NCBI RefSeq assembly: GCF_900103645.1
Contig: NZ_FNHP01000004.1
Location: forward strand, 124,001 to 188,000
DNA from: Oryzisolibacter propanilivorax
GTDB taxonomy: Bacteria > Pseudomonadota > Gammaproteobacteria > Burkholderiales > Burkholderiaceae_C
Length of the DNA: 64,000 nucleotides
Direction: 5' to 3'
Below the pieces are notes generated by a model. That model was not told the origin of the DNA. It did no database searches and saw only the letters and a program-made list of their open reading frames with translations. The translations under genes and the position numbers were made by a program. Below, one piece after another: positions 1-64,000 of the stretch (position 1 is the stretch's first letter; the number at the start of each line of letters is the position of its first letter).

Positions 1-945
1 CGGCGACACGTTGAAAATGTTGCCAACAATGGTGTTTTCCATGTTGTCAAACACATTCGCTGTAATGCACGTCTTAGCAGCAAACGGGTACTGGCCGTCC
101 TGACGACCGTTGTACGTCAGCTTCGTCGGGAAGGTGAAGGTAGCCAGCGACAACTTACCAGCGCCCACTGAGTAGGGGACAGCGAAGTTGTTGGACCACA
201 GGGCCTCTTCCACGTCAGCCACCGGGGTACGCTGGGTCGTCAGATCCAGGCCCGACAGACGGCCGATGCGAACGTTGTCGCTGTTGTCGTAGTCAGCCAG
301 AGCCAGCATCGGCAGGGTAGCCGAACCGACGCCAGGAGCACTCACCGTCACATCGCCCGACAGAACGTTGGGCGTTGCAGTCACAGGAACCAGAGCGGCG
401 GCGGCCTCATGAGCTGCCAGGATATTGGTCTTTGCCACGCCCGGACGGAAGGGAGCAACAGAATAGGCGCTCCCCATCAGCACTTCAACATAACCCTGGT
501 TAGGCAGAGAAACACGGCCGGTGTTGCCAGCAGTGGCGCTATCGCTCACGATATGAGCCGGGGTCGAAGGCGATGCAAACAGCACGCTACCTTCCAGTTG
601 GATGCTGTCGTCGGCGCTGGTCACGACCGAGCGGGTGCACTGACCGTTGGCATCAGCGGCTTCGCAGGAAACCTTGCCGGTCCACACGTCGGAAGGCGAC
701 AGATAGATCAGGAAGTCCAGCACTTCAGCAGACGTCACCTGGTCGCGGAACACCACCTTGGCCACCACGGACTCGGTATTGCTGGTGTTGATGACCTTAA
801 GGTCGGTGGACATGCCGCCACCGATGAAGTAGGCGGGGGCGATCAGGAAGTCGCCGGTGCCATCACGGCTAACTTGAACGGCACTGGCCGTGCCCACCAT
901 GGCCAAGGCGCAGGCGGCGGCGGCGACATAACGTTTTTTGAACAC
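1..945 (-). CDS. Exported protein of unknown function, 3' end beyond window edge
   Basis: The frame stays open from a GTG at 943-945 to base 1 (315 codons), so the C-terminus lies outside the window. The start is chosen because a GGAG-type ribosome binding site sits about 8 nt upstream and the first 22 residues form a classic signal peptide: Lys/Arg, then an Ala-rich hydrophobic stretch ending in TASA before VQVSRDGTG. The mature part is Ser/Thr/Val/Asn-rich with the segments VFRDQVTSAEVLDF and LSPSDVWTG, which I associate with uncharacterised surface or exported proteins of Burkholderiales. No catalytic motif is visible. It lies downstream of the methyltransferase/glycosyltransferase genes on the same strand but has its own leader region of about 250 bp. 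Export is well supported; function is unknown. Confidence 0.75.
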   Translation of the reverse strand, partial: MFKKRYVAAAACALAMVGTASAVQVSRDGTGDFLIAPAYFIGGGMSTDLKVINTSNTESVVAKVVFRDQVTSAEVLDFLIYLSPSDVWTGKVSCEAADANGQCTRSVVTSADDSIQLEGSVLFASPSTPAHIVSDSATAGNTGRVSLPNQGYVEVLMGSAYSVAPFRPGVAKTNILAAHEAAAALVPVTATPNVLSGDVTVSAPGVGSATLPMLALADYDNSDNVRIGRLSGLDLTTQRTPVADVEEALWSNNFAVPYSVGAGKLSLATFTFPTKLTYNGRQDGQYPFAAKTCITANVFDNMENTIVGNIFNVSP

Positions 946-1197
946 TTCGCTTCTCCAGTTGAAAGTTGAAACAAACCACACTACCACGTGGCGATAGCCT
1001 ACTTGCACAGGCCAACAACCCTGGGGGGTCACCTTCAGAGTGCCCGGGTTGACACAATCGTAGCAGAGAACGTTACGCGCGCTAGCGTCTGTTCCGGCCG
1101 CCTGTGACCCGGAACACACAAATCCAAATTGTGTTGCGCCCGTGCTACGTGCCAGCAAAAAGGCTCGGAGACCGACCACCACAGCAGCTCGTAAGTC

Positions 1198-2997
1198 TCA
1201 TTCAACCAGGTCAAAACGGACTTGCCGGAACAACACTTCGGGGATGTACGCAACGACAGGTGCCATCGAACCTTGGTGTCCGTTCTCTGGCTGGCGCGCA
1301 TGCACCACACAAGACAGTACCTTCGGGTCGGCCTCAAAGCCATGCCCTTCGATCGGCCTGCAGCAACACTGCAGAAAGCGCGATTCGTTCGCCAGGCGGT
1401 ACTCGAAATCAGCGATCACCGCATCGGTTTCTGGCCGGGCACGCAGCAGAGTGTAGATGGTCTGCAGTGCCTCTTCAGCCAATGCAACTCCCGAGGGAAG
1501 GCCCAACACATAGTTGCCCTGGCTCGCCACGTGGGCATGGGGCATCCATTGCGCAGCCTGCTCCTCAGTGACTCGCAGGCTACGCACCCGGCTGTCCAGC
1601 GCGATGAAATCCTGCAGCACATTGCGCACAGCCACGGGTTGGCCAGGGCGCTCGATCACGAGCAGCTCCCATCCGGTATAGCTCTGATGGGTCAGCGAAA
1701 AGAAGGAGCGGATGAGAGATTCCACCTCCTCAGGCGCCACTACCACACTGAAGAATGGGCGCTCGGCCTGCGTGTGTTCAAGGGGCGGGACAGAGAACCG
1801 CTGGCGCCGCACGCGCGCGCGCCATGCTAGCCACCAGCTTGGCGGCAGGAGCAGGCGAACCAGCGATGCGGCGGCGAAATACAACCGGGCCCGCACGGTC
1901 AACGTCTGCAGCAGCCTGACATCGACATGGAAGTACGCCATTTGCGCCAAGTAGTTGCCACGGTCACGCGCCAGTGTCTGCTCCTGCCGCAAGGCCAGCG
2001 TCTGCTGCTGCAACAGCGCCACCTGCTGCCGCAAGGCTTCTTCGGTGTGATGGCTAGCAATAACTGCATGTTGCTTTTGCGCGCCTATGGCTAGCGGGCA
2101 CGCAGTTTCTGCCGGCTTGGGCGGATTACGCCCATGAATCGAGACCCCGGCAGCCAGGGTACGCAACTCATGCACAGGCAGCGCGTCTAGTGCCTGCAGC
2201 AATCCTTCATCCCCAGGCCGAGGCTTTCCTGCAGCCAGCGCGTCCAATGCCGCCTGCACCTGTCCCATGCCAGCTTGGCGGACTACGTCAGCAGATGGCC
2301 CATCAAGGCGGTCGAGGTAGACGCTCAGGAACCAGCTCAGTGCCCACTTTGGGTGTTGATAGGGCGCAACCCCGCTCCACTCGATGTCGAACTGGCGGAA
2401 CCAGTGACGCAGTCCGGTTTCGGTGGCATTGAAGAAGTGGTATGGGTACCCATGCTCTGGCTGCAGAAATGCCGTGTCTATCCGCAATACGCCTTGCGGC
2501 TGCAGCACACGGCGAATCTCATCTGCCGCCTCTTCAGGGTATTGCAGATGTTCAAAGACAGCCTGGCTGATGACAGCCTGAAAAGCGTTGTCGCGAAACG
2601 GCAGGCAGTCGGCGGTCGCGACCACGTCGGTCATGGGATAGCGGAAGATATCCACCTGCACCACATGCTCCAGTTGCTGGAGCTTGCCGCCTGCCCCCAA
2701 ATCGAGCACCCAGCCACCAGCATGCTCGGCAATGATGTCAAGCGCCTGGGGGCTGTAGGGATGGCGCGAGACAGGATCATCTGCATCTGCCCAGCCAATA
2801 CCAGGCTCCTGCACCGACTGTGGCAGCAGGACCGGAATACCATCGCGAACGGGATAGCTGGCGCCACACCCCGTACATTCGATGGAAGCGCCTGATGCAT
2901 TGAGGGCCAGCGCCTCACGGCACAGCGGACAGGCAAGCAGCGGCAGGATTTTGGCCAAGCGCCCTCTCGCCCCTTTGAATTGTGCAGGAACCGTCAT
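1198..2997 (-). CDS. Trm112-like zinc ribbon / SAM methyltransferase with C-terminal glycosyltransferase-like domain
   Basis: This 599-residue protein starts with a short zinc-ribbon-like segment (CPLC near residue 23, CTGCG near 41, then YPVRDGIPVLL) of the Trm112 type. A class I SAM methyltransferase domain follows (VLDLGAG near 97, then an ISQAVFEHL motif). A Gln/Leu-rich coiled coil lies around 310-350. The C-terminal third resembles a GT2 fold (FFSVVVAPEEVESLIRSFFS, LTHQSYTGWELLVIE) but I do not see a clean DXD. The start codon overlaps the stop of the upstream PIG-L/GT protein by 4 nt (ATGA), so the two are probably translated together. The likely role is modifying or assembling a surface glycan or glycoprotein. 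The methyltransferase call is firm; the acceptor is unknown. Confidence 0.8.
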   Translation of the reverse strand: MTVPAQFKGARGRLAKILPLLACPLCREALALNASGASIECTGCGASYPVRDGIPVLLPQSVQEPGIGWADADDPVSRHPYSPQALDIIAEHAGGWVLDLGAGGKLQQLEHVVQVDIFRYPMTDVVATADCLPFRDNAFQAVISQAVFEHLQYPEEAADEIRRVLQPQGVLRIDTAFLQPEHGYPYHFFNATETGLRHWFRQFDIEWSGVAPYQHPKWALSWFLSVYLDRLDGPSADVVRQAGMGQVQAALDALAAGKPRPGDEGLLQALDALPVHELRTLAAGVSIHGRNPPKPAETACPLAIGAQKQHAVIASHHTEEALRQQVALLQQQTLALRQEQTLARDRGNYLAQMAYFHVDVRLLQTLTVRARLYFAAASLVRLLLPPSWWLAWRARVRRQRFSVPPLEHTQAERPFFSVVVAPEEVESLIRSFFSLTHQSYTGWELLVIERPGQPVAVRNVLQDFIALDSRVRSLRVTEEQAAQWMPHAHVASQGNYVLGLPSGVALAEEALQTIYTLLRARPETDAVIADFEYRLANESRFLQCCCRPIEGHGFEADPKVLSCVVHARQPENGHQGSMAPVVAYIPEVLFRQVRFDLVE

Positions 2998-5900
2998 TGA
3001 GCCTTCAATTCGTTGAGCGTGGCGCCGGGTGGCCAGGCCAGAGAGAAATCCTCCGCCTGCGCTGTCAGGTTCGGGTTGTAGCAGGGATCATGGGCAATCA
3101 ATGCCGTCCAACGAGACTGCAGCGTATCGATCTCGCCCTTGAAACGCGTTTGCTTTTCCGGCGTGTCCTCGTAGCCGCGCGTGACGGATTCGTGGTGCAC
3201 CAGTTCGGCATAAGGTGTCCAATGGTTGCGGTAGCCGGCCTGGTACACCTTCAGGCAGAAGTCCACGTCGTTGAAGGCCACGGCCAAACCTTCATCCAGA
3301 CCGCCTACCTCGTCGTAGATGCTGCGGCGCACTAGCAGGCAGGCAGCAGTGACGGCGACGAAGTCCTGCGCCAGCACGGCGCGGCCCATGTAGCCGTGCT
3401 GTCCTCGGCCCAGCAACTTGTGTGCATGGCCAGCAACGCCGCACACCATGACGACACCGGCGTGCTGCAGCCGCCCGTCCGGGTACCACAGGCGCGCACC
3501 GACGCACCCCGTGCCAGGCTCCATGGCCGGGCCAACCATCTCGTCGAGCCACTCGGGATGGGTGATCTCGATGTCGTTGTTCATCAGCAGCACGAACTCG
3601 CCGCGCGCGGCTTGGCGCACGGCGCGGTTGTTGAGTCCGGAGAAATTGAACGGACTATCGTCGCGCTGCACGCGGATCTGCCCGCTGCGGCTGCGCTCGG
3701 CCAGCAGGTCCAGCGTCGCAGGCTCGTCGCTGCCGTTATCCACGACAATGACCTCGTAGTGCGGATAAGCCGTCTGGCGCAGGCTGTCCAGGCATTGGCG
3801 CAGGATGGCGTGCCCGTTGCGTGTAGGAATGACGATGCTGACCAGTGGCGCAGGCTCAGGACGCCGCCAGCGCACGCGGTACATGCCAGGGGCCTCGGGA
3901 GCTTCGGCGATGTCGCCGCGCAGCTGGCGGCGCTGAAGGTGCTCGCGCAGGGCGCGCTGGCCGGCCTTGAAGGCGTAGGACTTGTTGCCATGCCCGGACG
4001 CCGTGCTGCCCACCGCCGTGCGCCAGTGGTACAGCACGCGCGGGATATGGATGACGGCCTGAGGCGGCACGGCGTCGATGGCGCGCAGCACCATGTCGTA
4101 GTCCTGCGCGCCCTCGAAACCCTTGCGCAGGCCGCCCAGCTCGCGGATCAGCGCGTGCTGATAGACAGCGAAATGGCACATGTAGTTGTGCGAGCGCAGC
4201 AGACCCAGGTTGAAGTCGGGCTTGAAGTAAGGGTCGAAGCGCCTGCCCTGGCCGTCAATCTTGTCCTCGTCCGAGTACAGCACGCGCGCCTGAGGGTGCT
4301 GGGCCAGCGCCTGCGCCACACTCAGCAGGGTGTGCGGGCGCAGCTCGTCGTCCTGGTCCAGGAAGGCGATCCACGCGCCCTGCGCCAGGGCGATGGCGGT
4401 GTTGCTGGCTGCCGAGATGTGCTGGTTGCGCTCATGAAAAGCCAGGCGGATACGCGGCTCCTGTGCCGCCTGCTCGCGCAGCAGGATGCGCGTGCGCTCG
4501 TCGGGCGAGGTGTCGTCGCAGATGCACAGCTCCCAGTGCGGATAAACCTGCGCGCGCACCGAGGCGATGGCGCGCAGCAGGTCGTCGTCCTGCGGGCTAT
4601 AGACCGGCATGACGATGGAGATCACCGGCCGCTCGGCCAGGTGCGTGTATTGCTGCTGCAGCAGCGCCAGTTCGGGCGCGCCCAGGGTGTCGTATGCGGC
4701 GACCCACGCGGTGTAGTCGCGCGGCGCCGGCTTGCCGCCCGAGGGCCCGCTGCCGGCCGGCACGCCCGGCACGACAGCAGGTTCGGGAGCCGCGGGCTGC
4801 AGCATGCGGCGCACACGCTGGCGCACGCCCTGTAAGCCTTCGCGGCGCCAGACCTCCACGGTGCGGCCAGCCATCGCAGCCGGGCCCATGCCGCGGCTGC
4901 GGGCCACGCCTGCCGCCGCCTGCACCGAGCGCATGGCCCGCAGGCCACGCACGACCTGGCGCAGTGGGCGTGTCCAGCGCCAAGAACGGCTGGCCTGCAA
5001 AGTAGCGTGTTCGTTGCACACGGCGTGCAGTGTGTGCTGGGTCACCTGCAGCGCGGCTTGCGTCGTATCCACTACAGCCTGCAAATTGGTTGCATGATCG
5101 CGGGCCAGCTGCAACTCCAGCTCCAGTGCAGCGGCCCGACTCTGCGCCCGATCGCGCTGGACATGTTCTTCGGCCCAGTCCGCCTTGGCACTGGCATGCT
5201 CAGCCCAGGCCCGCTGCAACTCCTGCAGGCTCTGGCGGTATTGCCCGAGCACCTCATCACGCCCGGCGCACGCCTGGTCATGGGCCTGGCGCAGTCGATG
5301 TGCATCCTGGCGCGCACTGTCGGCCTGCTGCTGCGCCTGTAATGCCTGCTGCTGCAATTTGGCAGCCAAATGCTGGCTTTGCTCTTGCAACTCCTGCCGC
5401 TGGCAGGTCTCATGGTTCAGGCGACGCAGCAGCGCGCGGCGCTCGACGGCGCGGCCAATCAACTGCGCGAAGGTGGCCTCGGACTGCAATACCTGCCACT
5501 TGGCATACAGCCGGGCCGTGGCTTCGCGCGAGCGCTGCGGATCGGTCTGCACGCCTTCGCCCGAACCGGCCTGGATGCGGTAGGCTGCCGACACCCCGGG
5601 CACGAAGCCGAGTGGCGTGCGCTGTTCGACCTGCAGCCAGAAGTCCCAGTCCTCGTACAGGTCGAAGGCCGGGTCGAACGCGCAACCCTCGTCCAGCAGG
5701 CTGCGCTGGAACAGCACGGCGTGGATGGGCAGGAAGTTGCCGTAGCGCAGCTCGCCCTCGGCATAGGGAAAGTCGAACACCTCGCCCTGGGGCTGGCCGG
5801 CTTCGTCCACGCACTCGATGGCGGTGTGCAGGGCACGGAAGGCAGGCTGACGGCGGCTGGCCAGCACCAGCTTGGCGATGTGGTCGGGGTAGAACCAGTC

Positions 5901-6953
5901 GTCGTCGTCCAGGAAGATCAGGTAGTCGCCCCGGGCCGCCCGCAGCCCCGCATTGGCGGCCTCGGCGCGCGGCAGACGTCGACCGGCCGAGACGTGCTGC
6001 ACCGGCAGGGCCAGGTTCTGCAGGTCGGCGCCCGGCAGGCCGTCGCCGGCAGCGTCCACCAGCACCACTTCCAGGTGGCTATAGGTCTGCAGTGCGACCG
6101 AGGTCAGCGCCTGAGCCAGCGTGGGCCGGCCCATGCTGCGCACGATGACCGACACCAGTGGCGCGTCCTGCGGCAGCACGGCCACATCGCGCGCCAGCAG
6201 CCGCTCGCGCTCACTCTCGATCAACAGCCGGCCACCAGCCTGCAGCGACTGGGCCGTCACGCATTCGAAAGCTTCGGCCCGGGTAGCAGCCGGGTGCAGT
6301 GTCAGGGCGCGAAAGCGGTTGAGCGCGCCGATGAAGCTGGCATAGGGCAACTGGGCTTCCTGGCTGACAAAGACCTGCATGGCGGCCTGCTTGGCCTCCC
6401 AGACCGGCGAGATGTCCACCAGCCGGTTGGGGCGCAGGGCAGCGCTGACCTCGTACAGGCACAGGGTAGGCGCATGTTCCTGACGCGCCTGCCCCAACGC
6501 TCCCAGACGGCGCAGCGCCTCCAGCGCAGCCAGACAGGTAGCGCGGTGATCGGGATGCAGCTCCCAAGGCGAGGGAGCATAAATGACGTCGGCCTGCAGC
6601 TCTGCGATGGTGTCCAGCATGCGCTGTACCAGCGCTTCGCCATACTGGACGGCGCGGTCGGCCAAGCCCCAGCACACTGGCGCAGGCAGGCCCAACAGCC
6701 GGGCGGCCTCGCGGCTTTCTTGCAGGCGCGAGGCTCCATAGCCGGCGCCGGACGTCGAGGACCGCCCCCCCGGGTGCCCCCCGTCGGTCAGCAGCACCAC
6801 GTGCACCGGATGACCGGCGCGAGCGTGCAGTGCGAGAGCACCACCGCAACCGAAAATCTCGTCGTCAGGATGGGGGGCAAACACCAGCACGGCGTGCGCT
6901 GCAGGCACCGGACTGGATTGGTAAGGGGCGATGTCGGCCTCGCTGATGTGCAT
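2994..6953 (-). CDS. Multidomain PIG-L deacetylase / triple family-2 glycosyltransferase
   Basis: About 1319 residues. The N-terminus has the LmbE/PIG-L zinc motif PHPDDE (residues ~26-31), typical of N-acetylglucosaminyl deacetylases. Next come a first GT2 domain (VSVIVRSMGRPTL, then LIFLDDDDWFYP), a long Gln/Ala/Arg-rich coiled coil (roughly 500-650), a second GT2 domain (ISIVMPVYSPQDDD, YSDEDK) and a third (VSIVIPTRNGHAI, LLMNNDIE, DVDFCLKV). I start at the first ATG (6951-6953). The frame extends 33 codons upstream to a TTG, but those residues do not resemble the family, and no strong ribosome binding site decides it. The protein is probably cytoplasmic or peripheral, building an O-chain or protein glycan. 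It overlaps the next gene by 4 nt. Confidence 0.85.
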   Translation of the reverse strand: MHISEADIAPYQSSPVPAAHAVLVFAPHPDDEIFGCGGALALHARAGHPVHVVLLTDGGHPGGRSSTSGAGYGASRLQESREAARLLGLPAPVCWGLADRAVQYGEALVQRMLDTIAELQADVIYAPSPWELHPDHRATCLAALEALRRLGALGQARQEHAPTLCLYEVSAALRPNRLVDISPVWEAKQAAMQVFVSQEAQLPYASFIGALNRFRALTLHPAATRAEAFECVTAQSLQAGGRLLIESERERLLARDVAVLPQDAPLVSVIVRSMGRPTLAQALTSVALQTYSHLEVVLVDAAGDGLPGADLQNLALPVQHVSAGRRLPRAEAANAGLRAARGDYLIFLDDDDWFYPDHIAKLVLASRRQPAFRALHTAIECVDEAGQPQGEVFDFPYAEGELRYGNFLPIHAVLFQRSLLDEGCAFDPAFDLYEDWDFWLQVEQRTPLGFVPGVSAAYRIQAGSGEGVQTDPQRSREATARLYAKWQVLQSEATFAQLIGRAVERRALLRRLNHETCQRQELQEQSQHLAAKLQQQALQAQQQADSARQDAHRLRQAHDQACAGRDEVLGQYRQSLQELQRAWAEHASAKADWAEEHVQRDRAQSRAAALELELQLARDHATNLQAVVDTTQAALQVTQHTLHAVCNEHATLQASRSWRWTRPLRQVVRGLRAMRSVQAAAGVARSRGMGPAAMAGRTVEVWRREGLQGVRQRVRRMLQPAAPEPAVVPGVPAGSGPSGGKPAPRDYTAWVAAYDTLGAPELALLQQQYTHLAERPVISIVMPVYSPQDDDLLRAIASVRAQVYPHWELCICDDTSPDERTRILLREQAAQEPRIRLAFHERNQHISAASNTAIALAQGAWIAFLDQDDELRPHTLLSVAQALAQHPQARVLYSDEDKIDGQGRRFDPYFKPDFNLGLLRSHNYMCHFAVYQHALIRELGGLRKGFEGAQDYDMVLRAIDAVPPQAVIHIPRVLYHWRTAVGSTASGHGNKSYAFKAGQRALREHLQRRQLRGDIAEAPEAPGMYRVRWRRPEPAPLVSIVIPTRNGHAILRQCLDSLRQTAYPHYEVIVVDNGSDEPATLDLLAERSRSGQIRVQRDDSPFNFSGLNNRAVRQAARGEFVLLMNNDIEITHPEWLDEMVGPAMEPGTGCVGARLWYPDGRLQHAGVVMVCGVAGHAHKLLGRGQHGYMGRAVLAQDFVAVTAACLLVRRSIYDEVGGLDEGLAVAFNDVDFCLKVYQAGYRNHWTPYAELVHHESVTRGYEDTPEKQTRFKGEIDTLQSRWTALIAHDPCYNPNLTAQAEDFSLAWPPGATLNELKAQ

Positions 6954-7287
6954 GGCTGGTGGATTTCGGACGAATGCCGGAACTGCGGGCAGGCAAAGAA
7001 AGCAACAGGCCGCAACCGCAGCCCTGCCGGACACGGAGCCGGAAGCACGCAAGGCCCAGGCAGCGCTGCCTGTGACACTCGCCTCAGCGCCTGCCAGGGC
7101 GGGCGTCGCCTGAATGAATGATGTGAACCCGTGATTCTACTGTCGCACCCACGCATGCAGGCATGCCTCCAAATGGCGCGATCGCTACAATGCCCGGCTG
7201 CCCACGGCCCGCAGCGCCGGGTCCTTCGGCACCCCGCCGGCACCAGCCCGCCCCCCCCGTGCGGCCCACGGAAGTTGCATCCACCCC

Positions 7288-8880
7288 ATGAGCGCCCTGC
7301 CCCCCGACGTCCCAGCTCCGACCCAGGAGAGTGAACTGCTCGCGCAGTTCTCGCAGCGCCTGCACGCCCCGCTGCTCAATACCATGGGCCATCCGCTGGG
7401 CGGCATTGCCACCGTGCCGGGCCTGTCGCCGGTGTTCTTGCGCACGCATGCCCTGCTGCCGCTGCAGGTAACCGAAGAGGCGGCGCACGTAGCAGCCGCC
7501 GTGCCGGTGCCGATGGCGGCACTGGACGCCCTGCGCCAGTTCTTTCCGGTGCCGCTGCAGCTGTCGCTGGCGCCGCGCGAGTGGATCGCCTCGGGCCTGG
7601 AGCAGGCCTACCGCGCCGACGCGCTGGACGGCATGGCCTTCGACAGCCCGGATGGTGACGAGGGCGACACCGACGACGACCTGGAGACCCTCAAGGCGCT
7701 GGCCGAGGACGCGCCGGTGGTGCGCCTGGTGCAGTCGCTGCTGCTGCGCGCCGTGGAAAGCCGTGCCTCCGACCTGCACCTAGAGGTTTCCCAGCAGCGC
7801 TTTCGCGTGCGCTACCGCATCGACGGCGTGCTGTTCGATGCCGAGTCGCCGCCGCGGCGCATGTATACCCCGGCGATCTCGCACCTGAAGCTGCGCGCGC
7901 GTATGAACATCGCCGAGCGGCGACTGCCCCAGGACGGGCGCATGCAGTCCGAAATGGCCGGGCGGCAGATCGACATGCGCGTGTCCACCGTGCCCACGGC
8001 GCACGGCGAGAGCATGGTCATCCGCCTGCTCGACCAGGGCCCGGGGCTGATGACGCTGGAGTCCCTCGGCCTGGCGCCCGACCACCTGGAAGTGCTGGAG
8101 GCCGCCGTCACCCAGCCACACGGGATGATTCTGGTGACCGGCCCGACGGGCAGCGGCAAGACCAGCACGCTGTACGCCGCTTTAAGCCGCGTGAACCGGC
8201 CGGAAAACAAGATCATCACCGTCGAGGACCCCGTCGAGTACCAGATCGACGGCATCAACCAAATCCAGGTCAAGCCGCAGATCGAGCTGACCTTCGCCAG
8301 CGCGCTGCGCTCCATCGTGCGCCAGGACCCGGACATCATCATGGTCGGCGAAATCCGCGACCAGGAAACGGCGGAAATTTCCATCCAGTCCGCACTGACC
8401 GGTCACCTGGTGCTATCGACCTTGCACACCAACGACTCCTTCGGTGCACCGCACCGGCTGATGGACATGGGAGTGGAAAGTTACCTGATTGCGTCGTCGG
8501 TGGTTCTGATCGTCGCCCAGCGCCTGGTGCGCGTCATTTGCCCGCACTGCCGCGAGGCCGCCCCCCCAACCGAGGCCGACCGCCTGTTCATGGCCGAGGA
8601 AGGCGTGGATGCCGGCTCGGTGACCCAACTGTTCCATGGCCGCGGGTGCCATCATTGCGGACAGTCGGGCTACATCGGCCGTACCGGCATCTACGAAATG
8701 CTGCCGATGAGCACCGCCGTGAAGGAAGCCATCATCAAGAAGCTGCCTGCCGAGGGCGTGCGCCGCGTCGCCGCCGCCGAGGGGGTGCGCAGCATGCGCG
8801 CCGATGGCATCCGCAAGGTGCTGCAAGGCGTGACCACGCTGGAAGAGTTGGCGCGGGTGACGCGTCAGGAGCTGGCATGA
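7288..8880 (+). CDS. gspE: Type II secretion system ATPase GspE
   Basis: This 530-residue hexameric ATPase powers pseudopilus assembly at the inner membrane. Visible motifs are the Walker A GPTGSGKT (~286-293), the Asp box ITVEDPVEYQIDG, Walker B (DPDIIMVGEIRDQETAE), the His box (LTGHLVLSTLHTND) and a C-terminal zinc module with CPHC and CHHC pairs. The N-terminal domain is short and variable. The gene opens the gsp operon; the 235 bp upstream separates it from the divergent glycosyltransferase gene and contains a possible -10 (TACAAT at 7186-7191). No clear ribosome binding site precedes the ATG. Its stop overlaps the gspF start (ATGA). Confidence 0.96.
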   Translation: MSALPPDVPAPTQESELLAQFSQRLHAPLLNTMGHPLGGIATVPGLSPVFLRTHALLPLQVTEEAAHVAAAVPVPMAALDALRQFFPVPLQLSLAPREWIASGLEQAYRADALDGMAFDSPDGDEGDTDDDLETLKALAEDAPVVRLVQSLLLRAVESRASDLHLEVSQQRFRVRYRIDGVLFDAESPPRRMYTPAISHLKLRARMNIAERRLPQDGRMQSEMAGRQIDMRVSTVPTAHGESMVIRLLDQGPGLMTLESLGLAPDHLEVLEAAVTQPHGMILVTGPTGSGKTSTLYAALSRVNRPENKIITVEDPVEYQIDGINQIQVKPQIELTFASALRSIVRQDPDIIMVGEIRDQETAEISIQSALTGHLVLSTLHTNDSFGAPHRLMDMGVESYLIASSVVLIVAQRLVRVICPHCREAAPPTEADRLFMAEEGVDAGSVTQLFHGRGCHHCGQSGYIGRTGIYEMLPMSTAVKEAIIKKLPAEGVRRVAAAEGVRSMRADGIRKVLQGVTTLEELARVTRQELA

Positions 8881-10046
8881 GGCCACGGCCCCGGCTGGAC
8901 ACGAACGCCCTCCCCGGGGCGCCCGCCGCCTCGGCGCGCGTGCCGTCGGCGACAACCGAAGCGCCAGCAGGCGCTGCGGCCTGGGGCCTGGCAGGCACGG
9001 GCCGGCGCCGGCGCGTGGCCATCAAGCATGTGCTGGCCACGACCGAGCAGCTGCTAACCCTGCTGGACGCGGGGCTGCCGCTGGACCGGGCCCTGCACAT
9101 CACCCAGGGCACCATCGAGCAACCACACCTGCGCGCGGTGATGCAGGAAGTGGTGCTGGATGTGGAAAAGGGCAACACCCTGGCCGATGCCTTCCAGCGC
9201 CACCCGGGCGTTTTTCCGCGCCTGTACGTGAACATGGTGCGCGCCGGCGAGGAAGGCGGCGTGCTGCCGGTGGTCATGCACCGGCTGGTGGAGTTCTATA
9301 CGCGCAGCATCGAGTTCCGCTCGTTCCTGGTCACATCGTCTATCTATCCACTGGTGTTGTTCGTCTTCGGCATCTGCGCGCTGCTGGGCCTGACGGTGTT
9401 CGTGCTGCCCAAGTTCGGTCAGATCTTCCAGGACATGAACCAGGCCCTGCCGCTGCCCGCCGCCGTGCTGATCGGCATTGGCAACTTCCTGAAGAGCTAT
9501 GGCCTGGTGCTGCTGGCGCTGCTGGCGGCAGCAGGTTTTGGCGTGGGCTACGCGCTGCGCGACGAGGCCTGGCGCGAGCGCTGGCAGCGGGCCCTGCTGC
9601 GCCTGCCACTCATCGGGTCGCTCATGCTCAAGGTGCAATTGGCGCATGTCTGCCGCACCTGGGGAACTCTGCTGGCCAGCGGTGTTCCGATACTGACCGG
9701 AATGCGCATCGTGCGCGAGCTGACCGACCACCTGCCGCTGCGTCGCTCCCTCGACCGCCTGGTGCGCGCCGTGCAGGAAGGCCAGGGCGTGGCGGCGCCG
9801 GTGCGCGCCGACCCGCTGTTCCCGAAGCTGCTGGGCCAGCTGGCTACGGTGGGCGAGGAAGCTGGCTCGCTCGACACCATGCTGATCCGCGTCGCCGACC
9901 AGTACGAGAAGGACATCCAGAAGGCCACGCGCAGCCTGGTAGCGCTGTTCGAGCCGGTGATGATCCTGGTCATGGGCGGGCTGATAGGCGGCATCGTGAT
10001 TTCCATGCTGACGGCCATTTTTTCGATCAACGACATGCCTTTGTAA
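8877..10046 (+). CDS. gspF: Type II secretion inner-membrane platform protein GspF
   Basis: 389 residues starting at the ATG that overlaps the gspE stop by 4 nt. It has the duplicated T2SSF organisation: a first cytoplasmic domain (TTEQLLTLLDAGLPLDRALH), then membrane segments around 9330-9410 and 9500-9550. A second cytoplasmic repeat follows (LAHVCRTWGTLLASGVPIL, and GEEAGSLDTMLIRVADQYE), and a final membrane helix (EPVMILVMGGLIGGIVISML). The N-terminus before residue ~40 is Ala/Arg/Pro-rich and poorly conserved. GspF anchors GspE and the pseudopilus base in the inner membrane. A frame open further upstream inside gspE is an artefact of high GC. Confidence 0.95.
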   Translation: MRPRPRLDTNALPGAPAASARVPSATTEAPAGAAAWGLAGTGRRRRVAIKHVLATTEQLLTLLDAGLPLDRALHITQGTIEQPHLRAVMQEVVLDVEKGNTLADAFQRHPGVFPRLYVNMVRAGEEGGVLPVVMHRLVEFYTRSIEFRSFLVTSSIYPLVLFVFGICALLGLTVFVLPKFGQIFQDMNQALPLPAAVLIGIGNFLKSYGLVLLALLAAAGFGVGYALRDEAWRERWQRALLRLPLIGSLMLKVQLAHVCRTWGTLLASGVPILTGMRIVRELTDHLPLRRSLDRLVRAVQEGQGVAAPVRADPLFPKLLGQLATVGEEAGSLDTMLIRVADQYEKDIQKATRSLVALFEPVMILVMGGLIGGIVISMLTAIFSINDMPL

Positions 10047-10070
10047 GGCAACGAAAGCATCCAACCCCTT

Positions 10071-10508
10071 ATGAAACATTCCGCCTTGGCGCGCCGCGCG
10101 CGCGGCTTCACGCTGATCGAGCTGCTGATCGTCATGGTCATTCTGGGGCTGCTGGCATCGCTGGTCGGCCCGCGCCTGTTCGGCCAGCTTGACGCCTCCA
10201 AGGTCAAGGCCGCGCGTACCCAGATCGAGATGGCCGGCGCGGCGTTGGACACCTACCGCCTGGACATGTCGCGCTACCCCACGACCGAAGAGGGTCTGGC
10301 CGCGCTGTCGGAAAAACCTGCCGACACCGAAGCCGCCGCCCGCTGGCGCGGCCCCTACCTCAAGAAGCGCGTGGACAAGGACCCCTGGGGTAACAGCTAC
10401 GTCTACAAGGCCCCGGGCGAGAAGGCCGACTACGAGCTGTCCTCGCTGGGCGCGGACGGCAAGGAAGGCGGCAGCGGCGACGCCGCCGACATCCACAGTT
10501 GGGAATGA
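10071..10508 (+). CDS. gspG: Major pseudopilin GspG
   Basis: 145 residues with a type IV prepilin leader: basic RRARG, cleavage before FTLIELLIVMVILGLLASLVGPRLFG, with Glu at +5. The C-terminal part carries GspG hallmarks: YPTTEEGL, WRGPYLKK, DPWGNSYVYK and an acidic calcium-binding-like LGADGKEGGSGDAADI loop. It is the main subunit of the periplasmic pseudopilus, processed by a prepilin peptidase that is not in this window. It lies 24 nt after gspF in the same operon. Length and motifs match the family closely. Confidence 0.97.
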   Translation: MKHSALARRARGFTLIELLIVMVILGLLASLVGPRLFGQLDASKVKAARTQIEMAGAALDTYRLDMSRYPTTEEGLAALSEKPADTEAAARWRGPYLKKRVDKDPWGNSYVYKAPGEKADYELSSLGADGKEGGSGDAADIHSWE

Positions 10509-10538
10509 CCCGCGGCTGGCGCGGCCCCGGGCCCTGAC

Positions 10539-10994
10539 ATGACGCGACGCGCCGCGGCGGGCGGCTTTTCCCTGCTGGAATTGCTGTTGGTGCTGGTGCT
10601 GGTGGGCATCGGCACCGGGCTGGCCATCGCCTCGGTGGACCGGCTGTCCTCGCGCATGCAGGAGCGGCAATGGTTGGACCGCACCCAGCAGCAGTTGCAG
10701 CGGCTGCGCAACAAGGCAGTGCTGGCCGAGCGCCCCGTAACGGCCACACTGGACTTCGACTCCGGTACGCTCAGCAGCCCCGCCGCGGCATCCTTGACGC
10801 TGCCCGCGGGCTATGCCTGGCAACCCGAGCCCGGCCAGGATGACAAACCGCTGCGGCTGGTGTTCTTACCCGATGGCACCATGTACCAGGCGGCCTTCGT
10901 CATGCAGACGCCCTCGGGTGAACGTGCGCAATTCCGCCTGCAGTCCATCAGTGGACGCATCGAAAGGCTTCCGATTGCAGCGGCCAGTTCGTGA
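10539..10994 (+). CDS. gspH: Minor pseudopilin GspH
   Basis: 151 residues. The N-terminus has a prepilin site (AAGG then FSLLELLLVLVLVGIGTGLAIAS) with the conserved Glu at +5. The remainder is a short beta-rich domain (ATLDFDSGTLSS, LRLVFLPDGTMYQAAF) as in minor pseudopilins of the GspH/FimT group. It follows gspG by 30 nt, and its 3' end overlaps the likely gspI start. Assignment as GspH rests on motif, size and the G-H-I-J-K gene order. Confidence 0.9.
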   Translation: MTRRAAAGGFSLLELLLVLVLVGIGTGLAIASVDRLSSRMQERQWLDRTQQQLQRLRNKAVLAERPVTATLDFDSGTLSSPAAASLTLPAGYAWQPEPGQDDKPLRLVFLPDGTMYQAAFVMQTPSGERAQFRLQSISGRIERLPIAAASS

Positions 10995-11478
10995 CGCGTG
11001 CCGCCCCCGGCAGCGCGGCTTCACGTTGCTGGAGGTGCTGGTGGCCATGACGCTGGTGGGTGTCGGCCTGGCCCTGGCGTTCACCACCATCTCGGGCAGT
11101 GCGCGCACAGAGGACCGCCTAGCGGTGCACACCGCTGCCCTGCAGCTGGCACGCGCCAAGCTGGACGAAGCGCTGGCACAGCCAGATTTCCAGATCGCCG
11201 CCGATCCTGGGGAAGAGCGCTATGCCGGCCAGGAATTCGGCTACCGGCTGCGCCAGACGCCGGTGCAGCTGCTGAACGACGCGCAGCGCGCCCGCCTGCC
11301 CCAATTCCAGCAGCAGCTGGAGCATGTCGAGATCGAGGTGTTCTGGGGCCCCAAGGACGCGCAGCAGTCCTACCGCCTGTCCACCCTGCGCGCCATCGCG
11401 CCGCCGGCTGCGTCAGGAGGCGCGCCGGCGCCCGGCCAGCCCTCACCGGCGGCTGCGGCGCAGGGCGTCACGCAATGA
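10975..11478 (+). CDS. gspI: Minor pseudopilin GspI
   Basis: About 167 residues with a prepilin signal (RQRG, then FTLLEVLVAMTLVGVGLALAFT). No ATG is available between the gspH end and the leader. The best starts are a TTG at 10975, preceded by AAAGG at suitable spacing, or a GTG at 10951; both overlap gspH. The body has the GspI-like helix TAALQLARAKLDEALA, and the C-terminus is Ala/Pro/Gly-rich. It is a minor pseudopilin of the tip complex with GspJ and GspK. Its stop overlaps the gspJ start. The identity is firm; the exact start is uncertain. Confidence 0.9.
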   Translation: MQRPVRDACRPRQRGFTLLEVLVAMTLVGVGLALAFTTISGSARTEDRLAVHTAALQLARAKLDEALAQPDFQIAADPGEERYAGQEFGYRLRQTPVQLLNDAQRARLPQFQQQLEHVEIEVFWGPKDAQQSYRLSTLRAIAPPAASGGAPAPGQPSPAAAAQGVTQ

Positions 11479-12110
11479 TGGGACGCTCCTCACCCGCGCC
11501 CATGGCGGGCTTCACCCTGCTGGAGCTGATCATTGCCCTGGCCATCGCGTCGCTGGTGGCACTGATCGGCGCTTCGGCGCTGTCGGGCATGCTGGACTTT
11601 CGCCAGCGCAGCGCTCAGCGCGCCGATGCGCGTGCCGACGTGCGCGCGGCCGAGCGCGTGCTGCGCCACGAATGGGCGGCACGCGGCAAGGCGGTGCGTT
11701 CGGACGGCCGCTCGCTGGAATTCGACACCCTGCACCCGATAGGCACTGGCGGCGGCGCCGCGCAGCCTGCCTTGGCGCATGTGCGCCTGGCCTGCGAGAT
11801 CGCACCGTCGGGCGCGCTCGAACTGCTGCATTTCATCCGTTTCCTGCCCCTCGACGGCGCGGCGCCGTCCACGCAAGGGCCGCCGCGCTGGCAGGATCGG
11901 CAGGTGCTGGCCACCGGCCTGCGCAGCTGTGCGTTTTCCTTCCTGGCGCGCCTGCGCGGCGCCGACGGGCAGGAGCACACCCGCTGGCAGACGCGCTGGG
12001 AAGAAAACCAGCCGGCACCCCAGCTCATGCGACTGGCACTGTCGGGCCTGCGCGAGGACATGCCGCCCGTGGTCTACACCGCCCGGTCCAAGCCGGAGCA
12101 GCCGCGATGA
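11475..12110 (+). CDS. gspJ: Minor pseudopilin GspJ
   Basis: 211 residues, starting at the first of two consecutive ATG codons; the first overlaps the gspI stop (ATGA). The prepilin signal is MAG followed by FTLLELIIALAIASLVALIGASAL. The soluble domain includes DVRAAERVLRHEWAARG and a C-terminal LALSGLREDMPPVVY. It forms the pseudopilus tip with GspI and GspK. The next gene starts inside its stop codon region, consistent with translational coupling through the whole G-K block. Confidence 0.9.
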   Translation: MMGRSSPAPMAGFTLLELIIALAIASLVALIGASALSGMLDFRQRSAQRADARADVRAAERVLRHEWAARGKAVRSDGRSLEFDTLHPIGTGGGAAQPALAHVRLACEIAPSGALELLHFIRFLPLDGAAPSTQGPPRWQDRQVLATGLRSCAFSFLARLRGADGQEHTRWQTRWEENQPAPQLMRLALSGLREDMPPVVYTARSKPEQPR

Positions 12111-13063
12111 CTGGAATGCGCAAGCGTCTGCCCATGCGACGTGCTGCAGCAAGGCCACTGCGACCGCGCGGCTATGTGTTGCTGTTCGTGCTCGGACTGC
12201 TGGCCGTGGTGGCGACGGTGGTGTTGGGCAGCAGCGTCGGCCTGCGCCTGGACACCCAGTTGCTGACGCATGAAAAAACCCGCCTGCGCCAGCACTACGC
12301 CCTGCAGGGCGCCGCCCAAGAGGTGGCTGCCCAGCTAGCCATCACCCAGGCGGTGGATGCGCTGCGGCTCAAGCCGGACGACGCGCTGCTGCGCGACTGG
12401 CCGCTGTGGCGCCCCGACGCTGGCGAGCAGCGGGTGCGCTTGGACGGCCTGAGCGTGCAGGTCCGCCTGCACGATGTCAGCGGCCTGCCCGACGCCAACC
12501 TGTTGACCCAGGCCGAATGGCAACGCCTGCTGCTGCTCGCCGGCGCCGCCAACGCGGACAGTGCGCAGCGCCTGGCAACGCAGCTGTATGCCCTGCGCCA
12601 GCAGCTGGCCGCGCTGCGCGGCGGGCGCGGCTTCACCAGCCTGCAGGAGCTGCTGCAGTGGCGCGAGATCCCGGCGGCGCTGGCCTACGGCGACCCGGCG
12701 CGCGAGCTGCCCGGCCTGGGCGCGCTGGTGGTGGTGGGCACTGGCAGCAAGCGTGTGAACCTGGACCGCACTCCGTTGCCGGTGATCCAGGCACTGGGCG
12801 CCAACGTCACACCCGAACACCTGCGCCAGCTGGCCGCGCTGCGCGCTGCCGGCCCCATCCCCGTGCAGCAGGCGCAGCTGTGGCTGCAGGGCACCGGTCT
12901 GGACGCCTATCCCCCTGGCGGTCCGGTCATGGCGGTCCAGGCCCGGCTGCGCATGGCGGACGCTGCCGCCAGCGGCTCCGAGCTGGTGGCGCTGATTGCC
13001 GGCGAGAATGGCCGGTTCGCTGTGGTGGACCAATGGCCCGACCCAGGGATTCCCGGGCGCTGA
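12107..13063 (+). CDS. gspK: Minor pseudopilin GspK
   Basis: 318 residues, starting at the ATG that overlaps the gspJ stop. The N-terminus is RPRGYVLLFVLGLLAVVATVVLG, a GspK-type leader without the +5 Glu seen in the other pseudopilins, as is usual for GspK. Family features are VRLHDVSGLPDANLLT, the helical GFTSLQELLQW segment, and VNLDRTPLPVIQALG. It is the largest pseudopilin and sits at the tip. A gap of 54 nt separates it from gspL. Confidence 0.9.
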   Translation: MTGMRKRLPMRRAAARPLRPRGYVLLFVLGLLAVVATVVLGSSVGLRLDTQLLTHEKTRLRQHYALQGAAQEVAAQLAITQAVDALRLKPDDALLRDWPLWRPDAGEQRVRLDGLSVQVRLHDVSGLPDANLLTQAEWQRLLLLAGAANADSAQRLATQLYALRQQLAALRGGRGFTSLQELLQWREIPAALAYGDPARELPGLGALVVVGTGSKRVNLDRTPLPVIQALGANVTPEHLRQLAALRAAGPIPVQQAQLWLQGTGLDAYPPGGPVMAVQARLRMADAAASGSELVALIAGENGRFAVVDQWPDPGIPGR

Positions 13064-13117
13064 CGCCGTCGCTGCCCGAACGGCCCCGCCCTTTCTTCTT
13101 CCTTTCCTTTTCCTTCC

Positions 13118-14443
13118 ATGCGCAACCGCACGTTCCCAGGCCTGAGGCAGCACCAGCTGGTGCTGTCGCTGACCCCCGAATGCCTGCACCTGCTGCACCT
13201 GCAGCGCGGCCCTCTGGGCTGGCGCCGCCGGCACGACGCGCAGCGCGCGCTGCCGGCGGGCGATGCCTCCCTGGCCAGCGTGCACGAGCACTTGCAGCAG
13301 TGCGTGCAGCAGTGGCGCCTGCCTTCGGGCACGCGCGTGCACTGGGTGTTGTCCGGCGACATCCTGGGCATCGCCGCCCCAGCGCAGCCCGGCACTCCGG
13401 CCACGGCATTGCTGCCCTTCGCCCCCTCGGACGTACGCACCCAGCCAGACCTGTTCGCACGCGGTGCGGCCGGTGGCGTGCTGTGGATCCACAAGGACTG
13501 GCTGGCCGAGATCGAGCGCATCAGCGAGCAGTGTCGGCTGGAGCTCGTCGAGCTGTACGCCCGCGGGCAGCTGTTCCAGCGCGAAGCCGCGCGTGCCGCA
13601 GGCGGCCTGAAAGTGGTGATAGAGGAGCTGGCCACGCCGCAGCCGCAAACCTTTCTGCACATGTACAGCGCCAGCGGCGGCCTGCTGCGCTCGCGCGTGC
13701 TGATGTCCGCCGACCAGGGCGAGGCGCTGCCCGGCGTGGTCAGTGCCGAACTGGCGGCACTGCAGCCGCCTGCCGACAGTCCCGCCACCCTGCTGATGGC
13801 CCGGCAGCCGCAGCCGGACATTGCAGGCCTGCGCTGGCAGGCCCTGCAGGCGACCGGCGAGGGTGAACGCCTGTGGCAGCTGTGGGGCTCGGATTCGGAG
13901 GGCATCGCCATCCGTGCCACGCACGAGGAGCTGGCTGGCACGTTGAAGGCGCTCAGCCTGGGCCTGGGTCTGGCGGGGATGCTCGCCCTGGGCGCGGTGA
14001 TCTGGCACGACGGCCAGCTGCGCCAGCAAATCGAAGAGGACAGCACGGCCGTGCGCCGCGATGCGTCGCGCGTGGCGGCGGCGCGTGCGCTCAAGACCCT
14101 GACCCTGCGCATGTCCGACGCCGACCAGGCCGCGCGCGCGCTGCAGCAGGACGATGGCGCGATGTACGGCCTGGCGCAGATCACTTCGCGCTTTCCACCG
14201 CCGCCTGCCACGCTGCTGTATGTGCGCAGTGACACACGCAGTCTGGCCTTTGCCGGGACCGGCAACGACGCCAGTGTGCAGGAGCTGCGCCAGCAAGGGC
14301 TGCCGGGCTACGGGCCGCTGGAGGACCTGCCGGTACCCGACTTCCTCACCGGCACCGATCCGGCCATCCACCTGCAGGCCACGCGGCTACCGCCCGAGCC
14401 TGTCGCCGCCCCCACTCCGCCGGCCCGGGAGCCCGGAACATGA
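13118..14443 (+). CDS. gspL: Type II secretion assembly platform protein GspL-like
   Basis: 441 residues. The N-terminal ~270 residues are a cytoplasmic domain, divergent in sequence from the actin-like fold of GspL. One membrane helix lies near residues 277-297 (LSLGLGLAGMLALGAVIW), followed by a coiled coil (QLRQQIEEDSTAVRRDASRVAAAR) and a periplasmic ferredoxin-like tail. This topology and the position between gspK and gspM fit GspL, which couples GspE to the pseudopilus. Sequence alone gives a weaker match than for the pseudopilins, so the name leans on context. It overlaps the next gene by 4 nt. Confidence 0.78.
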   Translation: MRNRTFPGLRQHQLVLSLTPECLHLLHLQRGPLGWRRRHDAQRALPAGDASLASVHEHLQQCVQQWRLPSGTRVHWVLSGDILGIAAPAQPGTPATALLPFAPSDVRTQPDLFARGAAGGVLWIHKDWLAEIERISEQCRLELVELYARGQLFQREAARAAGGLKVVIEELATPQPQTFLHMYSASGGLLRSRVLMSADQGEALPGVVSAELAALQPPADSPATLLMARQPQPDIAGLRWQALQATGEGERLWQLWGSDSEGIAIRATHEELAGTLKALSLGLGLAGMLALGAVIWHDGQLRQQIEEDSTAVRRDASRVAAARALKTLTLRMSDADQAARALQQDDGAMYGLAQITSRFPPPPATLLYVRSDTRSLAFAGTGNDASVQELRQQGLPGYGPLEDLPVPDFLTGTDPAIHLQATRLPPEPVAAPTPPAREPGT

Positions 14444-15054
14444 AACGCGACCTGAAACGCCTGCACCGGCAGCACGGCATCCGCTACTTCGCCCTGCCCT
14501 TCATCGTGGTGCTGCTGCTGGCCACGCTGGCTGACCAGTACCTGGGCGACTACCTGGAGCACCGCGAGCAGGCCGCCGACCTGCAGGCCCAGCGCGAGCG
14601 CGACCAGGAGGTGCTGCGCCTGAATGCCAAGGTGCAGCGCAGCCACGACGAGTTGGCCGCCCCCCACGCCGCGCTGGCGCCACGCCTGTTCGCCGAAGAA
14701 GACCCGCAGCAGGCCCTGGCGGCGCTGCAGTCAGCTTTGGATACGCTGCTGCGCTCGCTTTATATGGAAAATATCGAGTTTTCCGAACCGCTGGCGCCCA
14801 CCAGGGCCGGCGCCGGCCGCATCGAGATCAGCGCCCGCTTCACCGCCGTGCCGCAGCAACTGCCGCGCCTGCAGGCCGCCCTGGCGTCCGCGCCCCGGCT
14901 GATGCAGGTGCAGGCCATCGAGCTGCGCGTGGTGCCCGACCCAGCCCGCGGCAGCCAGCAGCTGGCCGTGACCGCCCGCTTCGCCGGCGTGCATGCCCCC
15001 GTCCCGCCCGAGCCCGCTGCCGACACCGCCGGCAAGGCCGTCGCCAAGCCGTAG
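14440..15054 (+). CDS. gspM: Type II secretion protein GspM-like
   Basis: 204 residues with a short cytoplasmic N-terminus, one membrane helix (residues ~17-33, FALPFIVVLLLATLADQY), a coiled coil (LEHREQAADLQAQRERDQEV) and a small periplasmic alpha/beta domain. This is the topology of GspM/PilO proteins, which pair with GspL/PilN. The start codon overlaps the gspL stop. The name depends on topology and operon position; no catalytic role is expected. Confidence 0.75.
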   Translation: MKRDLKRLHRQHGIRYFALPFIVVLLLATLADQYLGDYLEHREQAADLQAQRERDQEVLRLNAKVQRSHDELAAPHAALAPRLFAEEDPQQALAALQSALDTLLRSLYMENIEFSEPLAPTRAGAGRIEISARFTAVPQQLPRLQAALASAPRLMQVQAIELRVVPDPARGSQQLAVTARFAGVHAPVPPEPAADTAGKAVAKP

Positions 15055-15077
15055 AGCCCGATTTTTCGACCGTGACA

Positions 15078-17543
15078 ATGACTCCATCTTCCGCTCCGTC
15101 GCTCCTCAAGCTCACCGTGGCCGGCCTGCTCGCGCCGGCGCTGGTGCTCGCCCCCATCCCGGCCGCCTGGGCACAGCAACCGGTGAACCCGTTCGGCGGC
15201 ATGCTGTCCGCCCCGCGCCCGCCAGCCGCCGCGCCAGCACCCGCTGTGGTGCAGCCGCTGCAGCCAGCGAACACCGGCACGCCGGCACCCGCCCAGACGC
15301 CGGCTCCCGCCGCCCCCATGGGGCTGGCACAGCCGGCCAGCCCGGTGCCCGACGTCCAGGCACCTGCGCCGACACTGGCGCCCCCGCGCACCGTGGCGGC
15401 CACCCCCAACCCGTCCGTGCAGCTGAGCACCACGCCCAACCCCGGCGTGACGCTGAAGTTCGACAACGCCGACCTGTACGACGTGATCCAGGTGATCCTG
15501 GGCGACATCCTGAAGCTGGACTACATCATCGACCCATCGGTGCAGGGGCGCATCACGCTCAAGAGCACCGGCGCCATCAGCATGGCCGACATCTTCAGCA
15601 CGCTGGAGACGGCCCTGTCCACGGCCAATATCGCCATCGTGCGCCAGGGCAAGGTATACAAGGTGGTGCGCGACGCCAACGCCTCGCGCGACGCCGTGGG
15701 CCAGACCGGCGTGGGCCCGGCGTCGGTGGTCATGCAGATCATCCCGCTGCAGTTCGTGCAGGCCAGCCAGATGGTCAACACACTGCGCAACTTCGTCGGC
15801 CCGCAGGCGGCCATCACCAACGACCCGACCAACCGCCACCTGATCGTGGTGGACCGCGCCGCCAACGTCGAGAAGATCGTGGACATGGTGCGCACCCTGG
15901 ACGCCGACTACCTGGCGCAGGTCAACATCCGCCTGGTGACGCTGCGCCACGCCGAGGCCGCCGAGGTTGCCAAGGAACTGGAGGGCCTGTTCAAGACCTC
16001 GGGCCTGTTCAACTGGACCGGCACCGACGCCGCCAAAGCTTACTTCCTGCCCGTGGCGCGCATGAACGCGCTGCTGGTGGCCACCAGCAACGAGCGCGTC
16101 ATGCAGGCCGCCGAGCAGTGGATCAAGACCCTGGACGCCGAGCCCCAGGACGGCCTGGGCGCCTACGTGCACATCTACCCGGTGGCCAACAGCAACGCCG
16201 TGCACTTGGCCAACTTGGTGACGCAGATCTTCGGCGGCACGCCGCCGGCGCAGAACAACGCCAACCAGGGTGCGGCAGGTCTGCCGTCTGCCAACTCCAC
16301 GGCATTCGCGGGCAGCGCTGGCAGCGGCGCGGGCGGACTGGGTGCGGCAGCGGGCGCCACCGGGCTGGGTGCGACCGGGGGCGCGGCGGGCGCGCAGACA
16401 ACCAACGCCGCCACACGCACCATCGAACGCGGCAGCGTGCCGGGCCAGGCCGGGCAGGCGGGTTCCGGTCGCGGCCTGTCGGGCACGGTGCAGGTCATTC
16501 CAGACGAAGTCACCAACACCTTGGTGGTACGCGCCTCGGCGCAGGACTACCAGCAGATCCGCAAGGTGCTGGAGCGTCTGGACAACCGCGCGCGCCAGGT
16601 GATGGTGCAGGTCATGGTGGCCGAGGTGGTGCTGACCGACGCGCTGCAGTACGGCGTGGAGTGGTGGCTGAAGTCGGTCCTGAGCCACAGCGGCAACAGC
16701 TGGCCGGGCTATGTGGGCCTGAGCAACGCCGACAGGACCCTCGCCGTCGCCAGCCCAGGCGCCACGCCTACGGCCACCAACGACATCAAGTCAGGCCTGA
16801 ACTACGCCGTGTTCGGCAGCGCCGGACAGGTCATCGGCATGCTGAATGTGCTTAGCCAGGACACCGACGTGAACGTGCTGTCGACGCCACACGTGCTGGC
16901 CAGCGACGGCAAGGTCGCGCGCGTCGAAGTGGGCGATGAGGTACCGATCATCACGCAAACCGTCTCCACGCCCACCAGCGGCGGGCTATTGACGGGTAGT
17001 TCCTTTTCCACCTCCAACTCGGTGCAGTACCGGCCCACCGGCATCCTGCTGGAGGTCAAGCCGAGCATCACCGCGACGGGCCAAGTGGCTCTGAGCATCT
17101 CCCAGGAGGTCAGCAGCCTGGGCAATCGGATCTCCGCCGGTGGCTCCGAGTATCCGAGCTTCCAAAAGCGCAAGGTGACTACCGATGCGACGGTGGAGAA
17201 CGGCAAGACCATCATGCTGGCCGGCCTCATTGAGGACCGCAATAACGACGGTGTGTCGGGCGTGCCCATCCTCAAGGATGTGCCGGTCGTCGGCGCTCTT
17301 TTTGGCACCACGTCCAAGAGGCGCACCAAGACCGAGCTGCTGATCACCATCACCCCCTACGTCGTGAACACGCGTGAGGAGGGCGAGCGTCTGGCCGAGT
17401 CCTTTCAAGCCAGCGTGCAACAGCTGCAGGGCCTGCTGGCCAAGAACAACACGCCCGACCTGCGTGCGCCAGCGGCGCCGCCCGCGTTGCCGCGTGTGCC
17501 TCGCCCGCAGCCCCAGCCGTTCCAAGACATGCTGCCGCAGTGA
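15078..17543 (+). CDS. gspD: Type II secretion outer-membrane secretin GspD
   Basis: About 821 residues. I prefer the ATG at 15078; a GTG two codons upstream is the alternative, and no ribosome binding site decides it. A signal peptide (~1-36, ending AAWA before QQPVNPF) is followed by a Pro/Ala-rich stretch to ~115. Then come the N0 domain (VTLKFDNADLYDVIQVILGD), N1-N3 repeats (NPTN/DPTNRHLIVVD, RMNALLVATSNERV) with a Gly/Ala-rich insertion at ~390-450, and the secretin domain (~505-775, VPIITQTVSTPTSGG, TGILLEVKP). It forms the outer-membrane channel. It is the last gene of the operon; no gspC or gspN follows. Confidence 0.96.
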   Translation: MTPSSAPSLLKLTVAGLLAPALVLAPIPAAWAQQPVNPFGGMLSAPRPPAAAPAPAVVQPLQPANTGTPAPAQTPAPAAPMGLAQPASPVPDVQAPAPTLAPPRTVAATPNPSVQLSTTPNPGVTLKFDNADLYDVIQVILGDILKLDYIIDPSVQGRITLKSTGAISMADIFSTLETALSTANIAIVRQGKVYKVVRDANASRDAVGQTGVGPASVVMQIIPLQFVQASQMVNTLRNFVGPQAAITNDPTNRHLIVVDRAANVEKIVDMVRTLDADYLAQVNIRLVTLRHAEAAEVAKELEGLFKTSGLFNWTGTDAAKAYFLPVARMNALLVATSNERVMQAAEQWIKTLDAEPQDGLGAYVHIYPVANSNAVHLANLVTQIFGGTPPAQNNANQGAAGLPSANSTAFAGSAGSGAGGLGAAAGATGLGATGGAAGAQTTNAATRTIERGSVPGQAGQAGSGRGLSGTVQVIPDEVTNTLVVRASAQDYQQIRKVLERLDNRARQVMVQVMVAEVVLTDALQYGVEWWLKSVLSHSGNSWPGYVGLSNADRTLAVASPGATPTATNDIKSGLNYAVFGSAGQVIGMLNVLSQDTDVNVLSTPHVLASDGKVARVEVGDEVPIITQTVSTPTSGGLLTGSSFSTSNSVQYRPTGILLEVKPSITATGQVALSISQEVSSLGNRISAGGSEYPSFQKRKVTTDATVENGKTIMLAGLIEDRNNDGVSGVPILKDVPVVGALFGTTSKRRTKTELLITITPYVVNTREEGERLAESFQASVQQLQGLLAKNNTPDLRAPAAPPALPRVPRPQPQPFQDMLPQ

Positions 17544-18426
17544 AGGGCAGTGAGGACTTCTTGAGCTTTTTGCTATATTTTAGATAGCTGATTGCCCTTT
17601 ACTTGCTTGGGCTTCAGGCTGTTTTGGTTGGTTTTCCGGCTTTGACTGCGAGGCCGCGACCCGCCCCGGCGGGCAACCTCCTTTTCTTGCTTGCATACAG
17701 GAAAAGGAGGCAAAAGAAGTGCGCGCCCCCGGTGCCCGTAGCCCCTTCGCTGCGCTACAGGGCAGCCTGCGATGCTCGGTACGGGCACAAGGGGGGAAGT
17801 CAGGGAGACGATTCGGGCCGGCGCTGCGCGCGGCCTGGTATGGGCGGGCGACGTTTCCACCCCCTCTTGCTCCCTCGCCCCCTTCAGGGGGAGAGGGCTG
17901 GGGTGAGGGGGCGAGAGTTCGGGCGCGGCGCCTATGCAAGGCTTCCCGCCCTCACCCCAGCCCTCTCCCGCCCTGCGGGAGAGGGAGTGAAGACCCGTCA
18001 GCGCGGCTGGTTCTTCCCTCTTTCTTTCTTCCGCTCCCGTTTCCTCCTCCCACCCCTTCAAGGCCGCGCCTGTCTCGGGGCGCTGGCGGGGTGGCATGGG
18101 CGCAGGTGCGCCCATGCTTCGTCATCTGGCTCGCTGCGGTTGTTTGAACGGAGCTGCGCAGCAGCGCAGTGAGTTCCGCAGCGCACCCCGCCAGTGCCCC
18201 GAGACAGGTTGCCCCCACGCGACAGCGTGGGGGACGCAGCCTGCGGGGGCGCACTTCTTTTGCTCACTTTTCTTGTGCGAGCAAGAAAAGTGAGTCGCCC
18301 GCCGGGGCGAGTCCCGGCCTCGCAGTCAAAGCCAAAAAACCAACCAAAACAGCTGGAAGCCCACGCAAATAAAGGGCAATCAGCTATCAAATCAGGAATA
18401 CAGCAACCGACAAAACTCCAGCCCCA
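17544..18426. repeat. Gene-free block with long imperfect inverted repeat and nested palindromes
   Basis: No credible gene lies here. A left arm (about 17579-17730) and a right arm (about 18245-18395) are imperfect inverted copies of each other. Both contain TAGCTGATTGCCCTTTA, CTGTTTTGGTTGGTTTT, GGCTTTGACTGCGAGGCC and CAAAAGAAGTGCGC. Between them are a palindromic REP-like pair (17870-17987), a second nested inverted pair (18068-18091 with 18186-18209, sharing CCTGTCTCGGGGC) and a hairpin at 18210-18231. The arms could fold as a very long hairpin and separate gspD from the convergent glycosyltransferase gene. There is no transposase and no obvious target duplication. Confidence 0.8.
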
Positions 18427-19371
18427 TCACCACAGCAACAAACGACTCACCCGATCCAGCACCGGCCCAGGATAGTGCCGCCGCCCCCCCGCCAGCCGCC
18501 ACCACAGCCGCCGCGCGCGCCAATCCAGATAGTCCTGCACCCACCCCGTCGGCCGCCCCTCGCGCCGCAGCCGCGCCTGCAGCGCCAGCGCCTGGGCCGT
18601 CGTGGCCTGCCCCAAGGCGCGCACGCGGCGCACCACCGCCGGCCCATCGCGCAACAGCCGCAGCACCCGGCTGCCCAGACCGCGCCCCTTGGCGCCCAGC
18701 TGGTTGGCCCCGTGCTGGCGGTACAGCACCAGCGGGTGGTCGACGAAGCGCCGCGCGCCGCCGGCGGCCAGCAGGGCGCACCACCAGTCGTGCATCACCG
18801 CCTCGGGCGGCAGCGGCAGCGCCTGGCATGCCAACGTGCGGCTGACCAGCATGGCGCAGCCGGTGACCTGGTTGATGCTCAGCAGCGTGGTGTCGCTGCA
18901 GTGCGCCGGGTCATAGCGCTGGTGGCGCGCGAACGACGGGTGCAGCGGCGCCAACTGACCATCCACCACCGCCAGGTCGCAGTGCACCAGGCAGGGCTGG
19001 TGCTCACCCACGTCCGCCTGCAGCCGGCGCAGCGCCTGCAGCAGTACGGCCAGCTTGTCCGGCAGCCAGACGTCGTCCTGGTCGCAGAAGGCCATGCAGC
19101 CGGCGATGCCGTCCTGCAGGCTGGCCTGCAACAGGAACTCGAAATTGCGTGCCACCCCGCGCCCGGGCGCGGGGTTGTCCAGCAGCACCAGCCGGCCGCC
19201 GAAGTGCGCGCGCCAGCCCTGCAGCAGCGCCTGCGTGCCGTCGCTGGAGCCGTCGTCGCTGACCAGCACGCGGAAATCCTGGTGCGTCTGCTCCAGCAGC
19301 GACTGCAGCTGCGCGTCCAGGTGGCGCGCGCCGTTGTAGGTAGCCAGCAGCACATCGATGGTGTCCGTCAC
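18427..19371 (-). CDS. Family 2 glycosyltransferase
   Basis: 314 residues from a GTG start that overlaps the stop of the upstream glycosyltransferase by 4 nt. The GT2 nucleotide-sugar fold is clear: IDVLLATYNGARHLDAQL at the N-terminus, VLVSDDGSSDGT, the catalytic-site CDQDDVWLPDK, and later HDWW and YRQHGANQLG, which recall rhamnosyltransferases. It is the last gene of the rfbBDAC cluster, so transfer of rhamnose from dTDP-L-rhamnose to a surface glycan is a reasonable inference, but the donor is not shown by sequence. It is followed by the inverted-repeat block. Confidence 0.88.
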   Translation of the reverse strand: MTDTIDVLLATYNGARHLDAQLQSLLEQTHQDFRVLVSDDGSSDGTQALLQGWRAHFGGRLVLLDNPAPGRGVARNFEFLLQASLQDGIAGCMAFCDQDDVWLPDKLAVLLQALRRLQADVGEHQPCLVHCDLAVVDGQLAPLHPSFARHQRYDPAHCSDTTLLSINQVTGCAMLVSRTLACQALPLPPEAVMHDWWCALLAAGGARRFVDHPLVLYRQHGANQLGAKGRGLGSRVLRLLRDGPAVVRRVRALGQATTAQALALQARLRREGRPTGWVQDYLDWRARRLWWRLAGGRRHYPGPVLDRVSRLLLW

Positions 19372-20552
19372 GCCGGCGCCTCCATGCGCGCCAGCGCGGC
19401 CAGATCGCCGGCGCGCTGGGCCTGCATCAAGGCTTCATAGCGGTCGGTGATGTGTTCCCAGGTGTAGTGCTGGGCGACGATGGCGCGCGCCAGGGCGCTG
19501 CGGCGCGTGCGCTCGGCGTCAAGGGCGCCGGCGTGGCGCGCCAGCGCCCGGGCTAGCTCCGCCGGCGTGCCGAAGTAGTCGGCCGCGTCGCGCGCCACCT
19601 CGCGATTGAAAGGGTTGTCATGGGCGATGACCCAATTGCCGCAGGCCAGCGCTTCGAGCAGCGACGGGTTGGTGCCACCCACCGAATGCCCGTGCAGATG
19701 CGCGGCGGCATGCAGGCGCAGGCAGCGCAGCTGCGCCGGCTGGTACACCCCGCCCACGAAGCGCACCCGCTCACTGGCGTGCGCCAGCAGCCGGCGCTGG
19801 TAGGGCGTGCGGCCCTGCACGTCGCCGACCACCACCAGCGGCAGCGCGCCGGGCTGCGCCAGGCAGCCCTCGATGATCTCCAGCACATGGTTTTCCGGCT
19901 CGGGACGGGCCACCGCCAGCAGGTAGCCGCCGCTGTGCAGGCCCCAGCGCGCCAGCAGTGCGGCGTCTTCCGGCTGTGGCCGCGCGCCTTCCTCGGCGCC
20001 GTAGGCGGCGAAGCTGCACGGCGCGCCGCGCGGGTAGCGCGTGCGCATGCGCTCGGCGATCGCCCGGGCGTCGGCGATCAGCCGCGTGGCGCTGCGCGTG
20101 GCCAGCCATTCCATCGCGCGTAGATACAGGCGCGCGCCCGGGCCCCACTTGCTGCGCGCCCACTCCAGGCCATCGACATTGATCCAAACCGGCGTGCCGC
20201 CAAAGGCGCGCGGCAGCCAGCAGGCCCAGGCGGCGCCGTAACCCAGCATGTAGACCAGGTCATGGCCGCGGCGCGCGTCCCACAGGCAGGCGCAGTCGTA
20301 CGCCAGGGTCGAGGCCGGGCCCCAGTGCGGGCGGCGGCGCTGGCGCACGCGCACGCCGTGGTACTGCCGGTCCAGGCCGGGCGCGCGCCCGTCGGCCTCG
20401 GCATAGACGGTGATGTGGTGCCCGCGCGCGGCCAGACGCACGGCCAGCTGCTCGGCAAAGGTCTCGAAGCCGCCGTAGCCGGCCGGGATGCCGCGCGTGC
20501 CCAGGATGGCGACGCGCAGCAGTGGCGCCGGCGCCGCGCCGGCTGCGCTCAA
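19368..20552 (-). CDS. DUF1972/GT4-type glycosyltransferase
   Basis: 394 residues. The start is a TTG at 20550-20552 overlapping the rfbC stop (TTGA), with GAGG upstream; the longer open frame into rfbC is spurious. The N-terminal domain LRVAILGTRGIPAGYGGFET is the signature of rhamnosyltransferases that carry DUF1972. The C-terminal half is a GT-B fold with VGGVYQPAQLRCL, AHLHGHSVGGTNPSLLEALACG and the GT4 E-x7-E type region. It probably adds rhamnose to a cell-surface polysaccharide made with the adjacent rfb products. Confidence 0.88.
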   Translation of the reverse strand: MSAAGAAPAPLLRVAILGTRGIPAGYGGFETFAEQLAVRLAARGHHITVYAEADGRAPGLDRQYHGVRVRQRRRPHWGPASTLAYDCACLWDARRGHDLVYMLGYGAAWACWLPRAFGGTPVWINVDGLEWARSKWGPGARLYLRAMEWLATRSATRLIADARAIAERMRTRYPRGAPCSFAAYGAEEGARPQPEDAALLARWGLHSGGYLLAVARPEPENHVLEIIEGCLAQPGALPLVVVGDVQGRTPYQRRLLAHASERVRFVGGVYQPAQLRCLRLHAAAHLHGHSVGGTNPSLLEALACGNWVIAHDNPFNREVARDAADYFGTPAELARALARHAGALDAERTRRSALARAIVAQHYTWEHITDRYEALMQAQRAGDLAALARMEAPA

Positions 20553-21091
20553 AGATCGGCCTCGGCCAGCGATCGGCCGGCCTGGTCCTTGGCCGACAGC
20601 TGCACCGGCACGCCGGCGTCGGGCCAGGCAATGGCCAGCTGTGGGTCGTTCCAGGCGATGCAGCGCTCGTGCTCGGGGGCGTAGTAGTCGGTGGTCTTGT
20701 AAAGGAAGTCGGCGCTGTCCGAGAGCACGACGAAGCCGTGCGCGAAGCCCGGCGGCACCCACAGCTGGTGCTGGTTGTCCTCGGACAGTTCGGCGCCGAC
20801 CCACTGGCCGAAGGTGGACGAGCCGCGGCGGATGTCCACCGCCACGTCCCACACCCGCCCGCGCGCCACGCGCACCAGCTTGCCTTGGGGCTGGTGCAGC
20901 TGGTAGTGCAGGCCGCGCAGCACGCCGCGGCTGCTTCGGCTGTGGTTGTCCTGCACGAACTGGTGGTCGGTGCCGGTCGCCTCGTTGAAGGCGCGCTGGT
21001 TGAAGCTCTCGAAGAAGAAGCCGCGCGCGTCGCCGAAGACCTTGGGCTGGATCAGCACCACCTCGGGGATGGCCAGTCGGGTGGCTTGCAT
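20549..21091 (-). CDS. rfbC: dTDP-4-dehydrorhamnose 3,5-epimerase
   Basis: 180 residues, the normal size for RmlC. It epimerises dTDP-4-keto-6-deoxyglucose at C3 and C5. Motifs seen are VFGDARGFFFESFN, FVQDNHSRSSRGVLRGLHYQ (with the catalytic His), VRVARGRVWDVAVDIRRGS, and PPGFAHGFVVLS. It lies 1 nt after rfbA on the same strand and overlaps the following glycosyltransferase start by 4 nt. Part of the rfbB-D-A-C operon. Confidence 0.96.
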   Translation of the reverse strand: MQATRLAIPEVVLIQPKVFGDARGFFFESFNQRAFNEATGTDHQFVQDNHSRSSRGVLRGLHYQLHQPQGKLVRVARGRVWDVAVDIRRGSSTFGQWVGAELSEDNQHQLWVPPGFAHGFVVLSDSADFLYKTTDYYAPEHERCIAWNDPQLAIAWPDAGVPVQLSAKDQAGRSLAEADL

Positions 21092-21092
21092 G

Positions 21093-21980
21093 TCAGTACA
21101 CCTTTTCCTTCAGCAGCCGCTGCAGGTACTGCCCATAGCCGTTCTTGGCCAGGGGCTGCGCCAGGCGCTGCAATTGCGCGTTGTCGATCCAGCCGGCGCG
21201 CCAGGCGATCTCCTCGGGGCAGGCGATCTTCAGGCCCTGGCGCTGCTCCAGGGTGGCGATGAACTGGCCGGCGTCCAGCAAGCTCTCGTGCGTGCCGGTA
21301 TCGAGCCAGGCATAGCCCCGCCCCATGATTTCCACCTGCAACTGGCCGCGCTCCAGGTACAGCCGGTTGAGGTCGGTGATCTCCAGTTCGCCGCGCGGCG
21401 AGGGCTTGAGCGATTTGGCCAGCTCCACCACCTGTTCGTCGTAGAAGTACAGGCCGGTGACGGCGTAGCTGCTCTTCGGAACTGCCGGCTTTTCCTCCAG
21501 GCTCAGCACCTTGCCTGCACCATCGAACTCGGCCACGCCGTAGCGCTCGGGGTCGTGCACGTGGTAGGCGAAGACGCTGGCGCCGCCCTCGCGGCAGTGG
21601 GCGTTGTCCAGCAGCTCGTGGAAGTCGTGGCCGTAGAAGATGTTGTCACCCAGCACCAGCGCGCTGCAGCTGCCCGCCAGGAATTGCTCGCCGATCAGGA
21701 AGGCCTGCGCCAGCCCATCGGGGCTGGGCTGCACGGCGTATTGCAGATCAAGGCCCCACTGGCTGCCGTCGCCCAGCAGCTGCTCGAAGCGCGGCGTGTC
21801 CTGCGGGGTGCTGATGATCAGGATCTCGCGGATGCCGGCCAGCATCAGCGTGGACAGCGGGTAGTAGATCATCGGCTTGTCATAGACCGGCAGCAGCTGC
21901 TTGCTGATGGCCAGCGTCGCCGGGTGCAGCCGCGTGCCGGAGCCGCCGGCGAGGATGATGCCTTTGCGTGTGGAAGTCAT
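21093..21980 (-). CDS. rfbA: Glucose-1-phosphate thymidylyltransferase
   Basis: 295 residues. This enzyme makes dTDP-glucose from dTTP and glucose-1-phosphate, the first step to dTDP-L-rhamnose. Motifs are [16 protein letters not shown], the [19 protein letters not shown] block, [13 protein letters not shown], and [19 protein letters not shown]. The length is standard for RmlA. It sits between rfbD (22 nt gap) and rfbC (1 nt gap), all on the minus strand. Confidence 0.97.
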
Positions 21981-22002
21981 GTGCGGGGGAAAGGAAGCGT
22001 TT

Positions 22003-22893
22003 TCAGAGAATCTCGGCCAGCATGCGCGCCACGCCCTGCTGCCACGGCGGCAGCTGCAGGCCGAAGGTGGACTGCAGCTTGTGCGTGTCCAGGCGCGAGT
22101 TGTGCGGGCGCCGCGCCGGCGTGGGGAAGGCGCTGGTGGGCACCGGCGCCACCTCGGTTGCTTTCAATTCGATAGCTGCAGGCCCTTGCTGTGCCTGGGC
22201 CAGCACGTATTTCGCATAGGAATGCCAGTTGGTCGCGCCGCCCGCCACGCAGTGGTAAAGGCCGCCATCCTCGGGCCGCGTTTGCAGGTGCCGGATGGCG
22301 TGCGCCGTCACGTCGGCCAGCAGGTCGGCGCCGGTGGGCGCGCCCCACTGGTCGTCGATCACCGTCAGGCGTTCGCGCTCGCTGGCCAAGCGCAGCATCG
22401 TCCTGGCGAAGTTGCCGCCGCGCGCGGCGTAGACCCAGCTGGTGCGCAGGATCAGGTGGCGGCAGCCCGAGGCCTGGATCAGCCGCTCGCCCTCCAGCTT
22501 GGTCGCGCCGTAGACGGACAGCGGCGCGGGCGTGTCTGCTTCTGTCCACGGCCGCTCGCCACTGCCGTCGAAGACGTAGTCGGTGCTGTAGTGGATGAGC
22601 CAGGCGCCTGTGCGCGCGGCCTCCTCGGCCAGCACGCCGGGCGTGGTGGCGTTGAGCAGCTGCGCCAGCTCGGGTTCGCTCTCGGCCTTGTCGACGGCGG
22701 TGTGCGCGGCGGCGTTGACGATGACATCGGGGCGCAGCGCCCGCAGCGTCTCGCGCACGCCTTGCGGGTTGGCGAAGTCGCCGCAGTGCTGCGTGCTGTC
22801 ATGGTCCAGCGCGGTGACGCGGCCCAGCACGGCCAGGCTGCGCTGCAGCTCCCAGCCGACCTGGCCGCCGCAGCCTAATAGCAGGATGTGCAT
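22003..22893 (-). CDS. rfbD: dTDP-4-dehydrorhamnose reductase
   Basis: 296 residues from an ATG with AAGGAG upstream; the frame stays open far into rfbB but that extension is not conserved. RmlD reduces the 4-keto group to give dTDP-L-rhamnose. Seen are the Rossmann motif [13 protein letters not shown], the catalytic YST...Y-x3-K ([20 protein letters not shown]) and [24 protein letters not shown]. The segment [12 protein letters not shown] near residue 240 is encoded by a copy of a dispersed repeat (about 22165-22200), an apparent in-frame insertion in a variable loop. Confidence 0.95.
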
Positions 22894-22906
22894 GGCGCTC
22901 GCTCCT

Positions 22907-23968
22907 TCAGGCGCTCTGGTACTGCTTTTGCACCCAGTCGCGGTAGGCGCCGGACTGCACCTGCGCCACCCATTCGGGGTGTTCCAGGTACCACTGCACG
23001 GTTTTTCGGATGCCGGTCTCGAAGGTCTCGGCCGGCTTCCAGCCCAGCTCGCGCTCGAGCTTGCGCGCATCGATGGCGTAGCGCCGGTCGTGGCCGGGTC
23101 GGTCGGTGACGTGGGTGATCTGCGCGGCGTAGCTCTGGCCATCGGCGCGCGGGCGCAGCTCGTCCAGCAGACTGCAGATGAGGCGCACGATGTCGATGTT
23201 GGCCGATTCGTTCCAGCCGCCGACGTTGTAGGTCTCGCCCAGGCGGCCGGCCTCCAGCACTCGGCGGATGGCGCTGCAGTGGTCGCGCACGTACAGCCAG
23301 TCGCGGATCTGGCGGCCGTCGCCGTAGATCGGCAGCGGCTTGCCGGCCAGCGCGTTGACGATGACCAACGGAATGAGTTTTTCCGGGAAGTGGTAGGGGC
23401 CGTAGTTGTTGCTGCAGTTGGTAGTCAGCACCGGCAGGCCATAGGTATGGTGCCAGGCCCGCACCAGGTGGTCGCTGGCGGCCTTGCTGGCCGAGTACGG
23501 GCTGTTGGGCTCGTAGTTGTGCGTCTCGGTGAAGGCCGGGGCCTCGGGCTCGAGCGTGCCGTAGACCTCGTCGGTGGAAACGTGCAGGAAGCGGAAGGCT
23601 TCCTTTTCCATCGCAGGCAGCCCGCTCCAGTGCTGGCGCACGGCCTCCAGCAGCCGGAAGGTACCGACCACGTTGGTCTGGATAAAGTCCTCGGGGCCGT
23701 GGATGGAGCGGTCGACGTGGCTCTCTGCGGCGAAGTTGACCACGGCGCGCGGGCGGTGCTGGGCCAGCAGGCGGTCCAGCAGCGTGCGGTCGGCGATGTC
23801 GCCCTGGACGAAGGTGTGGCGTGTGTCCTGGCTCAGGCTGTCCAGGTTGTGCACGTTGCCGGCGTAGGTCAGCTTGTCCAGGTTGAGCACGGGCTCGTCG
23901 CACTGGGCCAGCCAGTCGAGCACGAAGTTGGCGCCGATGAAGCCGGCGCCGCCAGTCACGAGAATCAT
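22907..23968 (-). CDS. rfbB: dTDP-glucose 4,6-dehydratase
   Basis: 353 residues, starting at the ATG before [14 protein letters not shown]; an upstream extension of 14 codons lacks family similarity. RmlB converts dTDP-glucose to the 4-keto-6-deoxy sugar. Motifs are the NAD-binding [26 protein letters not shown], the catalytic [12 protein letters not shown], and [18 protein letters not shown]. It is the first gene of the rfbB-D-A-C operon; rfbD follows after 13 nt. Confidence 0.97.
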
Positions 23969-24053
23969 GGATGGAGCTCTTTCGCAGCGCGCCCGCCGGG
24001 GCGCGGGCAAAACGCGTGATTATCCCATTGCCCCCGCACGGGGCCGCCCAGGC

Positions 24054-24830
24054 TCAGGCGGGCGCGTCGGCCCAGCGGTGCGCGGTGATTTCCAGCAGGC
24101 CGTCGAAGATCAGGTTTTCCACCAGCTCGAAGGGACGCGTCATGCTCGGCGCCATCTTCCAGCCGGCGCCGCCGGTCATGATGCACGCCGGCTCCTGGCC
24201 GCAGTGCGCCAGCAGGTGCTGGACCATGCACTCCACCGCGCCGGCGATCGCGTAGGTGCCGCCGCTGGTCAGCGCGTCGCTGGTGTTGGACGGAAAGGGC
24301 CGCACCTCGCCGGTGGGCACATGCAGGCCGGCGGTGCCGGCCTCCAGCGCGCGCAGCATGATGCCGTGGCCCGGCAGGATGAAGCCGCCCAGGAAACGGC
24401 CCGAGGCGTCCAGCGCCTCCACCGTGACCGCCGTGCCGACCATCACCAGCACCAGCGGCCGCGCCGCCCCCTGCGCCAGCACGCGGTGGCGCGCGCCGAT
24501 CATGGCCACCCAGCGGTCGGCGCCCAGGCGCGAAGGATGGTCGTATCCATTGACCACCCCGGCCTCCTCGGCGGCGGGCACGACCCAGCGCGGCGGCACG
24601 TCCCACAGCTCCATCTGTTCGGCCACGCGCCGGCGCACGGTGTCGCCCGCGACAACGCAGCCCAGCATGTGCCGCGGCGGCGCCAGCCGCGCCCACGGGC
24701 CTTCGGACAGGCGTTCGATATGGTCCAGGAACTCGACGCCATGCTCCAGCAGCGCGGCGCCCGGGCGCGCCTGATCGAACACGGCCCATTTCAGGCGGGT
24801 GTTGCCGACGTCGATGGCCAGGAATGTCAT
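24054..24830 (-). CDS. coaX: Type III pantothenate kinase
   Basis: 258 residues. CoaX phosphorylates pantothenate in the first step of coenzyme A synthesis. The ASKHA-type phosphate motif is [15 protein letters not shown] at the N-terminus. [22 protein letters not shown] and [15 protein letters not shown] are characteristic of the CoaX family, and the final third carries [11 protein letters not shown] and MTGGAGW. It is divergent from the BON/LysM gene, with 174 bp between the starts, and follows the rfb operon on the opposite side. Confidence 0.93.
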
Positions 24831-25004
24831 GGCGCGGATTATGGCAACGCCGCCGGCCTCTCCGGCCCGGGGCGAAACATGCCGGATGCCACCGGCCGGC
24901 CCGCTTCGGGCGCCTGTCCGACAGCGCCGCCGCCACGGCAGTGGCTACAGTGGCCGCGCGACATGCGACGCGCATGTTTTTGCCTCAACCACAAGGAGTC
25001 CATC

Positions 25005-25532
25005 ATGGGTCTTTTCAGTTTCGTCAAGGAAGCCGGGGAAAAGCTGTTCGGCGGCAAGGAAGCACATGCCGCGCCGGCACCGGCCCCGGCCAGCCCTGGC
25101 GCAGCGCCCGCGGCCGCTGCCGCGCCTTCGCAGGACGACCTCAACGCCCGCGCCGGCAAGGCCATCGAGACCTACATCGCCTCGCAGAACCTGGGCGTGT
25201 CCAACGTCAAGGTGCAGTTCGACGGCAACCAAGGCAAGGTCACCGTGAGCGGCACCGCACCCACGCAGGCGGCCAAGGAAAAGGTCACCCTGTGCTGCGG
25301 CAACGTGGCGCACGTGACCAGCGTGGACAACCAGATGAGCGTGACCAACCCCGAGCCCGAGGCGCAGTACCACGACGTGGTCAGCGGCGACACGCTGTCG
25401 GCCATCGCCAAGAAGTTCTACGGCGATGCCAACAAGTACAACCTGATCTTCGAGGCCAACAAGCCCATGCTGAGCGACCCGAACAAGATCTACCCAGGCC
25501 AGAAGCTGCGCATTCCGTCGCTGGCCAAGTAA
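25005..25532 (+). CDS. lysM: BON and LysM domain protein (Kbp/YgaU-like)
   Basis: 175 residues from an ATG preceded by AAGGAG. After a short amphipathic start (MGLFSFVKEAGEKLFGGKE) and an Ala/Pro-rich linker comes a BON domain (~45-105, VSNVKVQFDGNQGKVTVSGTAP). A C-terminal LysM domain follows (~123-172, YHDVVSGDTLSAIAKKFYG, NKIYPGQKLRIP). This matches the E. coli potassium-binding protein Kbp (YgaU), a cytoplasmic protein despite LysM. No signal peptide is seen. A strong terminator follows within 20 nt, so it is a single-gene unit. Confidence 0.92.
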   Translation: MGLFSFVKEAGEKLFGGKEAHAAPAPAPASPGAAPAAAAAPSQDDLNARAGKAIETYIASQNLGVSNVKVQFDGNQGKVTVSGTAPTQAAKEKVTLCCGNVAHVTSVDNQMSVTNPEPEAQYHDVVSGDTLSAIAKKFYGDANKYNLIFEANKPMLSDPNKIYPGQKLRIPSLAK

Positions 25533-25550
25533 GCGGCAGCATCCGGCAAA

Positions 25551-25587
25551 AGCCAACCGGCGCCCGTTGCGGGCGCCGGCTTTTTTC
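25551..25587 (+). terminator. Rho-independent terminator after lysM
   Basis: A GC-rich stem (CCGGCGCCC / GGGCGCCGG, loop GTTGC) is followed by a C and then six T residues. It begins about 20 nt after the stop of the BON/LysM gene. The A-rich flank on the other side (AAAAGCC) could let it work for the convergent protease gene as well. Confidence 0.9.
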
Positions 25588-25605
25588 CATGCCGCCGCGC
25601 GGCGC

Positions 25606-27933
25606 TCACGGCGCCATCACGTGCACCAGGCGGAATTTCTGCTGCTGCAGCATCTGCTCCTCGCTGGTGCCATAGCCGATGAAGATGGCCGTGCCGCCCA
25701 GGCCCGAGCCGGCATGGGCCAGGTGGTCGAACACCCGTATGTCGAAGGACCGCGCGCCGCTGAACTGCGCGTAGCTGCGCAGCCCGGCGGCCAGCGGCTG
25801 CCACTGGCCCTGGCCCAGCGTCCAGAGGTCGCCCGTGGGCAGGACCGCCACCACATACGCCTGCAGCGCGTTGCCCTGCTCGTCGGCGCTGGGGGTGATG
25901 GTGGCCGACAGCGTCAGCCCGCGCGCATCGCCGCTGACGAAAGGCACGATGCCCGCCGCCGGCGGCTGGCCGGACATGGCGTTCCAGGCACTGGCGATGT
26001 CCAGGATGCCGTAGCCCCAGGCCGCGTCGGCGCCGGCTGGGTTGGCCACCGCCGGGTCGAACATCGGCAGGCTGGCCGGGGTATAGGACGTGCGCTGCAC
26101 ATGGCCCAGTAGCAGGCGCCTCGCCTCGTCTGGGGTCAACGCCGGGTTCTTCTGCAACAGCAGCGCCACCGCGCCCGTGACGTGCGGGGTGGCCATGCTG
26201 GTACCCAGGTAGGCGACGTGCTGGCCATCGGCATCGACGCGCCTGCCGGCATGGTCCTCCTCGGCGTCATGGCCCAGAGCGGCCAGGATCATCGCGCCCG
26301 GCGCCAGGATCTCGGGCTTGGCGACCATCGGGCAGCGCTGCGGCACACTGCAGGCGCGGCGCGGGCCACGGCTGGAGAAATGCGCCACCTCGCCCACGGC
26401 GCCCAGGCTGCTGAGCTCGCCCACCGTGCCGTTCAGGCCCTGCCACTGCTGGCGCGTGACGTAGGCGCCGACGCAGATCGGCCCGGTGGCCGAGCAGGTG
26501 TCGGTCAGGATCTGGCCGGTGACGGGGCTGATGTGGTCGATGAAGTGCGCGTCGCTGCCATCCTCGGCGCCGATGATGCTTACCGTGCCTGCGCCCTGCA
26601 CCGACCGCACCTCGACGCTCCAGTCGCCCGCGGGGCGCTGGCCGGCGCCATTGGTGTCCAGCAGCACCAGCACCTCGCGGTCCCCGTTGAGGGGGTTGGG
26701 CGCGGTGTTGGCGATGCCGACCGCGCCGCAGGGCGTGTCCACCTCGTATTCGTCGGTGCCTGCCGCCACCCAGGCGCTCTCGCAGGCGCCGTTGCGCACG
26801 CGCACCGACCAGCGGTAGCTGCCTGGATACCACAGCTGCAGCATCTGCGCGTTGCCGGACGGGTTGCGGTAGCCGATGCGCACCGTCTCGCCCTGCGCCA
26901 GCGCGGCCTCGGCGCGGATCGGCGCGTCGGCCTCGTTGCCCGCGGCGGCGGTGATGATGAAGCCCGGCCCCACGGCATGCGTCAGCGCGGTCTCGTAGTT
27001 GGACGTGCCGTCGCGGTTGCCGTAGTAGCTGCCCAGCGACAGGTTGACCACCGCCGGCTTGCCCAGCGCCTGGGCACGCGACTTGATGTAGTGCACGGCG
27101 TCGATCACGGCGTTGCTGTTGTCCACCCCGTCGCCAATGGCGTTGGCCACCAGCAGGTCGGCCATCGGTGCCATGCCGATGTGGCGGAACGCGGCGACGC
27201 CGTTGCCCGTGGCTTGGCCGTTGCCGGCGGCGATGCTGCCGACGTGGGTGCCATGGTTGCCGTGCGAAGGCTGTGGGCAGGCGGGCGAGCCCACGCCTTC
27301 GGCAATGGCCATATTGATTTGCGCCACGCTGCACTCGCGCCCGTAGGTCTGACCGGGCGGCGGCGCGCCGCCGACGCCCGCGCGCATGTCCCACAGCCCC
27401 AGCAGCCGGGTGCTGCCATCGGCCTTGCGGAAGTCGAAGTGCCGAAAATCCAGCCCGTCATCGACCACGCCGACGATCACGCCCTGCCCGGTAGCGCCGC
27501 TCCACTGCAGCGGCGGGCCCGAGCGCAGCGCCGTGGCGCCGGTGGCCGGCACGCTCAGCGCCAGGCGTGCGGGTAGGCGCCGCGCGGCCTCGACGAACTC
27601 GACGCCTGGCACCTGTGCGACCTCGCGCAGCCGCGCGCGCGGCACCTGGGCGGTGACGATGTTGCCGCTGACGGTGCCCAGGCGCACGCCCAGCGCGCGC
27701 AGCGCATCAAAGGGCGCGCCAGTGAAGCGAATGGTGACGGCCACTAGGTCGGCGTCTTCGTCCTGCGCCCCGCGTGCCTGCGGGCGCGTGGCCGGGGCGT
27801 GGGGTCGTGCCGCCAGCAGTGACAGCTTGCCGTCCAGGCCAGGGGCCGCGTGCAGGGCGCCGGCGCCGGTGGCCAAGCAGGCGCCCAGCAGTGCAGCCCG
27901 CCACGAGGGCGGACAGTGGTGTGCGAAGGTCAA
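25606..27933 (-). CDS. Secreted subtilisin-like serine protease (S8 family)
   Basis: About 775 residues. The best start is a TTG at 27931-27933 with GGGGAG 8 nt upstream; a further 20-codon extension to another TTG is possible. The N-terminus is a signal peptide (hydrophobic WRAALLGACLATGAGALHAAPG). A propeptide-like region precedes the S8 domain with the triad Asp (GVIVGVVDDGLDF), His (HGNHGTHVGSIAAGN) and Ser (LGTSMATPHVTGAVALLL). A PA-like or beta insert lies between His and Ser (TDTCSATGPICVGAY), and about 150 residues follow the catalytic domain. Export by Sec is expected and delivery through the T2SS is possible; the latter is inference. Confidence 0.9.
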   Translation of the reverse strand: MTFAHHCPPSWRAALLGACLATGAGALHAAPGLDGKLSLLAARPHAPATRPQARGAQDEDADLVAVTIRFTGAPFDALRALGVRLGTVSGNIVTAQVPRARLREVAQVPGVEFVEAARRLPARLALSVPATGATALRSGPPLQWSGATGQGVIVGVVDDGLDFRHFDFRKADGSTRLLGLWDMRAGVGGAPPPGQTYGRECSVAQINMAIAEGVGSPACPQPSHGNHGTHVGSIAAGNGQATGNGVAAFRHIGMAPMADLLVANAIGDGVDNSNAVIDAVHYIKSRAQALGKPAVVNLSLGSYYGNRDGTSNYETALTHAVGPGFIITAAAGNEADAPIRAEAALAQGETVRIGYRNPSGNAQMLQLWYPGSYRWSVRVRNGACESAWVAAGTDEYEVDTPCGAVGIANTAPNPLNGDREVLVLLDTNGAGQRPAGDWSVEVRSVQGAGTVSIIGAEDGSDAHFIDHISPVTGQILTDTCSATGPICVGAYVTRQQWQGLNGTVGELSSLGAVGEVAHFSSRGPRRACSVPQRCPMVAKPEILAPGAMILAALGHDAEEDHAGRRVDADGQHVAYLGTSMATPHVTGAVALLLQKNPALTPDEARRLLLGHVQRTSYTPASLPMFDPAVANPAGADAAWGYGILDIASAWNAMSGQPPAAGIVPFVSGDARGLTLSATITPSADEQGNALQAYVVAVLPTGDLWTLGQGQWQPLAAGLRSYAQFSGARSFDIRVFDHLAHAGSGLGGTAIFIGYGTSEEQMLQQQKFRLVHVMAP

Positions 27934-28043
27934 AATGGAGTCTCCCCAGAACAAGCGCGGGCACGCGCCGTGCGGGCGTGCATCGTGTCGCAAGCCTTGA
28001 CCAATGGCAAGCAGTTGTTACATCAGGGCCACGGCCTGCGGCT

Positions 28044-28493
28044 TCAGCCCTGCTGCCACGGTAGCCCGCGCAGCCGCCAGCCGCCCAGCCGGCCGCGCCG
28101 GCCCTGCGCATCGCGCTCGCCCTCGAAGCCTTCGAGGATGTTGAACGCCTGCAGGCCCAGTTCGGTGGCGCGGCGCGCGGCCGCCACCGAGCGCACGCCG
28201 CTGCGGCACAGCAGCAGCACCCGGGCGCCGTCCGGCACGGCGGCGCGCAGCTGGCCGTCGAAGTCGGGGTTGGGCGCCATGCCGGGCCACTGCTTCCAGG
28301 CCACGGCGGTGGCGCCAGGCACGCGGCCGATCCATTCGCGCTCGGCGTCGGTGCGCACGTCCACCAACACCGCCTCGCCGGACTGCAGCCAGCGCCAGGC
28401 CAGCTCGGGGCTGACGTCGCCGGCATAGCCGTCGGCGGTCTGCGGATGGTCGGGCAACAGGGCGGGAACCGGGGTGGAGATGGGCGTGTTCAT
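28044..28493 (-). CDS. Rhodanese-like domain protein
   Basis: 149 residues, single rhodanese domain. Typical motifs are VDVRTDAEREWIGRVPGATAVAW and the active-site loop LLCRSGVRSVAAARRA, where Cys would carry the persulfide and CRSGVRS matches sulfurtransferases. ELGLQAFNILEGFEGERDAQGRR resembles the C-terminus of GlpE/PspE-like single-domain rhodaneses of Burkholderiales. No signal peptide, so probably cytoplasmic. The physiological sulfur acceptor is not evident. Confidence 0.9.
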   Translation of the reverse strand: MNTPISTPVPALLPDHPQTADGYAGDVSPELAWRWLQSGEAVLVDVRTDAEREWIGRVPGATAVAWKQWPGMAPNPDFDGQLRAAVPDGARVLLLCRSGVRSVAAARRATELGLQAFNILEGFEGERDAQGRRGRLGGWRLRGLPWQQG

Positions 28494-28655
28494 GGCCGCG
28501 CCAGTATGCCGCGAACCATTGCCAGATCGTGCCGCAGGAGCGCTCCACAGTGCCCAGCCGGTGCGCGGACGCAGGAACGCCCTGGCATAGGGGGTGTGCC
28601 GGCACGCCGGTCTGAGACGCGAGCACGGGCAGCCGCGCCGGCGTTGCCTCTGCCG

Positions 28656-29525
28656 TCAATCCCAGGCCGGCGTGGCCTCATCGCGCAGCTGGCGGCGCAG
28701 CGCGGCGTGGTCGGGCACGACGCTGGCCACCGTGTCCCAGAAGCGCGGGCTGTGGTCCATCACCCGCAGGTGCGCCAGCTCGTGCGCCACGACGTAGTCG
28801 ACGATGGCCGGCGAAAAATGCATCAGCCGCCAGTTCAGCCGGATCGAACCATCGGCGCGCGCGCTGCCCCAGCGCGAGCGGGCGCTGGACAGGGACAGGC
28901 GCGTCCAGCGCACGCCCAGCCGCGGCGCGAAGTGCTCCAGCCGCGCGGTGAAGTGCGCGCGCGCCTGGCGCATCAGCCAGGCCTGCGCGGCGTCGCGCAG
29001 CTGCGCGGGCGCGGCGCCGTGCGCCAGCGGCAGGTACAGCGTGCCGCCCTGGCACTGCGCGCCGCGCGTGGCGACCTCGCGCGCCGGGTCCAGGGCGATG
29101 GTCAGCGACCCACCCAGGTAGGGCAGCACGGCGCCCTCGCGCCAGTCGATGCGCGCGGCCTGTAGGCGGCGTTGGAAGTCGCCCTGCTCGGCCAGCTTGC
29201 GCACGATCCAGCCGGACTTGGCCTGCAGCGCGCCGTCGATGGCGCCGCTGCTGGCGGCCAGCGGCGCGCGCACCGACAGGCCGTCGCCGTCCACCCGAAA
29301 GCCGATGCTGCGCCGGCGCGCGCGCTGCAGAAGATAGGCCACGGGTGTGCCTTCCAGGCGGATCTGGCGGTTGGCCTGGGGGTGGCGCAGCACGCCTTCC
29401 GGCTCGGGGGGAACTTCTGTTCTGATAGCTGCGGGCCCTTGCATATCAAGGGCTGGAGCACGTTTTGGCCCTGAATCAGGTCGTGGCGGTACCTCGTCCT
29501 GCCACAGCGGCAGCTGGCCGCTCAC
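28656..29525 (-). CDS. YgjP/WLM-type zinc metallopeptidase (DUF45)
   Basis: 289 residues from a GTG that overlaps the stop of the upstream acyltransferase gene (GTGA). The C-terminal zinc site is explicit: VAHELAHLRVMDHSPRFWDTV (HExxH plus a downstream His). LEHFAPRLGVRWTRLSLSSARSRWGSAR is the YgjP/DUF45 signature before it. The N-terminal ~45 residues include KRAPALDMQGPAAIRTE, encoded by a copy of a dispersed repeat (about 29418-29476), an in-frame insertion. It is the last gene of the glyQ-glyS-gmhB-plsC strand; its substrate is unknown. Confidence 0.88.
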   Translation of the reverse strand: MSGQLPLWQDEVPPRPDSGPKRAPALDMQGPAAIRTEVPPEPEGVLRHPQANRQIRLEGTPVAYLLQRARRRSIGFRVDGDGLSVRAPLAASSGAIDGALQAKSGWIVRKLAEQGDFQRRLQAARIDWREGAVLPYLGGSLTIALDPAREVATRGAQCQGGTLYLPLAHGAAPAQLRDAAQAWLMRQARAHFTARLEHFAPRLGVRWTRLSLSSARSRWGSARADGSIRLNWRLMHFSPAIVDYVVAHELAHLRVMDHSPRFWDTVASVVPDHAALRRQLRDEATPAWD

Positions 29526-30289
29526 GGCCTGCGGTCCGTGCCCGCCGGCGCATTGGCGTAGGCCTGCGGGTCCAGGCGGCGCATCTCGGCCTCGATCCAT
29601 TCCTGCACCTCGCGCATCAGCTCATCGGGCTTGCGCCCGGTGCTGGCGATCGGCGGGCCGAAGGACACGTGCACCACGCCCGGGCGCTTGACGAAGGCTT
29701 TGGGCGGCCAGACCGCCGCCGAGGTGACGGCCACCGGCACCACCGGCACGCCGGCGTCGATGGCCAGGCGCGCGCCGCCGCTCTTGTACTCGCCCTGCTG
29801 GCCGCGCGGGATGCGCGTGCCTTCGGGAAACATGATCACCCAGGTGCCCTGCGCCAGCAGGCGCCGGCCCTGCTGCAGCACGCGCGCGAAGGCGCGCGCC
29901 GGCTTGTCGCGGTCGATGTGGATCATGTCCAGGCTGCCGATGGACCAGCCGAAGAACGGCACGCGCAGCAGCTCCTTCTTGAACACGTAGGCCAGCGGGC
30001 GCGGCATGATCGCCGGCATCAGGAACGTCTCGTAGGTGGACTGGTGCTTGACCAGCAGCACCGCGCCACTGCCCGCCTGCAGCGGCAGCCGCTCCATGCC
30101 CTGGATCTGCGGGCGGATGCCCAGCAGCCAGCGCGCCGCGTCAATGCACAGCGCCAGCCAGGCGCGGGCGACGCGGTAGGCGGCGCTCTTGCTGCCGGTG
30201 GTCCAGCGCGCCAGCAGCACGCCCAGGGTGTAGGGCACGACGGTGACGATCATCACCAGCAGGTGCAGGACGGAACGGATCAAGGCCAT
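29522..30289 (-). CDS. plsC: 1-acyl-sn-glycerol-3-phosphate acyltransferase
   Basis: 255 residues. It acylates lysophosphatidic acid at the inner membrane. An N-terminal membrane helix (VLHLLVMIVTVVPYTLGVLL) is followed by the acyltransferase motif I KHQSTYETF, where the usual H-x4-D is H-x4-E, a variant seen in beta-proteobacterial PlsC proteins. Motif III is present (MFPEGTRIPRGQQG), then VPVVPVAV. It overlaps the metallopeptidase start by 4 nt and follows gmhB by 78 nt. Confidence 0.92.
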   Translation of the reverse strand: MALIRSVLHLLVMIVTVVPYTLGVLLARWTTGSKSAAYRVARAWLALCIDAARWLLGIRPQIQGMERLPLQAGSGAVLLVKHQSTYETFLMPAIMPRPLAYVFKKELLRVPFFGWSIGSLDMIHIDRDKPARAFARVLQQGRRLLAQGTWVIMFPEGTRIPRGQQGEYKSGGARLAIDAGVPVVPVAVTSAAVWPPKAFVKRPGVVHVSFGPPIASTGRKPDELMREVQEWIEAEMRRLDPQAYANAPAGTDRRP

Positions 30290-30367
30290 GGGTGTCGGAA
30301 GCGTAATAAGGGTGTTTCAGGCCGCCAGCCCTTGAGGATAAAGGGCTTGTCGCCATGATTTTTGCCG

Positions 30368-30955
30368 CTATGCGGAGACCGCCGCGGCCTGCGGCTCGGC
30401 GTCCTGGGCCAGCAGCCAGAGCGCCGCATCCAGCAGGCTGGCGTGCGCCCGCGTGCCGGCGGGCCAGCCGGCGTCCAGCGGCGCGCCCGCATCCAGCGCG
30501 GCCGAGGCGCCGCTGCACACCAGGTGCAGCTGGCGCGCGCCCAGCGCGGCGCCGGCCTGCAGGTGCGCGCGGCAGCTGCCGATGACCACCGCGTTGCCGG
30601 CCTCGACGCCGTGGCGCTCGCAGATCTGCTGCAGCAGGCCCGGCGCAGGCTTGCGGCAGGCACAGCCCTCGCCCTCGGCGTGCGGACAGTAGAAGACGGC
30701 GTCGATGCGCCCGCCCAGCGCCGCCAGCTCGCGGTGCAGGCGCGCGTGGATGGCGACCAGCGTGCGGCCGTCGAACAGCCCGCCGCCCAGCCCTGGCTGG
30801 TTGGTGGCCACAACGACGTGCCAGCCGCCCTGGTTCAGCAGCGCCACCGCCTCCAGCGCGCCGGGCAGCGGCTGCCAGTCGGCGGGCGAGGCGATGTAGC
30901 CCTCGCTGCCCGGCTCGTTCAGCAGCCCGTCGCGGTCCAGGATGGCAAGTTTCAT
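30368..30955 (-). CDS. gmhB: D-glycero-beta-D-manno-heptose 1,7-bisphosphate 7-phosphatase
   Basis: 195 residues, starting at the ATG before KLAILDRDGLLNEPGSEGYI; the 20-codon upstream extension is not conserved. HAD phosphatase motifs are LDRDG (here Leu-Asp-Arg-Asp), VVATNQPGLGGGLF and the zinc-binding loop YCPHAEGEGCACRKPAPGLL with its Cys/His cluster, which is diagnostic for GmhB. It makes heptose-1-phosphate for lipopolysaccharide core. It lies between a small membrane protein gene (8 nt gap) and plsC. Confidence 0.93.
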   Translation of the reverse strand: MKLAILDRDGLLNEPGSEGYIASPADWQPLPGALEAVALLNQGGWHVVVATNQPGLGGGLFDGRTLVAIHARLHRELAALGGRIDAVFYCPHAEGEGCACRKPAPGLLQQICERHGVEAGNAVVIGSCRAHLQAGAALGARQLHLVCSGASAALDAGAPLDAGWPAGTRAHASLLDAALWLLAQDAEPQAAAVSA

Positions 30956-30963
30956 GGCGGCGA

Positions 30964-31620
30964 TTATGGGGTGGCCGGTACGGCCTGCCAGCCGGTGACG
31001 TAGCGGCCCCACCAACGCCCGCGCGCCCAGTGCAGCGCCAGCGCCTGGCCGGCGGGCAGCGCGGCGGCTTGGCGGTCATCGACCAGCGCCTGCTGCGTGC
31101 CGGGCTCGTCCCGCAGCTGCAGCACCAGCAGCGTACCGCCCGCGCCGTGCAGCGACGGCGCCACGGCGCGGCTGCCCAGCACGCGCGCGGCCAGCGGCGC
31201 GGGCTGCGGCACCAGGCCGCGCAGGTTCAGGAAATGCGCCAGCTGCGCCGCGCAGGCGGCCAGCGCCGCGGCGATCCACAGCCCGGCCAGCAGGCGCAAC
31301 AGCGCCCGGGCGCCGAAGCGGCGATACACGAGCCGTCCCGCCAGCAGCAGCGCTGCCAGCGCCATCAGCGCCCAGCCGGTGGTGTGCAGCCAGCCCCAGG
31401 GGTCCTGCGTGCCGACGAAGGGCGCCAGCGGCCAGGCCGGCGGCGCGTCTGCACGGCCCTGCAGCCAGTCCAGCACCCAGCGCAGGCCGACCACCAGCGC
31501 CAGCGGGCCGAAGCCCAGCCACGCGCCCAGGCGCGCGCGGGCCTGGGCACCCCCGGCTGCGGCCCGCGCCGCAGCCGGCCCGGGGGCCGGTCGGCCATGG
31601 CGTGGGCGGCGGTGCTTCAC
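30964..31620 (-). CDS. Small membrane protein of unknown function
   Basis: 218 residues from a GTG overlapping the glyS stop (GTGA); the longer open frame across glyS is an artefact. Hydrophobic segments are LGAWLGFGPLALVVGLRWVL, LHTTGWALMALAALLLAG and LLRLLAGLWIAAALAACAAQ, giving about three membrane helices. A soluble C-terminus with LALHWARGRWWGRYVTGW follows. I do not recognise a family. Tight spacing to glyS and gmhB suggests co-transcription. Its codon use is similar to its neighbours. Confidence 0.7.
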   Translation of the reverse strand: MKHRRPRHGRPAPGPAAARAAAGGAQARARLGAWLGFGPLALVVGLRWVLDWLQGRADAPPAWPLAPFVGTQDPWGWLHTTGWALMALAALLLAGRLVYRRFGARALLRLLAGLWIAAALAACAAQLAHFLNLRGLVPQPAPLAARVLGSRAVAPSLHGAGGTLLVLQLRDEPGTQQALVDDRQAAALPAGQALALHWARGRWWGRYVTGWQAVPATP

Positions 31621-33791
31621 ACCGCCAGGCGCGACAGGTCGGCGACGCGGTTCATCGCCAGGTGCAGGCGCTTGAGCAGGCCCTGGCGGTTCAGGCGCAG
31701 CGGCAGCTCCTCGGCGTTGACCATCACGTCGTCGAAGAACGCATCCACCGGCGCACGCAGCACGGCCAGGGTCTTGAGGCTCGCCGTGTAGTCGCCCTGC
31801 GCGAACTGCGCGTCGGCTTCCGGCACGAACCGCTGGAGCGCGGCGAACAGGTCTTGCTCGGCCTGCTCGCGCAGCAGTTCCTCGTTGACGTGCGGGTCCA
31901 CCGGGCCTTCGGCCTCGGCCTTCTTCAGGATGTTGCCCACGCGCTTGTTGGCCGCGGCCAGCGCCGGCGCCTCGGGCAGCGCGGCAAAGGCGCGCACGGC
32001 CTCGAGCTGGCGCGGCAGCGGCGCCAGGCGTGCCGGGCGCAGGGCGATGACGGCATCCACCTCGCTGGCGCTGTAGCCCTGCTCGCGCAGGCTGCCGGCC
32101 AGGCGCTCGTACAGAAAATCGGCCAGCAGCACCTGCGCGGCCGGGTCCACCTTGTCGCCAAAGGCGGCGAAGCCCGCGTCCAGCAGCGCCGGCAGCTGCA
32201 GCGGCAGGTCCCGCTCGATCAGCATGCGGATCACGCCCAAAGCGTGGCGGCGCAGCGCGAACGGGTCGCGGTCGCCGGTGGGCAGGTTGCCGATGCCGAA
32301 CATGCCGACCAGCGTCTCCAGCTTGTCGGCCAGCGCCACCACCAGGCCGACGTTCTGGCGCGGCAGGCTGTCGCCGGCGAAGCGCGGCCTGTAGTGGTCC
32401 TCGATGGCGAAGGCCACGTCGTCGGGCAGGCCGTCGTTCACCGCGTAGTAGCCGCCCATGACGCCCTGCAGCTCGGGAAACTCGCCCACCATGTCGGTGA
32501 CCAGATCCGTCTTGGCCAAGAGCGCGGCGTTGTCCACGCAGGTCATCAGATAGTCCTGCACGATCTCGGCGTCCTGCGTGCCGTCCACCTGGTGGCGCTC
32601 GGCCAGCGCGGGGAACAGCTGCTCGCCGATGGCCCGGGCGATGGCGCGCACGCGCTCGACGCGCTCGCCCTGGGTGCCAAGCTGGTTGTGATAGACCACC
32701 TTGCCGAGCTGTTCGACGCGGCTGACCAGGGTCTTCTTGCGGTCCTGGTCGAAGAAGAATTTCGCGTCGGCCAGGCGCGGGCGCACCACGCGCTCGTTGC
32801 CCTGGATGACGGCGCTGGGGTCCTGCGGCGAGATGTTGCTCACCACCAGGAAGCGGTGCGTCAGGCGGCCTTCGGCATCCAGCAGCGGGAAATACTTCTG
32901 GTTGGCCTTCATGGTCAGAATCAGGCACTCCTGCGGCACGGCGAGGAACTCCTCGTCGAAGGCGCAGACCAGCACGTTCGGGCGCTCGACCAGGGCGGTG
33001 ACTTCGTCCAGCAACGCGTCGTCGTCGATGGGGCGCGCGCCACCGCCGACTTGCTGAGCCGCCGCGGCCAGCTGGCGCGCAATCTCGGCGCGGCGCTCGG
33101 CGAAGCCGGCGATCACGGCGCCTTCATCCTGCAGTTGCTGCGCGTAGGTGTCGGCATGGGTCAGCACGACCGGCTCGGCCCGGGCCTCGAAGCGGTGGCC
33201 GTGCGTGGCGCGGCCGGCGGTCAGGCCCAGCGCCTGCACACCCTCCACCACTTCGGCGCCGTGCAGCGCCACCAGGCCGTGCGCCGGACGTACGAAGTGC
33301 ACGCTGCTCCAGCCGTCCGCCAGTTGGTAGCGCATGACCTTGGGGATGGGCAGCTTGGCAATGGCCTCGTCCAGCGCCTTTTGCAGGCCCTCGGCCAGCC
33401 GCGCGCCGCGCGCGGTGCTCTGGTGGTACAGCACCTCGGCCTTGCCGTCGTGCACGCGCTTGAGGCCGGCGACGGCACTCGCATCGGCACCCAGGGCGGC
33501 GAGCTTTTTCAGCAACGCCGGCGTGGGCTGGCCATCGGCACCCAGGCCCACGCTGGCGGGCATGAGTTTTTGTTCCACCGCGCGGTCCGGCGCCGCATTC
33601 AGCACGCCCTCGATATGCACCGCCAGGCGGCGCGGCGAGGCATAGGGCGTGACGCGCGCGCCCGCATCGGCCAGGCCCTGCGCCACGAGCTGGGCGTGCA
33701 GCGTGCCGGCGAAGGCATCGCCGAGCTTTTGCAGCGCCTTCGGGGGGAGTTCTTCGACGAACAGTTCAACGAGCAGGTTGGCGGTGGTCAT
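31617..33791 (-). CDS. glyS: Glycyl-tRNA synthetase beta subunit
   Basis: 724 residues, full length for the bacterial alpha2beta2 enzyme. The N-terminus LLVELFVEELPPKALQKL is diagnostic, followed by GYASPRR-type motifs (VTPYASPRRLAV), KANQKYFPLLD, and LADAKFFFDQDRKKTL. The C-terminal part has the HD-like ADKLETLVGMFGIG, DPFALRRHALGVIR and the tRNA-binding DVMVNAEELPLRLNRQGLL. It works with GlyQ encoded just upstream; the 222 bp between them hold repeats rather than a gene. The stop overlaps the start of the next gene. Confidence 0.98.
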   Translation of the reverse strand: MTTANLLVELFVEELPPKALQKLGDAFAGTLHAQLVAQGLADAGARVTPYASPRRLAVHIEGVLNAAPDRAVEQKLMPASVGLGADGQPTPALLKKLAALGADASAVAGLKRVHDGKAEVLYHQSTARGARLAEGLQKALDEAIAKLPIPKVMRYQLADGWSSVHFVRPAHGLVALHGAEVVEGVQALGLTAGRATHGHRFEARAEPVVLTHADTYAQQLQDEGAVIAGFAERRAEIARQLAAAAQQVGGGARPIDDDALLDEVTALVERPNVLVCAFDEEFLAVPQECLILTMKANQKYFPLLDAEGRLTHRFLVVSNISPQDPSAVIQGNERVVRPRLADAKFFFDQDRKKTLVSRVEQLGKVVYHNQLGTQGERVERVRAIARAIGEQLFPALAERHQVDGTQDAEIVQDYLMTCVDNAALLAKTDLVTDMVGEFPELQGVMGGYYAVNDGLPDDVAFAIEDHYRPRFAGDSLPRQNVGLVVALADKLETLVGMFGIGNLPTGDRDPFALRRHALGVIRMLIERDLPLQLPALLDAGFAAFGDKVDPAAQVLLADFLYERLAGSLREQGYSASEVDAVIALRPARLAPLPRQLEAVRAFAALPEAPALAAANKRVGNILKKAEAEGPVDPHVNEELLREQAEQDLFAALQRFVPEADAQFAQGDYTASLKTLAVLRAPVDAFFDDVMVNAEELPLRLNRQGLLKRLHLAMNRVADLSRLAV

Positions 33792-33795
33792 GGTG

Positions 33796-33998
33796 CAATT
33801 TTGATAGCTGCAGGCCCTTTGTTTGTCAGGACTTGCGGCAGATTTGATCGATAAAACGTGCGGCAGGCGGTTTTTGGCTCCCTCTCCCGCGTGCGGGAGA
33901 GGGCGGGGGGTGAGGGCCTCTGCGGAAATTTGTCACCCCTACTGGCGAGGCCACCGTCGCTGGCCCTCACCCCTGCCCTCTCCCAGGGGGAGAGGGAG
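33796..33998. repeat. Dispersed repeat copies between glyQ and glyS
   Basis: Two repeat types lie side by side. At 33796-33856 is a copy of the TAGCTGCAGGCCCTT family ending near GATTTGATCGATAAA. At 33879-33998 is a palindromic REP-like doublet: CTCCCTCTCCC...GGGAGAGGG with GTGAGGG, then an inverted second unit CCCTCACCCCTGCCCTCTCCC. Close relatives occur at 17870-17987, 41364-41478 and (half only) 63286-63325. They fall between two genes of one operon, so they may act on glyS expression or mRNA stability. Confidence 0.85.
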
Positions 33999-34013
33999 AA
34001 AAACCAGTCCGCC

Positions 34014-34967
34014 TCAGGCAGCCTTTTTCTGCTGCTGCTCGGCGGCGCGCGCCAGCTCGGCCAGCACCTCGTCGGCATGCGCGCGCGGCGCCATGGGAAA
34101 TCCCAGCCGTGCGCGGCTGTCCAGGTAGGCGCGGGCCACGGCGCGCGCCAGGTTGCGGATGCGGCCGATGTACGCGGCGCGCTCGGTCACGCTGATCGCG
34201 CCACGCGCGTCCAGCAGGTTGAAGGTGTGCGCGGCCTTGAGCACCTGCTCGTACGCCGGCAGCGCCAGCTGCTCGGCCATCAGGTGCTGGGCCTGTTTCT
34301 CGTGCGCGGCGAACGCGGTGAACAGAAAGTCCGCGTCGGCGTGCTCGAAGTTGTACGTGGACTGCTCGACCTCGTTCTGGTGGTACACGTCGCCGTAGCT
34401 CAGGCGGGTGCCGTCGGGCGTTTCGGTCCAAGTCAGGTTGTAGACGTTGTCCACGCCCTGCAGGTACATCGCCAGGCGCTCCAGGCCGTAGGTGATCTCG
34501 CCGGTGGCGGGCTTGCAGTCGATGCCGCCGACCTGCTGGAAGTAGGTGAACTGGGTGACTTCCATGCCGTTGAGCCACACCTCCCACCCCAGGCCCCAGG
34601 CGCCCAGCGTGGGGTTCTCCCAGTCGTCCTCGACGAAGCGGATGTCGTTCTTCTTCAGGTCGAACCCGAGGGTTTCCAGACTGCCCAGGTACAGCTCCAG
34701 GATGTTGGCCGGCGCGGGTTTCAGCACCAGCTGGTACTGGTAGTAGTGCTGCAGGCGGTTGGGGTTGTCGCCGTAGCGCCCGTCCTTGGGGCGGCGGCTG
34801 GGTTGCACATAGGCCGCGCGCCAGGGCTCGGGGCCGAGCGCGCGCAGGAAGGTGGCGGTGTGCGAGGTGCCGGCGCCGACCTCCATGTCGTAGGGCTGCA
34901 GCAGGGCGCAGCCCTGGTCGGCCCAGTAGGACTGCAGTTTCAGGATGATCTGTTGGAAGGTCAGCAT
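34014..34967 (-). CDS. glyQ: Glycyl-tRNA synthetase alpha subunit
   Basis: 317 residues. Class II synthetase catalytic subunit. Very conserved sequence: [58 protein letters not shown] and [10 protein letters not shown], then LEMY-like [19 protein letters not shown]. The C-terminal tail is Lys/Gln/Ala-rich. It is the first gene of the glyQ-glyS-gmhB-plsC set on the minus strand. Confidence 0.98.
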
Positions 34968-35107
34968 GGCGGGCGCGGGCGGGGCAGGAAAAAGAAAAGG
35001 CGCACGGCAATGCGTGCGCGAAGGCGGGGATTTTAGGCGCTGGGGGTTGCCCGCTTGCCTGGCGACGGGTGAGGGCCTCTCGGGCCCTCATCCTCGCGGC
35101 GACTGCA

Positions 35108-35515
35108 TCAGCGCCCCAGCTCGACAATCTGGTTCAGCCGTGCGCAGCACTCGGCGAACAGGCCATCGGCCAGCCGTTTCAGGGGATGCGCCGCCGCCTG
35201 GCGCGCACGCCAGTCGAAGGACTTAGGCTGGTGGCACAGCACGTAGCTGGTCTTGCCCGCCTTCCTGCCCCCGGCCTGGCCCACGGCGACGGCGAAGGGG
35301 TTGTCGGCGTTGTATTCGGCGGTGGTCATGGGCAGGCCGATGACTAGCGAGGTGCGGTCGTTGAAGGCACGCGGCGAAAGCACGAGGAAGGGATGCAGGT
35401 CGCGCATCTCCCGGCTGGCCTGCGGGGTGCAGTCGATCCAGATGATGTCATGTCGCTCCGGCGCCCAGGGCTGCTTGCCACGGGCAGCGGCCCTGGGCGC
35501 CTTGGCGGTCACCAT
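35108..35515 (-). CDS. MazF/PemK-like mRNA interferase toxin
   Basis: 135 residues, starting at the ATG inside the antitoxin 3' end (7 nt overlap). MazF features are HDIIWIDCTPQASREM (near the N-terminus), HPFLVLSPRAFNDRTSLVIGLPMTT and KTSYVLCHQPKSFDWRAR, where the DWR-type motif is typical. LADGLFAECCARLNQIV forms the C-terminal helix. It would cleave mRNA and arrest growth unless bound by the antitoxin encoded immediately upstream. That antitoxin frame is interrupted, so the state of the pair is unclear. Confidence 0.85.
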   Translation of the reverse strand: MVTAKAPRAAARGKQPWAPERHDIIWIDCTPQASREMRDLHPFLVLSPRAFNDRTSLVIGLPMTTAEYNADNPFAVAVGQAGGRKAGKTSYVLCHQPKSFDWRARQAAAHPLKRLADGLFAECCARLNQIVELGR

Positions 35516-35766
35516 TTTTCCGCGCCCACGGGATCGGCCGCCATGGCTTCGCCGCCGTGGCGCGCAGGGTCGAACCGGGCCAGGCGCTGCGCGAGCGTGG
35601 GAGCGGCGTCGGGCAAGGGGGTAATGGTGATGCCGTCGTCGCCCACCGTCACGCGCACCATTTGCTCGGCCGGCAGGTGCGCGGCCCGTGCCACATTGCC
35701 CGGCAGGCGCACGCCGAGGTTGTTGCCCCATTTCTTGATGCCGACGATGGCTTACGCGTGGGTCAT
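35509..35766 (-). pseudogene. MazE/AbrB-type antitoxin with in-frame stop at codon 5
   Basis: Reading from the ATG at 35764-35766 gives M-T-H-A, then TAA, then AIVGIKKWGNNLGVRLPG continuing in the same frame to GAEKW and the true stop. The AIVGIKKWGN-LGVRLP part is the canonical swapped-hairpin AbrB DNA-binding domain of MazE antitoxins, so the TAA falls just before the conserved start of the domain. Either this is a nonsense mutation or translation begins at a later codon, for example the GTG at 35712, which would remove the first beta strand. The toxin frame downstream is intact. Confidence 0.7.
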
Positions 35767-35781
35767 GGCTGGTTCCTGGGG

Positions 35782-35813
35782 TACTTTATACAAAGTATAA
35801 ATATTGTACTTTG
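35782..35813. promoter_or_regulatory. Palindromic operator/promoter of the MazEF-like pair
   Basis: An AT-rich stretch just upstream of the antitoxin ATG contains TACTTT-ATAC-AAAGTA (35782-35797) and a repeat of the half-site TACTTTG at 35807-35813. On the minus strand it also holds TATACT and TATAAA, which could serve as a -10. Palindromes of this kind are where MazE-type complexes repress their own promoter. Confidence 0.55.
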
Positions 35814-36237
35814 CATTGAGGAATCAGGGCCTAGAAAATTGGAGTCGAAACCACGGCCAGACTCCAATTTCTCAGCCGGGTGAAAATGTCTTTATGCAAC
35901 CCCCGCCAGAGTCCAATTGCATTTCAGTCTTTTAGTCGGCAATAGTAGGGCATGCCGCTACTGTAGCGTAACTATCAAGAAAGATTCATCTCTGCGATAC
36001 CCGTCTGCAGCATAAAAACGATTTCGTTGAGAGCTGTTTCATTGCTCACCAAGAGCTGGCGAGGCTAGCTTTTAGCTGAAGTGGTGAAGATGAAAACACA
36101 TGCTGATGATGAGCAACAGGTCACAGGGACGTACCGCCCATCAGCAATATAGCGGCCTTCATGAAGGTTTACTAAGTTTATTAATTATCTCAATTGAGAA
36201 TTGTCTATTAATTTCGCACAACCACAGGACCTAAATT
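35814..36237. other. AT-rich intergenic region without a gene
   Basis: No credible gene is seen. An 11-bp inverted repeat (AAATTGGAGTC at 35836-35846 and GACTCCAATTT at 35860-35870, 13-nt spacer) sits near the left end, with a third partial copy GAGTCCAATTG near 35909. There is no T-tract, so it is not an obvious terminator. Base composition falls sharply towards 36237. Confidence 0.5.
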
Positions 36238-37146
36238 CTACCTATCAGCTTCAGCTATTATTTTTTCATCCAACGCATCAAAAACAGCGATTTTTTCTAT
36301 CGCACCATAGAATGAATGATATTTAAATATATCCTCTGAAGCATCGTCGCGGGTTGGAAATTTGTGTTCTGTATATTTTAAAATATATGGCGGAGCTATT
36401 GAAAAAACAACCATGCAAGTGATATGCTTATCTTTTGCACGCGCATCAGATGATTGCATTGGAATATTAAATCTGTATAGTTTTTTATCAATTAAATACG
36501 GTAAATTTTTCTCCCGCACTGGCACTCCCCCGTCATCAATGATGGATGTTGGCGAATCTTTGAACGGGAAAGAAATTGAATAAACATCAGCCGTCATTTT
36601 ATGCACCCGGGTTTCCGCCCCATAAGCATTCTGAGCCATATAACTATCCCGGGTCATATTTTCTGAACCAAGAATTATATTCTTTACATTCAAGGCTTTG
36701 GCGTCTATTGTTTTAACGTCGTAAGTGTTTCTTATTGAAGAAGATCTGAAATTAATTTCATAGCTTTGCGCATCACTGTTATATTTTTTCTGACAATTAA
36801 ATATCATTGGTATATGGCCAACGCCTGCCATCCTCTCTGCTATATCAGCCTCATAAATACGCTTTTCTTCTGCAGTGGAGAACTGGTCAGGTTTATTTGG
36901 GACGCTGGAAATTTGCCCCTCAAGCCATCTGTATATCTTCCCCGGCCGATTGTTCAAGTAGGCACTTACAGGAGTGTTGGAATCAAAATATATTGGCGCA
37001 AAAGGAGCCTCGGCTGTTTGGCTCTGTGTAGCCACTATAGGACTATCAGTTTTTTTCATATGTTTTGCTTTGTTCGCCTGTTGTGCCAAGACTGGAAAAC
37101 TAGCTGCCATAATACTTATGGCAAAAGTCAAATTCTTAGATAACAC
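36238..37146 (-). CDS. AT-rich secreted protein of unknown function
   Basis: 302 residues from a GTG with AAGGAG upstream. The frame is open 50 codons further, but only the GTG start gives a clean signal peptide (LSKNLTFAISIMAASFPVLAQQ). The mature protein has YFDSNTPVSAYLNNRPGKIYRWLEG, a single FNCQKKYN Cys and a later ITCMVVFS Cys, and DDGGVPVREKNLPYLIDKK. I do not recognise a family. Its codon use is rich in AAA, ATT and AAT, unlike all neighbours, and it lies in an AT-rich island of about 1.5 kb next to a toxin-antitoxin pair. Horizontal acquisition is likely. Confidence 0.75.
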   Translation of the reverse strand: MLSKNLTFAISIMAASFPVLAQQANKAKHMKKTDSPIVATQSQTAEAPFAPIYFDSNTPVSAYLNNRPGKIYRWLEGQISSVPNKPDQFSTAEEKRIYEADIAERMAGVGHIPMIFNCQKKYNSDAQSYEINFRSSSIRNTYDVKTIDAKALNVKNIILGSENMTRDSYMAQNAYGAETRVHKMTADVYSISFPFKDSPTSIIDDGGVPVREKNLPYLIDKKLYRFNIPMQSSDARAKDKHITCMVVFSIAPPYILKYTEHKFPTRDDASEDIFKYHSFYGAIEKIAVFDALDEKIIAEADR

Positions 37147-37480
37147 TTTTCTCTCCTTTATAGCCAAAATTTGGCTTTTAATCATGCGCTCATATACTGC
37201 ACAAGACGCAATAACCATAATTCCCTCATCCGCCACATAGTGCAACGCCCCCGATTGGGTTATAGCCGCCAAACCGCCAGCCGCCGTGAACCACACGGGA
37301 AATTGTACAAGCTAGTTGTTTTAAATCAGTCTTTTACTTTGACAGCCTAACTGGCGTTTCGCCATAAGCAGGCCGAGGAATCAAGATCAGATTTTAATTT
37401 CCCCTCAATTGAAATCCGCCCCTGATTGAAGACTACTCTTGCCTGCCCGGGCTGCCTGAGGACAACAACGCCTCGCCTGC

Positions 37481-38458
37481 TCAGCCATGCACCCCGTCGA
37501 TCTCCACCGCCAGCTCCCTGCGGCAAATGTCCGCATGCAGCACGATGAACGGCACGCCTGGCAGGCGCTCGCGCAGCAGGCGCTCCACCACCGGCAGGTC
37601 GGCGGCGTCGCGCACGTAGGCCTTCAGGCGCGTGTCGGCGCCGAAAGCGGCGGGCAGCGCGGGCTGGCGTGCACGCGCGGCCTGCACCAGCGCGTCGAAG
37701 TTGCGCAGGGTCTCGTCGATCTGCGCGGGCAGCGAATCCGCATGCTGCGAGGCATGGCCGACCACGGCGGCAGTGCCCGACAGCAGCAGCGGCATGCGCT
37801 CGCCCGTCGGCGCCAGCATGGCGCGCGCGAAGCTGGGCGACTGCGGGCCGTACTGGCGCGGGTAGCGGTAGGCGCTGACCTGGCGCGGGTTCTCCAGCGG
37901 CGTGCCGGGCACCTGGGCGGCCAGCCAGTAGACCTGCAGCACACGCACGCCATCGCGCCGACCGATGGCGGTGGCGGCGGGCAGCGTGGCGACGTCGAAC
38001 GCACCCAGGCCCTGCGCGCGGCCGACGCAGAACTCGCGGTAGCGCTCGCCATCGCCCGCGCCGTGGGTGATGGCGTCCAGGTAGTTCCAGATGCGGACCA
38101 AGTGCGGAAAGCCGCGCGCCTGCACGAAGCGGGTCAGTTCGGCATAGGCCGTGCGCGCGGCGCCGGCGATGCCGCCGGCAGCGGCCTCGTCGACCTCGAT
38201 GGCGCCGAACAGCCAGGCGCCGTCCGACGACCACTGCACCGCGCCCTCGCGCCCGCAGGTGACGGGCGCGGCCGCGCGCCAGGCCTCCAGGACCGGCGCG
38301 CCGAAAGGGGCAAGCGGTACGCGCAGGTAGCGTGGGTCGGCGGACTGCGGCGCATCGGGCCCGAAGCCGAATACGGCCAGCAGGTCAGGCGCATTCAGCA
38401 GCGCATCGAGATCGTCGTGGGCGTAATGGACATGCAGGTGGGAAGGCGCGAAGCTCAT
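37481..38458 (-). CDS. Chorismatase (FkbO/Hyg5/XanB2 family)
   Basis: 325 residues, starting at the ATG before SFAPSHLHVHY; an upstream extension of 49 codons is not family-like. The family splits chorismate to pyruvate and a (di)hydroxybenzoate. Recognisable parts are FPHLVRIWNYLDAIT, GDGERYREFCVGRAQGL, TAIGRRDGVRVLQVYWLAA and NPRQVSAYRYPRQYGPQSPSFARAM. XanB2-type members make 3- and 4-hydroxybenzoate for ubiquinone and pigments; FkbO-type members feed polyketides. No xanthomonadin or PKS genes are nearby, so which subtype applies is not decided here. Confidence 0.82.
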   Translation of the reverse strand: MSFAPSHLHVHYAHDDLDALLNAPDLLAVFGFGPDAPQSADPRYLRVPLAPFGAPVLEAWRAAAPVTCGREGAVQWSSDGAWLFGAIEVDEAAAGGIAGAARTAYAELTRFVQARGFPHLVRIWNYLDAITHGAGDGERYREFCVGRAQGLGAFDVATLPAATAIGRRDGVRVLQVYWLAAQVPGTPLENPRQVSAYRYPRQYGPQSPSFARAMLAPTGERMPLLLSGTAAVVGHASQHADSLPAQIDETLRNFDALVQAARARQPALPAAFGADTRLKAYVRDAADLPVVERLLRERLPGVPFIVLHADICRRELAVEIDGVHG

Positions 38459-38760
38459 GCGTTCGGGAGGTGGTGGGTTGTGGTAGTGCGCCGGGATTTT
38501 GCCGCTGGCGACATGAGGCGCGGCGGCCGATGGGTGACAGCCTTGCCAGAGGGAAACACTCTTGGCCAAATCGACGTTGGACAAGAAATGGAGGTCAGAT
38601 TCCAATTGTTGCGCCAGAGCCGATTCCTTCAGAAATCAGCAGAAACCAGGGTCTGAACCCAATTTTAGAAATCGCGATCGGAGCGCCAGTTTTCGCGTTG
38701 AAGATTGAAGGAAAGAAGCGCGCCCTGCAGGGCGCGCCCATCAACATGGCGCAGCGCGGT
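38459..38760. other. Intergenic region with possible lpdV terminator
   Basis: No gene seen. The notable element is a perfect 20-bp palindrome (GCGCGCCCTG/CAGGGCGCGC, 38718-38737) 23 nt beyond the lpdV stop. On the minus strand it is followed by a pyrimidine tract TTCTTTCCTTC, so it may terminate the bkd operon. The rest shows nothing I can name. Confidence 0.5.
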
Positions 38761-40161
38761 TCAGATATGCAGCGCCTGCCCCAGCGCGCGCAGCGCTGCC
38801 TCCTGCACCGCCTCGCCCAGCGTCGGATGCGCGTGGATGGTGTGGCCCACGTCCTCCAGCCGCGCGCCCATCTCGATGGACTGGCCGAAGGCGGCGGCGA
38901 GTTCGGACACATTACGGCCCACGGCCTGCCAGCCGACGATCAGGTGGTTGTCCCGACGCGCGACCACGCGCACGAAACCGCCGGTGGCCTCCAGCGTCAT
39001 GGCGCGGCCGTTGGCGGCGAAGGGGAAGGCGGCGTCGATGCACTCCAGCCCGGCGGCGCGCGCCTCGGCCGGGGTCTTGCCGACGACGACCACCTCCGGG
39101 TCGGTGAAGCACACCGCGGGTATGGCCATCGGCTCGAAGCGGCGCGCGTGGCCGGCGATCTGCTCGGCCACGCACTCGCCCTGCGCCATGGCGCGGTGCG
39201 CCAGCATGGGCTCGCCGGTCACGTCGCCGATGGCCCAGACGCCACGCATGGACGTGCGGCAGTGCGCGTCGATCGCCACGTGGCGGCCGGCCATGTCGAG
39301 CTGCAGCGACTCCAAACCGAACCCGCTCGTGCGCGGGCGCCGGCCGACGGCCACCAGCACGCGGTCGGCCGGCAGGGCAAACTCGTCGGCGCGGGCGTTG
39401 CGCACGTGCACGCCCTGGCCCGCGTCCCAGCCCTGCACGCTGCAGCCCAGGTGCAGCACCACGCCGCTTTTCTTCAGCGATTCGAGCACCGGCTGCGTCA
39501 GCTCCTCGTCGTAGCTGGGCAGCACGCGCTGCGCGGCCTCGACCACGGTGACTTCCACGCCCAGCTTGCGGTAGGCGATGCCCAGCTCCAGCCCGATGTA
39601 GCCGGCACCCACCACCACCAGGCGGCGCGGCAGCACGTCGGGCGAGAGCGCGTCGGTCGACGACCAGATGGCGCCGCCGAACGGCATGCTGGGCAGCGCC
39701 ACAGGCTCGGATCCGGTGGCCAGCAGCAGATGCTCGCAGCGCACGCGGCGCACCTCGCCGCCTTCGCCAGCCATGCGCACGCTCACGGTCTTGCCGTCCT
39801 CGATCGTCGCCCAGCCCTGCAGCACCTGCACGCCCGCCTTGCGCAGCAGGCCGCCGACGCCGCCTGTGAGGCGCTGCACGATACCGTCCTTCCAGCGCAC
39901 GGTCTGCGCCAAGTCCAGCGTGGGCTCGCCTGCGCGGACGCCCAGCGCCGAGCCGGCGGCGTTGTGCCGCGCCTGCTCGAACACCTCGGCCGCGTGGATC
40001 AGCGCCTTGGACGGAATGCAGCCGATGGTCAGGCACGTGCCGCCCAGGCGCTCTCCCTCGACCAGCACGGTGGGGATGCCCAGTTGCCCGGCGCGGATGG
40101 CGGCCACGTAGCCGCCCGGGCCGCCGCCGATCACTAGCAGTTTCGTTGAGAGTTCTTTCAT
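38761..40161 (-). CDS. lpdV: Dihydrolipoyl dehydrogenase (E3) of the branched-chain complex
   Basis: 466 residues. It reoxidises dihydrolipoamide on the E2 subunit using FAD and NAD. Motifs: FAD-binding [21 protein letters not shown], redox disulfide [18 protein letters not shown]-binding [13 protein letters not shown], second FAD motif [18 protein letters not shown], and the C-terminal [15 protein letters not shown] with the catalytic His-Glu. It is the last gene of the bkd operon; the 180 bp between bkdB and lpdV hold a dispersed repeat. Confidence 0.95.
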
Positions 40162-40225
40162 ATCAATTGCTCCATCGCGCTGTGTGCCGCACGCATCGCA
40201 TGAAACTGGCGCGCCCCATGCGCGG

Positions 40226-40335
40226 ACAGCCGCGCAAGGGCCGCCCCGCAGCGCTGGCTGTGCCTCCCTGCCCGCAGCGCACAGCGCTGCGAGAGCGGGG
40301 GGAAGGCCCGAAGGGACTTAAGTAGGGGTGTTGCA
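40226..40335. repeat. Dispersed GCGCAAGGGCCGCCCCG-type repeat between bkdB and lpdV
   Basis: This segment runs from CAGCCGCGCAAGGGCCGCCCCG through a CTGCCCGC...GCGAGAGCGGGGGGAAGGC core to GGGGTGT. A close copy in the same orientation lies at 60104-60210, downstream of the Lrp gene, and a shorter inverted relative at 62029-62096 after hppD. All three begin within about 10 nt of a stop codon. The inner part can form a hairpin (CGCAGCGC/GCGCTGCG). Confidence 0.8.
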
Positions 40336-40341
40336 TGCCAT

Positions 40342-41871
40342 TCACTCGACGAACAGCAGCGCCGGCGTCTCCAGCAGCGCGCGCACGGCCTGGATGAAGC
40401 GCGCTGCGTCCATGCCATCGACCACGCGGTGGTCGAAGGACGAGGACAGGTTCATGAGCTGGCGCGCAACCACGTGGCCGCCTTGGAACATCGGCCGCTC
40501 CACCATGCGGTTGACGCCGACGATGGCGACCTCCGGGTGGTTGATGACCGGCGTGCTGGCGATGCCGCCCAGCGCCCCCAGGCTGGTCAGCGTGATGGTC
40601 GAGCCCGACAGCTCGTCGCGCGCTGCGCGGCCAGAACGCGCCCCCTCGGCCACGCGGGCTATTGACGCAGCGCACTGCCACAGGTCCAGGCTTTCGGCGT
40701 GGTGCAGCACGGGCACCATCAGGCCGGCGTCGGTCTGCGTCGCCACACCCAGGTGTACCGCCTCGTAGCGCGTGACCACGCCCGCGTCGTCGTCGTAGCG
40801 GGCGTTGATCTGCGGGAAGTCGCGCAAGGCCAGGACCATGGCGCGCGCCAGGAACGGCAGCAGCGTGAGCTTGCCGCGCGTAGCGCCGTGCAGCTGGTTC
40901 AGCCGCTGGCGCAGCGCCTCCAGCTCGGTCACGTCGATCTCTTCGACGTAGGAAAAATGCGGGATGCGGCGCTTGGCCTCCTGCATCTTCTGCGCTATTC
41001 GGCGGCGCAGGCCGATGACGGGGATCGGCTGCTCGCCATGACGCTCCACGTACTGCGAGCGGCCCTGGGCGGCGGGCTGGCCGGCGCTGGCAGCCCAAGC
41101 ATCCAGGTCTTCGTGCGAGATGCGGCCGGCGGGGCCGCTGCCGTGCACGTAGCGCAGGTCGATGCCCCGGTCCTGCGCGGCGCGGCGCACAGCGGGCGAG
41201 GCCAGCGGGCGTTCGCCAGGGGCGCGCGCGGCGGCCTGGGAGCGAGCGGAGGCCGGCTGTCTTGCTATCGTATCCGTAGCTGGATGCCTGTGTGTTGTAT
41301 GGGCCAGGGGCAGATTTGGCTTGAAACCGCCGCCTGCTTCCCCCGTCGGCGCCCCCTGCCTGACTCCCTCTCCTCCTGGGAGAGGGTGGGGGTGAGGGCT
41401 GGCGACGGTTGCTTGGTTGGCCGTACCGTCCATCGCCGGCCGGCCCTCACCCCTGCCCTCTCCCGGAGGGAGAGGGAGTGAAGAGCCGCCGGCCTTGCCG
41501 GCGGGCTGGGCGGGCGCAGCGCCTTCGCCCTGCCCCGCTGGCCCTGGCGCATCTTTTGCTCCATTTTCAGTAGCTGCATGCCCTGGACTGGCGCCGGCTG
41601 GAGCCTGGTTTTCCTTCCAATTGCCAGCGCCCTCGACCTCCAGTCGCACCAGCTCGGCGCCCACGGCCAGCACCTGGCCCACGGCGCCGCCCAAGGTCAG
41701 CACCTTGCCGGGCACGTGCGCCGGGATCTCCACCGTCGCCTTGTCGGTCATCACGTCGGCGATCGGCTGGTCCTCGGCCACCGTGTCGCCCGGCTGCACG
41801 TGCCAGGCGACTAGTTCCACCTCGGCAATGCCCTCGCCGATGTCGGGCATGCGGATCACGTAAATACCCAT
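40342..41871 (-). CDS. bkdB: Branched-chain 2-oxoacid dehydrogenase E2 (lipoamide acyltransferase)
   Basis: 509 residues, starting at an ATG preceded by GGAGG. Lipoyl domain first (~1-78, VIRMPDIGEGIAEVELV, lipoylated Lys in VMTDKATVEIP). Then a long linker (~85-235), a peripheral subunit-binding domain (~237-275, ASPAVRRAAQDRGIDLRYVHGSGPAGRISHEDL) and the acyltransferase domain with the catalytic SSSFDHRVVDGMDAARF. The linker is unusual: it is encoded by two copies of a TAGCTG-type repeat and a palindromic REP doublet, giving SLPLPPGEGRGEG and SPHPHPLPGGEG. The reading frame is intact throughout. Confidence 0.93.
   Translation of the reverse strand: MGIYVIRMPDIGEGIAEVELVAWHVQPGDTVAEDQPIADVMTDKATVEIPAHVPGKVLTLGGAVGQVLAVGAELVRLEVEGAGNWKENQAPAGASPGHAATENGAKDAPGPAGQGEGAAPAQPAGKAGGSSLPLPPGEGRGEGRPAMDGTANQATVASPHPHPLPGGEGVRQGAPTGEAGGGFKPNLPLAHTTHRHPATDTIARQPASARSQAAARAPGERPLASPAVRRAAQDRGIDLRYVHGSGPAGRISHEDLDAWAASAGQPAAQGRSQYVERHGEQPIPVIGLRRRIAQKMQEAKRRIPHFSYVEEIDVTELEALRQRLNQLHGATRGKLTLLPFLARAMVLALRDFPQINARYDDDAGVVTRYEAVHLGVATQTDAGLMVPVLHHAESLDLWQCAASIARVAEGARSGRAARDELSGSTITLTSLGALGGIASTPVINHPEVAIVGVNRMVERPMFQGGHVVARQLMNLSSSFDHRVVDGMDAARFIQAVRALLETPALLFVE
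41261..41621. repeat. Repeat cluster inside the bkdB linker
   Basis: Three elements lie within the coding frame: a TAGCTG-type copy at about 41261-41328 (ending in GATTTGGCTTGAAACC), a palindromic doublet at 41364-41478 (CTCCCTCTCC...GGAGAGGG, GTGAGGG, then the inverted unit), and another TAGCTG-type copy at about 41555-41621 (CAGTAGCTGCATGCCCTGG). All preserve the frame of the E2 gene. The doublet matches the intergenic ones at 33879-33998 and 17870-17987. Confidence 0.85.
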
Positions 41872-41872
41872 G

Positions 41873-43006
41873 TCATGCCTCCTTGCCAACGGCGCGCTTC
41901 AGGGCCGCGCCCACGCGGGCGGGGCCGGGGAAGTAGTCCCATTCCTGGGCGTGCGGATAGGGCGTGTCCCAGCCCGTCACGCGCTCGATGGGCGCCTCCA
42001 GGTGCCAGAAGCAGTGCTCCTGCACCAGCGCCGCCAGTTCGGCGCCGAAGCCGCTGGTGCGCGTGGCCTCGTGCACCACGACGCAGCGGCCGGTCTTTTT
42101 CACCGAATTCACGATGGTCTCCAGGTCCAGCGGCCAGATGGAGCGCAGGTCGATGACCTCGGCGTCCACGCCGGCCTCGCGCGCCGCGCATTCGGCCACC
42201 CAGACCATGGTGCCGTAGGTCAGCACCGTCACCTCCTTGCCGGGGCGGAAGACCACGGCGCTGTCCAGCGGCACGCGAAAGTAGCCCTCGGGCACCATGC
42301 CCAAGGCGTGCTTGGACCACGGCACCACCGGCCGGTCGTGGTGGCCGTCGAACGGACCGTTGTACAGGCGCTTGGGCTCCAGAAAGATGACCGGGTCCTC
42401 GCACTCGATGGAGGCGATCAGCAGCCCCTTGGCGTCGTACGGGTTGCTCGGCATCACTGTGCGCAGGCCGCAGACATGGGTGAAGAACGCCTCCGGGCTC
42501 TGGCTGTGCGTCTGCCCGCCGTAGATGCCGCCGCCGCAGGGCATGCGGATGGTCATGGGCGCGGTGAAGTCGCCGTTGGAGCGGTGGCGCATGCGCGCCG
42601 CCTCGGACACGATCTGGTCGGTGGCCGGGTAGAAGTAGTCGGCGAACTGGATCTCGACCACGGGTTTCAGGCCATAGGCCGCCATGCCGATGGCCGTGCC
42701 GACGATGCCGCCCTCGGAGATCGGCGCGTCGAAGCAGCGCGTCTTGCCGTACTTGGCCTGCAGCCCTTCGGTGACGCGGAACACGCCGCCGAAGTAGCCC
42801 ACGTCCTGGCCGTAGACGATGACGTTGTCGTCGCGCGCCATCATCACGTCCATGGCCGAGCGCAACGCCTGGATCATGGTCATGGGCACGCGGCTGGCGT
42901 CGGGGTGCTGCGCTTCGGCGCGCTGCTGGTCGCGCTGCTGCGCCTGGGTCGTGACAGGCTCGGCCTGTTGCATCGCCTTGGCGGTGTCTTCGGTGCTGGG
43001 CTGCAT
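41873..43006 (-). CDS. bkdA2: Branched-chain 2-oxoacid dehydrogenase E1 beta subunit
   Basis: 377 residues. I start at the ATG at 43004-43006 with GGGAG upstream; a GTG two codons earlier is the alternative. The E1 beta signature is strong: MTMIQALRSAMDVMMARDDNVIVYGQDVGYFGGVFRVTEGL, FDAPISEGGIVGTAIGMAAYGLKPVVEIQFADYFYPA, and RIPCGGGIYGGQTHSQSPEAFF-like residues. With E1 alpha it decarboxylates 2-oxo acids from Val, Leu and Ile using thiamine diphosphate. The gene ends 1 nt before the E2 start. Confidence 0.96.
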   Translation of the reverse strand: MQPSTEDTAKAMQQAEPVTTQAQQRDQQRAEAQHPDASRVPMTMIQALRSAMDVMMARDDNVIVYGQDVGYFGGVFRVTEGLQAKYGKTRCFDAPISEGGIVGTAIGMAAYGLKPVVEIQFADYFYPATDQIVSEAARMRHRSNGDFTAPMTIRMPCGGGIYGGQTHSQSPEAFFTHVCGLRTVMPSNPYDAKGLLIASIECEDPVIFLEPKRLYNGPFDGHHDRPVVPWSKHALGMVPEGYFRVPLDSAVVFRPGKEVTVLTYGTMVWVAECAAREAGVDAEVIDLRSIWPLDLETIVNSVKKTGRCVVVHEATRTSGFGAELAALVQEHCFWHLEAPIERVTGWDTPYPHAQEWDYFPGPARVGAALKRAVGKEA

Positions 43007-43008
43007 GG

Positions 43009-44463
<1,455 letters not shown>

Positions 44464-45066
44464 TCAGCGCTGGGCCAAAAGCGCCTCCAGCTGCTGCACG
44501 AAAGCCTTGTCACTCGGCTCCACCCTGCTGCCGTAGTGCGTGACGGTGCGGCCCGCGCGGTCGATCAGGTACTTGTTGAAATTCCAGCTCGGCTTCTTGC
44601 CGGTGGCCTGCGCCAGCTGCCGGTACAGCGGGTTGGCATCCGAGCCGCGCACGGCGCTGCGCGCGAACATCGGGAAGACCACGCCGTAGGTGTTGTAGCA
44701 AAAGTCCGCGATGTCCTGGTTGTCGCTCTTTTCCTGGAAGAAGTCGTTGGACGGAAAGCCCAGCACCACCAGGCCGCGGTCCTTGTACTTCTTGTAGAGC
44801 GCCTCCAGCCCCTCGTACTGGTAGGTGAAGCCGCAGTAGCTGGCGGTGTTGACCACCAGCAGCACCTTGCCCGCGTACTGGCACAGCGATTGCGGGCTTT
44901 CGTCCTGCAGGCGGGGGAAGGTGTGCTGCAGCAGGGCCGGGCAGTGGGCCGGGGCCGCCTGGGCGGTAGGGCTGGCGCCGGCAGCAGGCTGGGACGCGGC
45001 GGCCTGCGCCACTGCCGGCACGGTGGAAAAAGCGGCGCACCACAGCGCCAGGGCACGGACAGACAT
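44464..45066 (-). CDS. Exported glutathione peroxidase
   Basis: 200 residues from an ATG with AGGAGG upstream. A signal peptide (VRALALWCAAFSTVPAVAQAAA) predicts a periplasmic enzyme, less common than the cytoplasmic form. Active-site motifs are VVNTASYCGFTYQYEGLEALY (Cys in place of selenocysteine), GFPSNDFFQEKSDNQDI and WNFNKYLIDRAG (catalytic Trp/Asn). It would reduce peroxides with thiol donors such as thioredoxin or glutathione. It appears to be a single-gene unit. Confidence 0.92.
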   Translation of the reverse strand: MSVRALALWCAAFSTVPAVAQAAASQPAAGASPTAQAAPAHCPALLQHTFPRLQDESPQSLCQYAGKVLLVVNTASYCGFTYQYEGLEALYKKYKDRGLVVLGFPSNDFFQEKSDNQDIADFCYNTYGVVFPMFARSAVRGSDANPLYRQLAQATGKKPSWNFNKYLIDRAGRTVTHYGSRVEPSDKAFVQQLEALLAQR

Positions 45067-45291
45067 GGACGGGGCCTCCTGCTAGGGATGGAAGGTGGAA
45101 CGCGCTGATTGTGGTGCTGCCCGCGCGCGGACGCCGGGCAGGCAAGCAGCTACCCATCCGCCAGCCGGGTCGAAGGCGCTGCGGTCAGGCCTGGTGCGTT
45201 GCCACCCTAACCCGCCCTGCCGTGCATCCGCATGGGCCGGCAGCGGGGCCGCCCGCCCGTCACGGTGCCTGCCGGGCGCCGCGATGGCGGA

Positions 45292-46023
45292 TCAATCCGC
45301 CAGACTGCCGCCCCAGCGGGACAGCCACCCATGGATCAGCCCCGCCTGGAAAAACGGCACCGGCGCGTCGAACCCACCCGCCTGGATGATGCCCGCCACC
45401 CGGCCGGGCGGCAGCACCGCCACGTCGGTGGCATAGGCCTTACGCATGCGCTCCATCGCCTCTGGCGACACATCCGCCGCCGCCATCATGTGCATCCACG
45501 CGCGCAGCAGCACCTCGTATGCGGGGGAGCGCACGTCGCACGCCAGATCGGTGCTGGCCAGAATGCCACCAGGCCGCAGCCGCTGGCCGATCTGGCGAAA
45601 GAAGCCCGAGCGCACGGCAGGATCGACCATGAACTGCGACACCAGAAAGCAGGTGGCAGCGTCGAACCCGTAGCCCTGCCCTGGGGCCGCTGTGGCGGGC
45701 GCCAGGGTGTCCAGATAGCCCTCGTGCAACACGCAGCGCTGCGCGAAGCCCTGGCGCTGCGCCAGATCGCGGCAGACCTGCAGCATGGCGCCGGACGGCT
45801 CGACCGCCGTGAAACGCCAGCCGGGATGCTGGTGCGCCAGATGTGCCAGCTCGGCACCCGTGCCCACGCCGACGCACAGGATGCGCGCATCGGCCGGCAA
45901 TTCGGCAAAGGCCGCATCCAGCAGCAGATGCAGGCAGCTGCGGATGGGCTGCGTCTTGGCCCACTGCGTGTCGTAGCTGGCGGCCTGCTGGTCGAAAAGG
46001 GCCTTGATTTCGTTCTGGTTCAT
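45292..46023 (-). CDS. Class I SAM-dependent methyltransferase
   Basis: 243 residues. The Rossmann-type motif I is ILCVGVGTGAELAHLA, followed by FTAVEPSGAMLQVCRD and, after DAATCFLVSQFM, the post-I region typical of Methyltransf_25/UbiE-like enzymes. The N-terminus NEIKALFDQQAASYDTQWAKTQPIR is of the kind seen in small-molecule methyltransferases. The substrate cannot be told from sequence. It lies next to the VOC pseudogene and the integron end but has no attC. Confidence 0.88.
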   Translation of the reverse strand: MNQNEIKALFDQQAASYDTQWAKTQPIRSCLHLLLDAAFAELPADARILCVGVGTGAELAHLAHQHPGWRFTAVEPSGAMLQVCRDLAQRQGFAQRCVLHEGYLDTLAPATAAPGQGYGFDAATCFLVSQFMVDPAVRSGFFRQIGQRLRPGGILASTDLACDVRSPAYEVLLRAWMHMMAAADVSPEAMERMRKAYATDVAVLPPGRVAGIIQAGGFDAPVPFFQAGLIHGWLSRWGGSLAD

Positions 46024-46167
46024 GCGGTGTCGTGTCGGCGTGTGGCGGCGGGCGGCGTCGCAACTGCAGCACCAGGCCTTGGGCGTGGCGTGCTCCCGGC
46101 TGCGCAGCCATGCGGCGACGGCAGTGCAGACGGTACAGCCAGCGCTGGCAGGTACGTTTGCGCGGAC

Positions 46168-46547
46168 CTACCCGACCTGTTGTTCCACCCATCAGGCGGT
46201 GCCTCCATCATCCTGAAAACCGCCGCGCTTGTCCGCATCGTCCTTCTGCACCGGCTCCTGCATCCCGATTGCCCCTGCTTCGAGGGCACGGGCAGAGGTG
46301 GCATCGACGTCTGCGACATACACATGCACGTGGGCCGGCATCTCAGGCCACCCTTCGGTCGCGTCGGTGACCATTAAAACCGACTCGTCGATGCGCACCT
46401 CGCCGTGCGCGATTTTCCGTCATCGGCGTGGATGGTGCGCAAACGTGTCGCGCCAAACACCCTGATCAACAAATCGATGGCCGACTGCGCACCATTCACG
46501 GTAAGGTAGGGAGAAACAGCGTTGTAACCTTAAGGTTTGAAATGCAT
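46168..46547 (-). pseudogene. VOC/glyoxalase (PhnB-like) pseudogene
   Basis: Conceptual translation from the ATG at 46545-46547 gives M-H-F-K-P then TAA, then GYNAVSPYLTVNGAQSAID and IRVFGATRLRT. After a one-base deletion near 46417 (GGAAAATCG where GGCAAAATC is expected) the frame shifts to HGEVRIDESVLMVTDATEGW, HVHVYVADVD and KRGGFQDDGGTA. A TGA replaces a conserved Trp codon before a final W-V-E-Q-Q-V-G and TAG at 46168-46170. The whole protein is recognisable as a PhnB-type VOC family member carrying two nonsense changes and one frameshift. Confidence 0.85.
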
Positions 46548-46786
46548 GAGAGGCTCCAAAAATTGACGTGACACCGAAAACGTCAGCGGGGCCGCACTGT
46601 GCACTGTGCGTCTACGCTTTATTGACGACCCTGAGCCCTGGTAGCGCCCTGGGCTCTGTGATACGCCACGGCATCGCTCGACAAAGGCCAAACGGCGGCA
46701 ACGGGAGATATTCGACACAACAGGCCCGCGTCGGATTGCCGGATTGACCCTGTCGACGGAAGGTTCGGCCAGCACCTTGCGCATGG

Positions 46787-47095
46787 CTATGGGCTACCAA
46801 GACTATGGACATCTGTGGCGTTGACAGAAGCCAGAAGCTGGGCCTTGAAGAATGCCTGGGTGTGCGGCAGTTGCATGTGGGCCTTGAAGGCATCCTCATC
46901 GGCAAAATGCTCCAGAAGAACAAATTGTGCGTCGTTGGAAATGGCCTGAAGAAAGGTGAACTCAATGCAACCTGGCTCTTTGCGCGTAGCGGATTCAAGA
47001 ACCTGTAGCGCGGCTCTCAATTCCGCTTCGCGCCCAGGTTTCGCCGCCAGGCGTGCAATCTTCTGAATGGGCATTTGGCTCTTTGACTCTGGCAT
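46787..47095 (-). CDS. Putative quinol/antibiotic-biosynthesis monooxygenase (ABM domain), distal cassette
   Basis: 102 residues from an ATG with GGGA a short distance upstream; the longer frame runs back through the attC-like site and is unlikely. The ABM fold is recognisable: IQKIARLAAKPGREAELRAAL, SATRKEPGCIEFTFLQ, FVLLEHFADEDAFKAHMQLPHTQAF. Such proteins are small cofactor-independent oxygenases (YgiN-like). It is on the same strand as the integron cassettes and is preceded by a degenerate attC at 47192-47251. I see no attC after its stop, so it is either the last cassette with a lost site or a chromosomal neighbour. Confidence 0.82.
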   Translation of the reverse strand: MPESKSQMPIQKIARLAAKPGREAELRAALQVLESATRKEPGCIEFTFLQAISNDAQFVLLEHFADEDAFKAHMQLPHTQAFFKAQLLASVNATDVHSLGSP

Positions 47096-47191
47096 CTTGT
47101 TTCCCAAGGGTTGATTGGTCTGGAAATAATGAAGATTGCAGGGGCTCGGCCTATCCGCCTTCTGGCAACGCACTGGAGGCAGGATTGCGCC

Positions 47192-47251
47192 TGCAAACGC
47201 CTGACCTAAGCCGTGCCGCAAAGCGGCATTGGCTTGAGCGAATTATTATAC
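47192..47251 (-). other. Degenerate attC-like site (attC10)
   Basis: The inner stem is kept (CTAAGCCGTGCCGC with GCGGCATTGGCTTG), but the outer cores are altered: TGCAAAC in place of RYYYAAC and ATTATAC in place of GTTRRRY. The stop codon of the GIY-YIG-like gene lies in the core, as in the other cassettes. Recombination here may be impaired. Confidence 0.65.
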
Positions 47252-47800
47252 GTGGGTTTTGAGGTAACTCGCATAGAACGGTGACGCTCTCATCGGCTTT
47301 AGCGCCCAATGGTACTTGGCGCCACTGCGTTTGCCGATAACATAATCGAGCTTGTCTTGGCTGTAGTTGTGGTGCTGAAATCGCCGCCGCTCAAACTGTT
47401 TATTCCACAGCGGAGCGGAGCCGAAACGCTCGCCGAACCTGCGCAGAACTGCCGCTTCACAGTCTAGGTATGTAGTGGGCTGATTTCTTACTCGTGGCGT
47501 TGCTACACAAACTTGAAATTTAAAGTCACCCACTAGCTCTTCAAGCTTTCGAGCCCACTTCTTGTGCGATGCAATTCTGCTGCCGAAGCTACCCTCGCCC
47601 ACATAGACGGCGGGAGATTCTCCATTTGGATAGCTAATAGCAAAATTTCCGGCGAGTCGAATGACATAGACCCTGCGCTCTAGATGCTTGGAGATCGCAC
47701 CGTGTTCCACCAGCCTCGGCAGGAGTGTCTTGCCCCAAGTCTCGTCCGGAAGCCAGTCAACACAAGTCCAGACGAGCGGTACTGTCACGGTTGCCGGCAT
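47246..47800 (-). CDS. Cassette gene: GIY-YIG-like nuclease fold protein
   Basis: 184 residues. I start at the ATG at 47798-47800, preceded by GGAGGAAAG; an 8-codon extension would begin inside the attC. RRVYVIRL and SPAVYVGEG-SFGSRIASHKKW resemble the GIY-YIG nuclease core (GIY, YIG, then the conserved Arg and His), with a later acidic YLDCEAAVLRRFGERFG and PLWNKQFERR. These are the residues expected of the GIY-YIG superfamily, though the canonical tripeptides are changed to VYV and YVG. Cassette 10 of the integron; role unknown, nuclease activity untested. Confidence 0.65.
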   Translation of the reverse strand: MPATVTVPLVWTCVDWLPDETWGKTLLPRLVEHGAISKHLERRVYVIRLAGNFAISYPNGESPAVYVGEGSFGSRIASHKKWARKLEELVGDFKFQVCVATPRVRNQPTTYLDCEAAVLRRFGERFGSAPLWNKQFERRRFQHHNYSQDKLDYVIGKRSGAKYHWALKPMRASPFYASYLKTHV

Positions 47801-47811
47801 CTTTCCTCCAC

Positions 47812-47872
47812 GTGTAACGAACAAAAGTAAGCCGCCCGCCGAAGGCGGGTCGGCTTGAGCGAAAGGTTAGGT
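47812..47872 (-). other. attC site 9
   Basis: 61 bp. Cores are GTGTAAC (one mismatch to RYYYAAC) and GTTAGGT (fits GTTRRRY). The inner palindrome is AAGCCGCCCGCC-GAA-GGCGGGTCGGCTT. The stop of the gene at 47867-48427 falls in the core. Confidence 0.9.
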
Positions 47873-48427
47873 ATGTTGCATTGCTTGGCGAAACTTCCCG
47901 AGCTCTTCTACCCAGGCTTTACTAACTATGAGTAGCTGCATCGCAAGTTTTAAACAACATTCTGGCGTGAAGAAATAGTTATCTTCGCCAAGATCCTTGT
48001 TGATGTATTCAAGTATGTTGCCGTGACATAGATTATGTCGAACACGCACAATCTCTACATTTCTGATGTTTGGTTTGACGGACTCTAGTTTTTGAATGAA
48101 GTCGGTTTCTTCTGGGAAAGCAAGCTTATTTACTGGCAGTCCAGCAACTCGGGCGGCAACCAAAAGTCTATTGCTCAAAATTCTTGTTGGGTCAAGCTCT
48201 TCCACTGGTGCAGGTTTTTCAATCTGTGCCATTGTTACTCTTAAGGATGACTCAATTCCAATGATGAAGCTGGTGCATGCTGGGAGTATTAGGCCCTGCT
48301 TTAATGCTTCTGAGCCTTGAGAGAAGAACCAATGAACCTCCGCTCCCAAATGGTGCTTTAGAAAAAAGATTCGTTCTTCATGCTCTAACCTTACTTGCTC
48401 TAAATATTGCTGAAGATCTTCGTCCAT
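47867..48427 (-). CDS. Cassette gene: HEPN-like protein (R-x4-H motif), unknown function
   Basis: 186 residues, mostly helical. RVRHNLCHGNI (residues ~128-138) contains the R-x4-H pattern of HEPN domains, many of which are RNases in toxin-antitoxin or defence systems. An upstream helix SFIIGIESSLRVTMAQ also fits the fold. The stop codon lies in attC9, and the start is 23 nt from the upstream cassette boundary, with only a weak ribosome binding site. The neighbouring cassette gene (48495-48998) has a similar motif at a nearly identical position, although the rest of the two sequences is dissimilar. The HEPN assignment is tentative. Confidence 0.65.
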   Translation of the reverse strand: MDEDLQQYLEQVRLEHEERIFFLKHHLGAEVHWFFSQGSEALKQGLILPACTSFIIGIESSLRVTMAQIEKPAPVEELDPTRILSNRLLVAARVAGLPVNKLAFPEETDFIQKLESVKPNIRNVEIVRVRHNLCHGNILEYINKDLGEDNYFFTPECCLKLAMQLLIVSKAWVEELGKFRQAMQHT

Positions 48428-48443
48428 ATGCGCTCGCTGAAAT

Positions 48444-48500
48444 ACCTAACGTTGGAGTTGAGCGGCGCCGTCAGGCGTCCGCTTGAACGACGGGTTAGGC
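48444..48500 (-). other. attC site 8
   Basis: 57 bp. Cores ACCTAAC and GTTAGGC both fit the consensus. The inner palindrome is GAGCGGCGCCGT-CAGGCGTCCGCTT. It ends the cassette holding the gene at 48495-48998, whose stop is in the core. Confidence 0.92.
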
Positions 48501-48998
48501 GCCATGCTGGGCAACCTGCGTAATGGCGCAAATGAGCGCCGCGTTTGCTTGCTCGAAGTTGCTGCGCTGGCCCTGAATTCCATAGGCCCACTTGACCCCG
48601 TGAAAGAGATTGTTTCTGAGGCGAAAAATCACGATAAGCAGGCAGCCGACAACATCAGCCGGATTGTTGTTCTCTCCGTTCAGGACCTGCCTCACCAGTT
48701 CCGGGCTGTCATTGCTTCTAAGATTCAAGCCCTCGAAATGCGCCGTGAAGGTGTCCTCGGCGAAGTACCGTTGCCGGAAGTAGGCCAGGCTATTCTGAAA
48801 CTCGTTTACGTTTAGCCGACCCTGTGTGTGCCGTTCGTGGACAAGTGAAAGGATGGCGTTTGCAGACGCGCGAGTTTGCAAGGCCCTTGCTTCAAAGAGG
48901 CTCCAAAGAAGCGCGAAGTGAAAGATGGCCTGACGATCTTCCTCAGGTAACTCACGAAAGCCTGGCACTTGCTGCTCGAGCCACTCAATGGGATTCAT
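48495..48998 (-). CDS. Cassette gene: HEPN-like protein (R-x4-H motif), unknown function
   Basis: 167 residues, predicted helical. FRLRNNLFHGVKW (about residues 125-137) carries the R-x4-H HEPN pattern, followed by a C-terminal helix (NFEQANAALICAITQV). PGFRELPEEDRQAIFHFALLWSLFEARAL near the N-terminus is typical of uncharacterised HEPN-like proteins that begin with a long helix. The ATG is close to the cassette boundary at attC7, and the stop is inside attC8. No partner antitoxin is present in the cassette. Family assignment is tentative. Confidence 0.68.
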   Translation of the reverse strand: MNPIEWLEQQVPGFRELPEEDRQAIFHFALLWSLFEARALQTRASANAILSLVHERHTQGRLNVNEFQNSLAYFRQRYFAEDTFTAHFEGLNLRSNDSPELVRQVLNGENNNPADVVGCLLIVIFRLRNNLFHGVKWAYGIQGQRSNFEQANAALICAITQVAQHGA

Positions 48999-49001
48999 AG
49001 C

Positions 49002-49061
49002 GCCTAACGAACGAGGTAAGCCGGCCGCCGAAGGCGGATCGGCTTGACTGACGGGTTAGAC
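49002..49061 (-). other. attC site 7
   Basis: 60 bp. Cores GCCTAAC and GTTAGAC fit the consensus. The inner palindrome is AAGCCGGCCGCC-GAAGGCGGATCGGCTT. It ends the cassette with no convincing gene (49008-49326). Confidence 0.92.
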
Positions 49062-49326
49062 GCAGGTGCCAAAACGGGAGCCCCCAGCTTGACGACGCGC
49101 GCACACCGCGAAAAAGCATTGCGCCACGAAGGCGGCGCAATGCCTGATAAATGATAGCTACCAGCGCTTGCTGGGCAAGGGCTGGAGGCTAAAAAGACTT
49201 GAAACTGGCGCCATACCCACAGGCGAAGCCCTGCGAAACGACAAAACAGGCGCTGAATAACGCCTGAGAAGGTAAATGCCGTTTGCAAAACCATGGCTTG
49301 AATTAATCAGATTCCCTGCGGACTAA
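49008..49326 (-). other. Integron cassette without a convincing gene
   Basis: This cassette of about 319 bp lies between attC7 and attC6. Its only minus-strand open frame (49004-49294, 96 codons) runs straight through attC7 and has no ribosome binding site. The centre (about 49150-49200) is a copy of the dispersed repeat GATAGCTACCAGCGC...GCTGGAGGC...CTTGAAACTGGCGCC. The whole segment is homologous to 51531-51750 in cassette 3. The two frames give partly similar peptides (RQFQ-FLASS, SAGSY), so a small gene cannot be excluded. Confidence 0.6.
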
Positions 49327-49380
49327 CGAAAAAAGTAAGCGGCTGGCCGTAGGCCAGTCCGCTTGACTGACGGGTTAGGC
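49321..49380 (-). other. attC site 6
   Basis: 60 bp. The right core GTTAGGC fits; the left core GACTAAC has one mismatch. The inner palindrome is AAGCGGCTGGCCGTAGGCCAGTCCGCTT, split here by the unpaired loop GTA. The stop of the membrane-protein gene is in the core. Confidence 0.9.
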
Positions 49381-49968
49381 TGAACTTTGCTTGCGCCGGG
49401 ATGATTTTTTCGCAATGTACAAGCCAACCACAAGCAGGAAGAAAATGATCACGAATATATGCCCAATGGGATAGATGGCATAGTTCAACCAAGGAGAGGT
49501 GGGTATTGCTGTTGATAGTGCAATGAATGGAGATGCTACAACTGTCATGCCAGCAAATACGGATGCGGTTTCGGGTTTCGTTCGTGTGTAGTTATTTGGA
49601 ATCAAAAGAATAAAGAGTCCAAATATGAACCATGCCGCAGCGGCGGCTAACGCCTTCTTAGTCCAGGGCAGGAGTTGATAGCTGACTGGCACACTGACGT
49701 CGGTCGCGCGGAGTTGCATTATTAATGACGACGCCAATGCGTGAAGTTCAGGATTTGTTTTTATTTCCTGCTTTGAGCTGGAGCTGGCCAGTTTTTCCAG
49801 AAGTACTACTTGCTTCTCTATGCGAGCCAACTTGAAGCTTTGCGTATAGATTTCAAATACCGACAGGCCGCCACCGGCAATCACAAGAAAAACTGCCAAG
49901 AAAACAAGCCTCCGCCAAGTGAATTGATCTATGAGCTTGTCAAAGAAACCGACTATTGGTTCGAGCAT
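49375..49968 (-). CDS. Cassette gene: membrane protein of unknown function
   Basis: About 197 residues from the first ATG; a GTG seven codons upstream, at the attC boundary, is the alternative start. Membrane segments are LVFLAVFLVIAGGGLSVFEIY near the N-terminus, then after a soluble stretch with SKQEIKTNPELHALASSL come ALAAAAAWFIFGLFILLIP, a weak third, and IGHIFVIIFFLLVVGLYIA at the C-terminus. The tail is basic (KKSSRRKQSS). I do not recognise the family. Stop codon in attC6. Clearly lower GC than the flanking chromosome. Confidence 0.7.
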   Translation of the reverse strand: MLEPIVGFFDKLIDQFTWRRLVFLAVFLVIAGGGLSVFEIYTQSFKLARIEKQVVLLEKLASSSSKQEIKTNPELHALASSLIMQLRATDVSVPVSYQLLPWTKKALAAAAAWFIFGLFILLIPNNYTRTKPETASVFAGMTVVASPFIALSTAIPTSPWLNYAIYPIGHIFVIIFFLLVVGLYIAKKSSRRKQSSA

Positions 49969-49987
49969 GGTTTCGGGTGTTGGTGAC

Positions 49988-50047
49988 ACTTAACGCTTGA
50001 GTTAAGCCGCGCCGCGAAGCGGCGTCGGCTTGAACGAATTGTTAGCC
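49988..50047 (-). other. attC site 5
   Basis: 60 bp. The left core ACTTAAC fits; the right core GTTAGCC has one mismatch. The inner palindrome is AAGCCGCGCCGC-GAAGCGGCGTCGGCTT. Confidence 0.92.
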
Positions 50048-50602
50048 GCGCTGACGCCGATAGTGCATGGCGACTGCGCCGCAGCGGAACGGTTTCGCCG
50101 AGACCAAATCTAGCCGTCGTGTGCTCGGCAGCCCACTCTGGTACAGGGTCGGGCCGTGGCCGACGATCCTGGGTTGGACGAGGAACATGTACTCGTCGAT
50201 TAGATCCAGCCGATCCAATTCTGTGGCGAGCTTGCCACTACCAAGGAGCACACCAGCCGGAGTCGCATCCTTTAATTTCTGTATCTCCGAGCGAAGGTCG
50301 CCGACGACGTGGCGAGTGTTGTTCCACCGATAGTCCTTTCGGGTCGATGAAACCACGTACTTCGGCTTGTTCTCTAGCTTGACTGCCCAGTCGCGGATCG
50401 CTGGCGATGCCTCCACGTCGCCTCGGGCGACTGTCGGCCAATAGCTTTCCATCATTTCGTAGGTAACGCGGCCCCACAACATCGCTCCACCTTCATTCAT
50501 GAGGCGAGTGAAAAAGGCTGTTGTCTCGTCGTCGGCGATTCCCTCTTGGTGGTCGACGCAACCGTCGAGGGTGACATTAATGCTGAAAGTCAAAAGTCCC
50601 AT
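50042..50602 (-). CDS. Cassette gene: RibD C-terminal/dihydrofolate reductase family protein
   Basis: 186 residues from an ATG with AAGGAA about 9 nt upstream. The fold is that of the RibD_C/DHFR-like reductases: FSINVTLDGCVDHQEGIADDE, MLWGRVTYEMMESYWP, PKYVVSSTRKD, VLLGSGKLATELDRLDLIDEYMFLVQPRIVGHGPTLY. This group reduces pteridine- or flavin-like substrates. It is distinct from the trimethoprim-resistance dfrA and dfrB cassette families, so no resistance is inferred. Stop codon in attC5. Confidence 0.88.
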   Translation of the reverse strand: MGLLTFSINVTLDGCVDHQEGIADDETTAFFTRLMNEGGAMLWGRVTYEMMESYWPTVARGDVEASPAIRDWAVKLENKPKYVVSSTRKDYRWNNTRHVVGDLRSEIQKLKDATPAGVLLGSGKLATELDRLDLIDEYMFLVQPRIVGHGPTLYQSGLPSTRRLDLVSAKPFRCGAVAMHYRRQRG

Positions 50603-50622
50603 GGCTGCGAATTCCTTGTAGC

Positions 50623-50680
50623 GGCTAACGACGAAATTCAGCCGCCGCCGTAGGCGGTCGGCTGGAATGCTGAGTTAGCC
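50623..50680 (-). other. attC site 4
   Basis: 58 bp. Cores GGCTAAC and GTTAGCC are exact complements of each other, each with one departure from the consensus. The inner palindrome is CAGCCGCCGCC-GTAGGCGGTCGGCTG. Confidence 0.9.
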
Positions 50681-51466
50681 CTTTGCGTGCATAAGAATTG
50701 CCCGCTGGACAGACAACAGGACGCGCTTCTGCTCGTAGCCAACGAAGCCCTCGTAAGCAATGGGATCAAAGCCCACTTCCCTACCGATGGAAAACGGCGG
50801 CGTGGGCAAGAGCTTCGGATTACCAAGGCGTGCCAGATGTTCTCGCGTGAGCGACCAAGCCGAATCATTGAATTCGTTGGGCCAACCGTCAGTGACCAAG
50901 ATATCGACAGTCTCGGTTGGGCCGGTATTGAAGACGACATTGCAATTTTCAGAATGAAACTCTGAGCTGCAGAAGTGCTGAATCTCGATGCCGAAGACCG
51001 ATGCCAGTGCATGCCAGGATCGAAACACGTTGGTGGTCGGTCCCCAGAGACCAATCCTTACGCTCTCAATAGGCCGAATTTTGAAGTCGATGTAGTAGGC
51101 ATCTGACAGAACCTCGCAAGGGTGGGCTGCGCGCGACATAGCGTTGATAACGGGTCGAGATGATGCTGCCGCGAACTCTTGCAGCCGCTCGTGGTTCGAC
51201 TCGCGTACAACGTACATGGCGTAAAAGGGATCAAGGTAACCCGCCAAATCGCATGCCCGCTCACTTGTCTTCAAGAGATTGGGCAACTCGACATAGGCGA
51301 GACCGAGTTCTCGAAACGCTTCGATGAAGGTCGTACGCGTGCGAATGCCGTTGCCTTCGAACGACCATGCAACCGTGCCGGAGAGACTCCGAAGCGGCGC
51401 ATTCGCAAGAGCCCATATCGCGCGGGTTTCGGCTGCTGAAAGATCAGTGACGTCGAGAAGATCCAT
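50675..51466 (-). CDS. Cassette gene: aspartate/ornithine carbamoyltransferase-like protein
   Basis: 263 residues against about 310 for true enzymes. The carbamoyl-phosphate domain is recognisable: GIRTRTTFIEAFRELGLAYVEL corresponds to the S-T-R-T-R-T-S-F-E loop but lacks the leading Ser/Thr. AMYVVRESNHERLQEFAAASSRPVINA and HPCEVLSDAYYI match the family HPCQ-x-L-x-D motif. The second domain has RIGLWGPTTNVFRSWHALASVFG, parallel to the GD-x-NNV-x-x-S segment. The ATG is 5 nt from the cassette boundary and has no ribosome binding site; the stop is in attC4. Changed active-site residues suggest an altered substrate or no catalysis. Confidence 0.78.
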   Translation of the reverse strand: MDLLDVTDLSAAETRAIWALANAPLRSLSGTVAWSFEGNGIRTRTTFIEAFRELGLAYVELPNLLKTSERACDLAGYLDPFYAMYVVRESNHERLQEFAAASSRPVINAMSRAAHPCEVLSDAYYIDFKIRPIESVRIGLWGPTTNVFRSWHALASVFGIEIQHFCSSEFHSENCNVVFNTGPTETVDILVTDGWPNEFNDSAWSLTREHLARLGNPKLLPTPPFSIGREVGFDPIAYEGFVGYEQKRVLLSVQRAILMHAKG

Positions 51467-51470
51467 AGAG

Positions 51471-51530
51471 GGCTAACGAACAAGCTAAGCAGCTCGCCGA
51501 AGGCGAGTCTGCTTGAGCGCAGAGTTAGAA
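51471..51530 (-). other. attC site 3
   Basis: 60 bp. Cores GGCTAAC and GTTAGAA each carry one mismatch. The inner palindrome is AAGCAGCTCGCC-GAAGGCGAGTCTGCTT. It lies between the carbamoyltransferase-like cassette and the lipoprotein cassette. Confidence 0.88.
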
Positions 51531-51827
51531 CCAGGTACCAGAACGGACAGCCCAAACCTGACGACGCGCCAAAACTGCGAAAAAGCAAAGCGCCACGGAA
51601 GCGGCGAAGTATTTACAAAACGATAGCTACCAGCGCAGGCTGCGCAAGCGCTGGAGGCCAAAAAGGCTTGAAACTGGCGCAGCCCAAAAAAGCGAAGCCC
51701 CACACTCAGCCCCCCAACGGATAAACGCTTGAGTAGCTAAATGCCGGCGAATGAAGCATGGCTTCAATATTGCGTATTTCTGAACAGGCTAAAGTCGGAG
51801 TTGACTACCACGCACCGGCAAGAAACG
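51531..51827. repeat. Non-coding 3' part of cassette 3 with dispersed repeat
   Basis: Between the lipoprotein stop and attC3 there is no credible gene. The segment is homologous over roughly 220 bp to the gene-less cassette at 49062-49300. It includes CTGACGACGCGC, CGAAAAAGCA, GCGCCAC, the GATAGCTACCAGCGC...GCTGGAGGCCAAAAAGGCTTGAAACTGGCGC core (about 51620-51680) and AAATGCCG...ATGGCTT at the far end. The cassette may therefore be a fusion of two ancestral cassettes that lost the attC between them. Confidence 0.7.
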
Positions 51828-52331
51828 TTACCTCCTGTCGCCCTCAGCGAGAATAAACCGATTGCTCGCGCCTTCAATCACTTCCACTTCCCGGCGAAGC
51901 AATCCTCCTTGCGACGCTTTACCAACCGTCCAGTTAACTTGGGCCACCAATATCCACCGCCCCTGCGGCACCCCTTCGAAAGCAAAGTTTCCACTTGCAT
52001 CGCATACCGCCGACCGCACAGCAGGGCCCGGAACGCGGCCACCTCCTGGAGGGACAGGGATCATCTGCCGACCCGATGCAAAAATATCGATCACTTCCCG
52101 AAAGTACTGAGAGTCCGGAAACAGTCCAGCTGTTGTTCCGGCGCACGTAACTACACCGCCACCTCTTTGGCGTAGAAGAGCTTGCCCCAAAACGGTGTTT
52201 GGCCCCACAGCGCGATAAGCATCATAATCCTCTGATACGTAAGGCGTCGCCGTCTGAGTCGGTGGCATTGGTGCACAGCCAACCAACGTAGCTGCTAGCA
52301 CCACGATTGCCATTAGCATCGAACTATTCAT
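51828..52331 (-). CDS. Cassette gene: lipoprotein of unknown function
   Basis: 167 residues. The start chosen is the ATG at 52329-52331, preceded by AAAGGA; two in-frame ATGs lie further upstream. The signal sequence NSSMLMAIVVLAATLVGCAP ends in the lipobox LVGC, so the protein should be lipid-anchored at Cys19. The mature part has GNFAFEGVPQGRWILVAQVNW followed by LLRREVEVIEG, reminiscent of carboxypeptidase-regulatory-like beta-sandwich domains. No catalytic residues are evident. Third cassette from attI. Confidence 0.75.
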   Translation of the reverse strand: MNSSMLMAIVVLAATLVGCAPMPPTQTATPYVSEDYDAYRAVGPNTVLGQALLRQRGGGVVTCAGTTAGLFPDSQYFREVIDIFASGRQMIPVPPGGGRVPGPAVRSAVCDASGNFAFEGVPQGRWILVAQVNWTVGKASQGGLLRREVEVIEGASNRFILAEGDRR

Positions 52332-52466
52332 CTTTTTTCCTTTCATTTGAATTCGCACCAGAATTTTAATTTGCGCATTCTAGGTAAGTGCGGCGGGGAA
52401 CCGTAGCTTTGTACAGCACACCGGTATTACCACACGCGTCCAAAATTTGACCAGTGTGCTATTACA

Positions 52467-52523
52467 GTCTAACGCCCTGAGTTCAGCCGCCGCGTAGCGG
52501 TCGGCTGCGACGAATAGTTAGAT
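52467..52523 (-). other. attC site 2
   Basis: 57 bp. Cores GTCTAAC and GTTAGAT fit the consensus. The inner palindrome is CAGCCGCCGC-GTAGCGGTCGGCTG. The stop of the second cassette gene is 2 nt outside the core. Confidence 0.92.
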
Positions 52524-52525
52524 AT

Positions 52526-52903
52526 TTACTGTGCAATACCCAGTTTTAGCTGAGCAGTTCTGTTTACTTCTGGATTGTCATTGAGTTGCCAGCCTGATGT
52601 TAATAGACGAGTCATGTGCTGTTTGTTGTAAAGGTATGGCATGACTATTTGGAATATTCCAAATGTGCAGGCTGTTAAAATCAAGTGAAGAACGCCAACG
52701 CCAATTTCGCCGCGAATGATTGGTACTAACCATCCGAATAGGAGGTATGTCCAGCAATATCCGAAGCATCCCTTCTTTACCAGTCCGGAGGCGCCGTGCT
52801 TGACCAGAACTGATTTTTGTGGACCCATAATTGCGAAGCCAAGAATAACTGGCGCAAATATGATAAGAACTATCAACCAGTGCCAAATCGAAAAAGAACC
52901 CAT
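52526..52903 (-). CDS. Cassette gene: small membrane protein
   Basis: 125 residues with a good ribosome binding site (AGAGGAG) before the ATG. The first membrane helix is WHWLIVLIIFAPVILGFAIMG. After KKGCFGYCWTYLLFGWLVPIIRGEIGVG comes a second hydrophobic block VLHLILTACTFGIFQIVMPY. YNKQHMTRLLTSGWQLNDN follows near the C-terminus. The layout (short helix, Gly/aromatic block, helix, YNK-x-HT-x-x-L-x-x-G) is reminiscent of small membrane proteins of the YqaE or superinfection-immunity type, but I would not assign it. Second cassette from attI, likely expressed from the array promoter. Confidence 0.72.
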   Translation of the reverse strand: MGSFSIWHWLIVLIIFAPVILGFAIMGPQKSVLVKHGASGLVKKGCFGYCWTYLLFGWLVPIIRGEIGVGVLHLILTACTFGIFQIVMPYLYNKQHMTRLLTSGWQLNDNPEVNRTAQLKLGIAQ

Positions 52904-52926
52904 TTATCACTCCTCTTTTTGAAAAA

Positions 52927-52984
52927 ATCTAACGCTGGAGTTAAGCGGCGGCGGTACGCCGTCCGCTTGGACGAGTGGTTAGGC
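52927..52984 (-). other. attC site 1
   Basis: 58 bp. Cores ATCTAAC and GTTAGGC fit the consensus. The inner palindrome is AAGCGGCGGC-GGTACGCCGTCCGCTT. It belongs to the first cassette after attI, and that gene's stop codon is in the core. Confidence 0.93.
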
Positions 52985-53386
52985 TTCTTGCGACCGTAGC
53001 TTGAGCCTTTGCCAGATTTGCCGCTCATAGTGAGCCGCAAGCCGACCGGATGCAAAGCGAAGAACAAAGAAGGCCAGAATTGTTGCGGCAACTGCCAGCC
53101 AAGGTGCATATGCAGCAAGCGGGCCGGTAAACACAATGGAAGAAGAATCTACGAAGAAGGATGACAGTTGGCCCGCGAAGGCAAACGTGATGAGGCCGCC
53201 GCCGAAAAGATAGTCGGCTTTTTGTGCAGCAAGGGCTTTGGGCAGATGAGGATTTGCGTCCCAGTACGTACCGGAAAGCTGCGCCATTGACTCGACGGAC
53301 TGGCGGATGATTCCAATCGCGAAAAATATGGAGCCAACTACGCCGACGCAGGACGCAATAAGCTGAATTAGCGACGCAAGTGTCAT
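52979..53386 (-). CDS. Cassette gene: membrane protein of unknown function (first cassette)
   Basis: 135 residues. N-terminal membrane helix SLIQLIASCVGVVGSIFFAIGII, a polar loop with LSGTYWDANPHLPKALAAQKADY, then GGGLITFAFAGQLSSFFV and PWLAVAATILAFFVLRFASG; the C-terminus is basic (HYERQIWQRLKLRSQEA). I do not recognise a family. The ATG is 4 nt from the attI core, so it is the most recently inserted or most strongly expressed cassette if the usual integron rule holds. Stop codon in attC1. Confidence 0.72.
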   Translation of the reverse strand: MTLASLIQLIASCVGVVGSIFFAIGIIRQSVESMAQLSGTYWDANPHLPKALAAQKADYLFGGGLITFAFAGQLSSFFVDSSSIVFTGPLAAYAPWLAVAATILAFFVLRFASGRLAAHYERQIWQRLKLRSQEA

Positions 53387-53390
53387 GGAA

Positions 53391-53460
53391 GCCTAACTAG
53401 AATTAGACGAACCTCAAAGTTCGTTTTGGTGAACGATAACAACGGACTCGACCCGCAGTC
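53391..53460 (-). other. attI-type insertion site and integrase leader
   Basis: GCCTAAC at 53391-53397 (GTTAGGC on the cassette strand) marks the junction with the first cassette. Unlike attC, there is no long inner palindrome, as expected for attI. The region up to the integrase start would also hold the cassette promoter and the integrase promoter; I cannot pick convincing -35/-10 pairs. The right limit of the site is approximate. Confidence 0.75.
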
Positions 53461-53488
53461 CTCCTCGTAAACACGGTCTTGCCAACCA

Positions 53489-53504
53489 TTTAGGCAAACC
53501 TAAA
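53489..53504. promoter_or_regulatory. Perfect inverted repeat at the integrase start
   Basis: TTTAGG-CAAA-CCTAAA lies 10 nt before the integrase ATG, between attI and intI. Its position suits a regulator binding site for intI or the cassette promoter. It is not a LexA box (no CTG-N10-CAG), so SOS control is not evident here. Confidence 0.45.
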
Positions 53505-53513
53505 AATTTGCGG

Positions 53514-54542
53514 ATGGTTGCCGACACTGCCACATCGTCTGAAACTTCGGGTTCATCCGTCCAGGCACCCAAGCTCCTGGACCGTATGCGTACCCACCTG
53601 CGTACGCGTCACTACAGCATTCGCACTGAGCAGGCATACCTGGACTGGGCGCGACGTTTCATCTTGTATCACAACAAGCGCCATCCACAGGAGATGGGTG
53701 CGTCCGAAGTGGAAGCGTTTTTGAGCTACCTTGCGGTAGATCGACAGGTATCGGCATCCACGCAGAACCAGGCCAAGGCGGCGATCCTGTATCTCTACAA
53801 GCAGGTTTTGGCGATCGATCTGCCCTGGCTGGACGAGGTGGTGCAAGCGAAACGACCGCAGCGGCTCCCGGTCGTGCTGACGCCCAGCGAGGTGCGCGCG
53901 ATGCTGATGCACATGGATAACGGGACGATGGGCCTGATCGCCCGTTTGCTCTACGGCACCGGCATGCGATTAATGGAAGCACTGCGCCTGCGCGTGAAAG
54001 ATGTGGAATTCACGCGGCGCGAGATCATCATTCGCGAAGGAAAGGGCGGCAAGGACCGGGTGACGGTTCTGCCCGAAAATCTAGTCGAGCCCATGCAGGC
54101 GCAACTGCGCAAGGCACAAGCACTGCATCAGAAAGACTTGGCCGCCGGGTTGGGCCGCGTACACCTGCCGCATGCACTGGCCGTGAAATATCCGAATGCC
54201 GACAAAGCCTGGGCCTGGCAGTGGGTGTTTCCGTCGCCGGTGCGCTCCATGGACCCGCGTCCGGATGCACGCACAGGCGAGCTGCTAGAGCGGCGTCACC
54301 ATGTTTATCCCGAATCGGTGCAGCGCGCAGTGCGTGAAGCGTCGAAACTGGCGCAGATCGATAAACCCGTGTCACCGCATGTGCTGCGCCATTCGTTTGC
54401 CACGCATTGGCTTCAGGCAGGCTATGACATTCGCACGGTGCAGGAATTGCTGGGCCACGCCGACGTCAGCACGACCATGATTTACACGCACGTGTTGAAC
54501 AAGGGCGGGCGCGGCATTCTGAGTCCGCTGGACGCGTTATAG
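53514..54542 (+). CDS. intI: Integron integrase (IntI-type tyrosine recombinase)
   Basis: 342 residues. I use the ATG at 53514; a TTG two codons earlier is the other option. The N-terminal core-binding domain includes [30 protein letters not shown]. The catalytic set is [12 protein letters not shown] (Arg I), [13 protein letters not shown] (His-x-x-Arg), [14 protein letters not shown] (His and nucleophile Tyr). The integron-specific insert is present ([21 protein letters not shown]), which separates IntI from XerC/D. It is divergent from the cassette genes and next to attI. All catalytic residues are intact, so it is probably active. Confidence 0.95.
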
Positions 54543-54565
54543 AAAATGCCTGGAATGCGGGGCAT

Positions 54566-54597
54566 GAAAAAAGCCGCTTCTTGCGGAAGCGGCTTTT
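54566..54597. terminator. Bidirectional terminator between intI and fabB
   Basis: The stem AAGCCGCTTC / GGAAGCGGCTT with loop TTGC is flanked by A residues on the left and TTTT on the right. It sits 24 nt after the integrase stop and upstream of the convergent fabB end, so it can serve both transcripts. Confidence 0.88.
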
Positions 54598-54627
54598 CAG
54601 GTGCAAAGGCAAGAGAGGAACGAAGAC

Positions 54628-55854
54628 TCAGGCCCCATCCCAGCGGCGCAGCACCAGCGAGGCGTTCGTGCCGCCAAAGCCGAAACTGTTGCTCAGCACC
54701 TGCGTCAATTGGGCATCGCGCGTCTTTGTCACCAGCGGCATGTCGCCCAACTCCGGGTCGGGCGTGTCCACATTCACGGACCCGGCGATAAAGCCCTTCT
54801 GCAGCATGATCAGGCAGTAAATCGCCTCCTGCACGCCGGTGGCGCCCAGCGAATGCCCGGTCAGCGACTTGGTCGAGGAAAACGGCGGCACGGCATCGCC
54901 GAACACCTGGCGCATGGCGCGCACTTCCTGCATGTCGCCCACGGGGGTCGAGGTGCCGTGGGTGTTGATGTAGTCGATGGGCCCATCCAGCCCCTCCATG
55001 GCCTGGCGCATGCAGGCCACGGCGCCGTCGCCCGAGGGGGCGACCATGTCCTCGCCGTCGCTGGTGGCGCCAAAGCCCACCACCTCGGCCAGGATGGTCG
55101 CGCCTCTTCCTACAGCGTGCTCCAGGCTCTCCAGCACCACCGCGCCGCCGCCGCCGGCAATCACAAAGCCGTCGCGGTTAGCGTCATACGCGCGCGAGGC
55201 TTTCTCGGGCGTGGCGTTGTACTTAGCAGACATGGCGCCCATGCCGTCGAACAGCAGCGCCATGCCCCAGGACATTTCCTCGCCGCCGCCGGCCAGCATC
55301 ACGTCCTGCATGCCCCAGGCGATCTGCTGCGCCGCGGCGCCGATGCAGTGTGCCGACGTGGAGCAGGCCGAGGTGATGGAGTAGTTGATGCCTTTGACCT
55401 TGAAGTTGGTCGCCAGGCAGGCCGAGACGGTGGAACTCATGCAGCGCGTGACCTGGTACGGCCCGACGCGGCGGATGCCCTTCTCGCGCAGGGTGTCGGC
55501 GGCCTGGATCTGGTTCTCGGGCGAGCCGCCGCCCGAGCCCATGATCAGGCCGGTGCGCGGGTGGCTGACTTGGTTTGGCGTCAGGCCGGACTGGGCAATG
55601 GCGTCTTCCAGGGCGATCTGCGCGTAGGCGGCGGCATCGCCCATGAAGCGCAGTTGCTTGCGGTCGATGCGCGACTCCAGGTCGATCTCGGGCGTGCCGC
55701 CGACCTGGCTGCGCATGCCCAGCTCGGTGAATTTCGGCACGGCGCGGATGCCCGAGCGGCCTTCGCGCAGGGATTGCTCCACCTGGCCCAGGTCGTTGCC
55801 GATGCACGAGACGATGCCCGCGCCCGTGATCACCACACGCTTCTTGCTGCTCAT
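54628..55854 (-). CDS. fabB: 3-oxoacyl-ACP synthase I
   Basis: 408 residues. Condensing enzyme of type II fatty acid synthesis, required for unsaturated chains together with FabA. Motifs: [26 protein letters not shown], catalytic Cys in [17 protein letters not shown], His in [12 protein letters not shown], and His in [16 protein letters not shown]. The C-terminal [14 protein letters not shown] is standard. The ATG overlaps the fabA stop by 4 nt. Confidence 0.97.
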
Positions 55855-56381
55855 GTGCCTGCCGCCTCCTGGCCCTTGGCGCCCTCGCGCAGGAACAGGC
55901 CCACGCGCAGGTCATTGGCCACGTAGATTTCCTTGCCGTCGGCCAGCAGGCGGGCGTCGCCGATGGCCATGTTCAGCTTGCGCTTGATGACGCGCTTGAT
56001 GTCGATCTCATAGGTCACCAGTTTGACGTCCGGGCCGACCTCGCCGGTGAACTTGACCTCGCCGGCTCCCAGAGCGCGGCCCCGGCCCGGCAGGCGCAGC
56101 CAGGTCAGGTAGAAGCCGATCAGCTGCCACATGGCGTCCAGCCCCAGGCAGCCAGGCATGACCGGGTCGCCCTGGAAGTGGCATTCAAAGAACCACAGCC
56201 CCGGCTTCACGTCCAGCTCGGCCACGATCTTGCCCAGGCCATGCGCGCCGCCGTCGCTGTCGATGTGCGTGATGCGGTCGAACATCAGCATGGGGGGCAG
56301 GGGCAGGCGCCCGCTGTCCGGCGTGAACAACCGGCCCTCGCCCGAGGCGATCAGTTGGTCGTACGAGAAGGATTCAGCCAT
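55851..56381 (-). CDS. fabA: 3-hydroxydecanoyl-ACP dehydratase/isomerase
   Basis: 176 residues. It introduces the cis double bond at the ten-carbon stage. The hot-dog fold active site is [32 protein letters not shown], with catalytic His and the downstream Asp. [20 protein letters not shown] is also diagnostic. It is the first gene of the fabA-fabB pair on the minus strand. The upstream 200 bp hold a small CCCCC/GGGGG hairpin at 56491-56505. Confidence 0.97.
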
Positions 56382-56584
56382 TGTGTGAGGGTGGAATTCT
56401 TGTGGAAAGGGTCTGCCCGGTGATGACCGGCGTGCAAAAGAAGAAGGGGCAAAGGTGCTAGGCGTTGCCGCGCTGCCGAATAAATCTTATCCCCCTGAAA
56501 GGGGGCCATTATCCAAGGTCGGGGCCGCTTGACCGCCGTTCAAGGTCAAGCCACGGGCGCATCGCGCTGCAGGACGGGGCCGCA

Positions 56585-58177
56585 TCACAGGCGCGCCCGC
56601 CTGCCGCGCCAGGCCATCAGCAGCGCCAGCGCCAGGCCGCCCAGCCACAGCGGCGCCAGCCCCAGCCGGCCGGACCACCAGGCATACGGCGTGACCGGGC
56701 CGCTGCGGCCCTGCACCTCGGCGCGCAGCACGCCGCGCGTGTGCGGCGCCAGCCGGTCGGTGACACGGCCGCGATGGTCGATGACGGCAGTCGCGCCAGT
56801 GTTGGTGGCGCGCAGCATGGGGCGCTCCAGCTCCAGCGCGCGCAGCCGGCTGATGGCCAGGTGCTGGTCGATGGCAATGCTGTCGCCGAACCAGCCGATG
56901 TTGCTGGCGTTGACCAGCACCGTCGGCGCCTGCGCCGGGTCGGTGAAGCGCGCGGCCAGCTCCTCGCCGAACAGGTCTTCGTAGCAGATGTTGGGCGCCA
57001 GGCGCTGGCCGGCGAAGGCCAGCGACGGCTGCCCCACCCCGCCGCGCGCGAAGTCGCCCAGGGGGATGTTCAGCATTTCGGTGAACCAGCGGAACAGCGG
57101 CGGGATGAACTCGCCGAACGGCACCAGGTGGTGCTTGTCGTAGCGGTAGGGCTGCGCCTGCCCGGGCGCGAAACCCAGCACCGAATTGGTATAGCCCGCC
57201 TCCAGGCTGCCCATGGGCATGCCCAGCAGCAGCGCCTGGACAGAGTCACCACTACCCTCGCGGTAGCGGCGCGTGACGCTGTCCAGGTAGCCGGGGGTCA
57301 GCTGGCTGGGCAGCAGCGGGATGGCGGTCTCGGGCGCCACCACCAGCTGGGCGTCTGCGGCGCGCAGCTGCTCGCCGTACCAGGCCAGCGCCAGCGGCAC
57401 GCCGCTGCCGGGCTGGAATTTCTCGTCCTGCGGGATGTTGCCCTGCAGCAGCGCCAGCGACAGCGGCGCGCCGGCGTCGTGCCCTGCGTCCTTCACCGCC
57501 GCCTGGCGCTGCACGGCCAGCAGGCCCCAGGCGACGGCGATGGCCACCACGCCGGCCCACCAGCGCAGGCTGCGCAGGTCGCGCACGCGCCACTGCGCCA
57601 GGCCCAACGCGGCGAGCGCAGCGGCAAAGCCGATGCCGTACACGCCGACGCTGCGCGCCAGCACCGCCAGCGGCCCGTCCACATGCGCGTAGCCGCCGGC
57701 GCCCCACGGAAAGCCGGTCCACCACTGCCCACGCGCCAGTTCGGCCAGCAGCCACAGCGCTGCAAAAAGCATAGCTGCATGCCAGCGCCCCATAGGGGCC
57801 ACAGCCCGAAAACAGGCACAGGCCACGGCGTAGTAGCTGCCCAGGAAGGCGGCCAGCCCCAGCACCGCCAGCGCCGCCAGCGGCGCGGCCAGCCCGCCGT
57901 AGGTGTGCATGGAGATGAACAGCCACCAGAAGGTGCCGCACAGCCAGGCGGTGGCGAACAGCCAGCCCAGCAGGCCGGCGCGCCATGCGCCGGCACGCCC
58001 GGCGGGCAGCGCCAGCAGCAGCCGCGCCAGCAGCGCCAGCGAGGCGATCTGCAGCCACCACAGCGGCCGGCCGCTGCCGGGCAGCGCCAGCGACGCGGCC
58101 TGCGCCAGCCCGGCACCTGCGGCCAGCAGCCAGGGCGCCGCGCCGCGCGGCGCGTGCAGTGAGGGGGGCGGCAGCAT
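56585..58177 (-). CDS. lnt: Apolipoprotein N-acyltransferase
   Basis: 530 residues, starting at the ATG that overlaps the corC stop (TGATG). Several N-terminal membrane helices are followed by a periplasmic nitrilase-like domain with the catalytic triad region: VVAPETAIPLLPSQL (Glu), KHHLVPFGEFIPPLFRW (Lys), and ICYEDLFGEELA (Cys). A last helix is at the C-terminus (LGLAPLWLGGLALALLMAW). The enzyme adds the third acyl chain to lipoproteins. MGRWHAAMLFAALW around 57761-57812 is encoded by a partial TAGCTG-type repeat in frame. Confidence 0.95.
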   Translation of the reverse strand: MLPPPSLHAPRGAAPWLLAAGAGLAQAASLALPGSGRPLWWLQIASLALLARLLLALPAGRAGAWRAGLLGWLFATAWLCGTFWWLFISMHTYGGLAAPLAALAVLGLAAFLGSYYAVACACFRAVAPMGRWHAAMLFAALWLLAELARGQWWTGFPWGAGGYAHVDGPLAVLARSVGVYGIGFAAALAALGLAQWRVRDLRSLRWWAGVVAIAVAWGLLAVQRQAAVKDAGHDAGAPLSLALLQGNIPQDEKFQPGSGVPLALAWYGEQLRAADAQLVVAPETAIPLLPSQLTPGYLDSVTRRYREGSGDSVQALLLGMPMGSLEAGYTNSVLGFAPGQAQPYRYDKHHLVPFGEFIPPLFRWFTEMLNIPLGDFARGGVGQPSLAFAGQRLAPNICYEDLFGEELAARFTDPAQAPTVLVNASNIGWFGDSIAIDQHLAISRLRALELERPMLRATNTGATAVIDHRGRVTDRLAPHTRGVLRAEVQGRSGPVTPYAWWSGRLGLAPLWLGGLALALLMAWRGRRARL

Positions 58178-59079
58178 CAGCTGGCGGCGGGTGCGGCGCT
58201 GCCGTCCGGCTCGCCGTCGGCCGGGGCCACCTTGAACCAGCGCACGGCGCCTCCCTTGGTGTGCAGCACGACGAATTTCAGCCCGCCCAGCACCAGGCAT
58301 TCACCCTTGTGCGGCACGCGGCCCAGCTCGTGCGCGATCAGCCCGCCGATGGTGTCGAACTCTTCCTCGGGGTCGCTGCCTTCCAGCCGGGTGTCGAAGG
58401 CCTCGGCGACGCGCTCGATGGGCGTGTGGCCGCTGACGCGCCAGGTGCCGTCGGCCAGGGCGAAGATGTCGCCCTCGTCCTCGGCAATGTCGAACTCGTC
58501 CTCGATCTCGCCGACGATCTGCTCGATCACGTCCTCGAAGGTGACCAGGCCGGCGGTGCGGCCGAACTCGTCGATGACGATGGCCAGGTGGTTGCGCGTG
58601 CCGCGGAACTCGCGCACCAGCTCGTGCAGGCCCTTGCTCTCGGGCACGAACAGCGCCGGGCGCACCAGCGCGCGCAGGCTCAGCTCCGGCGAGCGCCAGC
58701 GCTTGAGCAGGTCCTTGGCCAGCAGGATGCCGATGATGTTGTCGCGCGAGCCCTGGTAGACCGGAAAGCGCGAGTGCGCGGTCTGGATGACCTGGTGCAT
58801 CAGCGTGTCCACCGGCGCGTCGATGTCCAGCATGTCCATGCGCGAGGGCGCCACCAGCACGTCGGCGGCGGTCATCTCGGCCATGCGCAGCACGCGCTCG
58901 AGCATCACGCGCGCGTCGGCGTTGATGACCTCGTTGTCCTCGGCCTCGGCCAGGGTGGCGATCAGCTCGTCGGTGGAGTCCGGGCCAGGACGGATGAATT
59001 CGATCAGGCGCTGCAGGAAGGAGCGCTTGTCCTCGCTGCCTTCGGAGGCAGGCGCGCGCGCAGGATGCGGGTCGGACAC
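58177..59079 (-). CDS. corC: HlyC/CorC-family CBS-domain transporter-associated protein
   Basis: About 300 residues. I prefer the GTG at 59079 before SDPHPARAPASEG; a TTG 15 codons upstream is possible. Two CBS domains (DVLVAPSRMDMLDIDAPVDTLM and the following HSRFPVYQGSRDNIIGILLAKDLL) are followed by the CorC_HlyC C-terminal domain (TIGGLIAHELGRVPHKGECLVLGGLKFVVLHTKGG). FGRTAGLVTFEDVIEQIVGEIEDEFD is typical. It precedes lnt on the same strand, the conserved Burkholderiales pair. Its role in divalent cation efflux is accepted but imprecise. Confidence 0.93.
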   Translation of the reverse strand: MSDPHPARAPASEGSEDKRSFLQRLIEFIRPGPDSTDELIATLAEAEDNEVINADARVMLERVLRMAEMTAADVLVAPSRMDMLDIDAPVDTLMHQVIQTAHSRFPVYQGSRDNIIGILLAKDLLKRWRSPELSLRALVRPALFVPESKGLHELVREFRGTRNHLAIVIDEFGRTAGLVTFEDVIEQIVGEIEDEFDIAEDEGDIFALADGTWRVSGHTPIERVAEAFDTRLEGSDPEEEFDTIGGLIAHELGRVPHKGECLVLGGLKFVVLHTKGGAVRWFKVAPADGEPDGSAAPAAS

Positions 59080-59172
59080 GGAATGCGGGTGCAGGGGCGT
59101 GCAATGGGTTGAGACAGCCGCCAAGGATAGCGGATGCGCGCGCGCCGCCCCGCGCGCCAGCAGCAGCGGCTG

Positions 59173-59805
59173 CTACTCGGCCGCGCGGTGGCGGCCGTCC
59201 TGCACGCCGCGGCGGATCTCCTGCACGTCGGACAGCAGGCTCCAGAACTGGCGCGCCTGCTTTTTCAGGCGGTAGTCCACCTCGCCGAACTGCTCGGCCA
59301 TCAGCTTGGACATGTGCGTGTCGAAGCCGGCCGGGGGCAGCTGCAGCCAGGCCTCGGACTCGGGGCCGTCGCGGCGCACGCTGGCGCCGGCGTTGCGCGC
59401 GATGCGCAGCATGGCGGTGTTCTCGGACAGGGCGTGGATGAACATCATGCTCACTCCGCGGTGCCGCGCCAGCAGGATGGCGCGGTCGAACAGCCGCGCG
59501 CCGAAGCCGCGCCCGCGCGCCTTGCCGGCCACCGAGACGCCGAACTCGGCGCACTCGCCCAGGTCGCGCATGGCGCTGAAGGCCACGTGCGCCATGGCGA
59601 TCAGCTCCAGCTTGCGGTTGAAGATGCCCAGCAGCGCGTCGCGCTCGAAGTTCAGCAGCTCCACGTAGCGCTGTACCTGCGCATCGCTGGCCGGGTAGCC
59701 GAAGCGCAGATAACGGTCGCGCTCGGACAGGCCCAGCAGGTGCTCGGCGATGCGGGCGCGGTGCTGCGGGCCCAGGGCGCGGATCGGCACCATCACGGAA
59801 TTCAT
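59173..59805 (-). CDS. GNAT family N-acetyltransferase
   Basis: 210 residues from an ATG preceded by GAGG; the longer frame (33 codons) is not conserved. The acetyl-CoA motif is SVAGKARGRGFGARLFDRAILLARHRG, with ERDRYLRFGYPASDAQVQRYV before it and FIHALSENTAMLRIARNAGASV after it. This matches stand-alone GNAT enzymes of Burkholderiales. The last 40 residues (LMAEQFGEVDYRLKKQARQFW) are not part of the fold. Substrate unknown. Confidence 0.88.
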   Translation of the reverse strand: MNSVMVPIRALGPQHRARIAEHLLGLSERDRYLRFGYPASDAQVQRYVELLNFERDALLGIFNRKLELIAMAHVAFSAMRDLGECAEFGVSVAGKARGRGFGARLFDRAILLARHRGVSMMFIHALSENTAMLRIARNAGASVRRDGPESEAWLQLPPAGFDTHMSKLMAEQFGEVDYRLKKQARQFWSLLSDVQEIRRGVQDGRHRAAE

Positions 59806-59905
59806 GGCAGAACCTCGGCCCGGCTGCCGGCGCAGGCGCGAACGTTCCGCACCGGCAGGAAGAAAGGCGTGAAGCAGGGACTGGGGAGCGGGCATGGCGG
59901 CCATT

Positions 59906-60213
59906 CTAGGGTTTTCCCTAGGAATGTGCCGACCGTTTGCTGCAATGCAACAAATACGGCAGGGCTTATGGCCGAGATTTCAAGCGAAAAACCGCTCAAA
60001 CCCTGAAGAAATATACGCTACTAGCTATCAAAAAATGAGCTTTCTTTCACTGCCAGGGTTCGCTCTCACCCTACCACCTGCTCCGGGCGCGCCCTAGGCC
60101 AGGGCAGCCGCGCAAGGGCCGCCCCGCCGCGCTGCGCTAGCGCCCCCTGCCCGCATTGCGCAGCAATGCGAGAGCGGGGGGAAGGCGCGCAGCGCCTCAG
60201 GGGGGTGTCCCTG
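59906..60213. repeat. Intergenic repeats downstream of the Lrp gene
   Basis: No gene seen. Around 60011-60065 is a partial TAGCTG-type element (CTAGCTATCAAAAAATGAGC). At 60104-60210 is the GCGCAAGGGCCGCCCCG-type repeat, a close copy of 40226-40335, running up to the Lrp stop codon. Its centre can form a hairpin (GCATTGCGCAGCAATGC). Confidence 0.75.
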
Positions 60214-60708
60214 CTAAACCGGCAACGCCGTCGTCGCCTTCACCCGGTCCAGCACGAAGCTGGTCTTGCAGTCCTGCACGCTGGGGTGCTTGAGCAGCGT
60301 GTCCATGATGAAGCGGCTGTAGTGCGCCATGTCGGCCACCACCACGCGCAGCAGATAGTCCATCTCGCCGGTCAGCGCCGCGCACTCGACCACCTCGGGC
60401 CAGGTCTGCACGCTGGCACGGAACTGGTCCATGGGGTTGCGCTTGTGGCTTTCGGTGGCTTTCTCCAGGCGCACGTTCAGGTAGGCTGTCAGGCCCAGGC
60501 CGATGCGCTCGGGCAGCACCAGCGCCACGTAGCGCTCGATCACTCCGGCGTCCTCCAGCCGGCGCACGCGGCGCAGCACGGCGCTGGGCGACAGGCCGAT
60601 CTGCTCGCCGATGGCGTCGTAGGTGTCGCGGCCGTTGTCCTGCAGCCGCTGCAGGATGGCGCGGTCCAGCTTGTCCAGAAGCGGGGGGGTGGGGTCGCTG
60701 CGCTGCAT
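60214..60708 (-). CDS. Lrp/AsnC family transcriptional regulator
   Basis: 164 residues, starting at the ATG before QRSDPTPPLLDKLDRAIL; the upstream extension is not family-like. A helix-turn-helix lies at ~25-60 (YDAIGEQIGLSPSAVLRRVRRLEDAGVIERYVALV) and an RAM ligand domain follows (LTAYLNVRL, VVECAALTGEMDYLLRVVVADMAHY). It is divergent from hppD, with 208 bp between them, so control of the hppD-phhA catabolic genes in response to an aromatic amino acid is the likely role, by inference. Confidence 0.92.
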   Translation of the reverse strand: MQRSDPTPPLLDKLDRAILQRLQDNGRDTYDAIGEQIGLSPSAVLRRVRRLEDAGVIERYVALVLPERIGLGLTAYLNVRLEKATESHKRNPMDQFRASVQTWPEVVECAALTGEMDYLLRVVVADMAHYSRFIMDTLLKHPSVQDCKTSFVLDRVKATTALPV

Positions 60709-60916
60709 GGCGGCAAATTCTAGGCATGCGCCGCGCCAGCGCCGTGCGGGCATACCCTGGCGCCAAAAGCGCGCGCGATATGGCAGACAGGCACAAGATT
60801 CCTGCGCGGATCGCGGCAAATGCCCTGCGCTTCGCGCGAATCCTTTTCGCTTCTGGTCCTACAGTGGGTGGCTTGATCCAGCGCAATAAAGCGCGATAAA
60901 TCCAGGAGACCTGCCC

Positions 60917-62035
60917 ATGACCGCCGCCCTTCCCGCCCATGCCACCCGCGACGCCGACGCCTGGGACAACCCCATGGGCCTGTGCGGCTTCGAGTTCATC
61001 GAGTTCGCCGCGCCCCAGGCCGGCGTGCTGGAGCGGGTCTTCGAGCGCCTGGGCTTCACGGAAGTGGCGCGCCACCGCTCCAAGGACGTGGTGCTGTACC
61101 GCCAGAACCAGATCAACTTCATCCTGAACCGTGAGCCCAAAAGCCACGCCGCGTACTTCGCCGCCGAGCACGGCCCGTCGGCCTGCGGCATGGCGTTTCG
61201 GGTGCGCGACGCGCACCGTGCCTACCACCGCGCGCTGGAGCTGGGCGCGCAGCCCATCGACATCCCGACCGGCCCGATGGAGCTGCGCCTGCCGGCGATC
61301 AAGGGCATCGGCGGCGCACCGCTCTATCTGATCGACCGCTTCGAGGACGGCCGCTCGATCTACGACATCGACTTCGAGTGGCTGCCCGGCGTGCCGCAGC
61401 GCCCCGCCGGCCACGGCTTGAACGAGATCGACCACCTGACGCACAACGTGTATCGCGGGCGCATGGGCTTCTGGGCGAACTTCTACGAGCGCCTGTTCAA
61501 CTTCCGCGAGATCCGCTACTTCGACATCCAGGGCGAATACACCGGCCTGACCAGCAAGGCCATGACCGCGCCGGACGGGCGCATCCGCATCCCGCTGAAC
61601 GAGGAAGCCAAGCAGGGCGGCGGGCAGATCGAGGAATTCCTGATGCAGTTCAACGGCGAGGGCATCCAGCACATCGCGCTGATCTGCGACAGCCTGACCG
61701 AGGTGGTGGACCGCCTGGGCCTGGCCGGCGTGCCGCTGGCCAGCGCGCCGAACGACATCTACTACGAAATGCTGGAGACCCGCCTGCCCGGCCACGGCCA
61801 GCCGGTGCCCGAACTGCAGTCGCGCGGCATCCTGCTGGACGGCACCACCGAGGACGGCACGCCGCGCCTGCTGCTGCAAATTTTCTCCACGCCGATGCTG
61901 GGGCCGGTGTTCTTCGAGTTCATCGAGCGCCGCGGGGATTTTCGCGACGGCTTCGGCGAGGGCAATTTCAAGGCGCTGTTCGAGTCGCTGGAGCGCGATC
62001 AGGTGCGGCGCGGGGTCTTGAACGCAACCCCCTGA
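60917..62035 (+). CDS. hppD: 4-hydroxyphenylpyruvate dioxygenase
   Basis: 372 residues with AGGAGA before the ATG. It converts 4-hydroxyphenylpyruvate to homogentisate in the cytoplasm. The iron ligands lie in [20 protein letters not shown] (first His), [13 protein letters not shown] (second His) and [29 protein letters not shown] (Glu). The N-terminal VOC half carries [17 protein letters not shown]. It works with phhA downstream in phenylalanine and tyrosine breakdown. Confidence 0.97.
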
Positions 62036-62324
62036 GACGCCTGCGGCGTCTTCCCCCTTCTCTGGCGCGCTGCGCGCTGGGAAGGGGGACTCACCTGGCG
62101 GCCTGGCGGAGCCAGATCCGCGGGTGCCCTGGCGGGGTGGCGCCGGTGCCGGGGCGAGTGCCAGTGGCGGGCCGATGCTGGCGCTGGACTGAGGCAGTAT
62201 CGATGCCGGTGCCGGTGCCGGTGCCGGGGCGGATGCGGGTGGCGCTGCCATTGCTGGCATCAATGCCAGTGCCGGTGCAGACCGTGCAGCAGCGGTCGGG
62301 AAGAGACAAAAAAGGAGACTTGCC
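62029..62324. repeat. Dispersed repeat and GCCGGT short tandem region between hppD and phhA
   Basis: Immediately after the hppD stop (62029-62096) is an inverted relative of the 40226 and 60104 repeats: CCCCCTGAGACGCCTGCGGCGTCTTCCCCCTTCT. From about 62200 the sequence runs as near-tandem TGCCGG and GCCGGT hexamers with GGCATCAATGCCAGTGCC variations. It ends with a strong ribosome binding site (AAGGAG) for phhA. No gene lies here. Confidence 0.75.
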
Positions 62325-63152
62325 ATGGCCGTCGAACCTGTCGTTTATGGCGCCAGCGAGCGTCCGCCGCGTGGCGACTACAGTCGCGCCCGCGACGACT
62401 ACACCTGCGCGCAGGACTGGTCCGCCTACACGGCCCAGGACCACGACACCTACCACCGGCTGTACGAGCGCCAGAGCGCGCAGCTGCCGGGCCTGGCCAG
62501 CCAGGCGTTCATCGACGCGCTGCCGTCGCTGGGCGCCAAGGAGCGCATTCCGCGCTTCGACGACGTGAACGAGCGCCTGACACGAGCCACCGGCTGGCAG
62601 CTGGTGGCGGTGCCGGGGCTGATCCCCGAAGTGCCGTTCTTCCAGCTGCTGGCCGAGCGCAAGTTCCCGGTCACCGACTGGATCCGGCAGCCCGAGGAGT
62701 TCGACTACATCGTCGAGCCGGACGTGTTCCACGACCTGTTCGGCCATGTGCCGCTGCTGTTCAACCCGGTGTTCGCCGACTACGTGCAGCGCTACGGCGA
62801 GGGCGGGCTCAAAGCTGCGCGCCTGGGCGCGTGCGAGATGCTGTCGCGCCTGTACTGGTACACCATCGAGTTCGGTTTGATCCGCGAGGACGGGGCCTTG
62901 CGGGCCTATGGCGCGGGCATCCTGAGTTCGGCCGGCGAGCTGCCCTACGCCGTGCGCAGCCCTGAGCCGCGCCGGCTGCCGCTGGAGCTGCTGCGCACCA
63001 TGCGCACGCGTTACAAGATCGACAGCTACCAGCAGACCTATTTCGTCATCGACAGCTTCCAGCAGCTGTTCGACCTGACGGCGCAGGACTTCGCGCCGCT
63101 GTACGCGCAGCTGCAGGGGCTGCCGGAGTTCGCGGCGGATGGGCGGGATTGA
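62325..63152 (+). CDS. phhA: Phenylalanine 4-monooxygenase
   Basis: 275 residues, the usual size of bacterial PhhA, with AAGGAG at proper spacing. It hydroxylates phenylalanine to tyrosine using tetrahydropterin and iron. The iron site is in VEPDVFHDLFGHVPLLFNPVFADYV (His and His) and WYTIEFGLIREDGALRAYGAGILSS (Glu). The preceding RFDDVNERLTRATGWQLVAVPGLIPEVPFFQLLAERKFP is diagnostic. The pterin dehydratase partner gene phhB is not next to it. Confidence 0.97.
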   Translation: MAVEPVVYGASERPPRGDYSRARDDYTCAQDWSAYTAQDHDTYHRLYERQSAQLPGLASQAFIDALPSLGAKERIPRFDDVNERLTRATGWQLVAVPGLIPEVPFFQLLAERKFPVTDWIRQPEEFDYIVEPDVFHDLFGHVPLLFNPVFADYVQRYGEGGLKAARLGACEMLSRLYWYTIEFGLIREDGALRAYGAGILSSAGELPYAVRSPEPRRLPLELLRTMRTRYKIDSYQQTYFVIDSFQQLFDLTAQDFAPLYAQLQGLPEFAADGRD

Positions 63153-63285
63153 AGCTGGGCGCGGGCAGGCTGGATCGGCCGGCAGCCTGGCGGCGGTCAG
63201 CTGGTCAGCTTGAACGAGTCGGTCAGGCGGCTCCCCATGCCTGACGCCTGCCATGGAACCTGCGGCTGACGCCCCGCCGCCCGTT

Positions 63286-63412
63286 CGCCCTCGCCCCCGC
63301 CAGGGGGAGAGGGAGGGGTGAGAGGCCGCCCCACCCCGAAAATTCAAGCCAAATCCACCCCCAGCCCATATTCCACAACGGCCTCCAGCTACGTTTTTCA
63401 TAGCTCCAGCAG
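63286..63412. repeat. Half REP-like unit and TAGCTG-type repeat
   Basis: 63286-63325 holds one unit of the palindromic family (CGCCCTCGCCCCC...GGGGGAGAGGGAGGGGTGAGAGG). About 63338-63412 holds a TAGCTG-type element in inverse orientation (AAATTCAAGCCAAATCC ... CCTCCAGCTACGTTTTTCATAGCT). It lies at the 3' end of the hydrolase gene and overlaps its last codons. Confidence 0.7.
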
Positions 63413-64000
63413 TCCCAGGGTGTGCTGCACCACCCGCTTGTCGAACGCCAGCTCGACATGCGCCGGCGCCTCCAGCCGGTGCTCCTCAGCCCCCTCCAGC
63501 CGCGCGGCCGTATCCGGGTAGACCACGTTGTCACACCCCGAGCGCCAGCACACGAACAGGCGCCGCCGCGCCGGCGGCTCGTCCTGCGCCAGTTGGCACA
63601 GCCAGGGGCTGTCCAGGCGCATCTGCATACCACTGGGGCCCTGCGCGTGCCGCGCCGCCCAAGTGCCGCGGTGCGGCGTGCCGATGGTGACCACGCGGTG
63701 CACGCGCGCCTGCGCATCCGGCATGGCACGCAGCCAGGCGCGCACCGCCAGCCCACCCATGCTGTGCGCCAGCACCAGCGGCGGCTGGCCGGTGGCCTCG
63801 GCCATGCAGCGCACGGCGGCGTCGATCGCCGCCGCGTAGCCGTCGATGCTGCCGAAGGCGGGCTCCAGCGTCATGACCACGTGCGGGTGGCCACGCGCGC
63901 GCAGCAGGCGCTGCCAGGGCTGCCAGAAGCCCCGGTTGCACAGGAAGCCGTGCACCAGCACCACGCCGCGCGCGCCGCTGCCCGGCGTGCCCGGCGCGGG
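63398..64000 (-). CDS. Alpha/beta hydrolase, 5' end beyond window edge
   Basis: At least 201 residues; the frame runs open to the right edge. VVLVHGFLCNRGFWQPW is the oxyanion region, LVLAHSMGGLAVRAWL holds the nucleophile elbow G-x-S-x-G variant (AHSMGG), and TIGTPHRGTW follows. VYPDTAARLEG and APAHVELAFD supply the likely acid and His. It resembles lipase- or esterase-like hydrolases with the triacylglycerol-lipase THS-x-GG pattern. Substrate unknown. Confidence 0.85.
   Translation of the reverse strand, partial: PAPGTPGSGARGVVLVHGFLCNRGFWQPWQRLLRARGHPHVVMTLEPAFGSIDGYAAAIDAAVRCMAEATGQPPLVLAHSMGGLAVRAWLRAMPDAQARVHRVVTIGTPHRGTWAARHAQGPSGMQMRLDSPWLCQLAQDEPPARRRLFVCWRSGCDNVVYPDTAARLEGAEEHRLEAPAHVELAFDKRVVQHTLGLLEL

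Follow-up and report, generated by a model that had tools for sequence, protein, structure and literature searches.

The window, that is, the whole stretch of 64,000 nucleotides analysed here, carries on its minus strand a gene for an E2 acyltransferase, with genes for E1 and E3 nearby. In 2-oxoacid dehydrogenase E2 proteins, Ala/Pro-rich swinging-arm linkers lie between the lipoyl and subunit-binding domains. The genes and domains at the locus are as follows.

43009-44301, minus strand: E1 alpha subunit, gene upstream of E2 (TIGR03181, 303.6 bits, below cut-off)
40342-41871, minus strand: E2 acyltransferase (bkdB-type), 509 aa (Pfam order Biotin_lipoyl, E3_binding, 2-oxoacid_dh)
41635-41871, minus strand: lipoyl domain, residues 1-79 (PF00364, 7e-17; block pLDDT at least 85)
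41209-41634, minus strand: disordered linker, residues 80-221 (gap between Pfam domains; block pLDDT 38-62, without secondary structure)
41104-41208, minus strand: E3-binding (peripheral subunit-binding) domain (PF02817, 6e-13)
40351-41034, minus strand: acyltransferase catalytic domain (PF00198, 1e-80)
38761-40161, minus strand: E3, dihydrolipoyl dehydrogenase, gene downstream of E2 (TIGR01350, 473.9 bits, over cut-off)

The three domains and the proximity of E1 and E3 genes fit a bkd-type E2 (Pfam, NCBIfam); as to the substrate, putatively branched-chain, not one of the 11 NCBIfam models that cover E2 reached its cut-off on the window protein. Judging from position and sequence, an E1 beta gene probably lies between E1 alpha and E2. 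One open frame spans all three domains and the repeats between them, leaving a linker of 142 residues; the other ORFs over the linker (104 aa on the minus strand and 260 aa on the plus strand) had no Pfam match up to an E-value of 1. In an AlphaFold2 model built with an alignment of 60 E2 sequences, the domains were folded, mostly at high confidence, and the linker is predicted to be disordered, with block mean pLDDT of 38-55 over residues 81-210.

The linker contains copies of two repeats, here called REP and TAG, and the same REP doublet occurs at two further sites in the window.

41555-41616, plus strand: TAG copy 1, decayed, lipoyl side, encoding about ENQAPAGASPGHAATENGAKD (9.9 bits)
41442-41484, plus strand: REP half 1, antisense in the gene, encoding SSLPLPPGEGRGEGRP (44.9 bits with the non-E2 model; peptide from the frame)
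41359-41400, minus strand: REP half 2, encoding SPHPHPLPGGEGV (36.0 bits with the non-E2 model; peptide from the frame)
41277-41334, plus strand: TAG copy 2, clear, E3-binding side, encoding about GGFKPNLPLAHTTHRHPATDT (21.1 bits)
17870-17987, no strand assigned: same REP doublet, outside any recognised gene (L016); ORFs of at least 180 aa over the doublet are without Pfam domain
33879-33998, no strand assigned: same REP doublet, outside any recognised gene (L018); one half misses the search pattern, and the ORF over the detected half is without Pfam domain

Repeats and doublet spacer together make up 246 of the 426 nt of the linker (about 58%, in profile-model coordinates). The segment shares the place and role of Ala/Pro-rich E2 linkers, but much of its DNA is interspersed repeat instead of Ala/Pro codon runs. 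The two REP halves form an inverted doublet that spans 41359-41484 with its spacer; its arms (41363-41403 and 41439-41479, 41 nt) are 85% complementary, and two 21-mers within it agree exactly with the REP pattern outside 2 free positions. An earlier note on this DNA had described an inverted doublet and two TAGCTG-type copies, all in frame between the lipoyl and E3-binding domains, and the profile scores and the 509-aa open frame bear this out, although the TAG copies are unequal, that at 41277-41334 being clear and that at 41555-41616 decayed. The note had given the linker as 41261-41621, which places the repeats rightly, whereas the linker itself is longer (41209-41634). The two further doublets that it named are present where it put them, and its reading of the segment as a flexible swinging linker agrees with the location of the repeats, where AlphaFold2 predicts disorder.

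Both repeats are abundant in the 3.7-Mb genome of the window (G000; G001-G004 denote congeners and L numbers individual loci). The 21-base REP head had 79 matches at up to 2 mismatches, compared with 5 for the reversed control; the fetched set was these matches minus one hit with two mismatches (C17:528196) and three hits in simple repeats (C4:62898-62930). The fetched copies have the structure CCCTCACCCC-NN-CCCTCTCCC-loop-GGGAGAGGG, with halves that form hairpins, and 22 inverted doublets with a start-to-start spacing of 50-71 nt were counted, the E2 copy included. The TAG element (GATAGCTGC NN GCCCTT N7 AAGGGC with AT-rich flanks) is palindromic and about 60 bp long; with up to 3 mismatches allowed, it matched 309 times in the genome and never in the control. 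The REP-like doublet and TAG are two unrelated high-copy palindromic repeat families.

With no more than 2 mismatches over the 21 bases, the head end of 72 REP halves agrees with CCCTCACCCC (GGGGTGAGGG), and inspection of the tag by eye found at the REP end neither the GTAG nor the CGTC tag of the GTAG/CGTC REP super-families. Matches to Y1_Tnp were found once each in G000 and G004, as three pieces in G002, and not in G001 or G003. No copy of this REP was detected at E 0.1 within about 1.5 kb on either side of Y1_Tnp in four of the five loci (L141-L144), and a RAYT as mobiliser of this REP is unsupported by the scanned flanks. The doublet is accordingly filed as REP-like: it behaves as a REPIN, without RAYT association and without a GTAG/CGTC tag. 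Against Rfam, neither repeat had any match at gathering score within the window. Searched by E-value, 10 loci (6 of them TAG) yielded 15 matches, all to miRNA families, on three REP-doublet loci and below gathering score; these low-threshold matches look like palindrome noise.

The two families also tend to lie together. Of 46 REP units, that of E2 included, 17 had a TAG copy of at least 15 bits no more than 150 bp away; the number expected is 1.5 from the genome-wide pattern count, or 4.1 if the TAG density in the fetched loci is taken. A REP beside a TAG is possibly a polar composite, or TAG a preferred landing site. As judged by eye in loci L001-L030 and L150-L169, the 3′ end of TAG faces the REP in 16 of the 17 adjacent pairs.

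For a survey of other E2 genes, profile models were built from copies outside E2 (72 REP halves and 29 TAG copies) and applied to linkers at thresholds of at least 15 bits for REP and at least 8 bits for TAG. The test set, to which the window's own E2 belonged, comprised 143 unique E2 genes whose linker was complete. Three unparsed E2 loci (L274, L278, and L280) and a short linker (L244) were left out; 12 unique cores without a lipoyl side were excluded from linker counts, among them the REP carriers L272 and L275, which were used for tree, frame, and spacing only. The REP model matched 14 of the 143 linkers and the TAG model 8, and neither matched any of the 143 catalytic cores.

Within the genus, the E2 linkers of G002 and G003 contain the doublet and the downstream TAG copy (27.9 bits in G002; weak in G003, at 6.6 bits). 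That of G004 has neither the doublet nor the downstream TAG and bears a lipoyl-side TAG copy of 34.9 bits, and the E2 gene of G001 is split across two contigs within the linker. In REP-free sisters, Ala/Pro-rich linkers occupy the same place. Beyond the genus, REP linkers were found in two MAGs (L061 and L062), Comamonas badia (L064), and Ramlibacter (L066 and L112), as one REP half of 17.4 bits in G100 (L172), and in one alphaproteobacterial order (L102, L106, L253, L254, L256, L272, and L275).

By sample, REP-bearing full linkers numbered 3 of 4 in the genus, 7 of 73 in the named set, 1 of 26 among newly added members of the family, 0 of 19 in the order, and, beyond L102 and L106, 3 of 21 in the alphaproteobacterial order, for which the search query was a REP-bearing E2. 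The carrier share in the named set is not an unbiased frequency, because the set holds those 80 relatives, out of at least 504, that most resemble the window protein, and two of the six search peptides came from the linker. None of the 24 newly fetched E2 loci from the 399-genome order sample had a REP linker. Two loci of the order sample, L228 and L230, have E2 linkers of 131 and 141 aa with neither REP nor TAG.

On an E2-core tree (FastTree, 155 rows, many weak forks), the REP label required at least 12 changes, gains and losses mixed, and the TAG label 5. The REP carriers were Comamonadaceae-type genomes and members of the one alphaproteobacterial order, and sister pairs differing in REP included L253/L255 (support 96), G000/G004 (94), and L062/L083 (80). 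Linkers L102, L253, and L254 have a common spacer, though the tree places L254 apart; they look orthologous, and their REP linkers are probably one insertion. A single ancestral insertion behind all REP linkers is disfavoured by the tree, by differing spacers, and by host-specific REP variants.

In the other genomes with REP linkers, REP heads, E2 copies included, numbered 76 in G002, 20 in G003, 52 in G100, 144 in G153, 173 in G154, 54 in G155, 31 in G156, 36 in G157, 20 in G158, and 3 in G159; two of the three in G159 are the E2 copy itself, which leaves a single head outside its E2 gene. These family counts leave out the genomes of the REP carriers L253, L254, L256, L272, and L275, and of L088. 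Fifteen other genomes had 0 to 47 REP heads, with none in seven; G008 had 47 (control 5) and an E2 linker without REP, and G123 had 45, compared with 37 in the control. A variant head, CCCCCACCCCAACCCTCCCCC (the CCCCCACCCC variant, at up to 1 mismatch), occurs in the linkers of L061, L062, and L064 and had 21, 35, and 10 matches in their respective genomes (E2 copy included). Elsewhere it was found 19 times in each of two Ramlibacter genomes, twice in G003, three times in G123, and 0 times in G000, G008, and G161.

The repeats in these linkers are read mostly in one frame. A minus half of the REP gives GEGxGEG, ERxGVR, or a reading with a stop, and a plus half gives PHPxPLP, LTPxLS, or PSPxPSP. 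With the core's frame as reference (the lipoyl side of G002 and of L112 is in another), minus halves were read as GEGxGEG in 15 of 16 distinct linkers, L066 being the exception, and plus halves as PHPxPLP in all 15 linkers having one. Fourteen of 15 doublet linkers were in the common Gly/Glu/Pro frame, the combination that makes up 17 of 71 (24%) stop-free readings of other doublets. In 14 of 15 linkers the two halves were spaced by a multiple of 3, which held for 12 of 27 other doublets (21 from G000 and 6 from G158; Fisher p 0.0016). For the frame, the binomial p is 2e-8 if all linkers are independent and about 8e-4 to 3e-4 with 5 to 8 independent gains, and both the frame and the spacing statistics ignore the relatedness of linkers.

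Taken together, the E2 linker very likely arose by in-frame insertions of two high-copy palindromic repeat families into a disordered, length-tolerant segment. The earlier note's view of a mobile repeat domesticated as a protein linker finds support in three respects, namely origin, retention in frame, and the preferred frame; that support does not extend to a benefit for the enzyme. Related genes, from one genome per species, include alleles with the repeats and alleles without them, the doublet being present in G000, G002, and G003 and absent from G004, and other sister pairs differing likewise. It had also named conservation of the linker in distant relatives that lack the repeat family as a point against its view; no such case turned up in the 10 other REP-linker genomes searched, all of which have REP heads, at least 20 in nine of them, although the tenth, G159, has a single one outside its E2 gene. 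In the order of events that we propose, the TAG copy on the lipoyl side would be the oldest insert, and the REP doublet and the second TAG copy would have been added within this genus, the earlier TAG copy possibly guiding later insertion into a permissive segment. Inserts would survive mostly if the frame is kept and the peptide is soluble and Gly/Glu/Pro-rich, while Arg/Leu-rich (basic or hydrophobic) frames would rarely be kept, owing to selection against them. The repeat peptide would then be a passive part of the swinging arm, with the lipoyl domain moving between the active sites of E1, E2, and E3.

The PDH dihydrolipoyl dehydrogenase (Lpd) of two congeners, G002 and G003 (L293 1691-3568 and L294 4927-6837), likewise has REP halves in the linker that joins its lipoyl and E3 domains, read partly in the PSP frame. 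The same linker is Ala/Pro-rich and without REP in G000 and G004 and contains a TAG copy of 18.7 bits in G001. In G002 and G003 the E2p linker also has a weak TAG match (8.6 and 8.5 bits, respectively). In G000, 7 of 46 REP units lie inside ORFs with surrounding domain matches, namely four in a UvrA-like gene and one each in EarP, an HrpA-like gene, and E2. Among the 40 other ORFs scanned over REP units, which were taken without gene calling, 9 have any Pfam domain, two of these, an aminotransferase and a phage portal gene, being unclear cases. The UvrA-like ORF (L156 50-6259, G000:C15:55200-62000) is 2070 aa long, about twice the usual UvrA length, and bears a TAG fragment besides its four in-frame REP units. 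In the middle of the EarP gene (L159 1122-2495, G000:C17), a REP doublet and, behind it, a TAG copy (54.4 bits) stand in frame, which repeats the arrangement seen in the E2 linker.

The same origin may have brought no gain at all: lipoyl linkers would be among the few coding stretches that bear a 40-residue insert harmlessly, and the frame pattern would reflect removal of bad inserts. We consider the chances of this explanation to be evenly balanced. Since the same repeats stand in frame in the UvrA-like, HrpA-like, and EarP genes, tolerance instead of linker function may suffice, and the Ala/Pro-rich linkers at the same place in REP-free sisters fit it as well; alone, however, it leaves unexplained why distant lineages have REPs in this one linker again and again and why a second protein, Lpd, has them in its lipoyl linker. 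A stronger proposal is that selection actively draws on interspersed palindromic repeats as a lasting supply of swinging-arm linkers: in Beta- and Alphaproteobacteria, E2 and lipoyl-E3 proteins would capture them recurrently in the single frame with a soluble Gly/Glu/Pro product, with an earlier TAG in the linker as the landing site of REP doublets and the kept hairpin perhaps also affecting translation; we put it forward tentatively, as a possibility that we rather doubt.

An action of the repeats as DNA or RNA, for example an mRNA hairpin that slows translation and lets the lipoyl domain fold ahead of the rest, with the peptide as a by-product, appears unlikely. As RNA, the doublet has a folding energy of -94.6 kcal/mol (z -6.5), a stability that none of 200 shuffles attained, but such folding is expected of any palindromic repeat. 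Doublet arms differed less than core third codon positions (P < 0.05) in 7 of 11 non-independent species pairs, for example 0/13 versus 38%, whereas the other four pairs were without effect, and young inserts, gene conversion, or detection bias may explain the arm conservation. The doublet is moreover absent from repeat-free sisters, and that one frame is preferred speaks for the peptide.

It is highly improbable that the gene is broken or misread, as a pseudogene or with an untranslated linker. Two of the 15 doublet linkers, those of G002 and Ramlibacter montanisoli (L112), have a frameshift in the linker, which is either sequencing error or slippage. In the other 13 doublet carriers, the lipoyl side is in the core frame in all 11 that have one, L272 and L275 being cut by a contig end there, and the window E2 is a single open frame with three domains near the E1 alpha and E3 genes. 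The frameshifts lie near G/C runs (L034 1400-1960 in G002 and L112 3180-3500 in Ramlibacter montanisoli). Finally, an artefact of composition, conceivable in GC-rich, low-complexity Pro/Ala/Gly linkers, is ruled out by the E2 cores and by 6050 codon-shuffled and 6050 dinucleotide-shuffled sequences from 121 linkers of an earlier parse (some of them shorter), none of these 12100 reaching 15 bits for REP (best 10.9) and one reaching 8 bits for TAG (best 8.2), as well as by the exact 21-mers of the window doublet.

In-frame palindromic insertion, the origin that we favour for the E2 linker, is as such already known from Rickettsia palindromic elements (RPE), RU elements, and intragenic REPs, as far as the sources cited here describe them. 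RPEs are palindromic, multi-copy, and in frame in conserved protein genes, with 19 cases over many genes and one tested product that was translated and active, according to the account in PMC2229807. The present repeats resemble RPEs as in-frame palindromic multi-copy insertions; they are probably a different element, and they differ in occurring outside Rickettsia, in one linker type of several lineages and mostly in one frame, whereas RPEs are described there from Rickettsia hosts and many genes. REPs and dimers of the GTAG/CGTC families likewise lie inside ORFs, including uvrA, and the main text of PMC3733652 regards such inserts as possibly neutral in flexible linkers or loops; the present REP differs from those described there in carrying GGGGTGAGGG and no GTAG or CGTC tag. 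The words 'acyltransferase', 'pyruvate', and 'dehydrogenase' are absent from that main text, the target ORFs being listed in its Additional file 3, outside our scope.

REPINs are described in PMC3116915 as inverted REP pairs with a short spacer, in high copy and mostly extragenic. The present family shares the many copies, the palindromic core, and the inverted doublets with short spacer, but its REP was not found within about 1.5 kb of the scanned Y1_Tnp loci and some of its copies are coding. In enterobacteria, RU elements joined to ORFs are small mobile repeats read within proteins; they are different elements, and the abstract of the report (PMC2759123) is without a recurrent linker target. 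Open-access titles and abstract openings, with supplementary files outside the scope, yielded no report of REPs in E2 or lipoyl linkers, and the repeated capture of REPs by lipoyl-arm linkers with a frame preference looks new.

At this locus, the arm of a metabolic enzyme would be made largely from short repeats that landed in a readable frame, as seems to have happened several times in related enzymes of other bacteria. Sister species with and without repeat linkers, together with several apparently separate same-frame insertions, offer a natural series for enzyme assay. For annotation, repeat-like peptides such as PHPxPLPxGEG and GEGxGEG may be genuine parts of conserved enzymes. Other repeats may have entered E2 linkers elsewhere: some beta-proteobacterial MAGs (L071 and L077) have SSLPPEGADPAWGGP in common in their E2 linkers, possibly another repeat family, and the peptide ERALPAKGP is common to the E2 linkers of two Pseudomonas-type loci (L096 and L107), possibly a further repeat-derived linker.
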